This document shows, piece after piece, positions 1-64,000 of a DNA stretch of 64,000 bases. The DNA is from Sulfurovum sp. (GTDB taxonomy: Bacteria > Campylobacterota > Campylobacteria > Campylobacterales > Sulfurovaceae), in assembly GCA_027068485.1 (NCBI GenBank), contig JAMOSB010000033.1, positions 27,512 to 91,511 of the forward strand, written 5' to 3'. The position numbers were made by a program, and so were the translations under genes. The notes below the pieces were generated by a model, which worked only from the letters and a program-made list of their open reading frames with translations, had not been told where the DNA came from and did no database searches. Position 1 is the stretch's first letter. Each line of letters begins with the position of its first letter.

Positions 1-115
1 TAAAACGCTCACTAAGTGAGAATTTGAGTTGTGCCAAATCTTTGTAATCGATGAAGTCTACTTTTGCTTCACAGTACTTACAATATCTCTTTTTAAATTT
101 TCTTCTTTCTGCCAT
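1..115 (-). CDS. rpsR: 30S ribosomal protein S18 (partial, runs off window start)
   Basis: Reverse complement from 115 reads [38 protein letters not shown]; adjacent to ssb and rpsF as expected. Confidence 0.9.
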
Positions 116-124
116 GGTGTTCTC

Positions 125-619
125 CTAAAACGGTATTTCATCTTCGTTGATGTCAATTTCTGGGATGTGTGACGCTTGTTGCTGTTGCCGTTGTGGCTGA
201 GGAGCAGGTGGTTGGTTATAAGCAGGAGCAGGTTGCGCGTAGGTATCCCCTGTGGTAGGCTGATTGTATCCGCCACCATTTGCTTGTGCTTCATCACGGC
301 TACCGAGCATCTGTAGGTTCTCTACTGTGACGGAGTGCTTGCTTCTTTTTGTACCATCCTGTGCTGTCCACTGATCGAGCTTCAGTCGTCCATCTACTAA
401 AACTTTACTCCCCTTACGCAAATATTGATTGGCAATCTCAGCAGTCCGACCAAAGAAGGTAAGGTCAACAAAAAGCACTTCCTCTTTCTGCTCACCTGTT
501 TGAGATTTGAATTTACGAGAGGTTGCGATGGCAGTATTACCAATAGCACTTCCGCCCTGTGTGTATCGTATCTCGATATCTCTGGTAAGGTTTCCTGCTA
601 AAATTATTTTATTGTACAT
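125..619 (-). CDS. ssb: single-stranded DNA-binding protein
   Basis: MYNKIILAGNLTRDIEIRYT... OB fold and acidic C-terminal tail DINEDEIPF. Confidence 0.97.
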   Translation of the reverse strand: MYNKIILAGNLTRDIEIRYTQGGSAIGNTAIATSRKFKSQTGEQKEEVLFVDLTFFGRTAEIANQYLRKGSKVLVDGRLKLDQWTAQDGTKRSKHSVTVENLQMLGSRDEAQANGGGYNQPTTGDTYAQPAPAYNQPPAPQPQRQQQQASHIPEIDINEDEIPF

Positions 620-640
620 AAGGTTCTCCTAAAAGTTTAA

Positions 641-1045
641 CTATGCTTCTACACTCTCTGTTACAGCTTCAACTTCAACTTCAGTTTTAGCTTCTGCTTC
701 AGGTTCACTGTTTTTGTTTGCTGCTGCAACCAATTTATCAAATTGAGCTATCTCTCTTGTATTGCTATATTTTACAGTTAAGAATTTGATTACATCTTCG
801 TTGATTTTAAGATTTCTCTCAAGCTCGTTGATGACACTTCCTTCCGCTTTAAAGAAAAGGATTGTATAGTATCCTCTCTCATTTTTTTGTACAGGATAGG
901 CGAGTTTTCTCATACCCATGTCATCTGTAGCAAGAAGCTCTGCACCCTCTTTAGCAAGTACTGCTGTTACTTTTGCAACTTGTGCTGCTGTCTCTTCGTC
1001 TGTAAGTGTAGGTTTAACTACAAACAGTGTTTCATAACAATTCAT
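641..1045 (-). CDS. rpsF: 30S ribosomal protein S6
   Basis: MNCYETLFVVKPTLTDEE... S6 family; rpsF-ssb-rpsR order. Confidence 0.95.
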   Translation of the reverse strand: MNCYETLFVVKPTLTDEETAAQVAKVTAVLAKEGAELLATDDMGMRKLAYPVQKNERGYYTILFFKAEGSVINELERNLKINEDVIKFLTVKYSNTREIAQFDKLVAAANKNSEPEAEAKTEVEVEAVTESVEA

Positions 1046-1166
1046 GTTGTTCCTTTTGGTTTAATAGCCCATGGTATGCATAGTCGTGCAACTATGTCCA
1101 AAAATGAGCAAGAATTTTGGAAGCAGTAGTTTATCTTAAGATGGCTTGTGGGTAGCTGAGATGTCG

Positions 1167-2222
1167 CTATCCCAAGAGAAAGAGAGCAATCTCATCACTC
1201 ACAAAGAAGTTTGGGTTGTAGTAGTGGGTGCTATCTTGGGTGAGTTTCTGCTCATGGCAGAGGAGTGTGGCACGCTCCTGCATCGCCTGAGTGAGAAGTG
1301 ATTTGGCAACCCCGATACTACTGCGTAGCCCCAAAAATATCCTCTCGGTGAGAAGCTCTTGAGGGGTGAGAGGCTCTTGGGTTATGGTGAGGGGGTCGTG
1401 GATAAACGCTTCGATACGCTCTTGGGGGTAGTAGCGTGTATCGTGCTTAAATCCCACCGCTCCCGCTCCCGCTCCAATATAGTCCTTGAGTTGCCAGTAG
1501 CCTTGGTTGTGTCGACTCTGGTAGGAGCCAAAGTTGGAGATCTCATAGTGGCTAAATCCCCGCTGTTTGATAGCCTCAGCAACAAAAAAGGCGATACGAT
1601 CACTCTCCTGTCTCACCTCGGGAGTCTGGCTAAAGGGGGTACCCTGCTCAATCGTCAACTCATACGCAGAGAGGTGGTCGATAGGAAGGCTAAACGCCTC
1701 ATCGATATCGGAGCGTAGCAGTGCTTGGGTGTCGCCTTGGTAGTTATAGATCAGATCGAGTGAGAGATGCTCGAAGCCTACCTGCTTCGCCTCCTCTATG
1801 GCTCTGCGTGCTTGAGCGGGGGAGTGTGCGCGTCCGAGTGCTTTGAGTTTGTCTGCGTTGAAGCTCTGCACCCCAAAGCTCACACGGTTAACCCCTAGGT
1901 GGTAGATCCCCTCTAGCCAAGTGCGTGTGGCGGAGTTGGGGTTGGCTTCGATGGTGATCTCTGCATTAGCTTGGAGATAGGGGGCGAGGAGGGAGAAGAT
2001 CGGAGCATAGAGCTGGGGTGTGATGGTCGAGGGGGTACCCCCCCCAATAAAGAGACTCTCAATCGTCTGAGGTGCTACGGCAAAACGCTCAAGCTCATAG
2101 GTGAGTTGGCGGTGGAGTGCATCCATATAGGCACGACGGGTATCGAACTTATCGACATAGGAGTTGAAGCTACAGTAGTGGCATTTGGAGTCGCAGTAGG
2201 GAATATGGATATAGAGTAGCAA
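1167..2222 (-). CDS. hemW: HemW-like radical SAM protein (coproporphyrinogen III oxidase family)
   Basis: LLYIHIPYCDSKCHYCSFNSY (CxxxCxxC) and HemW-like body. Confidence 0.85.
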   Translation of the reverse strand: MLLYIHIPYCDSKCHYCSFNSYVDKFDTRRAYMDALHRQLTYELERFAVAPQTIESLFIGGGTPSTITPQLYAPIFSLLAPYLQANAEITIEANPNSATRTWLEGIYHLGVNRVSFGVQSFNADKLKALGRAHSPAQARRAIEEAKQVGFEHLSLDLIYNYQGDTQALLRSDIDEAFSLPIDHLSAYELTIEQGTPFSQTPEVRQESDRIAFFVAEAIKQRGFSHYEISNFGSYQSRHNQGYWQLKDYIGAGAGAVGFKHDTRYYPQERIEAFIHDPLTITQEPLTPQELLTERIFLGLRSSIGVAKSLLTQAMQERATLLCHEQKLTQDSTHYYNPNFFVSDEIALFLLG

Positions 2223-2319
2223 ATATGCTCGCTTTCAAAAGGTTATAACTGAGTTTTGGGTAAAATAATACCCAAAATAATTTAACCCTCTACCCAGAGG
2301 TGAGCGAAATGAGTAAGAT

Positions 2320-2793
2320 ATGGAGAGTAAAAAGTGTTATCGCCCTAATGTTGCTGCTGTGATACTCTCGTCTCGATATCCTGATGCGTGTGAGTTCTTT
2401 ATCGCACATCGTAGTGATATTAAGAATGCATGGCAGTTTCCCCAAGGGGGCATCGACAAGGGAGAGACACCCCATGAGGCACTCTATCGGGAGTTGCAAG
2501 AGGAGATTGGTTGTAACGATATAGATATTTTAGGAGAGTTTCCTGAGTGGATAGCCTATGACTTCCCACCCAACTCAAAAGGGAAGATCTACCCTTTTGA
2601 TGGACAGATCCAGAAGTACTTTTTGGTACGACTCAGAGAGGGGGCAGAGATTGACCTTCAACAGCATGATATTCCAGAGTTTGAGGAGTATGAGTTTGTC
2701 CCGTATGATGCACTATTTAAACGGGTGACATACTTCAAACGCAGTGTCTATCGCAAAGTGATTGATTATTTTATGGAAGAGGGGTTAATTTAA
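2320..2793 (+). CDS. rppH: RNA pyrophosphohydrolase (Nudix)
   Basis: Nudix box [22 protein letters not shown]. Confidence 0.9.
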
Positions 2794-3998
2794 TGTTAGT
2801 AGTACATAAGTACGGTGGTACCAGTGTCGGTAATCTCGATCGTATCGAAAATGTAGCAAACCGTGTCGCCAAAGCAAAAAAGGCGGGGAGTGATGTCGTG
2901 GTGGTGGTCTCTGCAATGAGTGGAGAGACCAATAAGCTAGTAGGCTACGCCGAACACTTCACCTCGACCCCTGCCAAAAAAGAGATGGATATGTTGCTCA
3001 GCTCAGGAGAGCGTGTCACCGCGGCACTCCTCTCTATCGCATTGCAGTCCCAAGGGGTCGATGCGGTCGCGATGAGTGGACGACAAGCGGGTATCGTTAC
3101 GGACAATCGTCACACCTATGCACGGATTGAGTCGATTGACCCCACCGCGATGCAGGAGGCGATCAACGCAGGCAAAGTCGTCATTGTAGCGGGCTTCCAA
3201 GGGATCAACAAAGACGGCTCGGTAACGACGCTTGGACGCGGGGGATCTGACCTCTCTGCGGTTGCACTTGCGGGTGCGTTGCAGGCAGACCAGTGTGAGA
3301 TCTACTCCGATGTCGATGGGATCTATACGACCGATCCACGCATCGAACCCAATGCCAAAAAGCTCGATACGATCTCCTATGATGAGATGCTAGAGCTCTC
3401 GTCACTCGGGGCGAAGGTACTACAGAACCGTTCGGTAGAGCTGGCAAAAAAGCTCAATGTCAAACTATACGCTAAGAGTAGCTTTAGCGATAATGAAGGA
3501 ACACTGATTATAAAGGAGAGTAATAGCATGGAAGAGGTATTAGTAAGTGGCGTAGTGCTAGATAGAAACCAAGCAAGAGTGACCCTTAGAGGGGTCTCTG
3601 ATAGACCAGGTATTGCGGCGGAGATCTTTACGAAGCTCGCCGATGCCAATATCAATGTCGATATGATTATCCAAAATGTAGGAACAGATGGAGCGACCAA
3701 TCTAGGCTTCACTGTACCACAGAGTGAGCATCTCAATGCCCGTAAGATTATGGAGGGGTTTGACCATGATATCGAGGGTATGGATTTTGATGAGCATGTC
3801 TGTAAGGTCTCGGTTGTGGGTGTTGGGATGAAGTCACACTCAGGGGTGGCAGCGACAGCCTTTACGACTTTGGCAAAGAGCAATATCAATATCGAGATGA
3901 TCTCGACTTCAGAGATCAAGGTCTCTATGGTGATCAATGATAAGTATGGTGAACTCGCAATCCGTGCCTTGCACGAGGCGTATGGGTTAGATCAGTAG
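2793..3998 (+). CDS. lysC: aspartate kinase
   Basis: VVHKYGGTSVGNLDRIENVA; C-terminal ACT domains. Confidence 0.95.
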   Translation: MLVVHKYGGTSVGNLDRIENVANRVAKAKKAGSDVVVVVSAMSGETNKLVGYAEHFTSTPAKKEMDMLLSSGERVTAALLSIALQSQGVDAVAMSGRQAGIVTDNRHTYARIESIDPTAMQEAINAGKVVIVAGFQGINKDGSVTTLGRGGSDLSAVALAGALQADQCEIYSDVDGIYTTDPRIEPNAKKLDTISYDEMLELSSLGAKVLQNRSVELAKKLNVKLYAKSSFSDNEGTLIIKESNSMEEVLVSGVVLDRNQARVTLRGVSDRPGIAAEIFTKLADANINVDMIIQNVGTDGATNLGFTVPQSEHLNARKIMEGFDHDIEGMDFDEHVCKVSVVGVGMKSHSGVAATAFTTLAKSNINIEMISTSEIKVSMVINDKYGELAIRALHEAYGLDQ

Positions 3999-4002
3999 CC
4001 CA

Positions 4003-4551
4003 ATGCAACAACTTTTAAAATGGACACTTGAGACGATACGAGAGGATGAGTCTTGCTTCTCATGGATGGAGGAGTATCGCTACGAGTGGGCACCTCTTGT
4101 CAAGGGGGCAGTCTCTCAAGTGTTAGAGGGCAAAACGGTACTGATTGTCACAGATGAGTCGCGTAAGTGGTTTGGGAAGTATATCCTCAACACCATTAAC
4201 GACCTCTCCAAAAATCGACCACTTCTCCCCTTTTATCAGCTCTCAGAACTCTTCCCCAATCTCCAAAAACTCCACCATACCCAAGAGATAGAACTCCTAG
4301 AGGATATGCTTGATATCTCCTACCCCAATGGCTACTATATCTGGTATATTGGACGCGGAGACCACCCCTATACCAAGCTTGCCTATCGTAATGATGATAG
4401 CTTTTTGTGGATTATGGATGAGGAGGTGCAAAACAGCTTCCCCCTGCGAAGTCACGATACCCTTATCGATATCAAGCTACTTCAGCTCTACCGACTCTTT
4501 GACAATACCCTCTCCGTAGCACTCTTTGGGGATTTAGACCTCGAATTATGA
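4003..4551 (+). CDS. hobA: HobA-like DnaA-associated initiation factor
   Basis: Position between lysC and holB, as in Helicobacter; resembles HobA in length and sequence. Confidence 0.75.
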   Translation: MQQLLKWTLETIREDESCFSWMEEYRYEWAPLVKGAVSQVLEGKTVLIVTDESRKWFGKYILNTINDLSKNRPLLPFYQLSELFPNLQKLHHTQEIELLEDMLDISYPNGYYIWYIGRGDHPYTKLAYRNDDSFLWIMDEEVQNSFPLRSHDTLIDIKLLQLYRLFDNTLSVALFGDLDLEL

Positions 4552-5168
4552 CACTCTCACTCATTAGCCAAGTGATTATTACGCAGGATATCCCTGCGAC
4601 AGTGAAGCGACTGGAGTCACTGGCGACGCGGGAGCAGTTTGTCAAGATCCTCAAGGAGGAGAGCTTCTTGGTCGAGGATGTGAAACTCGCTATTGAGAAA
4701 GCCTATCTTGCCAGCCAAGAGCAGACCATCCTCCTACTCGGTGCCAAACTCTTCTCTGAGGTGGTACAAAATCGCCTACTCAAAGTGATCGAAGAGCCAC
4801 CCAAAAACAAACGCTTTATCCTCCTTACCCCCTCCAAAGCGACTATTTTACCTACGATTCGGTCACGGTTGCCTATCACAGTAGTGGATGATATGGTGGC
4901 AGATGAGGTGTTGGGATTAGAGCTAAGTACCCTCTCACTTGAGACACTCTACGCCTTTGTCCAGACCCATAAGCGTACCGATAGTACGATGATGAAACGG
5001 ATAGTAGAGCAGATTGTTAAGTCGGCACTCTATAGTCAGAAGTACCACCTCTCAGCTCAAACCCTCCAGCTCTGTAGTGATAGCTTTGAGGCACTCGACC
5101 GAGGCTCTCCCCCACAGTTTGTCCTCACGGCTCTCCTACTCAAACTACTTACACAACAGAAACGATAA
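4548..5168 (+). CDS. holB: DNA polymerase III subunit delta'
   Basis: ENRLLKVIEEPPKNKRFILLTPSKATILPTIRSR motif; lysC-hobA-holB-folP synteny. Confidence 0.85.
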   Translation: MTLSLISQVIITQDIPATVKRLESLATREQFVKILKEESFLVEDVKLAIEKAYLASQEQTILLLGAKLFSEVVQNRLLKVIEEPPKNKRFILLTPSKATILPTIRSRLPITVVDDMVADEVLGLELSTLSLETLYAFVQTHKRTDSTMMKRIVEQIVKSALYSQKYHLSAQTLQLCSDSFEALDRGSPPQFVLTALLLKLLTQQKR

Positions 5169-5177
5169 GGTATACCT

Positions 5178-6317
5178 ATGGATCTCTATCAACTTAGTGG
5201 TATCTCAGATGCCCACGCGACCCTCAAAGCCCTTGGAGTAGAGTCGGGTGGGGTGGCTATTATGGCAAAAAAGATGCGACACTATTACATCGCTATCAAA
5301 GAGCTCAAAACCCCCGCAGTGATTATCCTCAAGCAAGATGCCCTGAGTATCGGTGCAGAGTTGGCGGTACCTAGTGGGGTGATTCTCTCCCAGAAGCCCA
5401 CCTATGATTGTCTACTGATTGCCAACCAAAAGCAGATGGAGATTCTCGCCCAAAAGGAGCTCTCACAACCCTTTGGACTCAAAGCTGTTGCCGTGGAGCT
5501 TAAGCGGTTGCTTAGGAGTGAAACTTACCCCATTCAGATTATGGGGGTGATCAATGCCAATGAGGATAGCTTTTTTGAGGGGAGTCGCTTTGAGGCAGAT
5601 GGTGCGATGGAGAGGATAGAGCAGATGATAGCCCAAGGGGCGACCCTCATCGATATCGGGGCGGTCTCTTCGCGTCCCAATGCCCCTCTGGTGACTCCGA
5701 TAGAGGAGCTATCGCGTATCCAACCCCTCTGTGATGCCATCGCCTCATCTCGACTCTATGAACAAGCTACTTTCTCAATCGATAGTTACACTCCTGAGGT
5801 GGTTGCTTATGCGTTGGAGTCTGGCTTTAGCCTGATCAATGATATCACAGGAGCCAGTGATGAGAGGCTCATCGCCTTGGCGGTGAAGCATGGTGCCAAG
5901 CTCTGTATCATGCATATGCAAGGCACCCCCCAGACGATGCAACACAATCCACACTATGAGGATGTGATGGTTGAGGTGAGTAATTTCTTTGCGGAGCGTA
6001 TCGCCAAGTGTGAAGCGATGGGACTAAGGCGAGAGGATATTATCCTGGATGTGGGGATAGGGTTTGGTAAGAGCCTTGCCCATAACCTCACCCTCATCAA
6101 ACATATGAGACACTTTACCCACTTTGGGTGTGAACTCTTGGTCGGAGCAAGCCGTAAATCGATGATAGATAGGATCATTCCCACCCCCGTAGCGGAGCGA
6201 CTCGCAGGCACCTTGGCGATCCATCTCAAAGCGGTAGAGCAGGGGGCAACTATCGTACGGTGTCACGATGTAGCAGAGCATCAGCAGGCGTTGGCTGTGG
6301 CTGAGGCGTTGAAGTAG
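5178..6317 (+). CDS. folP: dihydropteroate synthase
   Basis: IMGVINANEDSFFEGSRF, INDITGA, DVGIGFGKS motifs. Confidence 0.93.
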   Translation: MDLYQLSGISDAHATLKALGVESGGVAIMAKKMRHYYIAIKELKTPAVIILKQDALSIGAELAVPSGVILSQKPTYDCLLIANQKQMEILAQKELSQPFGLKAVAVELKRLLRSETYPIQIMGVINANEDSFFEGSRFEADGAMERIEQMIAQGATLIDIGAVSSRPNAPLVTPIEELSRIQPLCDAIASSRLYEQATFSIDSYTPEVVAYALESGFSLINDITGASDERLIALAVKHGAKLCIMHMQGTPQTMQHNPHYEDVMVEVSNFFAERIAKCEAMGLRREDIILDVGIGFGKSLAHNLTLIKHMRHFTHFGCELLVGASRKSMIDRIIPTPVAERLAGTLAIHLKAVEQGATIVRCHDVAEHQQALAVAEALK

Positions 6318-6328
6318 AAAGAGAGTAG

Positions 6329-8281
<1,953 letters not shown>

Positions 8282-8351
8282 AGGCATTGTAATTTATTGA
8301 GAATAATGTTATCATAACGCAAAAATAATAAATTGTGTTATAGGACTCTTT

Positions 8352-8932
8352 GTGAAAAAAAATACTCTATTCAAAGTGCCATTTCACTTTTCACATATTA
8401 GATATGCTATTGATAAAAACTATGAGTATCTTTTGAAATATAGAGAGGTAGACTCTAAGGGTAGATATCTCTTTTGGGATGAGTTTAAATATAGAGTATC
8501 GCAAGAGGATGATGCACAAATCGCTTGGTGGGAAACAAAGTGGAATAGCGTCTCAAAGATGAAGTCTATCGATTACCTAGATAAGGAGAAAACCCCTTTT
8601 TCCTTCTGTATGCCTGATCCACTCCATGCCAAACTACATAAAATCTCTACCCTCTCCTCACAAGGTATCGTTCCGCATAACTCCATTAAAAGAAACTACT
8701 TAATCTCTTCGTTGTTGATGGAAGAGGCGATTAGTCGTTCGCAATTAGAAGGAGCATCTACTACTTTGAGTATGTCTCTATCAGTAAGCTACTAAAGTAT
8801 GCTCCCACTCAATATGGTAAATCTTTTTTGTATCGTGAAAATGATGATAATGATTTAACCTATTTTATTTTTTATCAAGTCGATATTATTATTAGAGTGA
8901 TTGATAAACTCTTGAAGTATCTACAGGTATAA
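8352..8932 (+). pseudogene. Fic family protein, internally deleted/frameshifted remnant
   Basis: 8352-8764 encodes a Fic N-terminal region (..YLISSLLMEEAISRSQLEGASTT); from 8765 in another frame it continues FEYVSISKLLKYAPTQYGKSFLYRENDDNDLTYFIFYQVDIIIRVIDKLLKYLQV*, a typical Fic C-terminal region; the catalytic HxFxxGNGR core is absent. Confidence 0.75.
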
Positions 8933-9033
8933 GCGAGGTTTTAAAGCGTAGTTAAGTGTATGGTTTTGAATTTTAAGGATCTACTACGATGGGTAGTGGA
9001 GTAAAAAATAGTTAATAGTATAAAGGAGATAGA

Positions 9034-9747
9034 ATGAGATTAGACAAGTACCTTGTAGAAGAGGGTTATTTTGAGAGTCGGACGCGGTCGCATGAGGCGA
9101 TTACGGCGGGGCGTGTGCAGGTCAATGGAAAGCGAGCCAAAGCGTCGATGAAGATCGATGAGAATACACAAGTCGAAGTGGAAGATGCGAAGTTTTATGT
9201 AAGTCGTGCGGGGCGTAAGCTAGAGGGGTTTTTGGATGCCTATCCGCTCAGTTTTGAGGGGAAGCGGGCATTGGATATCGGCTCTAGTACGGGGGGATTT
9301 GCTCAGATGGTCTTGGAGCGAGGGGTGGCATCACTGGTCTGTGTCGATGTGGGGCGTGATCAGCTTCATATCTCGTTGCGTCCTGAGAGACGACTTAGCC
9401 TCTATGAGGAGCAAGATATCCGTGACTTTAGCAGTGAGGAGCCGTTTGAGCTGATTACTTGTGATGTTTCGTTTATCTCGATGATGCAGATCACCGAGTC
9501 GATTGATCGATTGATAGCAGTGGGGGGGGATATGGTGATCCTCTACAAGCCACAGTTTGAGGTGGGCAAAGATGTCAAGCGAGACTCCAAGGGGGTGGTA
9601 CAAGACCTCGATGCGATCGCTAGACGCAAAGAGGCGTTTGAGGCGGAGGCTCAGAGACTCGGATGGGTAGAGCAGACCCAAGCACGCTCTACGGTGACAG
9701 GCAAAGAGGGCAACCAAGAGTACCTCTACCACTTTACCAAATCCTAA
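9034..9747 (+). CDS. tlyA: TlyA family rRNA methyltransferase/hemolysin
   Basis: MRLDKYLVEEGYFESRTRSHEAI (S4 domain) plus KRALDIGSSTGGFAQ (FtsJ-like). Confidence 0.92.
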   Translation: MRLDKYLVEEGYFESRTRSHEAITAGRVQVNGKRAKASMKIDENTQVEVEDAKFYVSRAGRKLEGFLDAYPLSFEGKRALDIGSSTGGFAQMVLERGVASLVCVDVGRDQLHISLRPERRLSLYEEQDIRDFSSEEPFELITCDVSFISMMQITESIDRLIAVGGDMVILYKPQFEVGKDVKRDSKGVVQDLDAIARRKEAFEAEAQRLGWVEQTQARSTVTGKEGNQEYLYHFTKS

Positions 9748-9756
9748 GGGGCTCCC

Positions 9757-10584
9757 GTGCGTTATACCAATACCATACGGGCTATTGCGATAGGCTCATT
9801 TGATGGGGTACATATCGCCCATCAACGCCTTATTGCTCAGGTCGATGCGGTGGTGATTATCGAGCGAAATAGTGGGGAGTTGACCGCAGGGTATCGCCGT
9901 GCCAACCATGTCACCAAACCGTGCTACTTCTACCACCTTGATCGGGTGAAGGGGGTGACACCTCAGGCGTTTGTCTCACGCTTGATGGTAGATTTCCCTC
10001 AGCTTGAGCGGATTGTGGTGGGGTATGACTTTGCGTTTGGTCGAGCCAAGTCAGCCGATGTGCGAGAGCTTGATAGGATCTTTGAGGGGGAGGTAGTCGT
10101 CATTGAGGAGGTGCGGGTAGAGGGGATCTCCGTACACTCTCGTACGATCAAAGAGGCACTACGCACAGGAGCGATAGCCAAAGCCAACCAACTACTCGGC
10201 AGAGCCTACGCTATTGATGGAGCGGTGATTACTGGGCAGGGGATTGGGGCGAAGTCACTACTCCCTACGCTCAATCTCTCTCCCTCAGGCTATCTGCTAC
10301 CCCTCTCAGGAGTCTATGCCACCCGCACGAAGGTTGCAGGGGTCTGGTATGACTCGGTGAGCTTCTTGGGGCATCGGGTCACGACAGATGGGACATATGC
10401 TGTGGAGAGTCATATCTTGGGGGTGGAGTTGGGAGTCGTTTTAGGGCAGGTGGTGATTGCCTTTGTCGCCTACTTACGAGCTAATCAGAAGTTTGAGAGC
10501 CTCGAAGCCCTCAAAACACAGATCGTGACCGATTGTGCTACGGCAACGCTTAGGCTACAGGAGAGAAGTACGCCACACCAATGA
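9757..10584 (+). CDS. ribF: bifunctional riboflavin kinase/FAD synthetase
   Basis: AIGSFDGVHIAHQRLI; VVGYDFAFGRAKS; C-terminal flavokinase region. Confidence 0.9.
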   Translation: MRYTNTIRAIAIGSFDGVHIAHQRLIAQVDAVVIIERNSGELTAGYRRANHVTKPCYFYHLDRVKGVTPQAFVSRLMVDFPQLERIVVGYDFAFGRAKSADVRELDRIFEGEVVVIEEVRVEGISVHSRTIKEALRTGAIAKANQLLGRAYAIDGAVITGQGIGAKSLLPTLNLSPSGYLLPLSGVYATRTKVAGVWYDSVSFLGHRVTTDGTYAVESHILGVELGVVLGQVVIAFVAYLRANQKFESLEALKTQIVTDCATATLRLQERSTPHQ

Positions 10585-10810
10585 GTGTGATGACCAAGAT
10601 GAGCCAAAAGGTAGGGATAAGTCGATACTTGAGCTGTACGGTGTGAAGCTCCATAAAGTAGTCGATGACCAGTTGCCCCTTGAGGAAGGTGGTGAAGAGT
10701 AGCACCACGACAAAGAGGCTATTGATCGCGTGAAAGTAGCCTAGTAGGAAGGCAAAGAGGGTCAAGGCTACGAGTGTAATCCATATCCATTCTAATCGTT
10801 TTTTCATCAT
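10550..10810 (-). CDS. small membrane protein, NorF/cytochrome c oxidase subunit IV-like
   Basis: Three predicted TM segments, last gene of the nor cluster; overlaps the convergent ribF 3' end. Confidence 0.6.
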   Translation of the reverse strand: MMKKRLEWIWITLVALTLFAFLLGYFHAINSLFVVVLLFTTFLKGQLVIDYFMELHTVQLKYRLIPTFWLILVITLIGVAYFSPVA

Positions 10811-10815
10811 AGCTC

Positions 10816-11406
10816 CTAGCGAATAATATAGATAAGTGGGAAGAGGACAATCCAGAGAAGATCGACCATATGCCAGTAGGAGGCACCTGTCTCTAGCCCA
10901 CTACACGCTGTGGCAGTGTAGGCTTGGCTCTTGGTTCTCTGATAGAGGTTGAAGAGGATAACGGAGCCTAGCAGTACATGCATAAAGTGAAACACCGTCA
11001 AGAAGAGATAGAACATAAAAAAGGTGTTGGTACTGAGGCTAATCCCCATGCCAAAGATGGCACTAAACTCAGTGAGCTTAAGTACCAAGAAGACCCCTCC
11101 AAACCCCAAGGCTCCAAGAAGCCAACGCGACGCACGCAAACTCGCTTGGGCGTGTGTGGAGGCTTGGCTCTGCTTGATACTCTGTACCGCTTTGACCACA
11201 AAGAAGCTACTGGTGATGAGGATGAGGGTATTGACAAAGCCAATGGTCTGGTTGATGACCAGTTGAGAGGCGTTGAAGAGGGCTACATCAAGTCGCCGTG
11301 AGAAGGCATACCCCAAAAAGAGCAACGCAAAAGTAATCAACTCCACATAGATGATAATCCAAATCGCAAAATCCCCTGGAGGGTGTCCTATCTTCTTGCT
11401 AGGCAT
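10816..11406 (-). CDS. norE: NorE-like heme-copper oxidase subunit III family protein
   Basis: Multi-TM subunit III-like (FHFMHVLLG..., HMVDLLWIVLFPLIYI). Confidence 0.8.
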   Translation of the reverse strand: MPSKKIGHPPGDFAIWIIIYVELITFALLFLGYAFSRRLDVALFNASQLVINQTIGFVNTLILITSSFFVVKAVQSIKQSQASTHAQASLRASRWLLGALGFGGVFLVLKLTEFSAIFGMGISLSTNTFFMFYLFLTVFHFMHVLLGSVILFNLYQRTKSQAYTATACSGLETGASYWHMVDLLWIVLFPLIYIIR

Positions 11407-12190
11407 GGGAGTGCTTTGGGAAGTGAAGTAGGATCAGTTTCTCAAGGACAGCTAACAGCTCCTCCTCATCACTCAGGGATGCGACGATAGAGTGCATACA
11501 CGCCTCATAGGGATCGAAGCCTTTGACGATGAGCTTACCTGCATAGATAAGTAGGCGTGTAGAGACTGCCTCTTGGATATCAGTATCATCAAGCTGTCGT
11601 ATCTCCCCTGCAATAGCGATGAGCTTGGTGGCAATCTCTAAGTCTACGCCACTCTCTTTGATCAAAATCTCTTGCTCAATAGGGGCTTTGGGGTAGTCGA
11701 AGCTTAGCGCGATAAAGCGTTGTTTGGTACTTGGCTTCATCCCTTTGAGGATATTTTGGTAGCCAGGGTTGTAGGAGACAACGAGCATAAAGTCAGGATG
11801 TGCCTCGATCACCTCCCCAGTTCTATCGATAGGGAGGACACGGCGATAGTCTGCGAGTGAGTGGAGGACGACGGTGGTATCCTTGCGTGCTTCGATAATC
11901 TCATCAAGGTAGCAGATACCGCCGTGGCGTACTGCTTTGGTGAGGGGACCATCTTGCCAGTAGGTACCGTTTTCGTCGATGAGGTGTCGTCCGACCAAGT
12001 CCGCAGCACTGAGGTCATCGTGACAGACCACGGTATAGACGGGGCGGTTGAGTCGTTCTCCCATATGTTCGATAAAGCGAGTCTTTCCACACCCTGTAGG
12101 TCCTTTGATCAAGATAGGGAGGTTCATCGAGGCGGAGGCTTCAAAAAGCTCTACCTCATTGCCTTGTGCTAAGTAGTAGTGTTGTGACAT
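11399..12190 (-). CDS. norQ: NorQ MoxR-type AAA ATPase
   Basis: KGPTGCGKTRFIEHM Walker A, CYLDEI Walker B. Confidence 0.9.
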   Translation of the reverse strand: MSQHYYLAQGNEVELFEASASMNLPILIKGPTGCGKTRFIEHMGERLNRPVYTVVCHDDLSAADLVGRHLIDENGTYWQDGPLTKAVRHGGICYLDEIIEARKDTTVVLHSLADYRRVLPIDRTGEVIEAHPDFMLVVSYNPGYQNILKGMKPSTKQRFIALSFDYPKAPIEQEILIKESGVDLEIATKLIAIAGEIRQLDDTDIQEAVSTRLLIYAGKLIVKGFDPYEACMHSIVASLSDEEELLAVLEKLILLHFPKHSHA

Positions 12191-12202
12191 GGTTTCTCCT
12201 TG

Positions 12203-15371
<3,169 letters not shown>

Positions 15372-15857
15372 TTACCCTTCGATTGTTGGTGGCCAGTCAT
15401 TGGCATTGACTTTTGATGTCCAAATAAGGAAATCAGACAAGTTATCGACCTCTTCATCACTTAAGTGAAATTGTGGCATTTTTCTTCGGTTTGGTACCGC
15501 GAGAGGTTGTGATGCCATCCAGCCTTTCATATAGGCTTTGAAGGCACTCTCATCCGAGCCACCGCGTCTTTGGAAGACATTCATTAATTCAGGTGCATAG
15601 TATGCTCCTTCACCTATTAGGGTATGACAACCAACACAGTCGTTCTTTTCCCAAATCTTTTTACCCATTACGACAGACTCAGTCATTTTGACCTCATTGG
15701 ATCGTTGGGGTATCTGCTTTACAGTATCCAAAGTAAGGGCAAGAAATATTAAGAGGGCAAATGTACCACCACCATAATAGATATTCTTAGCCATACTTTT
15801 CGTTATACGCTCAGTCATAGAGAATCCTTTTTCTAATTCTACCATTAAGATAGTCAT
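15372..15857 (-). CDS. norC: nitric oxide reductase cytochrome c subunit
   Basis: CVGCHTLIGEGAYYAPEL heme c motif, N-terminal TM anchor; true start may be internal. Confidence 0.92.
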   Translation of the reverse strand: MTILMVELEKGFSMTERITKSMAKNIYYGGGTFALLIFLALTLDTVKQIPQRSNEVKMTESVVMGKKIWEKNDCVGCHTLIGEGAYYAPELMNVFQRRGGSDESAFKAYMKGWMASQPLAVPNRRKMPQFHLSDEEVDNLSDFLIWTSKVNANDWPPTIEG

Positions 15858-15877
15858 TGAAATAGTATCAAAATTTT

Positions 15878-15905
15878 ATTAATTCTACCTTTCAGTAGTA
15901 ATTAG
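15878..15905. promoter_or_regulatory. imperfect palindrome, candidate operator in the norC/Rrf2 divergent spacer
   Basis: TTAATTCTAC-cttTCA-GTAGTAATTA. Confidence 0.4.
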
Positions 15906-15955
15906 TTAAAGTTTTATTATAATTTGGCGAATAAACTCCCAACAAAAGGTTTTCT

Positions 15956-16366
15956 ATGCAACTGAGCAATACTTCCCAATATGCGATACGCACTTTGACT
16001 TATATGGCGACGCATAAGGAGGTTCAGATGAATGCCACACAGCTCTCTAGAGTGCTTGATATTCCGTATAAGTTTCTTACCAAGATTATGACCGATCTCG
16101 TGAAGGTTGATCTTGTCGAGTCGATACGCGGTCGAGAGGGGGGCTACCTCCTCAAGAAGCAGAGTCGGGAGATTGCTCTGCGTGATATCCTCACTGTGTT
16201 TCATGATGGGATTGAGCAGGAGCAGTGTATCTTGGGGATAGGGGTCTGTAGTAGCCTCTGTAAGTGTGCTTTACATGACCAGTGGGTCGCCCCAAAACAA
16301 CAGATACAGCAGATGTTTGAGCAGACGACACTCGCAGACATCGCAGGGCAAGGGTGCAAAATCTAG
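15956..16366 (+). CDS. Rrf2 family transcriptional regulator (NsrR-like)
   Basis: MQLSNTSQYAIRTLTYMA..., Cys cluster CILGIGVCSSLCKC; divergent from the nor operon. Confidence 0.85.
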   Translation: MQLSNTSQYAIRTLTYMATHKEVQMNATQLSRVLDIPYKFLTKIMTDLVKVDLVESIRGREGGYLLKKQSREIALRDILTVFHDGIEQEQCILGIGVCSSLCKCALHDQWVAPKQQIQQMFEQTTLADIAGQGCKI

Positions 16367-16401
16367 GAGGCTTTAGGGGAGCCTTATGGTAAAATAGCAC
16401 G

Positions 16402-17109
16402 ATGAAAGATAAAGTATTTGAGAAACCTATTGTAAAACAGTTTGAGTTTGATGAGGCGGTCGCTTCGGTCTTTGATGATATGCTCTCACGATCGGTGCCT
16501 TTTTATGATGAGGTACGCAGACTTGTGATCGCGGTGATTATCTCTCGTGAGGCAGAGGGCAAGAAGGTACTCGATCTTGGCTCCTCTACGGCGAAGTTTT
16601 TGCTCGATCTCCATAGCAAAATGGGGGTAGCGATGCACCTCAAGGGGCTAGACAACTCCCAAGCGATGCTAGATCGTGCTAGACAGAAGTGTCACGCATT
16701 TGGTGCGGATATCACCCTAGAGCTTGCCGATATGCTCTCTTACCACTATGCAGATGAGGATATTATTGTCGCCAACTACACACTACAGTTTATCCGCCCT
16801 ATGCAACGCCTAGAGCTGATCAAAAAGCTCCATCAAGGACTCAATAAGGAGGGGATTTTTATCTTCTCTGAGAAGGTGGTGTTTGAGGATAAACAGCTTG
16901 ATAAGGAGCTGATCGATATCTACTATGGTTACAAAAAAACACAAGGCTACAGTGAGTATGAGATCGCTCAGAAGCGTGAAGCACTCGAAAATGTCCTCAT
17001 CCCCTTCACCATCGAGGAGAATATCCAGATGTGCAAAGAGGCGGGTTTTTCTGAGGTGACGACCCTCTTTCAGTGGGCGAATTTTGTTACATTCTTAGCC
17101 AAGCGATAA
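16402..17109 (+). CDS. cmoA: carboxy-S-adenosyl-L-methionine synthase
   Basis: [42 protein letters not shown]. Confidence 0.9.
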
Positions 17110-17194
17110 TCAATCCCTCTACTTTTACTTATACCCCATCGAGCTTTCATAGTTTTTCAGTTATAATTGCATAATTTATTTTTAAGGATATACC

Positions 17195-18541
17195 ATGAGT
17201 TGGACACCTAGCAGTTGGAGGGATTTTCCCATCAAACAACAGCCAACCTACGAAGATCAAGACGCACTTAAAAAAACTGAAGCGATGTTAAGCTCCTATC
17301 CTCCACTTATCTTTGCAGGTGAGGCGAGACGACTCAAAGAGAAACTTGCTGCAGCAGGACGCGGTGAGGCATTTTTGCTTCAGGGTGGAGATTGTGCGGA
17401 GAGCTTTGCTGATTTTAATGGTAAAAATATCAAAAATCTCTTCAAGCTTATGCTTCAGATGAATATGATATTGATGTATTCTACGGGTAAACCTGTCGTG
17501 AAAGTAGGGCGTATTGCAGGGCAGTTTGCCAAGCCTCGCTCCTCTGACTTTGAGGAGATCGATGGGGTGAAGCTCCCAAGCTACCGTGGAGATATCATCA
17601 ATGGGATTGAGTTTACCCCAGAAGCGAGAATCCCTAAACCTGAAAATATGATTCAAGCCTATAGTCAAGCGGGTGTTACGCTCAATCTCTTGCGTGCCTT
17701 TTCGCGTGGTGGCTTAGCTGATCTCAATAAAGTCCACCAGTGGAACCTCGACTTTATCAAAGATAATCCACTTGGTAAACGCTACGATGAACTCAGTGAT
17801 ACTATCGACCACTCGATGAAGTTTATGTCTGCGTGTGGACTCAATAGCGATATCATGCCACAGCTTCATCAAACAACACTCTACACTTCACATGAAGCGT
17901 TGTTACTCAACTATGAAGAGGCATTGACACGACGCGATAGTGAGACCAATGAGTGGTATGACTGTTCTGCTCATATGCTCTGGATCGGGGATCGTACCCG
18001 AGATTTGAGTGAGGCACACATCGAGTACTTCCGAGGGATCGCCAACCCTATTGGATGTAAGGTAGGGCCAAGTATGCAAGAGGATGAACTCATCGAACTT
18101 ATCGATGCACTCAACCCCAACAACGAAGAGGGACGACTCAACCTTATCGTCCGTATGGGTGCGAGTCAGATACGCGACTACTTCCCCAACCTCCTCAAAC
18201 GCGTACGCGATGAGGGGCGTAATGTCGTCTGGTCATGTGATCCGATGCATGGTAATGTTGAGAAGAGTTCAACAGGCTATAAGACCCGAGACTTTGATAA
18301 TATCCTCTCAGAAGTGGAGCAGTTCTTTACTATCCATAAAGAGATGGGAACGATTGGAGCGGGTATCCACTTAGAGATGACAGGTAATGATGTCACTGAG
18401 TGTACGGGGAGTACCTCATGTGCGATTACCCCTGAGGGGCTAAGTGATCGCTACCATACACAGTGTGACCCACGATTGAACGCCTCTCAAGCGTTGGAAC
18501 TCTCCTTTATGCTCTCGGATGTGATAGCCGATAGTGAGTAA
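17195..18541 (+). CDS. class II 3-deoxy-7-phosphoheptulonate synthase
   Basis: [42 protein letters not shown]. Confidence 0.95.
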
Positions 18542-18550
18542 TCTCTACTA

Positions 18551-18574
18551 GGCTTATACCACACGGTATAAGCC
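18551..18574. terminator. perfect hairpin between convergent genes, likely bidirectional terminator
   Basis: GGCTTATACC-ACAC-GGTATAAGCC. Confidence 0.55.
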
Positions 18575-18612
18575 AACTCTCCATCTCTGCCCCTTTGGGC
18601 ATCTTCCTCTTT

Positions 18613-19809
18613 TTATGATGTGATAGAGAAGCGATTGATCCCCTCATGATGTGTATAGTGTAAGTGCATCTGATGGATATCCAAGATACTCTTAACGATA
18701 TAGAGACCCAGTCCTAGACCCTTTTGGGAGCTATGAAAGGGTTCAAAGTAGTGGGGGAGTGGTTGGGCTAGTGGGGTGGCGTGGTTGTCAAGGGAGAGTG
18801 TTTTATGCTCGATTAGGACAGTGACATGTCTATCCTGACTATATTTGATGGCATTATCAAGAAGGTTTTTGATAACCAGTGTAAAGAGTTCAAAATCGAC
18901 CTGAAGGATATAGTCCTCTTGGATATGGGTGGTGATATAGTGCTTGGGGTGTTCAATCATCAGCATATCGATACTCGCCTCAAGGAGGTCACTCATCTTA
19001 TAGGGTTTGATGGTCAGCTCAAAGTTTTTGGAGGTGATCTTCTCAATCTTGGCAAACTCATCGATAAGGAGATTGAGTCGCTCAAAGATACTATGCATGC
19101 GTTGTTTGTTTTTCTCATCATGGAGCATCTCGCTGACGAGTCGTCCCTTGGCGATAGGGGTTTTAAGCTCATGCATAATCGCACGCAAGAAGAGCTGGCG
19201 GGAGTGGAGTAGCTCTCGTATCATCGTCACGGCGTGATCAAACTCATTGGCGACCTCGGCAATCTCATCTTTTTTATCACTGCGACAGGCGATATCAAGA
19301 TTGCCGTTGGAGAAGGTCTTGATCTTGTTTTTGAGTTCGGAGAGGGGTTTGAGGCTTCGTATCACCCAGAAGTAGAGCATCAAGATCAAGAAGAAGACGA
19401 TACTAAAGATAATCACCCGTTTGAGTGGGTAGTGAGATTTGTTGCGGTTCTCCAAAATAAGTTTGAATCGATCGTTACGGATGAGGATAATGCGTTTGAG
19501 GTGGTAGGTGGTGACCGCGTAGTGTTTGGCTTTACCCTTCTCTTTGAAGTGTCGTTCGATCTGGATGATACGCTCCTTATCGGTTACAAGAGAGACATTT
19601 TGTGCTTCGAGGTAGGCTTTGTCTATTGTGCCATACTTAAGATAGTAGTTGTAGAGGTAGTGAGAGATTGCCCGCTCTTGTACTTCTGTACTCTCTTCAT
19701 ACTTCATACGATCATATTTGATAGAGATGATAAAGAGTAGTGCGAGTAGGAGGAGGGTGATACTAAAGACCAGTTTGATTTTGCTATGGAGAGAGGTAAA
19801 CCCGCTCAT
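18613..19809 (-). CDS. sensor histidine kinase (ArsS-like)
   Basis: TM segments, HAMP, MHELKTPIAKGRL H-box; overlaps the response regulator. Confidence 0.85.
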   Translation of the reverse strand: MSGFTSLHSKIKLVFSITLLLLALLFIISIKYDRMKYEESTEVQERAISHYLYNYYLKYGTIDKAYLEAQNVSLVTDKERIIQIERHFKEKGKAKHYAVTTYHLKRIILIRNDRFKLILENRNKSHYPLKRVIIFSIVFFLILMLYFWVIRSLKPLSELKNKIKTFSNGNLDIACRSDKKDEIAEVANEFDHAVTMIRELLHSRQLFLRAIMHELKTPIAKGRLVSEMLHDEKNKQRMHSIFERLNLLIDEFAKIEKITSKNFELTIKPYKMSDLLEASIDMLMIEHPKHYITTHIQEDYILQVDFELFTLVIKNLLDNAIKYSQDRHVTVLIEHKTLSLDNHATPLAQPLPHYFEPFHSSQKGLGLGLYIVKSILDIHQMHLHYTHHEGINRFSITS

Positions 19810-20459
19810 ACGAGTTTGTACCCCACACCGCGTACGGCTTGGATGCGTTTGTTGTCCCCTAGTTTAGTGCGGATCTTGGAGATGATGACATCAAGGCTTT
19901 TGCCTTGGGAGTCGATACTCATTGTCCCAGAGGTGTTGATGATCTGCTCACGGGACTGAGTGATGCCTTGGTGTTTGGCAAGGAGTGAGAGGACTTCGAA
20001 CTCCGCAGGGGTGAGGTGGAGTGCTTCTCCTTTGAAGTAGATGGTGTCCCCCTTGATTTCAAAATCCCCTTGGGGTTCACTGCTCTTAGCGTGTTCGGCT
20101 TTGCTGTAGCGACGCAGGAGTGAGACGATGCGTGCGTACATCTCTTTGGGGTCGTAGGGCTTAGGGAGGTAGTCATCTGCTCCAAGGGCAAGCGCATCGA
20201 CTTTGTCATTGATATCTGAGCGTGCGGAGGAGATAATGATAGGGATATCATACTTGGCTACCACCTCTTCACATACCTCTAGCCCATCCATCCCAGGGAG
20301 CGTAAGATCTAAGATTAGTAGATCATACTTCTTCACCCCTGCACTCAGTCCTAAGTAGGGATCCTCAAAGTTGGTCACCTTGATATCATACTGTGCGAGG
20401 TATTCACTTAGAAGCTCTGCAAACTCTGGATCATCTTCAATCATGAGGATATTAATCAT
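19806..20459 (-). CDS. OmpR-family response regulator (ArsR-like)
   Basis: MINILMIEDDPEFAELL..., LILDLTLPGMDG, C-terminal winged helix; start taken at MINI rather than the ORF start. Confidence 0.88.
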   Translation of the reverse strand: MINILMIEDDPEFAELLSEYLAQYDIKVTNFEDPYLGLSAGVKKYDLLILDLTLPGMDGLEVCEEVVAKYDIPIIISSARSDINDKVDALALGADDYLPKPYDPKEMYARIVSLLRRYSKAEHAKSSEPQGDFEIKGDTIYFKGEALHLTPAEFEVLSLLAKHQGITQSREQIINTSGTMSIDSQGKSLDVIISKIRTKLGDNKRIQAVRGVGYKLV

Positions 20460-20514
20460 CTCTTCTCCTTTTATGCTATTGTAGTGGTCTAGGGTTAATT
20501 GAAGTAAAATAGCC

Positions 20515-22491
20515 CTAGAGGGGTAGTTTGATGGTAAAGACCGCTCCTGTCTCATCGTTGTAAAAGCCAATGGAGCCGTGGAGGTGTTGTTGGACAATCA
20601 CCTGTGACATATAGAGTCCTATTCCCGTCCCATCTTTCTCTTTGGTGGTGAAGTAGAACTCAAAAATCTTCTCTTTGATCTCCTCAGGGACACCCCCCGC
20701 ATTATCTTTGACTCTGATCTGTAGCATCTGCTTCACGACGGTACACTCTACGCTGATAGCTCCTGCGGGGATCTCCCGCTCGATAATGGCATCTTGTGCG
20801 TTTTTGATGAGGTTGAGTATCACCTGTTTGAGTTCATTGGGGTAGGAGAGGAAGGGTTGGATATTGGGTGCGATGGTGGCGGTGAGGGTGGTACCTCTAC
20901 AGCGGTAGATATTGCCAATGAGCCAGTCGATTCCTGCGATAATCTCCCCGATATCAGTCAGCTCTTTGCGTCTATCGGGTTTGAAAAATCCTCTAAAGTC
21001 ATCAATAGTAGCACTGAGGTGTTGAACATAGCCATTGATATCTTCAAGCTTCTCATCGAGGATCTCATTGGTGAGGCTATCGAGCTGTCGCTTGAGGATA
21101 AGTGAGGAGGCGACTGCGGAGATGGCATTGAGTGGTTGTCGCCACTGGTGGGCAATCATTCCGATCATCTCCCCCATCTGGGCGAGTTTGGACTGTTGGA
21201 GGAGGAGTTGATCCTTTTGTCTATTCTTCTCCACCTCATACTGGATGAGTGAACTCTGTTGGGTATTGATATCAACAAGCTCTTGGGTGGTCTGTGCAAT
21301 GAGGTGTGAGAGGGCATTGATAGTCTTCATCGCATCGCTACTCTCAACACGCTTGGTGGTAGGTGGGGTGGGGAGGCATCGATCGGGACTTTCACTTAGG
21401 AGCAGTAGGGTCTTGGTCTCATTGAGTAGTTGGGTGCGGTGCTGGGTATGGTAGAACTCCCCATGGGTAAAAAATCCACTGAGTGTTGAGAGGTGTGCGT
21501 AGGGGGCGATCTCATCGATATTGTTGTTGCCTAGGAGTCGTCGGCGTGCCATACAGGAGTAGATGAAGATCGACTCAATGGGACATGCTTTGAGGCGTTG
21601 GAGGGAGTTGGCTTGCTCTTGGAGAATATTTTCGATATTGCCATACCCAAACCGTACCTCCTCCCCCTCATAGAGATTTCCCGCAAAGGAGAGAGAGTTG
21701 TCAGGGTGTTTTTTGAGGACAGCTCGAGCGGTTGCGATACCGTCGCGTTGGATAATCAATGGAAACTCAATCCCTGTAGCGGGGAGTTGATCACTGATCT
21801 CACCCCCGATATACTTGGTGTAGATTTTGACTGCATCGATACCGTTGATGGTGTAGATACGGTTTTTGGTACTTTTGGTGATGGTGAGTCCCTTGCCTAT
21901 CTGCTCCCACCCAAAGCTGTAGTCATTGTGTACGATAAGATCCTCTCCATAGAGGATTGCCACTACTGCCCCATTGGAGCTTATCCCCTCTTCAGAGAAG
22001 ACAAAAGTCTCCCTAAAAGTCCCATTGTCTGCGGCCATTCCCCCTGCGATAAGTATCTCTTGATTGAGGCTACAGAGTCCATCTAAAAACTCCTCTCCAT
22101 TGGTATGGAGTCCATCACATAGACAGATGGCTGTTTTGATAGGGAGGTGGGGGGGGAGTTGAGAGAAGAGGGCTCTTCCTAGAGCATAGCTTGTGCTACT
22201 TTTGTGTTGGATAAAGCTCTCAACTTGGGTCGTCTCAAACTCAGAGAAGACCAGTAGTGTCTCATACTGTAGGATCGTCTGGTTATCGATCATCCCATCA
22301 CTGGTCGCCCCAATAATCTTACCGTGGGGGAGGAGGGTGGTGAGTGTGTTGAGAAGCTGAGAGATGAAGTCATGATCAACCACCCCCGTAAAGACCTGTA
22401 TCAGAAGGGCGTGTTTGTCATGGTAGTGGTGGGTCTGGATGAAGGTCTGGAGTGCCTCATCGGAGGTGTAGCGTAGGTTGCGTGTCTTCAT
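20515..22491 (-). CDS. FIST-domain sensor histidine kinase
   Basis: N-terminal FIST-like region (IGATSDGMIDNQTI, GGMAADNG), MIAHQWRQPLNAISA H-box, GTGIGLYMSQ. Confidence 0.85.
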   Translation of the reverse strand: MKTRNLRYTSDEALQTFIQTHHYHDKHALLIQVFTGVVDHDFISQLLNTLTTLLPHGKIIGATSDGMIDNQTILQYETLLVFSEFETTQVESFIQHKSSTSYALGRALFSQLPPHLPIKTAICLCDGLHTNGEEFLDGLCSLNQEILIAGGMAADNGTFRETFVFSEEGISSNGAVVAILYGEDLIVHNDYSFGWEQIGKGLTITKSTKNRIYTINGIDAVKIYTKYIGGEISDQLPATGIEFPLIIQRDGIATARAVLKKHPDNSLSFAGNLYEGEEVRFGYGNIENILQEQANSLQRLKACPIESIFIYSCMARRRLLGNNNIDEIAPYAHLSTLSGFFTHGEFYHTQHRTQLLNETKTLLLLSESPDRCLPTPPTTKRVESSDAMKTINALSHLIAQTTQELVDINTQQSSLIQYEVEKNRQKDQLLLQQSKLAQMGEMIGMIAHQWRQPLNAISAVASSLILKRQLDSLTNEILDEKLEDINGYVQHLSATIDDFRGFFKPDRRKELTDIGEIIAGIDWLIGNIYRCRGTTLTATIAPNIQPFLSYPNELKQVILNLIKNAQDAIIEREIPAGAISVECTVVKQMLQIRVKDNAGGVPEEIKEKIFEFYFTTKEKDGTGIGLYMSQVIVQQHLHGSIGFYNDETGAVFTIKLPL

Positions 22492-23222
22492 ACCTGCTCT
22501 TGAAGCATGGTGATCTTGTAGCCTTGTGTACGGTTGTTGCTAAAGAGTGCATAGGAGACTTTGGCTTTGAGTCGCTTGAGTATCCCATGGACAGCATTAT
22601 TACTAAACTCTTTGGAGGGTTCATCTATAAAGAGGTGAGCAAAAATCTCCTCTAGGCTAAAGTAGCTCTGGGGGTTGTTCAAGAAGAGTTCTAAGAGGCG
22701 TACCTCTTTTTTGGTGAGCTTGATAATCTCATCTCCTCTCAAGAGCTTTTTGGCAAAGAAGTCGTAGCAGTACCCCTCTGGGAGCTCTATGATCTTCTCC
22801 TTCTCCTGCTCATAGAGCTTGCCAATCAGGTTGAGAAGTTGATCGAGTGAGAGGGGTTTTTTGATAAAACCATCGATACGCAGATTGATAATAGGGACGA
22901 GATACTCCTCTGTACGGTAGGCAGAGATGACAAAGATCTTCTGTTTGGGATACTTTTTATAGATCGCTTTGATTAGCTCTATCCCGTTGAGGTCAGGCAT
23001 CTTGATATCAGTAATAATCAGATCAAAGTAGCATCTATGCTCTTGGTGATACGCCTCATAGAGGCTGAGTCCCTCACGACCATTTTTACCGATGGTAACA
23101 CTCTTAAAGAGATCTTCAAAGAGGGGTTTGGTTGAGATAATATTTTGGAGATTGTCTTCGATATACATCACATGAAGGGTGTTGGAGTAGGCGATAATCT
23201 CTTTGGTTGTAGAGTTCATCAT
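22488..23222 (-). CDS. response regulator with winged-helix output
   Basis: MYIEDNLQN..LIITDIKMPDLNGIEL; overlaps the FIST kinase by 4 bp. Confidence 0.85.
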   Translation of the reverse strand: MMNSTTKEIIAYSNTLHVMYIEDNLQNIISTKPLFEDLFKSVTIGKNGREGLSLYEAYHQEHRCYFDLIITDIKMPDLNGIELIKAIYKKYPKQKIFVISAYRTEEYLVPIINLRIDGFIKKPLSLDQLLNLIGKLYEQEKEKIIELPEGYCYDFFAKKLLRGDEIIKLTKKEVRLLELFLNNPQSYFSLEEIFAHLFIDEPSKEFSNNAVHGILKRLKAKVSYALFSNNRTQGYKITMLQEQV

Positions 23223-24016
23223 AGGCTAAATGCCCTCCTCATATGGGGTTCAATCTCCTCAAAGCTATAGCGGTAGTCACAGAAGTGTTCAAACGCGATA
23301 ATCCCTTGATACAGAAGCATATCGCTACCATCTTGTGTCGGTTTGTTGTAGGATTTGGCAAGGCGTAAGAAGGGGGTCTCTTTGCCATAGATCACATCAA
23401 CACAGGCACGGCTTTGGGGGATGAGTAGATCGAGTAGGGGTTGGGGGCAGGGGAGTAGCTCATCCTCTAGTCCTGCGGAGGTCATATTGATGATGAGGTC
23501 ATACGCTGTAGGAGTAAACGCCTCAAAAGTGCTACAGACAAACCCCATCTCCTCAAAGGGTTTGAGTCGTCCACTACTACGGTTGAGTAGGGTGACCTCA
23601 TAGCCTGCATCCCGTAAGATAATCGCAGTCGATTGAGCTGTACCCCCTGCACCCAAAAAGAGTACCTTCTTGATCCCATCAAAGCGTGAGAGGGCTTTGA
23701 GAAACCCTGGTGCATCGGTATTGTAGCCGTGGAGTTTTCCCTCTCGTTGGACAATGGTATTGACCACTCCGACCTTTTGGGCAAAGGGGTCTAGCTGATC
23801 GCACGCTTCGTAGGCCGATCGCTTGTGGGGTACGGTGATATTGATACCCTTGAGATTGAGTTGGATGATACGCTCTTTGAGAGTGGATCCATCCTCTAAG
23901 CGGTAGCGTGTGTAGCACCCTCTCATGCCCAAGCCACCAAACGCGAGGTTGTGCATGAGAGGGGATTTGGAGTGAGAGACGGGGTTACCGACTATCGCAA
24001 ATAGCTCTTGAGTCAT
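23219..24016 (-). CDS. aroE: shikimate dehydrogenase
   Basis: FAIVGNPVSHSKSPLMHNLAF; GINITVPHK; LGAGGTAQS. Confidence 0.95.
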   Translation of the reverse strand: MTQELFAIVGNPVSHSKSPLMHNLAFGGLGMRGCYTRYRLEDGSTLKERIIQLNLKGINITVPHKRSAYEACDQLDPFAQKVGVVNTIVQREGKLHGYNTDAPGFLKALSRFDGIKKVLFLGAGGTAQSTAIILRDAGYEVTLLNRSSGRLKPFEEMGFVCSTFEAFTPTAYDLIINMTSAGLEDELLPCPQPLLDLLIPQSRACVDVIYGKETPFLRLAKSYNKPTQDGSDMLLYQGIIAFEHFCDYRYSFEEIEPHMRRAFSL

Positions 24017-24019
24017 AAT

Positions 24020-25426
24020 CTAGAGTCCCTCCATCTCTTTGAGTGTGGCAAGCAATGCCCCTAGCTTGTTGCGTACCTCAAGGTACTCTAGCTCTGGGAT
24101 AGAGTCTGCAACCACCCCCGCACCCGCTTGGAGGGTGATGGAGTCGGGTTTGATGAGTGAGGTACGGATGGTGATCGCTGAGTCCATATTGCCATTAAAC
24201 GAGAAGTAGCCTACAGAGCCTGAGTAGAATCCGCGTTTGAGTCCCTCATACTGAGCGATGAGTTTCATCGCTTCGATTTTGGGTGCTCCTGTCATCGTCC
24301 CTGCGGTAAAAGTCGCACCAAAGAGGTCAAACATATCTTTCTCCTCTTGGAGCTGTGCTTCGACATCTGAGACCATATGCATCACATGTGAGTACTTCTC
24401 TACACGCATTAGATCGGTCACTTCGACGCTACCTGTCTTGGCGACCCGTCCGACATCATTGCGTCCAAGGTCGACTAGCATCAGGTGTTCGGCACACTCT
24501 TTGGGGTCATGGAGCATCTCCTGCTCTAGCTCATGGTCGCGGTGGTGGGTCTTCCCGCGTTTGCGTGTCCCTGCGATAGGGCGTAGGAGTATCTCCCCCT
24601 CTGTGAGGCGTACCATTACCTCAGGAGAGGAGCCACAGATACTAAACTCCTCATAGTCGAGCAAAAAGAGATAGGGAGAGGGGTTTTTGGAGCGGAGTAC
24701 GCGGTAGAAGCTCAGAGGGTCGATCTGCCCCTTTTGGGTATAGCGGTTGGCGAGTAGTATCTGGAAGATATCTCCTGAACGGATATGCTCTTTACACTCA
24801 TTGACCATCGCTTTGAAACGCTCCTCACCGATACTAAACTCCCCCTCACTTGCGAGTGTAACAGGCTGAAGAGGGAGTGGATTACATGGCTCTTCTAATA
24901 TGGCGATGAGTTGCTCAAATGCCTCTTGCCTTGTGGGGTCATTGAGTAGCAGTGTGAGTGTAGCACTCTTGTGTGCATAGGCGATGATAATTTGTGGGCG
25001 TACGAGATCGAGATCGGGGGTGTTGAGTGGATCGCGTAGATTCTCCATGCTCTCTTGAAGGATTGGCTCAAAGATGCGTACCATATCATAGGCGATAAAC
25101 CCGATAAACCCATCGACAAAAGAGAAACCAACCTCTTGGGCTTTGGCTTGGTAGAGGGCTTTGTCTACCCCTGCGTAGTAGGCTTTGAGAAAGCTAAAGG
25201 GGTCTTGATTCAAGATCTCTTTGGTGCCGTGGTTCTTTTGGTAGGTGGTGGTATCGTTGTGGTAGCTTAGACGCTCTTGCGCCCCAATGGTAATGAAACT
25301 AAAGTTACCATCACTGCTATTGACCACACTCTCAAAGAGCATGGTGATCTCTGAGGGGAAGAGCTGTTTGATCTTCCCATAGAGTGCGACAGGGGTGAGT
25401 TGGTCAAAGAGGACTTTTTTGTACAT
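24020..25426 (-). CDS. trpE: anthranilate synthase component I
   Basis: DIFQILLANRYT; RPIAGTRKRGKTHHRDHELEQEML; FTAGTMTGAPKIEAM. Confidence 0.9.
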   Translation of the reverse strand: MYKKVLFDQLTPVALYGKIKQLFPSEITMLFESVVNSSDGNFSFITIGAQERLSYHNDTTTYQKNHGTKEILNQDPFSFLKAYYAGVDKALYQAKAQEVGFSFVDGFIGFIAYDMVRIFEPILQESMENLRDPLNTPDLDLVRPQIIIAYAHKSATLTLLLNDPTRQEAFEQLIAILEEPCNPLPLQPVTLASEGEFSIGEERFKAMVNECKEHIRSGDIFQILLANRYTQKGQIDPLSFYRVLRSKNPSPYLFLLDYEEFSICGSSPEVMVRLTEGEILLRPIAGTRKRGKTHHRDHELEQEMLHDPKECAEHLMLVDLGRNDVGRVAKTGSVEVTDLMRVEKYSHVMHMVSDVEAQLQEEKDMFDLFGATFTAGTMTGAPKIEAMKLIAQYEGLKRGFYSGSVGYFSFNGNMDSAITIRTSLIKPDSITLQAGAGVVADSIPELEYLEVRNKLGALLATLKEMEGL

Positions 25427-25430
25427 GGTG

Positions 25431-26165
25431 CTACCTTTTGGTCACAAAAGCACCTTTGAGGATAAGGTCTTTGACTTTGGGGAGTGCGTGGTTGGCAGAG
25501 GATTTTGTCGTATAGGGACCGATCAAAAGACGCTTGATACCATTACGGTTTGGTTTGGTAATCGTATGGTGGAAGCCATGCTTTTGGATTGTACTCAAGA
25601 AGCGTTTACTTGGGGTTTGTCTAAATGACCCTACTTGAATAAAGTAGTGACCTCTAGGGGCATGGGTCGTGGTGACAGGGTGCTTTTTGGGTGCTTTGGC
25701 TGGGGTGGGTGTAGTTGTAGGTGTAGGCTGTTTGGGTGTAGTGTGTGGTGTGGTGGTTGTCTGTTGTGTGCCTGCTTGAGGGGTGATGGTCTGCTTTTCT
25801 GCTTTGATACGCTCTTCTCGGATACGCTGATAGTTTTGGGTATCGTGTGGTGTCGGTGCCGTCATGCTTGGTGTCGCCTGCTCTTTTGGTGCAGATGGCT
25901 CATGGGCAGAGAGGTCAGAGAGTGTTAGCTCTTGGTGTTTTGGAGCAGGTTTGGTAGAGGGTTGGAGTGCGAGTTCAGGGGAGAGTATCGCGGTACTATT
26001 GGTCTCCTCAAGAGGAGTCGCATCATCGAGTATCATTTTGGTGAGGATAATCGTAGTGATCAAGACAATAATCAGCAACGCAATAATGGTAAGAAAACTC
26101 TTGGTCTTAGTGCTTTTGGGTTTGATATCATCGACGATTAGGTCATCTAAATTGTGATCATTCAT
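25431..26165 (-). CDS. SPOR domain-containing membrane protein
   Basis: Single TM, low-complexity Pro/Thr linker, GHYFIQVGSFRQTPSKRFLSTI SPOR. Confidence 0.85.
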   Translation of the reverse strand: MNDHNLDDLIVDDIKPKSTKTKSFLTIIALLIIVLITTIILTKMILDDATPLEETNSTAILSPELALQPSTKPAPKHQELTLSDLSAHEPSAPKEQATPSMTAPTPHDTQNYQRIREERIKAEKQTITPQAGTQQTTTTPHTTPKQPTPTTTPTPAKAPKKHPVTTTHAPRGHYFIQVGSFRQTPSKRFLSTIQKHGFHHTITKPNRNGIKRLLIGPYTTKSSANHALPKVKDLILKGAFVTKR

Positions 26166-26374
26166 AGGGGGAGAACTCCAGATTTTATTTTGCGTTGATT
26201 ATAGCATAGTTCCCCCTAGTAACCAAAATAATTTTTGTGAAGAGTGGTTAGGGTGATGCTCTTTGAGTTGTTTCTTTAATGCCTAGATAGTGACAATAAC
26301 TGTAAAAATAACGGTTAATGCTCCAGAATTTTTATTTAAAAAATCTATGTATTCTATGAAATATCCTTTTTTCT

Positions 26375-26456
26375 TATAACGGGGGCGCGGGTGAGCAACG
26401 CCCACATGGCAAAGCTTGGTTTGGCTGGTGGGTGATTGCTCCTCCCGCTTGTTGTC
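26375..26456 (-). repeat. attC-like imperfect hairpin (possible integron recombination site)
   Basis: GC-rich island in AT-rich spacer; arms GCGGGtGAGCAAcgCCCAC / GTGGGtgaTTGCTCctCCCGC, bounded by AAC (26378) and GTT (26451). Confidence 0.45.
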
Positions 26457-26479
26457 TGGTGCGGAGCGTCCAGAGCAAC
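26451..26479. repeat. second short hairpin adjacent to the attC-like element
   Basis: GTTGtCTGG-tgcggagcgt-CCAGagCAAC. Confidence 0.4.
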
Positions 26480-26524
26480 TATTTAATAGAGGACATTGTG
26501 TCTGATGATTTTAGGAGTAAATTT

Positions 26525-26611
26525 ATGGAAATTAAAAAAAAGTTATTAGATATTGTGCGTGATAAGATTTGTGTAAAACATTACAGTATCTGTCTAAATT
26601 CTAAATTCTAA
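26525..26611 (+). pseudogene. truncated tyrosine recombinase/integron integrase N-terminus
   Basis: MEIKKKLLDIVRDKICVKHYSICLNSKF*; LLDxVRDxIRxKHYSI is characteristic of integron-type integrase N-termini. Confidence 0.6.
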
Positions 26612-26726
26612 ATTCTTAAGGTAATCCTCTCATTTAATAATATTTTACTATACATAATCTCTACTTTCTTTAGTATACTTGTTCTATTCCCCTCTACTAT
26701 CAATACAATCGTATATCATTTTTATG

Positions 26727-27221
26727 TTAAAGTGGTGCGTAGGGGAGCGTGACGATATTGTAGGCATTGGGGAGTGTGGGAGAGGGGAGGGTTTTCCATC
26801 TTTTGGTGAGTTTGGCTTGGAGGGCGTTACTTAGGGTGGTGAGTTGTTTGTGGGCATCTGATAGCTTCATCGGCTCTACGGGGATAAAGAGCTGAATCTT
26901 CTGAGGCTCTGCTCCTTGGTAGAGGTGATAGGTGGGGATACCGAGTGTGGGTAGGAGGTATTTGGTGAGGTGGCAGAAGCGTTGAGCCTCATCACCTTTG
27001 TACTCGATGACGAGATAGCGGGTTTTGCCCTCTTGGAGTAGGGGAACGGCGATCGTGTAGTCACGCTGAAGATGTTGGGTGAGGAGTAGGGGGGTGAGGG
27101 GCTCCTCTATGCGTTCAAATTTGGCATAGAAGGTACGATTGTCAAAGGAGATACGCTGGACAATCGTACGGCGTTTGATATAGTAGCAGGTATCATAAAG
27201 CTCTAGATCAAAAACTTCTAT
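26727..27221 (-). CDS. DUF1882-like conserved Campylobacterota protein, apparent ATA start codon
   Basis: Open frame of 164 aa: IEVFDLELYDTCYYIKRRTIVQRISFDNRTFYAKFERIEEPLTPLLL...PYAPL*; AGGAGG 5 nt before ATA, overlapping the glyA end; downstream of glyA as in Campylobacter/Helicobacter; not in the supplied ORF track. Confidence 0.75.
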   Translation of the reverse strand: MEVFDLELYDTCYYIKRRTIVQRISFDNRTFYAKFERIEEPLTPLLLTQHLQRDYTIAVPLLQEGKTRYLVIEYKGDEAQRFCHLTKYLLPTLGIPTYHLYQGAEPQKIQLFIPVEPMKLSDAHKQLTTLSNALQAKLTKRWKTLPSPTLPNAYNIVTLPYAPL

Positions 27222-27233
27222 GATACCCTCCTG

Positions 27234-28484
27234 CTAATAGATAGACTTTTCGTAGATGACGAAGTTGGAAGCGAGTGCTTTCATCTCCTCTTTGATCGTT
27301 GCGTGGAGTTGGGTGTCATTGACATTATCGAGGACATCAGCGATCTTGTTGGCGATGATCTCAAACTCCGCCTCTTTCATCCCACGACTCGTAAGAGCAG
27401 GTGATCCGATACGCACACCTGAGGTGACAAATGGACTGCGTGTCTCACCTGGTACGGTGTTTTTGTTGACAGTGATTCCTGCATTACCAAGGGCAGCGTC
27501 CGCATCTTTTCCTGAGAACTCTTTGTTGAGGAAGCTTACAAGGACGAGGTGGTTATCTGTCCCACCACTCACGACATCATACCCACGAGCCACGAGAACT
27601 TCAGCGAGTTTAGAGGCGTTGGCTTTGACCTGCTTAGCGTAGACCTTCCACTCATCAGAGAGGTTGTATTTAAATCCAACCGCTTTAGCTGCGATAACAT
27701 GAACCAGTGGTCCCCCTTGAAGTCCTGGGAAGATAGCAGAGTTGATCTTCTTTGCAATCGCTTCATCGTTGGTCATGATCATCCCACCACGAGGACCTGC
27801 GAGTGTCTTGTGAGTGGTTGTTGTGACGACATCCGCATAAGGGAATGGACTGGGGTGTTCACCAGCACAGACAAGCCCTGCGATGTGTGCGATATCAGCA
27901 AAGAGGATAGCACCTACTTCATCCGCGATCTCTCTAAACTTCTTGAAGTCTATCTCTCTGGCATACGCAGAGGCACCACAGACGATGATTTTAGGTTGGA
28001 CAGTTTTGGCGATACGCAGTACCTCTTCGTAGTTGATACGACCATCAAGCTCTACACCATAGGTAAAAGAGGAGTAGTTTTTGCCTGAGAAGCTTGGTTT
28101 GCTCCCGTGTGTGAGGTGTCCTCCGTGGCTGAGATCCATCCCCAAGATCTTCTCTCCTGCTTTGAGGAGGGCTGCATAGACGGCACCATTGGCTTGGCTT
28201 CCTGAGTGAGGCTGGACATTGGCGTAGTTACACGCAAAGAGTTCACATGCTCTATCAATAGCAAGTTGCTCTACCGTATCGGCAAACTCACATCCACCAT
28301 AGTAGCGTTTATAGGGGTATCCCTCTGCATACTTATTGGTAAAGACAGAACCCATCGCTTCCATTACAGCAGGAATGGTAAAGTTCTCTGAAGCGATCAT
28401 CTCAAGGTGGTTAGTCTGTCGCTCTCTCTCGTTCTCAATGGCTTGAAATATCTCTGGGTCAAATGTCTCGATTGCATAACTCAT
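27234..28484 (-). CDS. glyA: serine hydroxymethyltransferase
   Basis: [34 protein letters not shown]. Confidence 0.97.
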
Positions 28485-28540
28485 ATGTTGCTTCCTTTAG
28501 TCGGTTTGTTATTGGATTTATATCTAAAATCTTCTTGAAT

Positions 28541-30193
28541 CTACTTTTTTTCCATGGCTCTTTTTTTGCACGCTGCCCCATCGATACAGAACATCCCTTT
28601 GCCTTTTTTGGCAGGTTTGAGTTCGATGAGGTTTTCGTTTCCACACTTTTTGCACTGTTGTGTATTGGCACAGAGAGGGGCAAGCTCTTCGGTGGGGGCT
28701 TCAGGTTTCATCGCAGGAAAGAGAAGGACATCACGGATAGAGTGCTGGTTGGTGAGCATCATCACGAGGCGATCGATACCGATACCCTCTCCCGCTGTAG
28801 GGGTCATACCGTAGCTGAGTGCTTTGACATAGTCTTTGTCCATGTGCATCGCCTCATCATCTCCTGTCGCCTCTTTGGCATCGACTTGTCCCTTAAATCG
28901 CTCATACTGATCGATAGGGTCATTGAGCTCAGAGAAGCCATTGGCGATCTCTTTGCCCGCCATAAAGAGCTCAAATCGTTCGGCGATATCGGGGTTCTCA
29001 TCAGAGCGTCGAGCCAGTGGAGAGATATCGACTGGGAAGTCGGTGATGTAGGTTGGGTTGATCAGTTTCCCTTCGACAAACGCATCAAAGAGTTCTGCTT
29101 GGAGGTAGCCTAGGGTGAGGTTCTCATCGACATGTACCCCCTTCTCTTTGAGGTAGGCGAGGGCTTTGAGCCGATCGGTTGCGACCTCTTGGGGAACTTC
29201 CCCAATGGTTGTGAGTGATTCGATATAGGGGACTTTGGCAAATGGTGTTGAGAAGTCTATCTCTAGCTCACCATAGGGGAGTTTTCGCTCAAATCCAAGG
29301 TGATCAAAGAGATAATCAAATAGCTCCTCTGTAATCTCCATCAGATCTGTATAGCGGTGGTATGCCCAGTAGAACTCAATCATCGTAAACTCAGGGTTAT
29401 GGGTATGATCCATCCCCTCATTACGGAAGTTTCGGTTGATCTCAAAGACCGCTTCCATCCCTCCGACAATGAGGCGTTTGAGGTAGAGTTCGGGTGCGAT
29501 ACGCAAGTAGCGTTCAACATCAAGTGCATTGTGATGGGTGATAAACGGCTTGGCATTTGCACCTCCAGGGATCGGGTGCATCATCGGTGTCTCTACCTCT
29601 AAGAAAGATTTCTCTTCAAAGAAGCGTCGTACGAGTGAGACGATCTTAGAACGCATAATGAAGTTCTCTTTGACATCGGCATTCATAATCATATCAAGGT
29701 AGCGTTGACGATAGCGTAGCTCATGGTCTTGGAGTCCGTGAAACTTCTCAGGGAGTGGGGAGATCGCTTTGGTGACCATCTGCATACTTTTACAGTGAAG
29801 TGTCAACTCCCCTGTCTGTGTCACAAAGGGGTAGCCTGTCACTTCGATGATATCACCCACCTCGAAGAGCTTTTTGGCGATGGTATTATAGAATCCCTCA
29901 GGGAGTTCATCTCGGTTGTAGTAGATCTGTACCATCCCTTGGCTATCTTCGATCTTTGCAAAGGCGGCTTTACCCATGATACGGATAAATTTCAGTCGAC
30001 CTGTCAGAGAGTAGTGCTTGGAGTCATCTTTTTTCTCCTCCGCATCAAGGGTTTTGACATACTCACACTGGTGTAGAAACTCTTGTGAGGGGGTACCTCG
30101 ACGGATCTGATTTGGGTAGGGGTTGATGCCTTCATCTCTTAGGCGTTGAGTTTTTTTTAGTCTCTCTTGGATATATTGATTTTCAAATATCAA
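28541..30193 (-). CDS. lysS: lysyl-tRNA synthetase
   Basis: Class II aaRS motifs ([34 protein letters not shown]); TTG start with GGAG upstream preferred over the upstream ORF start. Confidence 0.95.
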
Positions 30194-30227
30194 GGTGTCT
30201 CCTCGTATAGTAGTAGATTTGGTTGTG

Positions 30228-30671
30228 TTAGGATTGGCACTTTTCACAAAGTCCAATGATCTTCATCGTATGGTCTCGCATCTGAAAGTTAAACTGCGTT
30301 GCGATAAGTTGCTGTTGCTTCTCAATGGTCTCATCATAAAACTCAATAATCTCTCCACACTCTGTACAGATGAGATGGTCATGATGTTTTTTGAGACCGA
30401 GTTCATACTTCTTCCCTTGGGTACCAAAGGAGATAGAACTGGTGATTTTGGACTCCTCAAGTAGGGTAAGGGTACGATAGACCGTGGCGATACCAATATT
30501 GATGGTGGGGTAGGCTTGTTTGAGTTGCATATAGATATCTTCAGGAGTGAAGTGTCCCTCATTCTCGTAGAGAAACTTCACGATAAGCTCACGCTGTTTA
30601 GTAAACTTAAGTTGGTTACTTTTGAGCAGTGCTTTAAACTTCTCCAAAAGAAGAGGGTAGGTAATCATCAT
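30228..30671 (-). CDS. fur: ferric uptake regulator family protein
   Basis: [45 protein letters not shown]. Confidence 0.92.
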
Positions 30672-30677
30672 AGCCCT

Positions 30678-31325
30678 TTAGTAGTTTGCTAGGCTCTGGT
30701 TGTACTCAGTTGGTACTACGGTTGCGTTGGACTCAGCGGTGTTCTCCTCTACCTCTTGAGTCGGTGTGGTTTGGCTAGCAGGCTTCTTGATATGAAGTTC
30801 AAGTACCTCAGGGTCGATATTGATAATGGTAGTCCCCACCTCTTTAAGATAGGGGTAGAGGATAGAGTTTCCAAGATATTTTTGGATCTTGTCTTGTACG
30901 AGTGTGACATTGGAGAGTGCCGTCACAATGAGTGCAAAGATCAAGAAGTACTTCCCACCCCCTGCGATAAATCCAAAGAGGCGATTGAGAAAGCCTAGAG
31001 CACTTGCACTGGTAAGCTTGGAGAGGAGTGCCCCTACAATCGTAGCACTCAGCCAGATTACCGTAAGGATAGCGAGGAATCCCACAAGCTTTAGGAGGGC
31101 TTCATTCTCTATGGGGAGGAAGTTGGCACTGATGAAGGTTGCGGTCTCTCCTGCAAATCGTGAAGCGAAATAGACCCCACCTACAACACCAAGCAGTCCA
31201 AAAAACTCTTTGATGAAGCCATTGACAAAGCCTTTGATACCTAAGATGAGAACAATAGAAGCGATGGTGACATCAAAGTAGTTGAAGTCGACCATTGAGA
31301 AGTTCTCAAGTGAAAAGTTTTCCAT
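30678..31325 (-). CDS. cvpA: CvpA family membrane protein
   Basis: DVTIASIVLILGIKGFVNGFIKEFFGLLGVVGGVYFASR. Confidence 0.85.
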   Translation of the reverse strand: MENFSLENFSMVDFNYFDVTIASIVLILGIKGFVNGFIKEFFGLLGVVGGVYFASRFAGETATFISANFLPIENEALLKLVGFLAILTVIWLSATIVGALLSKLTSASALGFLNRLFGFIAGGGKYFLIFALIVTALSNVTLVQDKIQKYLGNSILYPYLKEVGTTIINIDPEVLELHIKKPASQTTPTQEVEENTAESNATVVPTEYNQSLANY

Positions 31326-31364
31326 ATATTTCCTTTATTCGTTAATTAAGTACTGGGTGAGTCG

Positions 31365-32423
31365 TTAGATATTTTTGGCGACTTCATCGGGTTTGTTGGC
31401 ATACTGTAAGGCAATCTCTCGACTCACCTTACCATCTTTGTAGAACTTCACAATTGCTTGGGTCTGTGTCTGCATCCCTGTATCTCCTTGACCTAGTTGC
31501 ATCTGAGAGTAGATCTGGTGGACTTTGTCCTCACGAATGAGGTTGGAGATAGCGTTGTTTGGGATGAGTATCTCTGCTGCGGCGACACGCCCTCCACCGA
31601 GTTTAGGGAGGAGCATCTGAGAGATGACCCCTGCAAGTGAAGAGGCGATCATCGCACGAATCTGTGGCTGTTCGTCTCCAGAGAAGACATCGATGATACG
31701 GTTGATCGTCCCTGGTGCAGAGGAGGTGTGTAGGGTACCAAAGACAAGGTGACCTGTCTCCGCTGCGGAGAGTCCCGCTTCAATGGTGACTCTATCCCGC
31801 ATCTCCCCAATGAGGATGATATCTGGATCTTGTCTCAGGGCATACTTGAGTGCCGCAGCAAAGCTTTTGGTATCATCGCCTACCCCTCTATGAGAGAAGA
31901 CCGATTTTTTGTTACGGTGGATAAACTCCACAGGATCTTCGACGGTGAGGATATGCTTATGCTCGGTGAGGTTGATCTCATTGAGCATGGCTGAGAGGGT
32001 GGTAGATTTACCCGATCCTGTTGGTCCTGTGACCAAGATTAGACCCTTTTCGCGTTTGACAAGCTTCTTGTAGATAGCTGGAGCCCCTAGCTCATCGAGT
32101 GAAGGGATCTCAATAGGAATAATCCTAAACGCCGCAGCGGGGTTGCCTAGGGTACGGTAGTAGTTGGCACGGAAGCGTCCAATCCCAGGGAGTACGACTG
32201 CAAAGTCAAGCTCATTCTCCTCTTCAAACTGCTGTTTTTGCTTTTCTGTAATGAGTGAGTAGCACATCTCCTCGATATCCTCACCTGTTAGGACAGGGAG
32301 ATTGACAGGCTTGAGTGTCCCACTCAGTCTGATTTGGGGTTCTGAACGGCTTACAAGGTGTAGATCTGATGCGCCGTGTGTGACGACACTCTGAAGCAAT
32401 TTTTTGATATCGAAAACAGCCAT
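31365..32423 (-). CDS. pilT: PilT-like type IV pilus retraction ATPase
   Basis: GLILVTGPTGSGKSTTLSAM; TVEDPVEFIH; LRQDPDIILIGEMRD. Confidence 0.92.
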   Translation of the reverse strand: MAVFDIKKLLQSVVTHGASDLHLVSRSEPQIRLSGTLKPVNLPVLTGEDIEEMCYSLITEKQKQQFEEENELDFAVVLPGIGRFRANYYRTLGNPAAAFRIIPIEIPSLDELGAPAIYKKLVKREKGLILVTGPTGSGKSTTLSAMLNEINLTEHKHILTVEDPVEFIHRNKKSVFSHRGVGDDTKSFAAALKYALRQDPDIILIGEMRDRVTIEAGLSAAETGHLVFGTLHTSSAPGTINRIIDVFSGDEQPQIRAMIASSLAGVISQMLLPKLGGGRVAAAEILIPNNAISNLIREDKVHQIYSQMQLGQGDTGMQTQTQAIVKFYKDGKVSREIALQYANKPDEVAKNI

Positions 32424-32448
32424 GGTTTATCCTTTGAAGTGTGAAGTG

Positions 32449-32739
32449 TTACTCAATAATGGCAGGAACGATAAAGAAATCATCCTGACTTTTGGGTGCG
32501 TGAGAGAGGATATCTTCTGCGACACTGGTACGCTCTCGTATCGTATCTTCTCGAAGGGGTGTCCCCCCCTCAAGTGTCGAAAAAGTGGCACTAAGCCCTT
32601 CTGTATCTAGTTCATTGAGGTTTTCAATGTAGCCAAGTATCTCTGTGAGTTGACCCATCACTTCCTCTTTTTTTGACTCATCTATCTTAAGATGAGAGAG
32701 TTTCTCTAGTTTTGCCAAAACAGCATCGTCTATTTGCAT
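32449..32739 (-). CDS. gatC: Asp-tRNA(Asn)/Glu-tRNA(Gln) amidotransferase subunit C
   Basis: MQIDDAVLAKLEKLSHLKIDESKKEEVMGQLTEILGYIENLNELDT. Confidence 0.92.
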   Translation of the reverse strand: MQIDDAVLAKLEKLSHLKIDESKKEEVMGQLTEILGYIENLNELDTEGLSATFSTLEGGTPLREDTIRERTSVAEDILSHAPKSQDDFFIVPAIIE

Positions 32740-32880
32740 CTGATTTCTACCCTACTCTAGTAATTTGGGATATTATATATTAATTTAGTTTAAGGGTACC
32801 ACAACCCACCCCTCCAAGGAGATAATAATAATATATGACTATAATTCACTTTTATACTTAAGTAGTGTTAAAGGAAATCA

Positions 32881-33225
32881 GTGAATAAGTTTTTAGCCGT
32901 TGAGGGTGTCACTTCTATGGAGTTGGAACGACTGTTACTCTTGCGGGAGCAGGGTGAAGTTGCGTTTGTTTTGGTCGATGTACGGGAGGTAGAGGAGTAT
33001 CAATTAGGTGCTATCGCAGGGGTGGATCAGCTCCATCCCACCTCTACCTTTCAGAGATGGGGTCAGTCGCTTTTAGAGGAGCTTAGAGAGCAGACGATCA
33101 TCTTTACCTGTCGTTCGGGTAATCGTAGTGGTCAGATACAGCAACGCTTTAGACGCAGTGGTCATCCTAGTGTCATCAATCATATAGGAGGAATTCTCTC
33201 CTATAAGGGAAAGGTAGTAAGGTAG
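32881..33225 (+). CDS. rhodanese-like domain protein
   Basis: LVDVREVEEYQLGAIAG; TCRSGNRS active-site loop; GTG start. Confidence 0.85.
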   Translation: MNKFLAVEGVTSMELERLLLLREQGEVAFVLVDVREVEEYQLGAIAGVDQLHPTSTFQRWGQSLLEELREQTIIFTCRSGNRSGQIQQRFRRSGHPSVINHIGGILSYKGKVVR

Positions 33226-33228
33226 CGT

Positions 33229-34341
33229 ATGGAAGTAGTAGATCTGTTAATCAAGTTATTGAGTTTTGAGTCGGTTACGCCTGATGATGGTGGATCGTTG
33301 GCATTTATAGAGAAGTACCTTGAGGGGTATGAGGTGATCTATCACAACCAAGGAGGGGTCAAAAACCTCTTTTTAAGTAAGCAGTTCTCCATGGGAGAAC
33401 ACCTCTGCTTTGCGGGGCATGTCGATGTGGTGCCTGCGGGAGAGGGGTGGGAGAGTAACCCCTTTGTCCCGATGATCAAAGAGGGGGCTATCTATGGGCG
33501 TGGAGCCCAAGATATGAAGAGTGGGGTCGCGGCGTTTGTCGCAGCGTGTGCCAATACGACAGCATTTGAGGGGAGACTCTCTATCCTCCTCACCTCCGAC
33601 GAGGAGGGGGAGGCGACGCATGGGACAGTCATCATGCTCGAACACCTTAAGGGGCTAGGGCTTCTGCCTGACTACTGTGTGGTAGCAGAGCCGACTTGTG
33701 AGCAGGTTTTTGGGGATGCAATCAAGATTGGACGACGCGGTTCTATCAACGGCTACTTGACTATCAAAGGAAAACAGGGACACGCAGCCTATCCCGAAAA
33801 GGCGATTAACCCCGTCCATCAGATCGCTCCACTGCTCGTAGAGCTAGCGGGGGTCAATCTCGATGAGGGGGATGAGGATTTTGCTCCAAGTCAGATGGTG
33901 ATTACTGATATTCGTGGGGGGATGGAGGTGACCAATGTCACCCCTAGTAGTCTCAAGCTGATGTTTAATGTCCGTAACTCAACCAAGACAACCCAACAAG
34001 AGGTTAAAGCCCATATCGATCGTGTGCTTAAGGGAGTGGAGTATCAGTTGGAGTTGACCCAAGGCTCCTACCCCTTTGTGACCAATCGAAGCTCTAAGCT
34101 TGTCACGCAGTTAGCCAAGAGTATCGAGGAGGTCACCCAGATCAAGACGAAACTCTCTACGGCAGGAGGGACAAGTGATGCGCGTTTTATGGGGGCGTAT
34201 GGTATCGATGTGGTGGAGTTTGGTGTCATCAATGATACCATCCATGCCCCCAATGAACGCACAACTATTGAGGAGGTGGAGAGGCTCTATGCAATCTTTT
34301 GCCACCTTATAGCAGGATTTAATCAAAGGGGTGAACAATGA
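33229..34341 (+). CDS. dapE: succinyl-diaminopimelate desuccinylase
   Basis: CFAGHVDVVPAGEGW; YGRGAQDMKSGVAAF; TSDEEGEA. Confidence 0.94.
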   Translation: MEVVDLLIKLLSFESVTPDDGGSLAFIEKYLEGYEVIYHNQGGVKNLFLSKQFSMGEHLCFAGHVDVVPAGEGWESNPFVPMIKEGAIYGRGAQDMKSGVAAFVAACANTTAFEGRLSILLTSDEEGEATHGTVIMLEHLKGLGLLPDYCVVAEPTCEQVFGDAIKIGRRGSINGYLTIKGKQGHAAYPEKAINPVHQIAPLLVELAGVNLDEGDEDFAPSQMVITDIRGGMEVTNVTPSSLKLMFNVRNSTKTTQQEVKAHIDRVLKGVEYQLELTQGSYPFVTNRSSKLVTQLAKSIEEVTQIKTKLSTAGGTSDARFMGAYGIDVVEFGVINDTIHAPNERTTIEEVERLYAIFCHLIAGFNQRGEQ

Positions 34342-34733
34342 AGCGATTGGTAGGGGTAGTGCTACTCCTCTCCACACTGCTGTTGGCAGATAAGACCGCG
34401 TGGGTTGAGGGAGTTGATGAGGCGTTTGCTCGGGCAAGTAGAGAGCATAAGATGGTGATGCTCTTTGTGGAGAGTAGCCACTGTCGATGGTGTAAGCGGA
34501 TGAAGGAGCGAACCCTTGATGATGTGATGGTACAGCAGAAGCTCTCGGGCTATGTTGCGGTCAAGGTGCAGAGAAGTGACCGCGAACTCCTCGCCTCATT
34601 TCCTCAGATTCAAGGGGTGCCTACAATCTTTTTGATGACACCCAAACGAGAGATTATTGAGTCGGTGATTGGCTACTTTACTATAGAGGATTTCCTAAGC
34701 TATCTGGATGATGTCGAAAAAGAGATGCACTAA
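34338..34733 (+). CDS. thioredoxin-fold periplasmic protein
   Basis: Signal peptide; VESSHCRWCKRMKERTLDD (CxxC). Confidence 0.8.
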   Translation: MKRLVGVVLLLSTLLLADKTAWVEGVDEAFARASREHKMVMLFVESSHCRWCKRMKERTLDDVMVQQKLSGYVAVKVQRSDRELLASFPQIQGVPTIFLMTPKREIIESVIGYFTIEDFLSYLDDVEKEMH

Positions 34734-34736
34734 GCG

Positions 34737-35756
34737 ATGCTATTTCGTCCCCGTTTTAGTGAGTATGTTACCGCTCGTATTGTGACGATTGGGGTGGTGC
34801 AGTTTGCACTCTTTGCTCTGGTGATGATACTGCTCTTTGAGAACCGCTCAGATGCCTTTTTTGCGATACTCCTCTTGGGGGTAGGGTTTGTGACCTTTGT
34901 CGTCTCGATTGTGCGTGGAGCCAAGCGGATGGAGCGGGAGCTACGCACTATCAATACCTATCTTGCCAACCTAGAGAAGATCGATGAGATAGACTACACC
35001 ACCCACTTCTTCACCCAAGAGTTTGAGCAGATTAACCAAAATCTCATCAAAGTCCTCAAAAAGTCTAAGAAACGAGAAGATATTAAGCAACGCTACAATG
35101 CCAAACTCAAACTTAAAAACCGTCAAAGAGCCGATATGCTTTCGGCTATTGCTCATGAGTTTCGTAACCCTATCGCTTCGATTATGGGGTATGCTCAGAC
35201 ACTACAAGATGACCCTGCTATCCCCGCACCCCTACAGGAGAAGTTTCTCGGTAAGATCTACAATAATGGCAATAAGATTGAGAGCCTTTTGGCTCGGTTG
35301 ATACTCTGGAATAAGTTTGAGAGTGGTGAGGCGACACTCCATAAGAGTAGTTTTGATCTTCTCAGCCTTGCCCAAGAGAGTAAGCTCGCCCTAGAGGAGA
35401 GCTACCCTAGTCGAGAGATTGTGGTGGAGGGGGAGCCGTGTCGTATCAAAGCCGATCGTACCCTTATGGAGGTGGTACTTAAAAATCTCATAGAGAATGC
35501 CCTCAAATACTCACGAGAGAGTGTGGTGGTCTCGATCGAGGGGCATCGAGTCATGGTGCGAGATCATGGGCAGGGGATTGCTCCTGAGGAGCTTAGCAAG
35601 ATCACCAAGAAGTTCTACCGTACGATGGACAATAGCTGGGACAACTCTATGGGGCTTGGACTCTCTATTGTCAAGACGATACTCACCCTCCATAAGAGCA
35701 AACTCATAATTGAGAGTACACTCGGTGAGGGGTCGACTTTTGCGTTTGAGATCTAA
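34737..35756 (+). CDS. sensor histidine kinase
   Basis: SAIAHEFRNPIASIMGYAQTL; VLKNLIENALKYS; DHGQGIAPEEL. Confidence 0.88.
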   Translation: MLFRPRFSEYVTARIVTIGVVQFALFALVMILLFENRSDAFFAILLLGVGFVTFVVSIVRGAKRMERELRTINTYLANLEKIDEIDYTTHFFTQEFEQINQNLIKVLKKSKKREDIKQRYNAKLKLKNRQRADMLSAIAHEFRNPIASIMGYAQTLQDDPAIPAPLQEKFLGKIYNNGNKIESLLARLILWNKFESGEATLHKSSFDLLSLAQESKLALEESYPSREIVVEGEPCRIKADRTLMEVVLKNLIENALKYSRESVVVSIEGHRVMVRDHGQGIAPEELSKITKKFYRTMDNSWDNSMGLGLSIVKTILTLHKSKLIIESTLGEGSTFAFEI

Positions 35757-35879
35757 GGGGATGCGGAGGGATATCCTCTAACCTTAGTCATAATCACTAA
35801 ACTTTCTTTCTGAAAAACTTGAAATATTTAAAACAATAGTGTATAATCCCGAAAAATCACACTTAAAAGGAATAGACAG

Positions 35880-37742
35880 ATGGCAAAACATCAGTTTCAA
35901 ACAGAAATAGGTCAGCTTTTAAAACTCATGACACACTCACTCTACTCAAACAAAGAGATCTTTATCCGTGAGCTTGTCTCCAACTCAAGTGATGCACTCG
36001 ATAAGTTTAACTACCTTAGACTCACCGATGATGCGTTTAAAGAGCAGGAGTGGACAGGACGCGTCTCTATCAAGCTTGATAAAGAGGATGGGTCACTAAC
36101 GATTGGTGATAATGGTATCGGTATGAATGAGAGTGATTTGATGGATCACCTCGGAACCATTGCTAAGTCTGGTACCAAAGCGTTTATGGAGAATCTCACA
36201 GGCGATGCGAAGAAAGATAGTAATCTTATCGGACAGTTTGGGGTAGGGTTCTACTCGGTCTTTATGGTAGCAGAGCAGGTTGATGTCATCTCCAAAAAAG
36301 CGGGAGAGGATCAAGCCTATATGTTCTCTACCGATGGGTCAGGTGAGTATGAGGTGAAGCCTGTGACCAAAGAGGAGCATGGTACGGTAATCTATATCAA
36401 GCTCAAAGAGGATGAGAGAGAGTTCCTCGATAAATGGCGTACACAAGAGGTGGTCAAGAAGTACTCTAACCATATCGCCTACCCTATTATGCTCAACTAC
36501 TCTGAGGAGGAGACTGAGGGTGAAGGGGATGATGCCGTAACCAAAATGGTGACGAAGTCTGAACAGATCAATGCAGCAACCGCACTCTGGACACTCCCTA
36601 AGTCGGAGCTTAAAAAAGAGGACTATATCGAGTTCTATAAGACCATCGGGCATGATAGTGATGAGCCACTCACCTATCTCCACAACAAGGTCGAAGGGGC
36701 GCAAGAGTTTACAACCCTCTTCTATCTCCCCAAAACAGCTCCAATAGATATGTATCGAGCGGACTATACACCAGGGGTGAAGCTCTATGTCAAACGCGTC
36801 TTTATCACCGATGATGACAAAGAGCTACTGCCTCCGTACCTTCGTTTTGTCAAAGGGGTGATTGATAGTGAAGATCTTCCACTCAATGTGAGTCGTGAGC
36901 TACTCCAAGAGAATAAGATCTTGGCAAATATCAAACAAAACTCTACCAAGAAGATCCTCCAAGCGATCAAAAAGCTTAAAGGAGAGGATGCCGATACCTT
37001 TATCGCACAGTATAACCGTGTGATGAAAGAGGGGGTCTATATGGATCATCTCAATAAAGAGCTACTCCTTGACATCGTGAAGTATAAATCTTCTACAGAA
37101 GAGGGGCTTGTAGGGTTTGAGGAGTATGTGAGCCGTGGAGACTCTGAGAAGAAAGAGATCTACTATATCACAGGTGAAGATGAGCAGGTACTGCGTAACT
37201 CACCACTCCTCGAAGCGTATAAAAAAGCCAATATCGAAGTGTTGATTATGGATGATAAAGAGGTCGATAGTATCGTCACACCTATGATCGGGCAGTATAA
37301 AGAGTGGACACTCAAAGATATCACCACAATTGATGCTCCTGACTCTAAGAGTGAAGAGGAGAAAGAGGAGGTCGCTAAGGAGTTCAAATCCTTGACCGAT
37401 AAGATCAAAGAGACACTAGGGGATGCGGTCAAAGAGGTCAAGACCTCGACGCGTCTCACCTCTAGCCCCTCATGTGTCATCAAGGACCCCAATGACCCAA
37501 TGGCAGGTATGGCAGCGATGTTTGCCCAGATGGGACAAGAGGCTCCTGAGACCCCACTCATCTTGGAGATCAATCCAGAGCATGAGATGATCAAGAAGCT
37601 TGATGGACTCTCTGATACTTCACTCTTTGAGGATCTTAGCTGGATTCTTCTTGATAGTGCTAAGCTCTCAGAAGGGCTAGAGCCTAAAGACAAAAGTGCC
37701 TTTGCACAACGCGTCGCTACAGTTGCGACGAAAGCACTCTAA
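35880..37742 (+). CDS. htpG: molecular chaperone HtpG (Hsp90)
   Basis: FQTEIGQLLKLMTHSLYSNKEIFIRELVSNSSDALDK. Confidence 0.97.
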   Translation: MAKHQFQTEIGQLLKLMTHSLYSNKEIFIRELVSNSSDALDKFNYLRLTDDAFKEQEWTGRVSIKLDKEDGSLTIGDNGIGMNESDLMDHLGTIAKSGTKAFMENLTGDAKKDSNLIGQFGVGFYSVFMVAEQVDVISKKAGEDQAYMFSTDGSGEYEVKPVTKEEHGTVIYIKLKEDEREFLDKWRTQEVVKKYSNHIAYPIMLNYSEEETEGEGDDAVTKMVTKSEQINAATALWTLPKSELKKEDYIEFYKTIGHDSDEPLTYLHNKVEGAQEFTTLFYLPKTAPIDMYRADYTPGVKLYVKRVFITDDDKELLPPYLRFVKGVIDSEDLPLNVSRELLQENKILANIKQNSTKKILQAIKKLKGEDADTFIAQYNRVMKEGVYMDHLNKELLLDIVKYKSSTEEGLVGFEEYVSRGDSEKKEIYYITGEDEQVLRNSPLLEAYKKANIEVLIMDDKEVDSIVTPMIGQYKEWTLKDITTIDAPDSKSEEEKEEVAKEFKSLTDKIKETLGDAVKEVKTSTRLTSSPSCVIKDPNDPMAGMAAMFAQMGQEAPETPLILEINPEHEMIKKLDGLSDTSLFEDLSWILLDSAKLSEGLEPKDKSAFAQRVATVATKAL

Positions 37743-37753
37743 GCCCCCCTTCT

Positions 37754-37783
37754 CGATAGCCCCTCTGCGTGAGAGGGCTATCG
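37754..37783 (+). terminator. probable htpG terminator hairpin
   Basis: CGATAGCCcCTCT-gcgtg-AGAGGGCTATCG followed by short T run. Confidence 0.5.
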
Positions 37784-37850
37784 CCCCTTTTAGACGCTCT
37801 ATGCTATAATCTCCTCTTATTTAAAAACCCATACGATCTAAGGATGTAGA

Positions 37851-38786
37851 GTGTATAGCAAAATCTCCCCCCAAAAAAAAGCCACCATTGTCTCTAGTAG
37901 TGTGGCGACGGTTTTAGTGATTGTTAAGTTAGTGATCGGTATTGCTAGTGGTTCGGTGGCACTCTTAGCCTCTGCAATCGACTCGCTCCTCGATACGCTA
38001 GTCTCACTCTTTAACTTCTTTGCAATTAAAAAAGCAGAAGAGCATCCTGATGAGGCGTACCATTATGGTAAGGGGAAGATCCAAGCGATCGCAGCGGTGA
38101 TAGAGGGGACGGTCATCACCCTCTCTGGAGTCTATATCATCTATGAGGCGATTAAGAAGCTCAATAGTGGCAGTGTCACCACACTCCTCACCCCCGCTAT
38201 CGTTGCGATGCTCTTCTCTCTTGTGGTGACCTACTTTTTGGTACAGTATCTACTCAAGATAGCCAAGCAAACCGATAACCTTGTCATCAAATCAGATGCC
38301 TTGCACTACCAAACAGACCTCTGGAGCAATGCCGCTGTTCTTGTGGCACTAGGATTGGTCTACCTCACAGGTATCGATATGATCGATGCACTTTTTGGTC
38401 TAGGGATAGGACTCTATATCATCTACTCAGCCTATGAGATCATCCAAGAGGGGGTCGAGATACTGCTTGATAAAGCACTCGATGGAGAGGTGGTCGCAGG
38501 GATTGGGGAGATTATCTCCTCGCATGCTGAGGTGACGAGCTACCACTGGCTCAAGACCCGTACCGATGGGACGACAAACTTTGTGGAGTTTCATATGGTA
38601 CTGCGTCCCAATATGCTACTGCTTGAAGCTCACCGTATCGCAGATGAGATGGAGGATAAGATTATGTTGCTAGAGCAGAAAAAACGCTGGGTGATTACAC
38701 CACACTTTGATCCCTATGATGATGAGGAGATGAATGAGGCGATGCTTTATGGTCGTCCACTCCAGACCCAAGAGTGTGAACTCTAG
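37851..38786 (+). CDS. cation diffusion facilitator family transporter
   Basis: CDF fold: LLASAIDSLLDT, DEAYHYGKGKIQA, KSDALHYQTDLWSN. Confidence 0.92.
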   Translation: MYSKISPQKKATIVSSSVATVLVIVKLVIGIASGSVALLASAIDSLLDTLVSLFNFFAIKKAEEHPDEAYHYGKGKIQAIAAVIEGTVITLSGVYIIYEAIKKLNSGSVTTLLTPAIVAMLFSLVVTYFLVQYLLKIAKQTDNLVIKSDALHYQTDLWSNAAVLVALGLVYLTGIDMIDALFGLGIGLYIIYSAYEIIQEGVEILLDKALDGEVVAGIGEIISSHAEVTSYHWLKTRTDGTTNFVEFHMVLRPNMLLLEAHRIADEMEDKIMLLEQKKRWVITPHFDPYDDEEMNEAMLYGRPLQTQECEL

Positions 38787-39430
38787 TGGCACGCCCTATC
38801 TATCTCCTCTCCCCGACCCCTAGAGCAGGGGTGGAGTCCTTGCCGATGATTTGCTTTGCTACAGTAGCAGAGCAGATTGAGTTTGGGGGGTGTGATACCC
38901 TGCTCTTTACCTCCAAGCAAGCCGTTCTCACTGCGGAGGCGATTGATCCTGCGTGGCGATCCTACCCCTCTATCGCGATTGGGAGTGCGACTAAGCGACA
39001 AATTGAGGTGTTGGGGGGGGAGGTACTCTACCACCCGACCCACTTCTATGGAGAGGCACTCAGTCAGGATATCGCAACATTCTTTGCGACCCGTTCGCTC
39101 CTCTATCTGCGTCCCGAGGTGATCTCTTTTGACTCCAAGGCGTTTTTGGCACGCGAAGGGATAGTGCTTCATGAGCAGATACTCTATCGTACCTCCTGTA
39201 TCGAGTATGATGCCACCTCCAGACCACCATCAGGTGCAGTGATTGTCTTCACCTCCCCCTCAACGATACACTGTTTTGTGAAGCAGTTTGGGTGGGAGGA
39301 GAGCTACCATGCGGTGGTGATTGGTTATGCGACCCAAGAGCATCTTCCGCAAGGAGCCCTCTATAGTGTTGCGGAGACACCACTTATTGATGCGTGTATC
39401 CAGAAGGCACAGGAGATTGCAAAATCCTAA
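38786..39430 (+). CDS. hemD: uroporphyrinogen-III synthase
   Basis: HemD-like: DTLLFTSKQAV, SIAIGSATKRQIE, VIVFTSPSTIHCF; GTG start overlapping the previous stop. Confidence 0.8.
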   Translation: MARPIYLLSPTPRAGVESLPMICFATVAEQIEFGGCDTLLFTSKQAVLTAEAIDPAWRSYPSIAIGSATKRQIEVLGGEVLYHPTHFYGEALSQDIATFFATRSLLYLRPEVISFDSKAFLAREGIVLHEQILYRTSCIEYDATSRPPSGAVIVFTSPSTIHCFVKQFGWEESYHAVVIGYATQEHLPQGALYSVAETPLIDACIQKAQEIAKS

Positions 39431-39472
39431 AAGCCCTAGAGATTATTTACTCCTCTCTAACCCCAAATAGGT

Positions 39473-39478
39473 TATAAT
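39473..39478 (+). promoter_or_regulatory. strong -10 element for the structured RNA
   Basis: TATAAT 7-8 nt upstream of the RNA closing stem. Confidence 0.5.
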
Positions 39479-39482
39479 AAAT

Positions 39483-39686
39483 CTAACCTGAGTGGTGCGA
39501 CGACTGTATATGGGGTCCAACATTTATTTTTGTGGGATAGGTAGTTGTTTGGTGTGTAGACATTTTCGTTTGAGTAGGGGTTCGCCCTACGAGAAATTGA
39601 CTCCTAAAGAGCAACTCTCTCCTGCACCGTTGGCTTTTTAGGGCCGATTTTAAACAGAACGGCCACTTGGGGGAGTTAGGATTTTC
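39483..39686 (+). ncRNA. ssrS: structured RNA, candidate 6S RNA
   Basis: Closing stem CTAACctGAGTGG (39483-39495) / CCACTTgggggaGTTAG (39663-39679), apical hairpin GTAGGG-gttcg-CCCTAC, rod-like layout, strong promoter, location upstream of purD. Confidence 0.5.
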
Positions 39687-39800
39687 AAAAAGCTATCATC
39701 CTTATGACCTCTTTTTAAAAATCCTCTATACATACTGGGTATAACAACGGGACTTTTCCCCTCGCTTGGGGTGTATCACAACTTACTTTTGGAGAGAATC

Positions 39801-41069
39801 ATGAATGTATTAATTATAGGTGCGGGTGGTAGAGAGTACTCTATTGGTCTTGCACTCAAAAGAGATGACAAGGTAGAGAAGATCTACTTCGCACCAGGCA
39901 ATGGGGCAACCGATACCTTGGGTGAGAACCTTGCGATCAGTGACTTTGGTGCGTTGGCAGATTTTGTCGAGGCAAATGGGGTGGATTTGACCATAGTAGG
40001 GCCTGAAGCACCCTTGGTTGAGGGGATTGTAGATCTCTTTGAGGCAAGAGGCTTGACGATATTTGGTCCCTCTGCCAAAGCAGCTCAGCTTGAGGGATCT
40101 AAGATCTTTATGAAGAACTTCTTGGCTCGTCACAATGTTCCTACCGCGAAGTATATTGAGACAGACTCACTAGAGGATGCCTATACGTTTATCAACACCC
40201 TTGAGGCACCTATCGTCGTCAAAGCCGATGGACTCTGTGGGGGTAAAGGGGTGATTATCGCTCAGAGTCATGATGAGGCGAAGCGTGCCGCAGGGGAGAT
40301 GCTTAGTGGTAACTCCTTTGGTGAGGCGGGAACCTCTATCGTGGTAGAGGAGTTCTTGGATGGGTATGAACTCTCAGTCTTTGCAATCTGTGATGGCAAA
40401 GACTATGTGGTACTCCCTGCAGCACAAGACCACAAACGACTCCTCAATAATGATGAAGGACCCAATACAGGTGGGATGGGTGCCTATGCCCCAACACCCC
40501 TTGTCAATGAGATGATCTATCAGAAGCTCAATGAACGCGTCATTGAACCAACCCTTAAAGGGATGGAAGCGGAGGGTATGCCGTTTACGGGGGTACTCTT
40601 TATTGGTGTGATGGTGGTAAAAGGTGAGCCAATTATCCTTGAGTACAATGTCCGTTTTGGAGATCCTGAGTGTGAAGAGCTAATGCCTCTACTCAAGTCA
40701 CCTGCGAGTGAGCTTTTTTATAAGGCCGCTACGGGGGATCTTAAGAGTGCGACGATAGAGTTTTATGATAAGTATGCCGTGGGTGTGGTGATGGCGAGTA
40801 AGAACTACCCCTATAAGAGTACACCCCCTGCAGAGATCATCATCGATGATATCTACCATGAGGAGCTACATGAGAATGCCCATATCTCCTATGCGGGGGT
40901 GAGCCGTGGTGAAGATGGTAAGCTCTACGCCTCAGGTGGTCGAGTACTCGTCTGTGTGGGTGTAGGGGAGAGTATCAAGGAGGCACAAGAGCGTGCCTAT
41001 ATGCTCGTAGGACAAGTACACTTTGCTGGAAAGCAGTGTCGTACCGATATCGCCTACCAAGCACTCTAA
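39801..41069 (+). CDS. purD: phosphoribosylamine-glycine ligase
   Basis: MNVLIIGAGGREYSIGLALKRDDKVEKIYFAPGNGAT; start at 39801 preferred. Confidence 0.95.
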   Translation: MNVLIIGAGGREYSIGLALKRDDKVEKIYFAPGNGATDTLGENLAISDFGALADFVEANGVDLTIVGPEAPLVEGIVDLFEARGLTIFGPSAKAAQLEGSKIFMKNFLARHNVPTAKYIETDSLEDAYTFINTLEAPIVVKADGLCGGKGVIIAQSHDEAKRAAGEMLSGNSFGEAGTSIVVEEFLDGYELSVFAICDGKDYVVLPAAQDHKRLLNNDEGPNTGGMGAYAPTPLVNEMIYQKLNERVIEPTLKGMEAEGMPFTGVLFIGVMVVKGEPIILEYNVRFGDPECEELMPLLKSPASELFYKAATGDLKSATIEFYDKYAVGVVMASKNYPYKSTPPAEIIIDDIYHEELHENAHISYAGVSRGEDGKLYASGGRVLVCVGVGESIKEAQERAYMLVGQVHFAGKQCRTDIAYQAL

Positions 41070-41078
41070 GCATGACTT

Positions 41079-41552
41079 ATGTCTGAGTCTACTACCTCCT
41101 TGTCACTCACTACACCTCGTAGACGGGTGGGTGCTTTTGTCATTGATGATATGGTCGTGGCACTGTTGCTGTTTGCGATCTTTTATGATCAGATTATGGT
41201 GATGGCATCTCATCTCCCTGTGGTCTTGACCCCTGAGGCGATGGAGGCATTTAAGCTAGAGATCAATCAGTTTACAGTAGAGAACCTCTCACTCATTCTA
41301 GGTCTAAAGATCCTCTACCATACAATCCCCGTCTGGCAAAATGGTACAACCCTAGGGAAGTACCTCATGAAGATGCGTGTAGTAGATAGCCGAGGGGCGT
41401 GGCGTGTCTCATTTGTGCAGGCACTTTTGCGTGCATCACTGCGTATTGTGAGTGAAGCGTTTTTCTATCTAGGGTTTGTGATGGCATTTTTTATGCCACG
41501 CAGACAGACATTTCATGATAAGCTCTCAGGGTGTGTTGTTGTTGATGCGTAG
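41079..41552 (+). CDS. RDD family membrane protein
   Basis: RRRVGAFVIDDMVV; GTTLGKYLMKMRVVD. Confidence 0.85.
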   Translation: MSESTTSLSLTTPRRRVGAFVIDDMVVALLLFAIFYDQIMVMASHLPVVLTPEAMEAFKLEINQFTVENLSLILGLKILYHTIPVWQNGTTLGKYLMKMRVVDSRGAWRVSFVQALLRASLRIVSEAFFYLGFVMAFFMPRRQTFHDKLSGCVVVDA

Positions 41553-43611
41553 TCTCCTGCTATGGGTGTTTCTTCTTGGGGGAGTCTCCTCTCTCTATGG
41601 GGTTGAGGGTGAGAAGCTTGAGGTGAGAGCGAAGGTCTTGGAGACGACTCAGCATAGTGTCAGAGCAACCGATGGGGTAGTGGTCTACTATCAAGATGCG
41701 ATGATCAAAGCCAAAACAGCTCTGTATAATCGTGATACACATCGCTTGACACTAGATGGTGAGGTCGAGATGATCGGCTACCAAGGGAGTAAAGAGCATA
41801 CCACCCACCTAGAGATCGATACCCAGACCAAAGAGGTCACCTTCCATGAACTCTTTTTTGTGAGTAGTAATGATGTCTGGCTCTTCACCGATAAGGCGAA
41901 CCGAAAAGAGCATAACTATAGCTTTGGGACGACACTCCTCTCTAGCTGTGATGTCGATGATCCTCTCTGGAAGATGGTCTTCGCTCGATCTCTCTACGAT
42001 AGCCAAGCCCACTATATGAAGGTCTATCACGCCAAGATCTACTTTGGTGATCTCCCTATCCTCTACACCCCCTATATGGCATTTACCACCCAAAAAGAGC
42101 GAAGCTCTGGGCTACTCTATCCTCTCTTTGGTTACACTACCAAAGAGGGTTACCTCTATGAACAGCCAATCTTTTGGGCAATCTCTGAGAGTATGGATCT
42201 CGAACTCAACCCACAACTTCGTACCGATAGGAGTCAGGGACTCTATGGGACTTTTCGCTTTGTGACCACTCCTTATGCATCGGGTAAGCTACGCTTGGGT
42301 TACTTTAAAGATAGCAAAGCCTATCAGCTAGCAGAGGAGACAACCGAAGTGGAGCATTATGGTGTGGAGTTTAACTATGAGTCCTCTCGGGTTTGGAGTG
42401 ATAGGCTAGGGGAGGGGGTAGATGATGGTCTCTATATCAACAGTACTTTTCTCAATGATATCGACTATATCAACCTACAGCAGGGGCAGTTGAAGCACTT
42501 TGGGCTTACACCACTTCAAGAGTCACGCTTCAACTACTTCCTCTCCACTGATGCCTACTATTTTGGGGTCAATGCCAAGTACTTTGTCGATACGCGTAAA
42601 GTAGACAACAACACCACGCTTCAGATACTTCCCGCACTTCAATTCCATAAGCATCTCGGTCGACTGATATGGGATAATCTCACCTATAGTGTGGATCTAC
42701 AGTTTAAGAACTTTACCCGAGAAGAGGGGACAACGCTTAAGCAGGTAGAGGTGAAGCTTCCTTTGGAGTTTACTGTGTCATTTTGGGATGATTTTCTCAA
42801 TCTCTCACTTGGGGAGTCCCTCTACTATAGTAAGTTCTTCTTTGGGAATGATACCTATGAGTATGATCTGTTTGAGTACTATAGCAATATCCACAAAGCC
42901 AAGCTCTTTAGTGACCTCACCAAGCACTATGGGAGCGTTATCCATGTGCTACAGCCTGCGGTGGAGTATATCAAGCCAGGGAATGAGACCCAAGATCCTG
43001 TTGCGTTTGAAGCTTTGAGTCATGAGCAGAAGGAGCTTTTTGCGGTGGGGTTGCCTGAGGAGTACTACACCTTTTCTCTAAGTCAGTACTTCTATGATGC
43101 TAGAGCGAAGTTGAGATTCTATCAGCGTCTCTCTCAAGCCTACTACCCCAACCGTGACTACACCTTCTCTGATATTCACAATGAGATGCAGTACAACTGG
43201 CGAAAGTGGCAGTTCTATAGTGATTTGGTCTACTCTCATGAGTTTGGTGAGGTGCGTAAGCTCTCTAGCCGTATCGCCTTGCGTGAGAGTGGATATAGCT
43301 TCTCCTTGGCACACTCCTATAAGCAGATGTTGCCTGATCAACCCACTACGCATACCTCCAATGACCTTAACTTCAACTTCAACTATACCCTCAATGAAAG
43401 GGTCTCGCTTCATGGAGCATTGACCTACAATATCGATGACGCTGTGAGTGAGCAGTGGAAGGTAGGGGGGGAGTATAAGCGAGACTGTTGGAGTATGTCC
43501 GCCTCTGTGCGTCAAGATATCATCCCCCGACCAACAGGCTATACCAAAGAGAACACCTTCTATGTACGATTCAACTTTATCCCGTTTGGTGGGGTAGGGG
43601 GGGAAAGGTAG
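41515..43611 (+). CDS. lptD: LPS-assembly protein LptD
   Basis: OstA-like N-terminus plus large beta-barrel; YTPYMAFTTQKERSSGLLYPLFGY; start may be the internal MRSLLLW. Confidence 0.88.
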   Translation: MISSQGVLLLMRSLLLWVFLLGGVSSLYGVEGEKLEVRAKVLETTQHSVRATDGVVVYYQDAMIKAKTALYNRDTHRLTLDGEVEMIGYQGSKEHTTHLEIDTQTKEVTFHELFFVSSNDVWLFTDKANRKEHNYSFGTTLLSSCDVDDPLWKMVFARSLYDSQAHYMKVYHAKIYFGDLPILYTPYMAFTTQKERSSGLLYPLFGYTTKEGYLYEQPIFWAISESMDLELNPQLRTDRSQGLYGTFRFVTTPYASGKLRLGYFKDSKAYQLAEETTEVEHYGVEFNYESSRVWSDRLGEGVDDGLYINSTFLNDIDYINLQQGQLKHFGLTPLQESRFNYFLSTDAYYFGVNAKYFVDTRKVDNNTTLQILPALQFHKHLGRLIWDNLTYSVDLQFKNFTREEGTTLKQVEVKLPLEFTVSFWDDFLNLSLGESLYYSKFFFGNDTYEYDLFEYYSNIHKAKLFSDLTKHYGSVIHVLQPAVEYIKPGNETQDPVAFEALSHEQKELFAVGLPEEYYTFSLSQYFYDARAKLRFYQRLSQAYYPNRDYTFSDIHNEMQYNWRKWQFYSDLVYSHEFGEVRKLSSRIALRESGYSFSLAHSYKQMLPDQPTTHTSNDLNFNFNYTLNERVSLHGALTYNIDDAVSEQWKVGGEYKRDCWSMSASVRQDIIPRPTGYTKENTFYVRFNFIPFGGVGGER

Positions 43612-43884
43612 ATGCATGATGATCCTATAGTTGTAATAGCAGAGGCATTGGAGGTCTTAGCCCTTCCTAAGCTTATCTGCAAAGAGGATATCAAAAAACG
43701 ATACCGTTTTTTGGCACGGCAGTATCACCCCGATTTGGGGGGTGATGCGACGAAGATGGAGCAGATCAACCACGCCTATGGGGTTTTGATGCAATATATA
43801 GAAGAGTTTCGTTATACTTTTGATGAAGAAGAGATTCGTAGACAATTCCCTGGAGTAGGTCATGCCCAACGATTTAGACCCTAA
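43612..43884 (+). CDS. small J-domain protein
   Basis: KEDIKKRYRFLARQYHPDLGGDATKMEQINHAY with HPD. Confidence 0.85.
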   Translation: MHDDPIVVIAEALEVLALPKLICKEDIKKRYRFLARQYHPDLGGDATKMEQINHAYGVLMQYIEEFRYTFDEEEIRRQFPGVGHAQRFRP

Positions 43885-44554
43885 GTACTATTTTGAGGAT
43901 AACCAAGATGCGGCACAACAGCTGATACAGACTCTGCCTATCGCACTGCTGAGTGAGAATGAGACTGTGGTGATTGGGGTGAGTGAGTCGGGGGTCTACT
44001 TTGCTGATCAGATCGCTAAAGCCGTAGATGCCCGTATGGATATTCTACTCACTGAGCCCATTATGGCTCCTAACAACAGTGAACTCCCCATCGCCATGGT
44101 CTCAGAGACCGAAGAGGTGGTAATACACAAAGTCCTCATCGATGCGTTTGAGATCAATGAGGACTATATCTACAATGAGGCACACCGTAAGTATGAGGAG
44201 GATGTCCTTAAGTATATCTATAAGTACCGCAAGGGGCGAGAGCTTAGTGCCTTGAAAGATAAGTATGTGGTACTTGTCGATAGCTGTGTGGAGACAGGGT
44301 TGACGATGATGGTGGCACTCAAGTCGGTTATCGAAGAGGGGGCAAAAAATGTCTATATCGCCACCCCACTACTCGATAAGAGTGTCTATAACAATCTCCT
44401 CTCGGTCTGTGATGGTCTCTTCTGCCCTCATAAGATATCAGACTATATTTCGATAGAATACTACTACGGAGTATTTACAGACCCTACTTTTGATGAGGTG
44501 CGTGAGACAATTGTCTCCCAAGAGCAACGCCTCAAAGCAAAAACTGAAAACTAA
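43862..44554 (+). CDS. phosphoribosyltransferase family protein
   Basis: VVIGVSESGVYFADQIA; VVLVDSCVETGLTMMVA PRPP loop-like. Confidence 0.75.
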   Translation: MPNDLDPKYYFEDNQDAAQQLIQTLPIALLSENETVVIGVSESGVYFADQIAKAVDARMDILLTEPIMAPNNSELPIAMVSETEEVVIHKVLIDAFEINEDYIYNEAHRKYEEDVLKYIYKYRKGRELSALKDKYVVLVDSCVETGLTMMVALKSVIEEGAKNVYIATPLLDKSVYNNLLSVCDGLFCPHKISDYISIEYYYGVFTDPTFDEVRETIVSQEQRLKAKTEN

Positions 44555-44569
44555 AAGGAAAATAAGCGA

Positions 44570-46702
44570 ATGCAAGAGACAATAATAGCAATCAATAGCA
44601 ATGGATTAGATGAGAAATTTGAGTTTAACAAGGTAGCCAAGCAAGCGAGTGGGGCAGTGATGTACCGACAAGGGAAAGCAGCCATTATCGCAGCCGTTGC
44701 GATTGATGAGAAGCCCGTAGATGAGGATTTCCTCCCCTTAACGGTTCAGTATATGGAGCGTTCTTACGCCGCAGCGAAGATCCCTGGAGGGTTTATCAAG
44801 CGTGAGACTAAGCCAGGTGACTTTGAGACTTTGACCTCTCGTATCGTGGATAGATCGTTGCGTCCACTCTTCCCCAAAGGGTTTCACTACCCTGTGACGA
44901 TTAGTATCATGGTGGTGAGTGCTGATAGTGAGGTCGATATGCAAGTGGCGGCACTCCACGCTGCTAATGCCGCGTTGTTTATCTCTGATATCCCCTTTAG
45001 TAAGAGTATCGCAGCGGTACGAGTGGGGATGATAGCCGATCAAATCGTGATCAACCCAACACTCGATGCTCTTGCCTCTAGTACACTTGACCTTCTTGTG
45101 GTCGGGTCAGGTAGTGATATGGTGATGATTGAGATGCGTACACTCTCCTCTCAAGATGGTGCGTTGCAGGTTGCCAATGAGTTGAGTGAATCGGATCTTG
45201 TTGAGGTGATTGGGCGTGCAGGTGAAGCGATAGCCGAAGCGACTCATGCGTATGAAGAGGCATTTACGCCCTTTATACGCACGCCACTACTACTTGCCCT
45301 TGCTGAGGAGCGTGTCGATGAAGCACTCTATCGCTATATCCAAACCAACTACACCGAGGCAGTAGAGCAGGCGATCTCACATATGGCAAAGAGCGAACGA
45401 TCAACAGAACTCAAAAAGGTACGCACGCGTATCTTGGAAGCACTTGAAGCAGAGGGTAAGGAGGCAGACAAAGAGCTAGTCTCCAAAGTCCTTGACCGCT
45501 TCAAGAGTACCATTGTGCGTTCGATGATCTTGGATACGGGTGTACGAGCAGATGGTAGAGCCGTCGATGAGGTACGCCCTATCACGATAGAGACCAACCT
45601 ACTCGACTCGGTTCACGGCTCATGTCTCTTCACGCGTGGACAGACCCAAGCCCTCGTGACCGTAACCCTTGGAGATAAAAAAGATGCACAGATGTATGAA
45701 CTCATCACTGCACCCAACAGCCTCTCAGAACACCTTATGGTACACTACAACTTCCCAGGCTACTCTGTAGGTGAAGCAAAATATATCGGGGCGCCAGGAC
45801 GCAGAGAGCTAGGACACGGTAACCTCGGTAAGCGTGCTTTAGAGCCTGCGGTACTGCTCAAGGGAGATGAGACAATCCGTATCGTCTCTGAGATACTAGA
45901 GAGTAATGGCTCCTCCTCTATGGCGACCATCTGTGGAGGCTCTATGGCACTTCGTGGAGCCAATGTCGGGATGACCAAGCTAGTAGCAGGGATCGCGATG
46001 GGATTGGTGACGGATGGAGTACGCCATGAGGTCTTGACCGATATCATGGGGCTAGAGGATCATGATGGTGATATGGACTTCAAAGTCGCAGGTACCCGTG
46101 ATGGGATTACGGCACTTCAGATGGATATCAAGCTAGGGGGGATCGATTTGGATCTGCTCAAAGAGGCACTAGAGCGTGCGACACAAGGGAAGAACCATAT
46201 CCTTGAGATCATGGAGTCTGCTCAGAAGGATATCGTTATGAGTGGAGCGTTGCCTAGTACAGAGTACTTCACGGTTAACCCTAGTAAGATAGGGGATATC
46301 ATCGGTAAGGCAGGGGCGACTATCCGTGAGATTATCGAGAAGTTTGAGGTGAGTATCGATCTCGATCGTGACGCAGGGGGTGTCAAGGTCGCAGGTGGGG
46401 ACAAAGCCAAAGTCCAAGCAGCCAAAGCCCATATCGAGAGTATCGCCTCCGCACCTGTACGCAAGCAGATGGTCTATGAGGTGGGTAAAAGCTACCAAGG
46501 TAAGGTCAAAAAGATTGTAGACTTTGGTGTGTTTGTTGAGATGCCTGATGGGTTTGATGCACTGCTTCACATCTCTAAAGTCGCCAAAACACGCGTCAAT
46601 AATCTCTCTGAGCGATACAGTGAAGGGGATGATATAGAGGTGATTGTGATGGAGCAGAAGGGTAAAAAAGTAGAACTTGCAACGGTGGAGTTTTTAGCCT
46701 AG
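44570..46702 (+). CDS. pnp: polyribonucleotide nucleotidyltransferase
   Basis: Duplicated RNase PH domains, KH and S1 domains (GKVKKIVDFGVFVEMPDGFDALLHIS). Confidence 0.97.
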   Translation: MQETIIAINSNGLDEKFEFNKVAKQASGAVMYRQGKAAIIAAVAIDEKPVDEDFLPLTVQYMERSYAAAKIPGGFIKRETKPGDFETLTSRIVDRSLRPLFPKGFHYPVTISIMVVSADSEVDMQVAALHAANAALFISDIPFSKSIAAVRVGMIADQIVINPTLDALASSTLDLLVVGSGSDMVMIEMRTLSSQDGALQVANELSESDLVEVIGRAGEAIAEATHAYEEAFTPFIRTPLLLALAEERVDEALYRYIQTNYTEAVEQAISHMAKSERSTELKKVRTRILEALEAEGKEADKELVSKVLDRFKSTIVRSMILDTGVRADGRAVDEVRPITIETNLLDSVHGSCLFTRGQTQALVTVTLGDKKDAQMYELITAPNSLSEHLMVHYNFPGYSVGEAKYIGAPGRRELGHGNLGKRALEPAVLLKGDETIRIVSEILESNGSSSMATICGGSMALRGANVGMTKLVAGIAMGLVTDGVRHEVLTDIMGLEDHDGDMDFKVAGTRDGITALQMDIKLGGIDLDLLKEALERATQGKNHILEIMESAQKDIVMSGALPSTEYFTVNPSKIGDIIGKAGATIREIIEKFEVSIDLDRDAGGVKVAGGDKAKVQAAKAHIESIASAPVRKQMVYEVGKSYQGKVKKIVDFGVFVEMPDGFDALLHISKVAKTRVNNLSERYSEGDDIEVIVMEQKGKKVELATVEFLA

Positions 46703-46868
46703 TTTAAATTGCTTTTAGCTATACTTTCGCCGTTTAGATGAGGTGATTAGTAGGGAAATGGTGGCATTTATGTCTCTGTTGGCAGTGGCAACACTGTTTA
46801 CGCTATCCGAACAGATCTCTAAGACAGTCAAAGGGGACTTAAAACCCAACAATTTAAAGGATATAAAT

Positions 46869-47180
46869 ATGAAAAAGTTTTTCTTACTTTTCTTGGCACT
46901 TGGTGCTGTTGCATTTGCTGGTGAAGCAGATGGTGAATCTATGATTAAAGCATACTCAGTAGTTGCTGCTGGTGTTGGTCTTGGTCTTGCTGCTCTTGGT
47001 GGTGCTATCGGTATGGGTCATACGGCTGCTGCAACTATCGCTGGTACAGCTAGAAACCCAGGTCTTGGTGGTAAACTTATGACTACTATGTTTATTGCTC
47101 TTGCTATGATCGAAGCACAAGTTATCTATACACTTGTTATTGCTCTTATCGCACTTTACGCAAACCCATTTATTGGTTAA
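46869..47180 (+). CDS. atpE: ATP synthase F0 subunit c
   Basis: AAGVGLGLAALGGAIGMGHTAAATIAGTARNPG; FIALAMIEAQVIYTLVIALI. Confidence 0.93.
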   Translation: MKKFFLLFLALGAVAFAGEADGESMIKAYSVVAAGVGLGLAALGGAIGMGHTAAATIAGTARNPGLGGKLMTTMFIALAMIEAQVIYTLVIALIALYANPFIG

Positions 47181-47266
47181 GTTTAGTTTAAGGTTGTGGT
47201 GGTATAATACCGTCACAACTTTATGTTAGAGTCTAGGTAGAGACTTAAAACTTATCAACTTACTAA

Positions 47267-47352
47267 GCGTCAGTGGTGGAACGGTAGACACGCCAGCTTG
47301 AGGGGCTGGTGGGCGCAAGCCCGTGGAGGTTCAAATCCTCTCTGACGCACCA
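47267..47352 (+). tRNA. tRNA-Leu(GAG)
   Basis: Acceptor GCGTCAG/CTGACGC plus ACCA; anticodon arm CCAGC-TTGAGGG-GCTGG; long variable arm; GGTTCAAATCC T-loop. Confidence 0.95.
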
Positions 47353-47549
47353 TCTCAATTATGAGACTTCCCCCTAAATTATCCAATTAAAAAATTCTTA
47401 ATATTTATTTTCATAAAAGTCTTTCTAAACTTTTACGATAAACAGACTAAATCTCGATAGCTTCCCTAATTTATGGCTTTTTGATTGTCATTCTATCTTT
47501 TTTTAAGATTAAGTTGTGTTATAATGACTCTATCTTAAAAAAAGGAACA

Positions 47550-47834
47550 ATGATGACAAAAGCAGATTTTGTAGAGTTGGTACAAAAAAATGGCGAGTTT
47601 GAGAGTAAAGCAGCAGCAGAGAGAGCAGTAAAGGCATTTACTGATTCTATTACCGAAGCACTCGTCAAAAAAGAGTCTGTAGCCCTCGTAGGTTTTGGGA
47701 CCTTTACGACAGTAGAAGTAGCAGAGAAGAGTGGTAAAGTACCAGGAACAGACAAAACCTATACAAAACCAGCACACACCGCACCTAAGTTTAAAATGGG
47801 TAAAACACTCAAAGACGCTGTTGCCAACGCATAA
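47550..47834 (+). CDS. HU family DNA-binding protein
   Basis: TKADFVELVQKNGEFESKAAAERAVKAFTDSI; VALVGFGTF. Confidence 0.93.
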   Translation: MMTKADFVELVQKNGEFESKAAAERAVKAFTDSITEALVKKESVALVGFGTFTTVEVAEKSGKVPGTDKTYTKPAHTAPKFKMGKTLKDAVANA

Positions 47835-47843
47835 TCCTTATTG

Positions 47844-47862
47844 AGCCTCCTCTGCGGAGGCT
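47844..47862 (+). terminator. hairpin after the HU gene
   Basis: AGCCTCC-TCTGC-GGAGGCT. Confidence 0.5.
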
Positions 47863-48011
47863 TGATCTTCCTCTTCCTCTTCCTCTTATCTGAGATAGAA
47901 TCCTCTCTTTTTCCCTTTGGTATTTTTATCGTGTGATACAGTATGCTTAGTGTAGAGTTATGCTAAAATGAGCTTTTTAGTTTATATGTTTTGCATATCA
48001 AAAGGATAGTT

Positions 48012-48608
48012 TTGAAAATAGTAGATAAGAAGGCTCTAAAAAGAGAAGCGATCATCCAAGGAGCATTACAACTCTTCTCCTCCAATGGATTTCACAGAAC
48101 CACTATCCCCGATATCGCAACCAAGTTACAGATGAGTGTTGGCAATCTCTACAACTACTTCTCCTCTAAAGATGTCTTGGCAAAAGAGATTATCAAATAC
48201 ACCTCAGAGGTGCTAGGAGATGAGATACGCACGGTCAATATGCTAGAGATCTCCTCGCGTGAGAAGATTCATAAGATTGTTACGATTTACTTTAGCATGG
48301 CAAAAGAGAAGCCTGAGATGATTGAGTATTTTTTGCGTGTCTATCTCTCTCACCGTGAGGTTTTTAAGGATGGGTGTGAGGGGATGACCTGTGTGAGTGG
48401 CTTTATCACTGAGATTATGATCTTTTTTGATGATGGGGTGAGTAGTGGAGAGCTTCGCAATCAAGACTTCTTCTCTGCGTTTGGACTCTTTATGGGCTAT
48501 CTTGGGGGGATGGTATTTCTCGAAGGGGAGGCGATACTCCCTCGAAGCTTGGATGAGTATATCGAGGATATCTCACGCAATATCTACTACGCACTCAAGA
48601 GTGTATGA
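48012..48608 (+). CDS. TetR family transcriptional regulator
   Basis: KREAIIQGALQLFSSNGFHRTTIPDIATKLQMSVGNLYNYFSSKDVLAKEII HTH. Confidence 0.9.
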   Translation: MKIVDKKALKREAIIQGALQLFSSNGFHRTTIPDIATKLQMSVGNLYNYFSSKDVLAKEIIKYTSEVLGDEIRTVNMLEISSREKIHKIVTIYFSMAKEKPEMIEYFLRVYLSHREVFKDGCEGMTCVSGFITEIMIFFDDGVSSGELRNQDFFSAFGLFMGYLGGMVFLEGEAILPRSLDEYIEDISRNIYYALKSV

Positions 48609-49495
48609 TGTCAAAACTTACACTTGTTTGGGTTCAGTCCATCAGTTGTAATGGTAATGCACACTCTTTTCTCAATCATCCTGAGCTCTTTTCTATTCTC
48701 TCTCACTTTGAACTACTCTACCACCCTGTACTCGATACCCCCTATGGACTCACCGAATTAATCGAGAGTGAGATCCCTTGTGATATCTTGATCCTTGAGG
48801 GGTCTTTCAAGGCTGAGGGGGTTGTGAAGGTGGGGGTAGAGATACTTCCTGTGATTGAATCCTATGCAAAGCGGGCTGAGCATATCATCACCGCAGGGAC
48901 TTGTGCTACTTTTGGAGGGGTCTTTAAGCAGTATGACCCTACGCATATCACAGGGTTTTGTTTTGATGAGGAGGAGCGAGTGAGTCGCTATGACTCCTAC
49001 GCCTCTAAGTTGATCTCTCTACCAGGGTGTCCCATCCATCCCAAATGGCTCTCCTATGTCTTGATGATGTTGGCTCAAGGTATCTCTATCCCTCTTGACC
49101 ACCTTCATCGTCCTCAAGAACTCTATGGGATTACGGTGCATACAGGCTGTACACGCAATGAGTATTTTGAGTGGAAAGTCGATACCAAAGGGTGGGGACT
49201 CAAAGAGGGGTGTCTCTTCTATGAAAATGGCTGTCAAGCTCCCTATACCCGAGGCAGTTGCAATAAAATCCTCTGGAATGATATCAGCTCCAAGACAATC
49301 GTGGGGACTCCCTGCTTTGGGTGTACAGAGCCTAGCTTTCCCAAAACGGCCCTCTTTCATACCAAGACTAATATGGGGATCCCCGCCACAATGCCCTTAG
49401 GGGTGCCTCGCCGTGCCTACCTCACCGCTACAGGTATCGCCAAGAGCTTTAAGATCAAGAGGTTAGAGGAGAGGGTGGTGGAGTATGAGGTGTAA
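48605..49495 (+). CDS. cytosolic group-2-like [NiFe] hydrogenase small subunit
   Basis: No Tat signal; VWVQSISCNGNAHSF, ITAGTCATFGG, LPGCPIHPKW, GCLFYENGCQAPYTRGSC, TPCFGCTEPSFP. Confidence 0.85.
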   Translation: MMSKLTLVWVQSISCNGNAHSFLNHPELFSILSHFELLYHPVLDTPYGLTELIESEIPCDILILEGSFKAEGVVKVGVEILPVIESYAKRAEHIITAGTCATFGGVFKQYDPTHITGFCFDEEERVSRYDSYASKLISLPGCPIHPKWLSYVLMMLAQGISIPLDHLHRPQELYGITVHTGCTRNEYFEWKVDTKGWGLKEGCLFYENGCQAPYTRGSCNKILWNDISSKTIVGTPCFGCTEPSFPKTALFHTKTNMGIPATMPLGVPRRAYLTATGIAKSFKIKRLEERVVEYEV

Positions 49496-49516
49496 CTACC
49501 AAGAAGGATCGATAGG

Positions 49517-50809
49517 ATGCAGATAAAACAACTGATAGAGAAGATAGAGGGAGAGGCTGAGCTTGATTTCACACTCTCTCATGGGCGTGTGGAGGATGTC
49601 ACGATCAACTTTGGATTCTATCGTGGAATAGAGGAGATTTTGGTTGGGAAGCATCTTTTGGATGCGTTGGTGATTACCCCTCGGGTCTGTGGTATCTGTA
49701 ACCATGCACACCTTATCGCATCGGTACGAGCGATAGAGGATGGATACCAAAAAGCAGGGGTAGAGGTAGCGTTGAGCCCGAAGGCGAAAGGGATTCGTGA
49801 GTTTACACTATCGTGTGAACTGATACAAAACCATATGAAGTGGTTTTATTTGACGATTTTACCTCAGTTGGAGAGGCTTGTAGGAGCGGAAACAGGGGAG
49901 AACTATGCACTCAAAGCCTCCTATCTCTCCTCTACGATCACCAAAGCGTTGGCACTCTTTGCAGGGCAGTGGCCTCACTCTAGCTACGCGGTACCAGGTG
50001 GGGTGACTTGTGACCCCACCTATGTGGAGGTGATGCAGGCTCAAAGTCTGCTTGATGAGACGATACGCTTTTTTGAAGAGGTGGTGATTGGTATGCCGTT
50101 TGAATGCTATCTTGCGAGAGACAAAGCGTTGCATCTTCAAGAGATTGCAGGAGATTTTGGACGGCTCTTGGGGTTGATGGAGAGAGAAGGGATGGGAGAG
50201 GTAGGGCAGAGTCATGATCGTTTTATTGTCTTTGGTGAGGAGATCTTTTTTCGCTCAGGTAAATCGATGGCGACGACGGTCTCAGGGGTTGATGTGCGTT
50301 ATGTAGAGGAGGCGATACAGCAGGGGAGTTATGCCAAAGCGGTGAGCTACAAACAGCGACTCTATGAGGTCGGACCGCTTGCGCGTGCGATGGTCGCCAA
50401 AGAGCCGATGGTCAAGAGCCTCCATAAGTACTACAAAGACTCTCTACTGACACGGATCTTTTCGCGTGTTCATGAGGTGGTACGACTCTTGGACTATAGC
50501 AAAACCCTACTCCAAAACCTTAGACTCGATGAACCCTCCGCAACCCTCCCTACACTCCCTAAGCTAGATAGCCTAGAGGGGGTAGGGGTCGTTGAGGCAG
50601 CACGGGGATCCCTCATCCACCGTACGCGTGTCGTTGAGGGGCATATCACGCAGTATGATATTATCGTCCCGACACAGTGGAATCTCAGCCACGGTAATGC
50701 CCTTGAGCGGGGTATCGCAATCGAAGCGATGGTGGGAAGTGAGACGATAGAGAAGGCCTCTTTTATCTTCAAATCGTTTGATATCTGCTCTGTCTGTACA
50801 ACTCAGTAG
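49517..50809 (+). CDS. cytosolic group-2-like [NiFe] hydrogenase large subunit, no C-terminal extension
   Basis: L1 RVCGICNHAH; L2 DICSVCTTQ followed directly by stop. Confidence 0.87.
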   Translation: MQIKQLIEKIEGEAELDFTLSHGRVEDVTINFGFYRGIEEILVGKHLLDALVITPRVCGICNHAHLIASVRAIEDGYQKAGVEVALSPKAKGIREFTLSCELIQNHMKWFYLTILPQLERLVGAETGENYALKASYLSSTITKALALFAGQWPHSSYAVPGGVTCDPTYVEVMQAQSLLDETIRFFEEVVIGMPFECYLARDKALHLQEIAGDFGRLLGLMEREGMGEVGQSHDRFIVFGEEIFFRSGKSMATTVSGVDVRYVEEAIQQGSYAKAVSYKQRLYEVGPLARAMVAKEPMVKSLHKYYKDSLLTRIFSRVHEVVRLLDYSKTLLQNLRLDEPSATLPTLPKLDSLEGVGVVEAARGSLIHRTRVVEGHITQYDIIVPTQWNLSHGNALERGIAIEAMVGSETIEKASFIFKSFDICSVCTTQ

Positions 50810-50875
50810 CCCCCAACTCTCCCCCAAACGATAGCGTATAGACTTGTTATTTCAGAGAAAAACTACTCACCAATT

Positions 50876-50903
50876 AAATAAATGAATGAGTATTCATTTA
50901 TTT
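50876..50903. promoter_or_regulatory. perfect palindrome, candidate TetR operator 1
   Basis: AAATAAATGAAT-GAGT-ATTCATTTATTT upstream of hydA. Confidence 0.65.
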
Positions 50904-50925
50904 GTAAGTTTACTTTCCCTATGAT

Positions 50926-50941
50926 TTGAATAGTTATTCAA
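50926..50941. promoter_or_regulatory. perfect palindrome, candidate TetR operator 2
   Basis: TTGAATAGTTATTCAA, same TGAAT-N4-ATTCA arms. Confidence 0.6.
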
Positions 50942-50959
50942 TTTTAAAAGGAGAAGTGG

Positions 50960-52132
50960 ATGAGTATTGAAAAAACAGATAGCTCTTATGATCTATTGTA
51001 TAGATCGTTTAAAGAGCGGATTGCACAGTTGGAGACGCTACCTAAGATGGATGAGAGCAACTCTATTGAGCGTGCGATAGAGGAGAAGGGGTTTTCTCGA
51101 AGAGATTTTATGAAGTGGGCGGGGATGATGACAGCCGTACTCTCACTCCCCTCTAGCTTTACACCTCTTATGGCAGAGGCGATCAAGGTCGCCGATAGAC
51201 TCCCTATCGTATGGTTGCATATGGCAGAGTGTACGGGGTGTAGTGAGTCACTGCTTCGTTCAGCAGAACCGACGATTGATAGTCTGATCTTTGATTATAT
51301 CTCATTGGAGTATCATGAGACGCTTATGGCTGCTGCGGGGTGGCAAGCAGAGCAGAACCTTGAGGGAGCCATAGAGAAGTATAAGGGGAGATATATCCTT
51401 ATGGTTGAGGGGGGGATCCCTACAGGCAACGCAGGCGCTTATCTGACGATTGGTGGGCATGCCAAAAAAGGTAAAGATATCGCCTATGAAGCCTCAGAAC
51501 ATGCCGCAGCAATCTTTGCTATTGGGACTTGTTCGGCATTTGGTGGGGTACAAGCAGCTGTCCCCAACCCTACAGGAGCGGTGGGTCTTAGTGAAATCAC
51601 CCATAAACCTGTCATCAATGTACCAGGGTGTCCTCCTAGTGAGAAGAATATCGTAGGAACACTCCTACACTATATCCTCTATGGTACACTCCCCGCACTT
51701 GATGCCTACAACAGACCAAAATGGGCTTATCGTAACCGTATCCATGACCTCTGTGAACGACGCGGGCATTTTGATGCGGGTGAGTTTGTCGAACAGTTTG
51801 GAGATGCAGGTGCCAAAGAGGGATACTGTCTCTACAAGGTAGGGTGTAAAGGACCATATACCTTCAACAACTGCTCTAAAAATAAGTTCAACCAAGGTAC
51901 CTCATGGCCTGTTCAGGTTGGGTTTGGATGTATGGGATGTAGTGAACCTGACTTCTGGGATACTATGGGTGTTGTGGGAGAGCCTCTCTCCGAGAAGCTC
52001 TACAATACGACCTTTAGTGGGATGGGAGCAGATGCCACTGCGGATAAGATAGGGGTGACACTTCTGAGTGCCACAGTTGTAGGAATCGCCGCACACGCTG
52101 TGATCTCAACCATTAAAAAACCAAAAGAGTAG
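50960..52132 (+). CDS. hydA: uptake [NiFe] hydrogenase small subunit (Tat-exported)
   Basis: Tat motif SRRDFMKWAG; AECTGCSESLLR; C-terminal TM anchor. Confidence 0.95.
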   Translation: MSIEKTDSSYDLLYRSFKERIAQLETLPKMDESNSIERAIEEKGFSRRDFMKWAGMMTAVLSLPSSFTPLMAEAIKVADRLPIVWLHMAECTGCSESLLRSAEPTIDSLIFDYISLEYHETLMAAAGWQAEQNLEGAIEKYKGRYILMVEGGIPTGNAGAYLTIGGHAKKGKDIAYEASEHAAAIFAIGTCSAFGGVQAAVPNPTGAVGLSEITHKPVINVPGCPPSEKNIVGTLLHYILYGTLPALDAYNRPKWAYRNRIHDLCERRGHFDAGEFVEQFGDAGAKEGYCLYKVGCKGPYTFNNCSKNKFNQGTSWPVQVGFGCMGCSEPDFWDTMGVVGEPLSEKLYNTTFSGMGADATADKIGVTLLSATVVGIAAHAVISTIKKPKE

Positions 52133-52144
52133 AGAGGAGAGAAG

Positions 52145-53881
52145 ATGAGTAAAAGAGTAGTAGTAGATCCAATTACAAGAATAGAGGGACACCTTAGAGC
52201 AGAGGTGATTGTGGGAGATGATGGGGTCGTAGAGGATGCCTTTGTCTCCTCTACCTTATGGAGAGGATTAGAGGTGATTGCTAAGGGGAGAGATCCACGA
52301 AATGTACCATTGATTATGCAGAGGATTTGTGGGGTCTGTACCTACTCACACTACCTCAAAAGTACCATTGCGGTAGAAGATGCCCTAGGGATCAAGATAC
52401 CTCTCAATGCGGAGTTAGTGCGTACACTGATGAATGCTGCACTCTTCTTCCATGACCATGTGGTACACTTCTATCATCTTCATGGTGTGGATTGGGTTGA
52501 TATCGTCTCTGCGTTGAGTGCAGATGAGAAAAAAGCGAGTGAGTTGGCATTTAAATATAGTGACAACCCGATCGGTACAGGGGTCAATGAGCTGAAAAAA
52601 GTCAAAGAGACCGTAGCCAAATTTGCTAAGCATCCTCAAGGACTTGGACCCTTTGCCAATGCGTATTGGGGACATGGTACCTATAAGTTCACACCAGAGC
52701 AGAACCTTATTGCCCTCTCTCACTACCTCAAAGCCCTAGAGATGCAACGCATCGCAGCACAGCTTTTAGCGATTTTTGGTGGGAAACAACCTCACCCACA
52801 ATCACTCGTAGTCGGTGGTGTAACCTGTGTTATGGATATCTTAGATCCTTCGCGTATGGGAGAGTATCTCACCAAGTATAAGACAATGGCAAACTTTGTC
52901 AAAAATGCTTATGTAGCCGATATCAAAATGGCTGCGGAGATGTTCAAAGAGGAACCCTCTGTAGTCAAGCCTGTAGGGGTCAAAAACTTTATGGCATTTA
53001 GAGACTTTATGGTCGGTAGAGATCAGTATCTCTTTGATAGTGGATATATTGAAAATGCTGATTTGAGTAAGGTATTTGATATTAATGAAGACCTTATCAC
53101 GGAGGAGGCAACCCACTCATGGTATGCAGATGATGAGCCACTCCACCCCTATGATGGTAAAACCAATCCAAACTACACAGGGTTTGTAGAGGGGGAGAGT
53201 GTTGGACCTGATGGCGAGATGATTCATTCACAAAATATCGATCCAAAAGGAAAATATAGCTGGATTAAATCCCCTCGTTATGATGGTAAACCAATGGAGG
53301 TTGGACCTTTGGCATGTCTACTTGTCAGTTATGCTAGAGGTAATAAGCTGGTACAAGCGTCTGTCAATGGCTTCTTAAAAGAGACGGGACTCCCCGTCTC
53401 TGCACTCTTTACAACCCTAGGGCGTACCGCAGCGCGTGCATTGCAGTGTGAGATTATCGCAGACAATGCTATCCTTGCCTTTAATAACTTGATAGAGAAC
53501 CTAAAAGTCGATCAAGAGACCTGTGCTCCTTATGTCATCGATAAGGATAAGGAGTATAAAGGACGCGGGATTGGAGATGTGCCAAGAGGGATGCTTAGCC
53601 ACTGGATACGCATCAAAAATGGTGTCTGTGAAAACTACCAAGCGGTTGTCCCTAGTACATGGAATGCCTCTCCTGAAGATGCCAAAGGGATCAAAGGACC
53701 TTATGAAGCGGATCTGGTTGGGCTGAAGATACTCGATATCACACAACCCTTGGAGATTATCCGTATTATCCACTCGTATGATCCTTGTATCGCGTGTGCT
53801 GTGCATGTGATGGATACAAAGGGCAATAAGCTAAGTGAGTACAAAGTTGATCCTCTCTATGGGGGTGCATGTAATGTCTAA
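52145..53881 (+). CDS. hydB: uptake [NiFe] hydrogenase large subunit
   Basis: RICGVCTYSH; DPCIACAVH plus C-terminal extension. Confidence 0.96.
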   Translation: MSKRVVVDPITRIEGHLRAEVIVGDDGVVEDAFVSSTLWRGLEVIAKGRDPRNVPLIMQRICGVCTYSHYLKSTIAVEDALGIKIPLNAELVRTLMNAALFFHDHVVHFYHLHGVDWVDIVSALSADEKKASELAFKYSDNPIGTGVNELKKVKETVAKFAKHPQGLGPFANAYWGHGTYKFTPEQNLIALSHYLKALEMQRIAAQLLAIFGGKQPHPQSLVVGGVTCVMDILDPSRMGEYLTKYKTMANFVKNAYVADIKMAAEMFKEEPSVVKPVGVKNFMAFRDFMVGRDQYLFDSGYIENADLSKVFDINEDLITEEATHSWYADDEPLHPYDGKTNPNYTGFVEGESVGPDGEMIHSQNIDPKGKYSWIKSPRYDGKPMEVGPLACLLVSYARGNKLVQASVNGFLKETGLPVSALFTTLGRTAARALQCEIIADNAILAFNNLIENLKVDQETCAPYVIDKDKEYKGRGIGDVPRGMLSHWIRIKNGVCENYQAVVPSTWNASPEDAKGIKGPYEADLVGLKILDITQPLEIIRIIHSYDPCIACAVHVMDTKGNKLSEYKVDPLYGGACNV

Positions 53882-53890
53882 GGAGCTAAA

Positions 53891-54589
53891 ATGGAAAATG
53901 TAGATAAAAACGCCATTCACAATACAGAGATTGTTCAGGAGATGGAGTTTAGTGCAGGGTATCGATGGCAACATTGGATCCGTGCACTCTCGATTGTGGT
54001 ATTGACAGTTACAGGGTTCTATATTGCTGTTCCTTTTGTCTCTCCCATTCCCAATTCTGAGCCGACAAATTTTATGTATGCGCTCTTTAGAAGTTGGCAT
54101 ATTATTTTTGGATTTGTGATGACTTCGGTAGTCCTCTATAAGAGTTATACCTTTATTTTTAATTCAAAAAATAAGATAGAACGCGATGCCATTAAAGATA
54201 TCTTCAATCCTAAGGTGTGGCTACAGCAGATAGGGTACTATCTCTTTATTACCAAGCACCCAAAGCTGAGTGGGGTCTATAACCCTGTGCAGTTTATGGC
54301 ATATGCGGGTTTCTATATGATGATGTTTGTGTTAATTTTGACAGGATTTATCCTCTATGTTCATGTTTATCACGATGGACTTGCAGGGCTTCTATATGAT
54401 CCTATGTTACGCTTAGAGGTGATGATGGGGGGACTTGCAATGGTTCGAGAGATACACCATATTGTGATGTGGGGTGTGATCTTGTTTGTGGTAGGGCATG
54501 TCTATATGGCGATATTCAACGCCGTCTATGGCAAAGAGGGGGCGATGGATGCGATCTTCTCTGGGCTCAAATGGCATAAAAAGCATTAA
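53891..54589 (+). CDS. hydC: Ni/Fe-hydrogenase b-type cytochrome subunit
   Basis: Four-TM cytochrome b, RWQHWIRALSIVVL; REIHHIVMWGVILFVVGHVYMA. Confidence 0.93.
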   Translation: MENVDKNAIHNTEIVQEMEFSAGYRWQHWIRALSIVVLTVTGFYIAVPFVSPIPNSEPTNFMYALFRSWHIIFGFVMTSVVLYKSYTFIFNSKNKIERDAIKDIFNPKVWLQQIGYYLFITKHPKLSGVYNPVQFMAYAGFYMMMFVLILTGFILYVHVYHDGLAGLLYDPMLRLEVMMGGLAMVREIHHIVMWGVILFVVGHVYMAIFNAVYGKEGAMDAIFSGLKWHKKH

Positions 54590-54605
54590 GGTTTAAGTAG
54601 GAGGT

Positions 54606-54629
54606 GTTAGAGGGATTAGCTCCTCTAAC
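54606..54629 (+). terminator. hairpin after hydC
   Basis: GTTAGAGG-GATTAGCT-CCTCTAAC. Confidence 0.5.
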
Positions 54630-54644
54630 GCTTCACCTAGAGAC

Positions 54645-54838
54645 AAATACTAGTCACGAGAGAAAAGAAATTTTTATCTGTTATCCAAAACATGTAAGGT
54701 ATCTCCTCTTTTCTCTCCTTAGTAGTATTTATCAAGAGGGAAAATGGTAGTTTTTGATAATGTGTCCCTGTGTATAACCTCCTTAAAATTTACACAACTT
54801 TCCTTTCATTTTCCCTCTTCTCTCTTGATAGGTACTAC
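54645..54838. repeat. two overlapping inverted repeats in the hydC-hydD spacer
   Basis: IR1: AAATACTA..GAGAGAAAAGA / TCTTTTCTCTC..TAGTATTT (54645-54730). IR2: GTAGTATTTATCAAGAGGGAAAATG / CATTTTCCCTCTTCTCTCTTGATAGGTACTAC (54722-54838). Confidence 0.75.
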
Positions 54839-54878
54839 ACGATAGAGTGTCTTAGTGCATTGATATAAAAGGATATAT

Positions 54879-55442
54879 TTGAAAATTTTAATACTAGGTA
54901 TTGGTAATATTTTGTTTGGAGATGAGGGGATTGGACCACACTTGGCAAATCTCATTGAGGAGAAGTATCACTTTGGTTCTATAGCGCATGAGGTAGAGAT
55001 TATTGATGGGGGGACACTGGCTCAACGGCTGATTCCTATTATCACCGAGTATGATCGTATCCTTCTGATAGATTGTGTCAATGTAGAGGGGGGAGCTGTG
55101 GGGGATGTCTATGCCTTTGATTTTGACAAAGTACCTGACTTTATCACTTGGAATGGTTCGGCACATGAGGTGGAGATGCTTCAGACACTTCAGATGATTG
55201 AGATGATGGGGGATCTCCCCCCTGTGAAGATTGTCGGGGTGATTCCTCATGTCATTGGAGAGGATAGTACCTTTACGATGACCGAGGCGGTGGTAAATGC
55301 AAGTGAGACGATGGAGCGTGTGATTCTTGATGAGCTTAGAGGTATTGGTATCACGATAGAGGTGAAGGATGAATCACTCAAGATTACGGATGTGACCTCC
55401 ACGACCTATATCAAAGGAGTCACCTATGATATTGGAGTATAA
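54879..55442 (+). CDS. hydD: hydrogenase maturation protease
   Basis: ILGIGNILFGDEGIGPHLANLIEE; IDGGTLAQRLIPII. Confidence 0.93.
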   Translation: MKILILGIGNILFGDEGIGPHLANLIEEKYHFGSIAHEVEIIDGGTLAQRLIPIITEYDRILLIDCVNVEGGAVGDVYAFDFDKVPDFITWNGSAHEVEMLQTLQMIEMMGDLPPVKIVGVIPHVIGEDSTFTMTEAVVNASETMERVILDELRGIGITIEVKDESLKITDVTSTTYIKGVTYDIGV

Positions 55443-57048
55443 GCTTATCTACCCTGCCCATGCACGAGTCTATGAGAAGATATTTTTAGAGCAACTTCGT
55501 ACCTCAAGTCTCCAAGGAAACCTCTCTAGAGAGGGGCTTGAGTTGAGACTCTTTGTTGAGGCGGAGGAGCCTCAAGCCCTTGAAGCATTTGCGACAGATT
55601 TTGCGATGCGTCTCCCGCACTCACTCTTTTTGTACGGGACAGAGGCTAGACTTGTAGAGGAGATGCCTACGATACCCTATCCACTTGTAGAGGAGAAGAA
55701 GATATCACTTCCTCCCTGTCCTGCGTGTCTCAACTCCATTAAAGAGCGTTATGATATCTCTACGGCGTGTGACTGGTGTGGATACGCAGTAGAGGCAAGT
55801 AGTGGAGCGTATCAAGAGCAGTTTGAGCATACGGCACAGAAGATAGAGGAGGGGGCTATCGTAGAGCTCAATACCTTCTATGGTAAGTATTTTGTAGGAT
55901 GCCCCTCTGCACTGTGTAATGCGGTCTCTTTTGATATCTTGGCGTATGATCTTGCTACGGTGGAGAAGTATGCTACCGTAGAGTCCTATGAGTTGAATGC
56001 TTTGGCTTCACTAGAAAAACCTGCTATCAAGCTCAAGAAACGATTGCAGTTTACACGGGATTTTGAAGCAGTGGAGGCAGATTTGATACGCTTTCGCTTA
56101 CCCGATGATGCGATACTCTATCTCTTGATGGAGGCACTTCATCAGCGTGGGGTAGATATCATTTTTATGACCAAACAGAGAGTTCATGCACAAGAGCAAC
56201 TGCTCCTCACCCCTATCGTAGAGGAGCTTACTCCCCTAGAGGTGGTTGCCTCACCTAACCATACACTGATACTCAGTGGAGATAGAGGGGTGCCACCAAC
56301 GCCTCTCTTGATGCCTAAGCTCACTCCACAGATCGATGCATTTCATGCTATTATTGAGCAGTGGAACCTCTCTCAATCTGCTCAAACTATCGCAGGGGTC
56401 AACCTCGATAGAAGTGGGGTCAATATCGTGGTGCAAGGGGAGAAGTTTGGATTGATTGAGTATCTTGCTTTTGGGTGTCACTTTGAGTCGATTGAGGAGA
56501 TATTTCAGAAGATCTCTCTGAGTGATGAGGTGGGAGAGAAGTTGGTAGAGAACTACCAAACACACTTTTCGCAACACTATGAAGCGATTAAATCGATGCA
56601 GCTAGAGCAGTGGGATGGACTCTATGGACTTTGGGGTGTGATCGCCATTATACTAGGCTTTACCTCTACCGATAATCTCCAAGAGGGTGCAAAGCGTATA
56701 GAGGAGAATGCCTTGAACTTCCTAGGAGAGAGAGGACCTCGCATCGACTATAAGCTTGTCAACCTAGAGGGCAAACCCTCTTTTGATCCACTGATGACCA
56801 TCCGTACAGCGATGAGCTTCAAGCTTGCGGGGGTTGATCCACTAGGGTTGTCCTATGGTGTGATTGAGAGCTTTTTGGAGTTTGTCACCAATGAGCTTGA
56901 TGGACTCAAGGAGAGTATGGCAATCGATGCGGTGGTGGTGAGAGGGTCACTCCTTGCCAACCGACGCATTTTTGTGAAGATAAGTCAAGAGGTGTCGATG
57001 AATCATCGACTCTATTTTAGTCAAAGTGTAGAGAGGGTAGCTGTATGA
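55426..57048 (+). CDS. hydE: HydE-like hydrogenase-associated protein
   Basis: Follows hydD as in Wolinella/Helicobacter hydABCDE; Zn-finger-like CPACLNSIKERYDISTACDWC. Confidence 0.7.
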   Translation: MILEYKLIYPAHARVYEKIFLEQLRTSSLQGNLSREGLELRLFVEAEEPQALEAFATDFAMRLPHSLFLYGTEARLVEEMPTIPYPLVEEKKISLPPCPACLNSIKERYDISTACDWCGYAVEASSGAYQEQFEHTAQKIEEGAIVELNTFYGKYFVGCPSALCNAVSFDILAYDLATVEKYATVESYELNALASLEKPAIKLKKRLQFTRDFEAVEADLIRFRLPDDAILYLLMEALHQRGVDIIFMTKQRVHAQEQLLLTPIVEELTPLEVVASPNHTLILSGDRGVPPTPLLMPKLTPQIDAFHAIIEQWNLSQSAQTIAGVNLDRSGVNIVVQGEKFGLIEYLAFGCHFESIEEIFQKISLSDEVGEKLVENYQTHFSQHYEAIKSMQLEQWDGLYGLWGVIAIILGFTSTDNLQEGAKRIEENALNFLGERGPRIDYKLVNLEGKPSFDPLMTIRTAMSFKLAGVDPLGLSYGVIESFLEFVTNELDGLKESMAIDAVVVRGSLLANRRIFVKISQEVSMNHRLYFSQSVERVAV

Positions 57049-57506
57049 TACAACGCTATGGAGTGATGATGGTATGGATGGGGGCAATGCTCTTTGGTAA
57101 CCCCTCTCTACACCATGAGTTTACCCCACACGATACCAACAATACGCTAGGTGTACGAAGTGTTATCCACCTCCCTACACGCGTAGATGAGTCATCGTAT
57201 GAAGTAGAGATATTTGTAGGTAAACCGATGTACCTAGATAGCTGTAACCGCTATCGTCTCAAGGGGGATATCGCACAACAAGATGGGGCGATAGTGGTCT
57301 CCCATATCGGTGCGTTAGAGGCGTTGAGCCACAAGGTGTGTCACGGGGGCAAAAGGGATCGTTTTGTCTCTCTTTTTCGTTCTGAGGAGCTCTTTAGAGC
57401 TTATGAGAGTGAGAGGGCTATCGTGATCTACCATCCACGATGGTATGAGGTACGCTATCGTATCTTGAAGCAAGCACAACAGACCCAAAAAGCGATCGTG
57501 AGATAA
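57045..57506 (+). CDS. ecotin-like periplasmic serine protease inhibitor
   Basis: Signal-like N-terminus; YEVEIFVGKPMYLDSCNRYRLKGDI, KVCHGGKRDRFV, AIVIYHPRWYEVRYRILKA-like end, resembling ecotin [22 protein letters not shown] / IVVYTPDNVDVKYRVWKA. Confidence 0.75.
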   Translation: MIQRYGVMMVWMGAMLFGNPSLHHEFTPHDTNNTLGVRSVIHLPTRVDESSYEVEIFVGKPMYLDSCNRYRLKGDIAQQDGAIVVSHIGALEALSHKVCHGGKRDRFVSLFRSEELFRAYESERAIVIYHPRWYEVRYRILKQAQQTQKAIVR

Positions 57507-57512
57507 GTTAGG

Positions 57513-59741
57513 GTGAGAGAGCAGAGCTATCATGTCACTATCAATGGTAGGGTACAAGGGGTAGGGTTTCGTCCCTTTATCTATCGGTTAGCACAATCAT
57601 TCAATCTTTATGGTTCGATTAGCAATAGTACCACTGGGGTTGAAATCTTTATTAATAGCAACTTGCCTCAAGTAGAACAATTCCTTGATGCCATAAGAGC
57701 AAATGCTCCCACCCTTTCGACGATTGATACGCTGAGGTATCAAGTGGTAGCCTATCGAGAGTTTCATGACTTTAGGATTGTCCAGACTTCTAATGATGGG
57801 GAGATTAGTATCAATATCCCCCCTGATATTACGCTGTGTGATGCGTGTAGAGAGGAACTCTTTGACCCCACCAATCGACGATATGGATATCCATTTATCA
57901 CCTGTACCAATTGTGGTGTACGCTACTCTATTATCTACGATTTGCCGTATGATAGAGTCCATACCTCTATGCGTCTGTTTCCGATGTGTGATGCGTGTCA
58001 AGAGGAGTACACTAATCCACTCAATCGACGATACCATACGCAGCCCATAGGGTGTTGGGAGTGTGGTGTAACGCTCAAACTGATGGGGAAAGGTATCTCT
58101 ACACCCATAGAGAACCCAACCATAGAGGAGATTGTGCAACTACTCTACGATGGAAATATTGTAGCGATCAAAGGGGTAGGGGGGTATCATCTGGTCTGTG
58201 ATGCGACCAATAAAGAGGCGATTGCTAGATTAAGAGAGCGAAAACAGCGTCCAACCAAACCCTTTGCGGTGATGACCAAAGATATCGAGATGGCAAAATC
58301 TATGGCATATATAGATCCCAAAGAGGAGGCGTTGTTGACCTCCAAAGAGCGACCCATCGTGCTATTGAGAGCTAAAAAAAGCGATGAGTCAATCGCTCCC
58401 AATCTCTCTTATATCGGTATACTCTTGCCCTATACACCGCTACATCTCTTGATACTAGAGCAGTTCAATCGTCCACTCATCGCAACGAGTGCAAATCTCT
58501 CAGGTGAACCCATTGCGACGACTTATGAGGGTATCCAAAAGCTCTCTAGGGTATATGACTATGTGGTTGAACACACACGAGAGATTGTGAATGGGTGTGA
58601 TGATAGTGTCGTGATGGTTGTCCAAAATCAACTCGTTACACTACGGTTGGCGAGGGGCTATACCCCTATCGAGATAAAACTACCCGTTACTTTGGATAAG
58701 AGGACTATCGCAGTAGGGGCAAATCAGAAAAATACCGTAGCGATGGGGTGGGATAATCGTGTGGTACTCTCTCCTTATATTGGAGATTTGGAGGGGATTG
58801 ATTCGATTGCCTATTTCAAAGATACGATTGAGAGGCTTCAACGCATCTATCGATTTACCCCAGAGGTGGTTGTCTCTGATAGGCATCCCGCGTATGAGAG
58901 TACAAAGTATGCTCAAAGTCTTGGGCTACCTCACAGCATGGTACAGCACCACTATGCACATATTTTGGGGGTGATGGCAGAACGAGGGATTACCCAAACG
59001 GTTTTTGGGGTAGCCTTTGATGGGACAGGTTTGGGAGAGGATGGTCATCTATGGGGTGGAGAGTTTCTACTCTGTGACTATACGCACTATAGACGCGTGG
59101 CACATCTAGACTATTTTCGCCTTTTGGGTGCGACCAAAGCGATTAAAGAACCACGAAGGGTGGCGTTGAGTCTACTGTTTGAGATCTATGGAGAGAAGGT
59201 ATTTGAGCTAGACACCCCAACGGTTCAAGCTTTTTCAACTAGTCAGATGAAGAGTCTCTACCTGATGTGGGAAAAGGGGTTGAATGCACCCTTGAGTTCC
59301 TCTATGGGACGACTCTTTGATGCAGTGGCTTCTCTGAGAGGTATCTGTCAGGTGATGCACTTTGAGGGGGAGAGTGGTATGCTCCTTGAAGCCTATTACG
59401 ATAGCCGTGTGGTAGGGGATTACCCTTTTGAGTATCACGAGGGGAGGATAGACCTCTATCCTATGCTTGTGGAGTTGGTAGCTGAGTCTGATACGACTAT
59501 TGCGGTATCGAAGTTTTTTCATACCTTAGTGCAGGTCATTGTAGCGGTGTATGCTCCTTACCAGAGTTTTCCTTTGGTACTTACGGGAGGGGTATTTCAA
59601 AATAGGGTACTTTTGAGCTTGGTATTGGAGCAGTTTCCTCAAGCACTTATCCCTCATACCATACCACCCAATGATGGGGGGATAGCGTTGGGGCAGATAG
59701 TCTACCAAGCCTCCTCTTCCAAAAGCTCTCTTTGTCTTTAA
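57513..59741 (+). CDS. hypF: carbamoyltransferase HypF
   Basis: Acylphosphatase VTINGRVQGVGFRPFIYRLA; two CxxC zinc fingers; YrdC and Kae1-like domains. Confidence 0.97.
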   Translation: MREQSYHVTINGRVQGVGFRPFIYRLAQSFNLYGSISNSTTGVEIFINSNLPQVEQFLDAIRANAPTLSTIDTLRYQVVAYREFHDFRIVQTSNDGEISINIPPDITLCDACREELFDPTNRRYGYPFITCTNCGVRYSIIYDLPYDRVHTSMRLFPMCDACQEEYTNPLNRRYHTQPIGCWECGVTLKLMGKGISTPIENPTIEEIVQLLYDGNIVAIKGVGGYHLVCDATNKEAIARLRERKQRPTKPFAVMTKDIEMAKSMAYIDPKEEALLTSKERPIVLLRAKKSDESIAPNLSYIGILLPYTPLHLLILEQFNRPLIATSANLSGEPIATTYEGIQKLSRVYDYVVEHTREIVNGCDDSVVMVVQNQLVTLRLARGYTPIEIKLPVTLDKRTIAVGANQKNTVAMGWDNRVVLSPYIGDLEGIDSIAYFKDTIERLQRIYRFTPEVVVSDRHPAYESTKYAQSLGLPHSMVQHHYAHILGVMAERGITQTVFGVAFDGTGLGEDGHLWGGEFLLCDYTHYRRVAHLDYFRLLGATKAIKEPRRVALSLLFEIYGEKVFELDTPTVQAFSTSQMKSLYLMWEKGLNAPLSSSMGRLFDAVASLRGICQVMHFEGESGMLLEAYYDSRVVGDYPFEYHEGRIDLYPMLVELVAESDTTIAVSKFFHTLVQVIVAVYAPYQSFPLVLTGGVFQNRVLLSLVLEQFPQALIPHTIPPNDGGIALGQIVYQASSSKSSLCL

Positions 59742-59797
59742 AATAGTCAAAAAAAGAGGCTATTTAATATAAGCTTCATCTTGAAAAGATACAATAA

Positions 59798-59811
59798 TGA
59801 ATAATCATTCA
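59798..59811. promoter_or_regulatory. TGAAT-N4-ATTCA palindrome, candidate TetR operator 3
   Basis: TGAATAATCATTCA immediately upstream of the transporter-hypB operon. Confidence 0.55.
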
Positions 59812-59827
59812 GTTTTAAGGAGTTAGG

Positions 59828-60469
59828 ATGGAGTTATCCCTTTTGGTTATCTTCTGGTATGGCATATTACACGCATTTGGTCCTGATCATCTCACTGCAA
59901 TAGCAGACTTTTCTATCGGTAAAGATAAGCAAAAAACCCTACTCATTACAACCCTGTTTGCCATAGGACATGGGGTGAGTCTTTTTCTCTTTGCCAAACT
60001 CTTACAGACCATCGAGATTAGTGATGAGGTGTTGGGGTATGGGGATCTTATCTCTGCTACGGTGATTATCGTGATGGGACTCTATCTACTCTTTTTGGTC
60101 TCTACCGATCGCATTCAGCTCAAAACCCACTGGCATGAGGGCAAAGAGCATACCCATATCTGGTTTGGTAAGTCGCATGACCATCAGGAGAGTGTAGCCC
60201 AAAGCTCCTCCTTTACGATGGGGCTACTGATGGGAGCAGGAGGGGTTAGAGGGATGCTTATCACCCTTGGAGCAGTAGGGAGTGGTTGTGTCGATCTCTG
60301 GATGGTAGGAGCATTTACCGCAGGGGTGATGCTGATTTTTGTAGGGTTTGGTCTGGTCATACTCTACCTCAATCAACACCTCTTGGGGAGTGTCAAAAAT
60401 GTGCGATACGCCTTTAGTGTTGCAGGGGTTGTCTCACTCATCGTGGGAACCAATATTTTATTAGGATAG
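59828..60469 (+). CDS. nickel/cobalt transporter-like membrane protein
   Basis: HAFGPDHLTAIADF; His-rich loop HWHEGKEHTHIWFGKSHDH; next to hypB. Confidence 0.75.
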   Translation: MELSLLVIFWYGILHAFGPDHLTAIADFSIGKDKQKTLLITTLFAIGHGVSLFLFAKLLQTIEISDEVLGYGDLISATVIIVMGLYLLFLVSTDRIQLKTHWHEGKEHTHIWFGKSHDHQESVAQSSSFTMGLLMGAGGVRGMLITLGAVGSGCVDLWMVGAFTAGVMLIFVGFGLVILYLNQHLLGSVKNVRYAFSVAGVVSLIVGTNILLG

Positions 60470-60478
60470 GAGAAGATA

Positions 60479-61252
60479 ATGTGTCAAGATTGCGGATGTA
60501 GTATACGAGGAACAGAACACGAACATAGCCATACCGATGAGCAGAGCCATAGCCACCAACATGCTCACGAACACCTGCACCATAACCCACAGCTCAATGA
60601 TGCCAAGACGATCTCTGTCATACAGAAGATACTCGACAAGAACGACCATGAAGCCGATCACAATCGCAGTCACCTTGAAGCCAAGGGGGTACTAGGTATC
60701 AATCTGATGTCAAGTCCTGGTTCAGGGAAGACGACGCTTTTGGAGTATTTGGCAGATGTGGCACCATTTCGTTTTGGTGTGATTGAGGGGGATTTGGAGA
60801 CTGAGCGAGATGCCAACCGCCTCAGAGCCAAAGGGATACCTGCCCAACAGATACAGACAGGTACGGCGTGTCACTTAGATGCCTTTATGGTACATAAGGG
60901 GCTACATGGTATGCCACTAGATACACTAGATGTCTGCTTTGTTGAGAATGTTGGTAACCTCGTCTGCCCCGCAAGCTACGATGTCGGCACCCATCTCAAT
61001 ATCGTACTGGTCTCTGTCCCTGAGGGGGAGGATAAGATCGCCAAATACCCTGTGATGTTTCGTCAAGCTGATTTGATACTTATCACCAAGACGGATCTAC
61101 TTCCACACTTTAAGTATGATATGGCTCAAGAGAGGGCCGATGCGAGACGCATCAAACCCAATGTCGATATCTTAGAGGTCAATATCAATGATATCGACTC
61201 GATCAAAGCGGTCTCTGACTGGATAGAGTTCAAACGAAAGATGAGGGGGTAG
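60479..61252 (+). CDS. hypB: hydrogenase nickel incorporation GTPase HypB
   Basis: MCQDCGCS, His-rich N-terminus, SSPGSGKTTLLE P-loop. Confidence 0.97.
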   Translation: MCQDCGCSIRGTEHEHSHTDEQSHSHQHAHEHLHHNPQLNDAKTISVIQKILDKNDHEADHNRSHLEAKGVLGINLMSSPGSGKTTLLEYLADVAPFRFGVIEGDLETERDANRLRAKGIPAQQIQTGTACHLDAFMVHKGLHGMPLDTLDVCFVENVGNLVCPASYDVGTHLNIVLVSVPEGEDKIAKYPVMFRQADLILITKTDLLPHFKYDMAQERADARRIKPNVDILEVNINDIDSIKAVSDWIEFKRKMRG

Positions 61253-61253
61253 T

Positions 61254-61538
61254 ATGTGTCTATCGATACCAAGTAGAGTAGTCAATGTGAGTGAGGATAG
61301 GACAATGTGTCGAGTCGATACGATGGGAGTCCAACGCGATGCCAATCTGATGATGATGGCAGAAGAGTCGATTGAGGTAGGGGATTATGTCTTGTTGCAT
61401 ATTGGGTTTGTGATGAATAAGATTGATGAGGCAGAGGCGTTGGCATCGATTGAAACCTATCGTGAGATTTTGGAGCTGATGGATGAGGAGGAACGCCGTC
61501 AAGCCATTTTAGATGATGACCATTGTGAAAACAGATGA
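61254..61538 (+). CDS. hypC: hydrogenase assembly chaperone HypC
   Basis: MCLSIPSRVV; GDYVLLHIGFVMNKIDEAEA. Confidence 0.96.
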   Translation: MCLSIPSRVVNVSEDRTMCRVDTMGVQRDANLMMMAEESIEVGDYVLLHIGFVMNKIDEAEALASIETYREILELMDEEERRQAILDDDHCENR

Positions 61539-62680
61539 AAGCGTTAGAACTCAAAAATCTATATGATGATTTTCGTGATGGCAAGACGATCCAAGCCTAT
61601 GCCAAACGCATCGCAGCGGATGCTAAGAAGCTAAAGCGACCCATCAATATCATGGAGGTGTGTGGTGGGCATACCCATACGATTATGAAGTTTGGATTGC
61701 CACAGCTGTTGCCTGAGACGATCAACTTTATCCATGGTCCAGGGTGTCCTGTCTGTATCATGCCCAAAGAACGCATCGACCACGCCTATCTCTTGGCAAT
61801 GCAACCTGAGGTGATACTCGTCACCCTTGGAGATATGATTAAAGTCCCAGGGAGTCGAGGGAGTCTACAAGATGCCCGAGCCAAAGGGGCGGATGTACGG
61901 TTTGTCTACTCTCCTATGGAGTGTATCGCTATAGCCCAAGCCCACCCTGATAAAAAGATTATCTTTTTTGCGATAGGGTTTGAGACGACCACCCCGATGA
62001 GTGCGGTCTTGATCGATCAAGTGATAGCCCTCAATATCCCTAATATCCTCTTCCATATCAACCATGTCACCGTCCCTGAGGTGATGGTAGAGCTGATTGA
62101 TAGTCGTGATGTCCATGTCGATAGCTACAACAACCAGATCGACGCATTTTTGGGACCGAGTCATGTGAGTGTGATTAGTGGCTCTAAGATCTATGAGAAG
62201 TTCCCCAAAGCCTATGGTAGACCTGTGGTGGTGACAGGGTTTGAACCTGTCGATGCGATGGAGGGGATTAGTATGATTGTCAAGCAGTTCATTGAGGAGC
62301 GGTGTGAGCTAGAGATACAGTACAAACGGGTGGTTAGCTACGAGGGCAACCTCAAAGCACAAGCCCTTATCGAAAAATATTTTGAAAAAGTGAGTCTCTT
62401 TCGGTGGCGTGGATTAGGCAATGTACCTGATAGTGGATTGAAGTTGCGTGAGGCGTTTGATGCCTATAATGCAGAGGTCATCTACCGAGATATCTTACCC
62501 ATTGCTCAGATAGAGGATCACCAGCTCTGTATCTGTGGGGATATCTTGAGAGGGATAGCCAAGCCACCAGAGTGTACGATATTTGGAACAGCGTGCCGAC
62601 CCAATAGCCCCGTGGGGAGTTGTATGGTCAGCAGTGAAGGGGCGTGCAGTGCCTACTATAAATATGGAAACCTATTATGA
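61535..62680 (+). CDS. hypD: hydrogenase formation protein HypD
   Basis: IMEVCGGHTHTIMKFGL; FIHGPGCPVCIMP. Confidence 0.97.
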   Translation: MKALELKNLYDDFRDGKTIQAYAKRIAADAKKLKRPINIMEVCGGHTHTIMKFGLPQLLPETINFIHGPGCPVCIMPKERIDHAYLLAMQPEVILVTLGDMIKVPGSRGSLQDARAKGADVRFVYSPMECIAIAQAHPDKKIIFFAIGFETTTPMSAVLIDQVIALNIPNILFHINHVTVPEVMVELIDSRDVHVDSYNNQIDAFLGPSHVSVISGSKIYEKFPKAYGRPVVVTGFEPVDAMEGISMIVKQFIEERCELEIQYKRVVSYEGNLKAQALIEKYFEKVSLFRWRGLGNVPDSGLKLREAFDAYNAEVIYRDILPIAQIEDHQLCICGDILRGIAKPPECTIFGTACRPNSPVGSCMVSSEGACSAYYKYGNLL

Positions 62681-63669
62681 CAAAAACCGTAACCTTAGCC
62701 CACGGAAATGGTGGAGAAGAGAATAGTGAACTTATCTCAAAGATATTCTACAAACACTTTGCCAATGAGATACTCCAAAAGAGTGAAGATAGTGCCATCA
62801 TTGAGCAGGGCAGATTAGCGATGAGTACCGATAGCTTTACGGTAAGTCCGCTCTTTTTTAGTGGAGGGGATATCGGTAAGCTTGCAATCTGTGGTACCTG
62901 TAATGACTTGGCTATGATGGGTGCCAAACCCAAGTACCTCACCTGTAGTGTCATTATCGAAGAGGGGTTTGAGACACGAGAGCTAGAGAAGATTGTACGA
63001 AGTATGAAAAAAGAGCTAGCGATCAATGGGGCAATAGTGGTGAGTGGAGATACCAAAGTCGTCCCCAAAGGGGCGGTGGACAAGCTCTTTATCAACACCA
63101 CAGGGATAGGAGAGGTGGCGTATCAGGGGATTAGCTCTCACCATCTCCAAGAGGGGATGCGTATCTTGGTGAGCCGTGATGTCGGAAGCCACGGGGCGAC
63201 CATCTTCTCTGCACGAGAGGGGATAGCACTAGAGAGTGACCTACAAACAGACTGTGCCTCCCTCTACCCTGAAGTCAAGGCATTGATAGATAGTGGTATC
63301 GAGATTATCGCCCTGCGTGATGCCACCCGTGGAGGAGTCTCCGCCGTACTCAATGAGTGGGCAAACGCCTCCTCGGTCTGTATCGAGATAGAGGAGGAGC
63401 GGATACCCGTCCAAGAGAGTGTCCAAGGTATCTGCGAGATGTTGGGGTTTGAAGCGATGGATTTAGCCAATGAGGGGACATTTGTCTTGGCTGTGCCTAA
63501 GTGTGATGAGGTGCGGGCTTTAGAGGTTTTGAAGCAGACCCATCAGAGTGCTGAGTCTATCGGTCGTGTCTCTATGGTATATGAAGGCAAGGTTGTCTTA
63601 AAGAGTTCTTGGGGAACAAAGCGATTTTTGGACTTGCCTACTGGGGAGTTGTTGCCTAGGATTTGTTAA
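62677..63669 (+). CDS. hypE: hydrogenase expression/formation protein HypE
   Basis: LAHGNGGEENSELI; MSTDSFTVSPLFFSGGDIG; C-terminal PRIC. Confidence 0.97.
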   Translation: MTKTVTLAHGNGGEENSELISKIFYKHFANEILQKSEDSAIIEQGRLAMSTDSFTVSPLFFSGGDIGKLAICGTCNDLAMMGAKPKYLTCSVIIEEGFETRELEKIVRSMKKELAINGAIVVSGDTKVVPKGAVDKLFINTTGIGEVAYQGISSHHLQEGMRILVSRDVGSHGATIFSAREGIALESDLQTDCASLYPEVKALIDSGIEIIALRDATRGGVSAVLNEWANASSVCIEIEEERIPVQESVQGICEMLGFEAMDLANEGTFVLAVPKCDEVRALEVLKQTHQSAESIGRVSMVYEGKVVLKSSWGTKRFLDLPTGELLPRIC

Positions 63670-63720
63670 GTTTAGATAAATATGCTATTGTATGTATAGA
63701 AGTATATGTACAAAGGAGCT

Positions 63721-63972
63721 ATGATGACGATACGAAAGAATTTTTTATTTGAGCAGAAGGTAGCTGAACATCTTGCTGAGATTGCAAAGCTAGAAGGCAA
63801 AACACAGACACAGATTGCACAAGAGGCGATTGAAGCACGCTACAAACAGATAAGTATTAACCATAAGTTGGCGATGTTAGAGGAGATTAATGACTCTTTG
63901 CATGGGAGGTTGACAAATATTGAGGCTAAGAGATCACGCCTAGAGCATACAATGGAAAAATATGGAAAGTAA
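63721..63972 (+). CDS. small antitoxin-like protein of a putative TA pair
   Basis: MMTIRKNFLFEQKVAEHLAEIAKLEGKTQTQIAQEAIEARYKQ (RHH-like); next ORF overlaps. Confidence 0.65.
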   Translation: MMTIRKNFLFEQKVAEHLAEIAKLEGKTQTQIAQEAIEARYKQISINHKLAMLEEINDSLHGRLTNIEAKRSRLEHTMEKYGK

Positions 63973-64000
63973 GCTCTATATTGATACCAATATCTTTATT
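63962..64000 (+). CDS. PIN-domain (VapC-like) toxin, partial at window end
   Basis: MESKLYIDTNIFI..., PIN domain N-terminal signature. Confidence 0.65.
   Translation, partial: MESKLYIDTNIFI

Follow-up and report, generated by a model that had tools for sequence, protein, structure and literature searches.

Organization of the TetR-hydrogenase module

The 64,000-nt stretch of Sulfurovum sp. DNA analysed here (the window) carries a gene for a TetR-family regulator joined to the genes for a cytosolic [NiFe] hydrogenase pair, which raises the question of whether H2 can be sensed by such a pair and signalled directly through a repressor rather than through a histidine kinase. The TetR reading frame begins at a TTG codon (48012) behind the sequence AAAAGGA and ends in a TGA codon at 48606-48608. 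The first ATG of the small subunit is located at 48605-48607, creating a 4-nt ATGA overlap with the TetR frame, and a second ATG is present at 48608; the small subunit stop codon ends at 49495 and is followed 21 nt later by the large subunit ATG at 49517. The regulator contains a TetR_N domain (PF00440, E = 2.5e-14), the small subunit Oxidored_q6 and NiFe_hyd_SSU_C domains, and the large subunit a NiFeSe_Hases domain. A Tat signal is present on HydA (50960) and none was detected on the cytosolic small subunit. The regulator and both subunits constitute a single cytosolic module, followed by a promoter, the exported membrane uptake hydrogenase operon and then nicO-hypBCDE (Table 1). These coordinates and domains confirm the initial annotation as to the overlap, the 21-nt gap, the missing export signal and the uptake operon downstream. 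The genome contains one large-subunit gene of each kind, cytosolic and uptake; the single other, weak match is probably NuoD.

Two genes of the uptake operon were noted in passing. The 540-aa product encoded at 55426-57048 of the window has no Pfam match and only faint similarity to HypF, and is found behind hydD in most relatives, while an ecotin-like protease inhibitor is encoded at 57045-57506, within the hydrogenase operon and upstream of hypF.

Table 1. Features of the TetR-hydrogenase module and its predicted regulon in the window.
Feature	Position	Strand	Basis
TetR/AcrR-family regulator, 198 aa, with C122 and C127 invariant; predicted to repress the hydrogenase/nickel regulon	48012..48608	+	
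Small subunit of the cytosolic [NiFe] hydrogenase (HupS/HuaS of Campylobacterota; published as group 2d)	48605..49495	+	
Cytosolic [NiFe] hydrogenase large subunit, 430 aa; four Ni-binding Cys; no C-terminal processing peptide	49517..50809	+	
Distal predicted operator TGAATGAGTATTCA, 44 bp from the proximal site	50883..50896	.	
-35-like element TGTAAGTTTA, hydA promoter; matches the TTTAAGTT element of relatives	50903..50912	+	sequence, alignment of relatives
-10 box TATGAT, hydA promoter	50920..50925	+	sequence
Proximal predicted operator TGAATAGTTATTCA, at the expected transcription start	50927..50940	.	
hydABCD membrane uptake operon: Tat-exported small subunit, large subunit, cytochrome b, maturation protease	50960..55442	+	
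Operon remainder: 540-aa protein with faint HypF similarity, ecotin-like protein, HypF	55426..59741	+	
-10 box TACAAT, nicO promoter	59790..59795	+	sequence
Predicted operator TGAATAATCATTCA before nicO	59798..59811	.	
NicO-like nickel transporter (weak Pfam match) and hypBCDE	59828..63669	+	

Classification of the cytosolic hydrogenase

The initial annotation likened the pair to the regulatory hydrogenases of group 2b and proposed phylogenetic placement as a check. The comparison did not hold, as the enzyme falls in neither group 2a nor group 2b. The Campylobacterota sequences formed a separate clade (100% support) in the trees of both subunits, apart from HoxBC/HupUV and from 2a. Membership in group 2b is ruled out by this placement together with four sequence marks. 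His65 of the large subunit is present in 98 of 101 sequences, where all three 2b references have Gln; replacement of a conserved His near the active site by Gln is a feature of group 2b (PMC5665086). In the small subunit, all 108 sequences have Lys230 at a position occupied by Cys in 2b, and thus lack a four-Cys medial [4Fe-4S] cluster. The small subunits are also short (285-305 aa, versus 336-347 aa in 2b), the C-terminal extension being absent. Group 2a was likewise rejected, since the sequences lie outside the 2a clade and their large subunit has no C-terminal peptide: nothing extends past position 430 in any of the 101 alignment rows (seven of which are incomplete at the end), and the protein ends at CxxCTTH/Q, as do HoxC and HupV but not the large subunits of 2a and group 1.

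The four Ni-binding cysteines, the catalytic Glu and the catalytic Arg are invariant. The proximal cluster motif is CxGN in most small subunits, with Asn in 100 of 108 and Asp or Cys in four each (CNGN in the window), the medial cluster has three Cys ligands with Lys at the fourth place, and the distal cluster has one His and three Cys; the medial and distal ligands are all conserved in the window protein. The surface at the distal cluster, HxGCxRNEYFE, is almost invariant. The structural model of the large subunit (pLDDT 90) matches [NiFe] large subunits, and the closest solved relative, by best PDB match, is the group 2a enzyme Huc of M. smegmatis. Huc and other 2a enzymes share the CxGN motif and the three-Cys medial cluster, but are catalytic, with longer large subunits bearing a C-terminal peptide and with different gene neighbours.

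The Campylobacterota enzyme has been filed as group 2d, under the names HupSL or HuaSL (PMC12286921, PMC5401914), and the group 2 enzymes of Sulfurimonas have been labelled 2b by some (PMC7952632). Our placement outside 2a and 2b, in trees with references from 2a, 2b and group 1, corresponds to the 2d of the literature. Group 2d, which includes hydrogenase III of Aquifex aeolicus, is also cytosolic, and the function of its Campylobacterota members is disputed, with a ferredoxin role and a sensing role both put forward as proposals (PMC4584964, PMC10052474). The strict TetR partner, operator and regulon described below are not described for group 2d in the papers found.

Several variants were observed among the relatives. 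Small subunits of one family (f15; L059:5470-6354, L060:5362-6225, L061:5979-6860) have CxGC where the others mostly have Asn, and this fourth proximal Cys is a natural variant for testing the role of the cluster. One genome of the same family encodes a further signal-less [NiFe] pair (L062:2446-4959), with the large subunit gene before the small and no C-terminal peptide, which branches near group 1. Elsewhere, an 822-aa protein (L197:3188-5656) joins a hydrogenase small subunit to a pyridine nucleotide-disulphide oxidoreductase and a BFD-like [2Fe-2S] domain, and 800-aa frames with this fusion occur in many genomes of the same genus.

Conservation of the module in the Campylobacterota

The association of TetR with this hydrogenase is not due to chance. 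Among 80 named loci drawn from one-genome-per-species contigs, all 76 with room upstream have TetR directly upstream of the small subunit, and in 39 of another 40 loci, extracted for closer examination, the order TetR-small-large is kept. Across the genomes of 150 relatives, presence of the small subunit coincides with presence of a close TetR, which has a full-length identity of 58% or more (52% in one damaged copy); the pairing spans 10 families and 18 genera. In one genome (G111) both are present but apart; in another (G126) TetR is followed by a small subunit that is truncated by the end of the contig; and a third (G072) has an extra TetR copy without a hydrogenase pair. Two seeming exceptions in the module-free set (L206 and L209) have a large subunit at the contig edge, indicating that the module was cut by the assembly and that these are not true exceptions. 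Of the three proteins, TetR shows the highest conservation, with a median pairwise identity of 64% versus 52% and 44% for the hydrogenase subunits. The initial annotation called this architecture atypical. It does differ from the textbook kinase relay, but it is the rule for the copies of this hydrogenase found in the phylum and not an oddity of one locus.

The module was also found on plasmids of Sulfurovum mangrovi (395 kb; L081:14362-17186) and Sulfurimonas paralvinellae (49.8 kb; NZ_CP041407.1, H42), and can therefore move together with hydrogenase genes. TetR matches on plasmids outside the Campylobacterota reach only about 22-33% identity.

A conserved palindrome and its predicted regulon

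The palindrome TGAATRNNYATTCA occurs at exactly four places in the 1.73-Mb genome: twice before hydA (50883-50896 and 50927-50940), once before nicO-hypBCDE (59798-59811), and once immediately upstream of hypA, following a TATAAT box. No copy of the reversed pattern, used as a control, occurs in the genome. An exact copy of the core TGAATNNNNATTCA is found upstream of hydA in 72 of 93 regions, against 0.16 expected, and upstream of nicO in all five regions available from relatives; it is absent upstream of hydB (0/84 regions), hypF (0/53) and the small subunit (0/109). Double sites in relatives show a spacing of 45 bp in 17 cases. The promoter ahead of the proximal site has the TTTAAGTT element, which we take to be the Campylobacterota form of the sigma-70 promoter, and a -10 box that the site abuts on its downstream side, the position to be expected of a repressor.

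Allowing up to one mismatch, a site is present upstream of hydA in 78 of 85 module-bearing cases (2.6 expected) and in none of 23 module-free ones (0.4 expected). Two lineages of hydA show the same division: in that of the window, 12 of 15 regions have the site with the module and 0 of 12 without, and in the other 66 of 70 and 0 of 11, respectively. The site thus follows TetR and not the type of hydrogenase regulated. Genomes with the module have a mean of 2.58 sites, compared to 0.47 in those without (controls, 0.45 and 0.53), and in relatives 15 of a further 20 sites looked at stand before nicO, hypA, hypB, hypE, cbiM or hydA. A chance palindrome is ruled out by the shuffles, the reversed pattern and the module-free genomes. 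Binding of the module TetR to the palindrome as a repressor is strongly indicated, because the site appears in none of the module-free hydA regions checked and in more than 90% of the others, and its predicted control of the hydrogenase/nickel regulon is, on comparative sequence evidence, nearly certain. The initial suggestion that output passes through TetR is accordingly well supported, by the presence of the palindrome at uptake, nickel and maturation genes and by its tracking of the module; that H2 acts through the hydrogenase is a part we only infer. No earlier description of the operator or the regulon was found in the literature searched, which consisted mostly of open-access papers.

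The TetR protein and the search for a sensor kinase

The model of the regulator (pLDDT 90) combines the TetR_N helix-turn-helix with a TetR fold and matches TetR structures in the PDB. In its helix-turn-helix domain, its all-helical ligand domain and the predicted palindromic site over the promoter start it resembles other TetR/AcrR repressors, from which it differs in an invariant pair of cysteines in the ligand domain and in its proposed input, a partner hydrogenase instead of a small ligand. C122 and C127 are present in all 105 TetR sequences and lie in the ligand-binding domain, within a loop that is modelled with less certainty; for them, a function in redox or metal sensing is plausible. 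All but one of the TetR2 paralogues (41-48% identity) do not have these cysteines at the corresponding positions, yet a CxxxxC at a shifted place is present in five, indicating that a cysteine pair is not unique to the module TetRs, and the comparison is at most suggestive of a special role. In several genomes, TetR2 genes (L092-L101) are close to other hydrogenase genes. A TGAAT palindrome immediately precedes some of these TetR2 genes, and the two related regulators may therefore share a type of operator.

The view that no kinase of the HupT/HoxJ type is present was upheld for the whole genome: C. necator HoxJ has no full-length counterpart, matching only in its C-terminal kinase part, and HoxA matches only in its receiver domain. 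The genome has 27 HATPase_c matches, which leaves room for an unrelated kinase.

A model for H2-responsive repression and its alternatives

We consider it likely that the three genes encode an H2-responsive one-component regulator, in which the pair senses H2 and TetR then leaves the hydrogenase/nickel regulon. The near-constant TetR partner and the predicted site at hydrogenase and nickel genes indicate that the pair is probably an H2 sensor with a direct repressor, not a kinase relay. TetR would sit on TGAATRNNYATTCA at the transcription starts of hydABCD, nicO-hyp and hypA, a step that is computationally near certain, and would jointly repress the uptake hydrogenase, nickel import and maturation. 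The cytosolic pair would serve TetR as an H2 detector and not as a bulk catalyst, and H2 turnover would alter TetR, within a complex or by electron transfer, so that it comes off the DNA. More speculatively, the switch may be a redox change at C122/C127, with electrons supplied by the small subunit's distal FeS cluster; that a [NiFe] hydrogenase passes H2 electrons directly to DNA-bound TetR through this Cys pair, kinase-free and throughout the Campylobacterota, is a tentative proposal that we hold to be rather less probable than its opposite. With H2 present, hydrogenase and nickel genes would be switched on with no histidine kinase involved. Like HupUV/HoxBC, the module has a soluble [NiFe] heterodimer without export signal, a large subunit without C-terminal peptide, a position beside the gene of a proposed regulator and control, here predicted, of uptake hydrogenase genes. 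It differs in its separate clade, in having His and not Gln beside the first CxxC, in its three-Cys medial cluster and missing small-subunit tail, and in its proposed output, a one-component TetR repressor in place of the HoxJ/HupT kinase and the NtrC-type activator HoxA/HupR.

In favour of an H2 sensor are the large subunit, unprocessed like HoxC/HupV and unlike 2a and group 1, the second small-subunit match in each of the 37 module-bearing genomes that are at least 95% complete, the gene linkage, the regulon with sites tracking the module, the repressor geometry and the lack of full-length HoxJ and HoxA. In A. butzleri, H2 raises hynAB transcripts and lowers those of huaSL (PMC12286921); the rise is in line with release of a repressor on hyn, while the fall is not explained by this model, as the operon mostly lacks the site. 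We also count for a sensor that soluble H2 uptake was not detected in S. denitrificans (PMC4584964). Against it, the membrane hydrogenase (hydB) of S. multivorans is constitutive and not raised by H2, and hupL is nearly silent (PMC5357620); moreover, every cluster and active-site ligand needed for catalysis is present, and the Cys pair may have a different function, related to sulfide or metal.

An alternative to which we give a minor but real chance is that TetR controls the regulon but reads another signal (sulfide or persulfide, a metal, redox) through its Cys pair, the hydrogenase being a catalyst, e.g., of ferredoxin reduction for the reverse TCA cycle. A ferredoxin role has been proposed in print (PMC5401914, PMC4584964), hydrogenase activity of S. 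denitrificans drops with thiosulfate (PMC6682613), and the full catalytic and FeS ligand set and the constitutive hydB of S. multivorans agree with it. This reading does not account for a TetR and a hydrogenase that are practically never apart, for the exclusion of the module's own operon from the regulon at almost every locus, which a sensor would lead one to expect, for the second hydrogenase in all complete module-bearing genomes or for the unprocessed large subunit. A NikR-like nickel sensor is unlikely, as nickel import and a nickel enzyme are under one site and would move the same way. An indirect effect of the pair on TetR through a soluble pool (reduced ferredoxin, thiols), with no direct contact, would suit the electron relay complete to the distal cluster, but the strict gene pairing and frequent TetR-stop/small-subunit-start overlap favour a matched protein pair, as does the almost invariant distal-cluster surface, and we regard it as improbable. 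That TetR is a repressor of the adjacent hupSL operon alone, an idea raised briefly for S. multivorans, is very improbable: gene order and the near absence of hupL transcripts (PMC5357620) are compatible with it, but the palindrome stands before hydA, nicO and hyp genes, and before the module's own TetR in only 3 of 103 loci.

Implications

A TetR gene beside hupSL had been noted in S. multivorans, where it was thought to repress hupSL and a missing H2 sensor was suggested (PMC5357620); what is new here is the conserved palindrome and the hydrogenase/nickel regulon tied to the module. The module bears on the description of that well-studied member of the Campylobacterota as lacking an H2 sensor. 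The function of group 2d has been argued to be that of a sensor or of a ferredoxin reductase, and the sensor reading gains support from the TetR partner, the operator and the regulon. To our knowledge, H2 sensing through a one-component repressor would be the first of its kind. If it is true, the module would provide a compact H2-responsive genetic switch.
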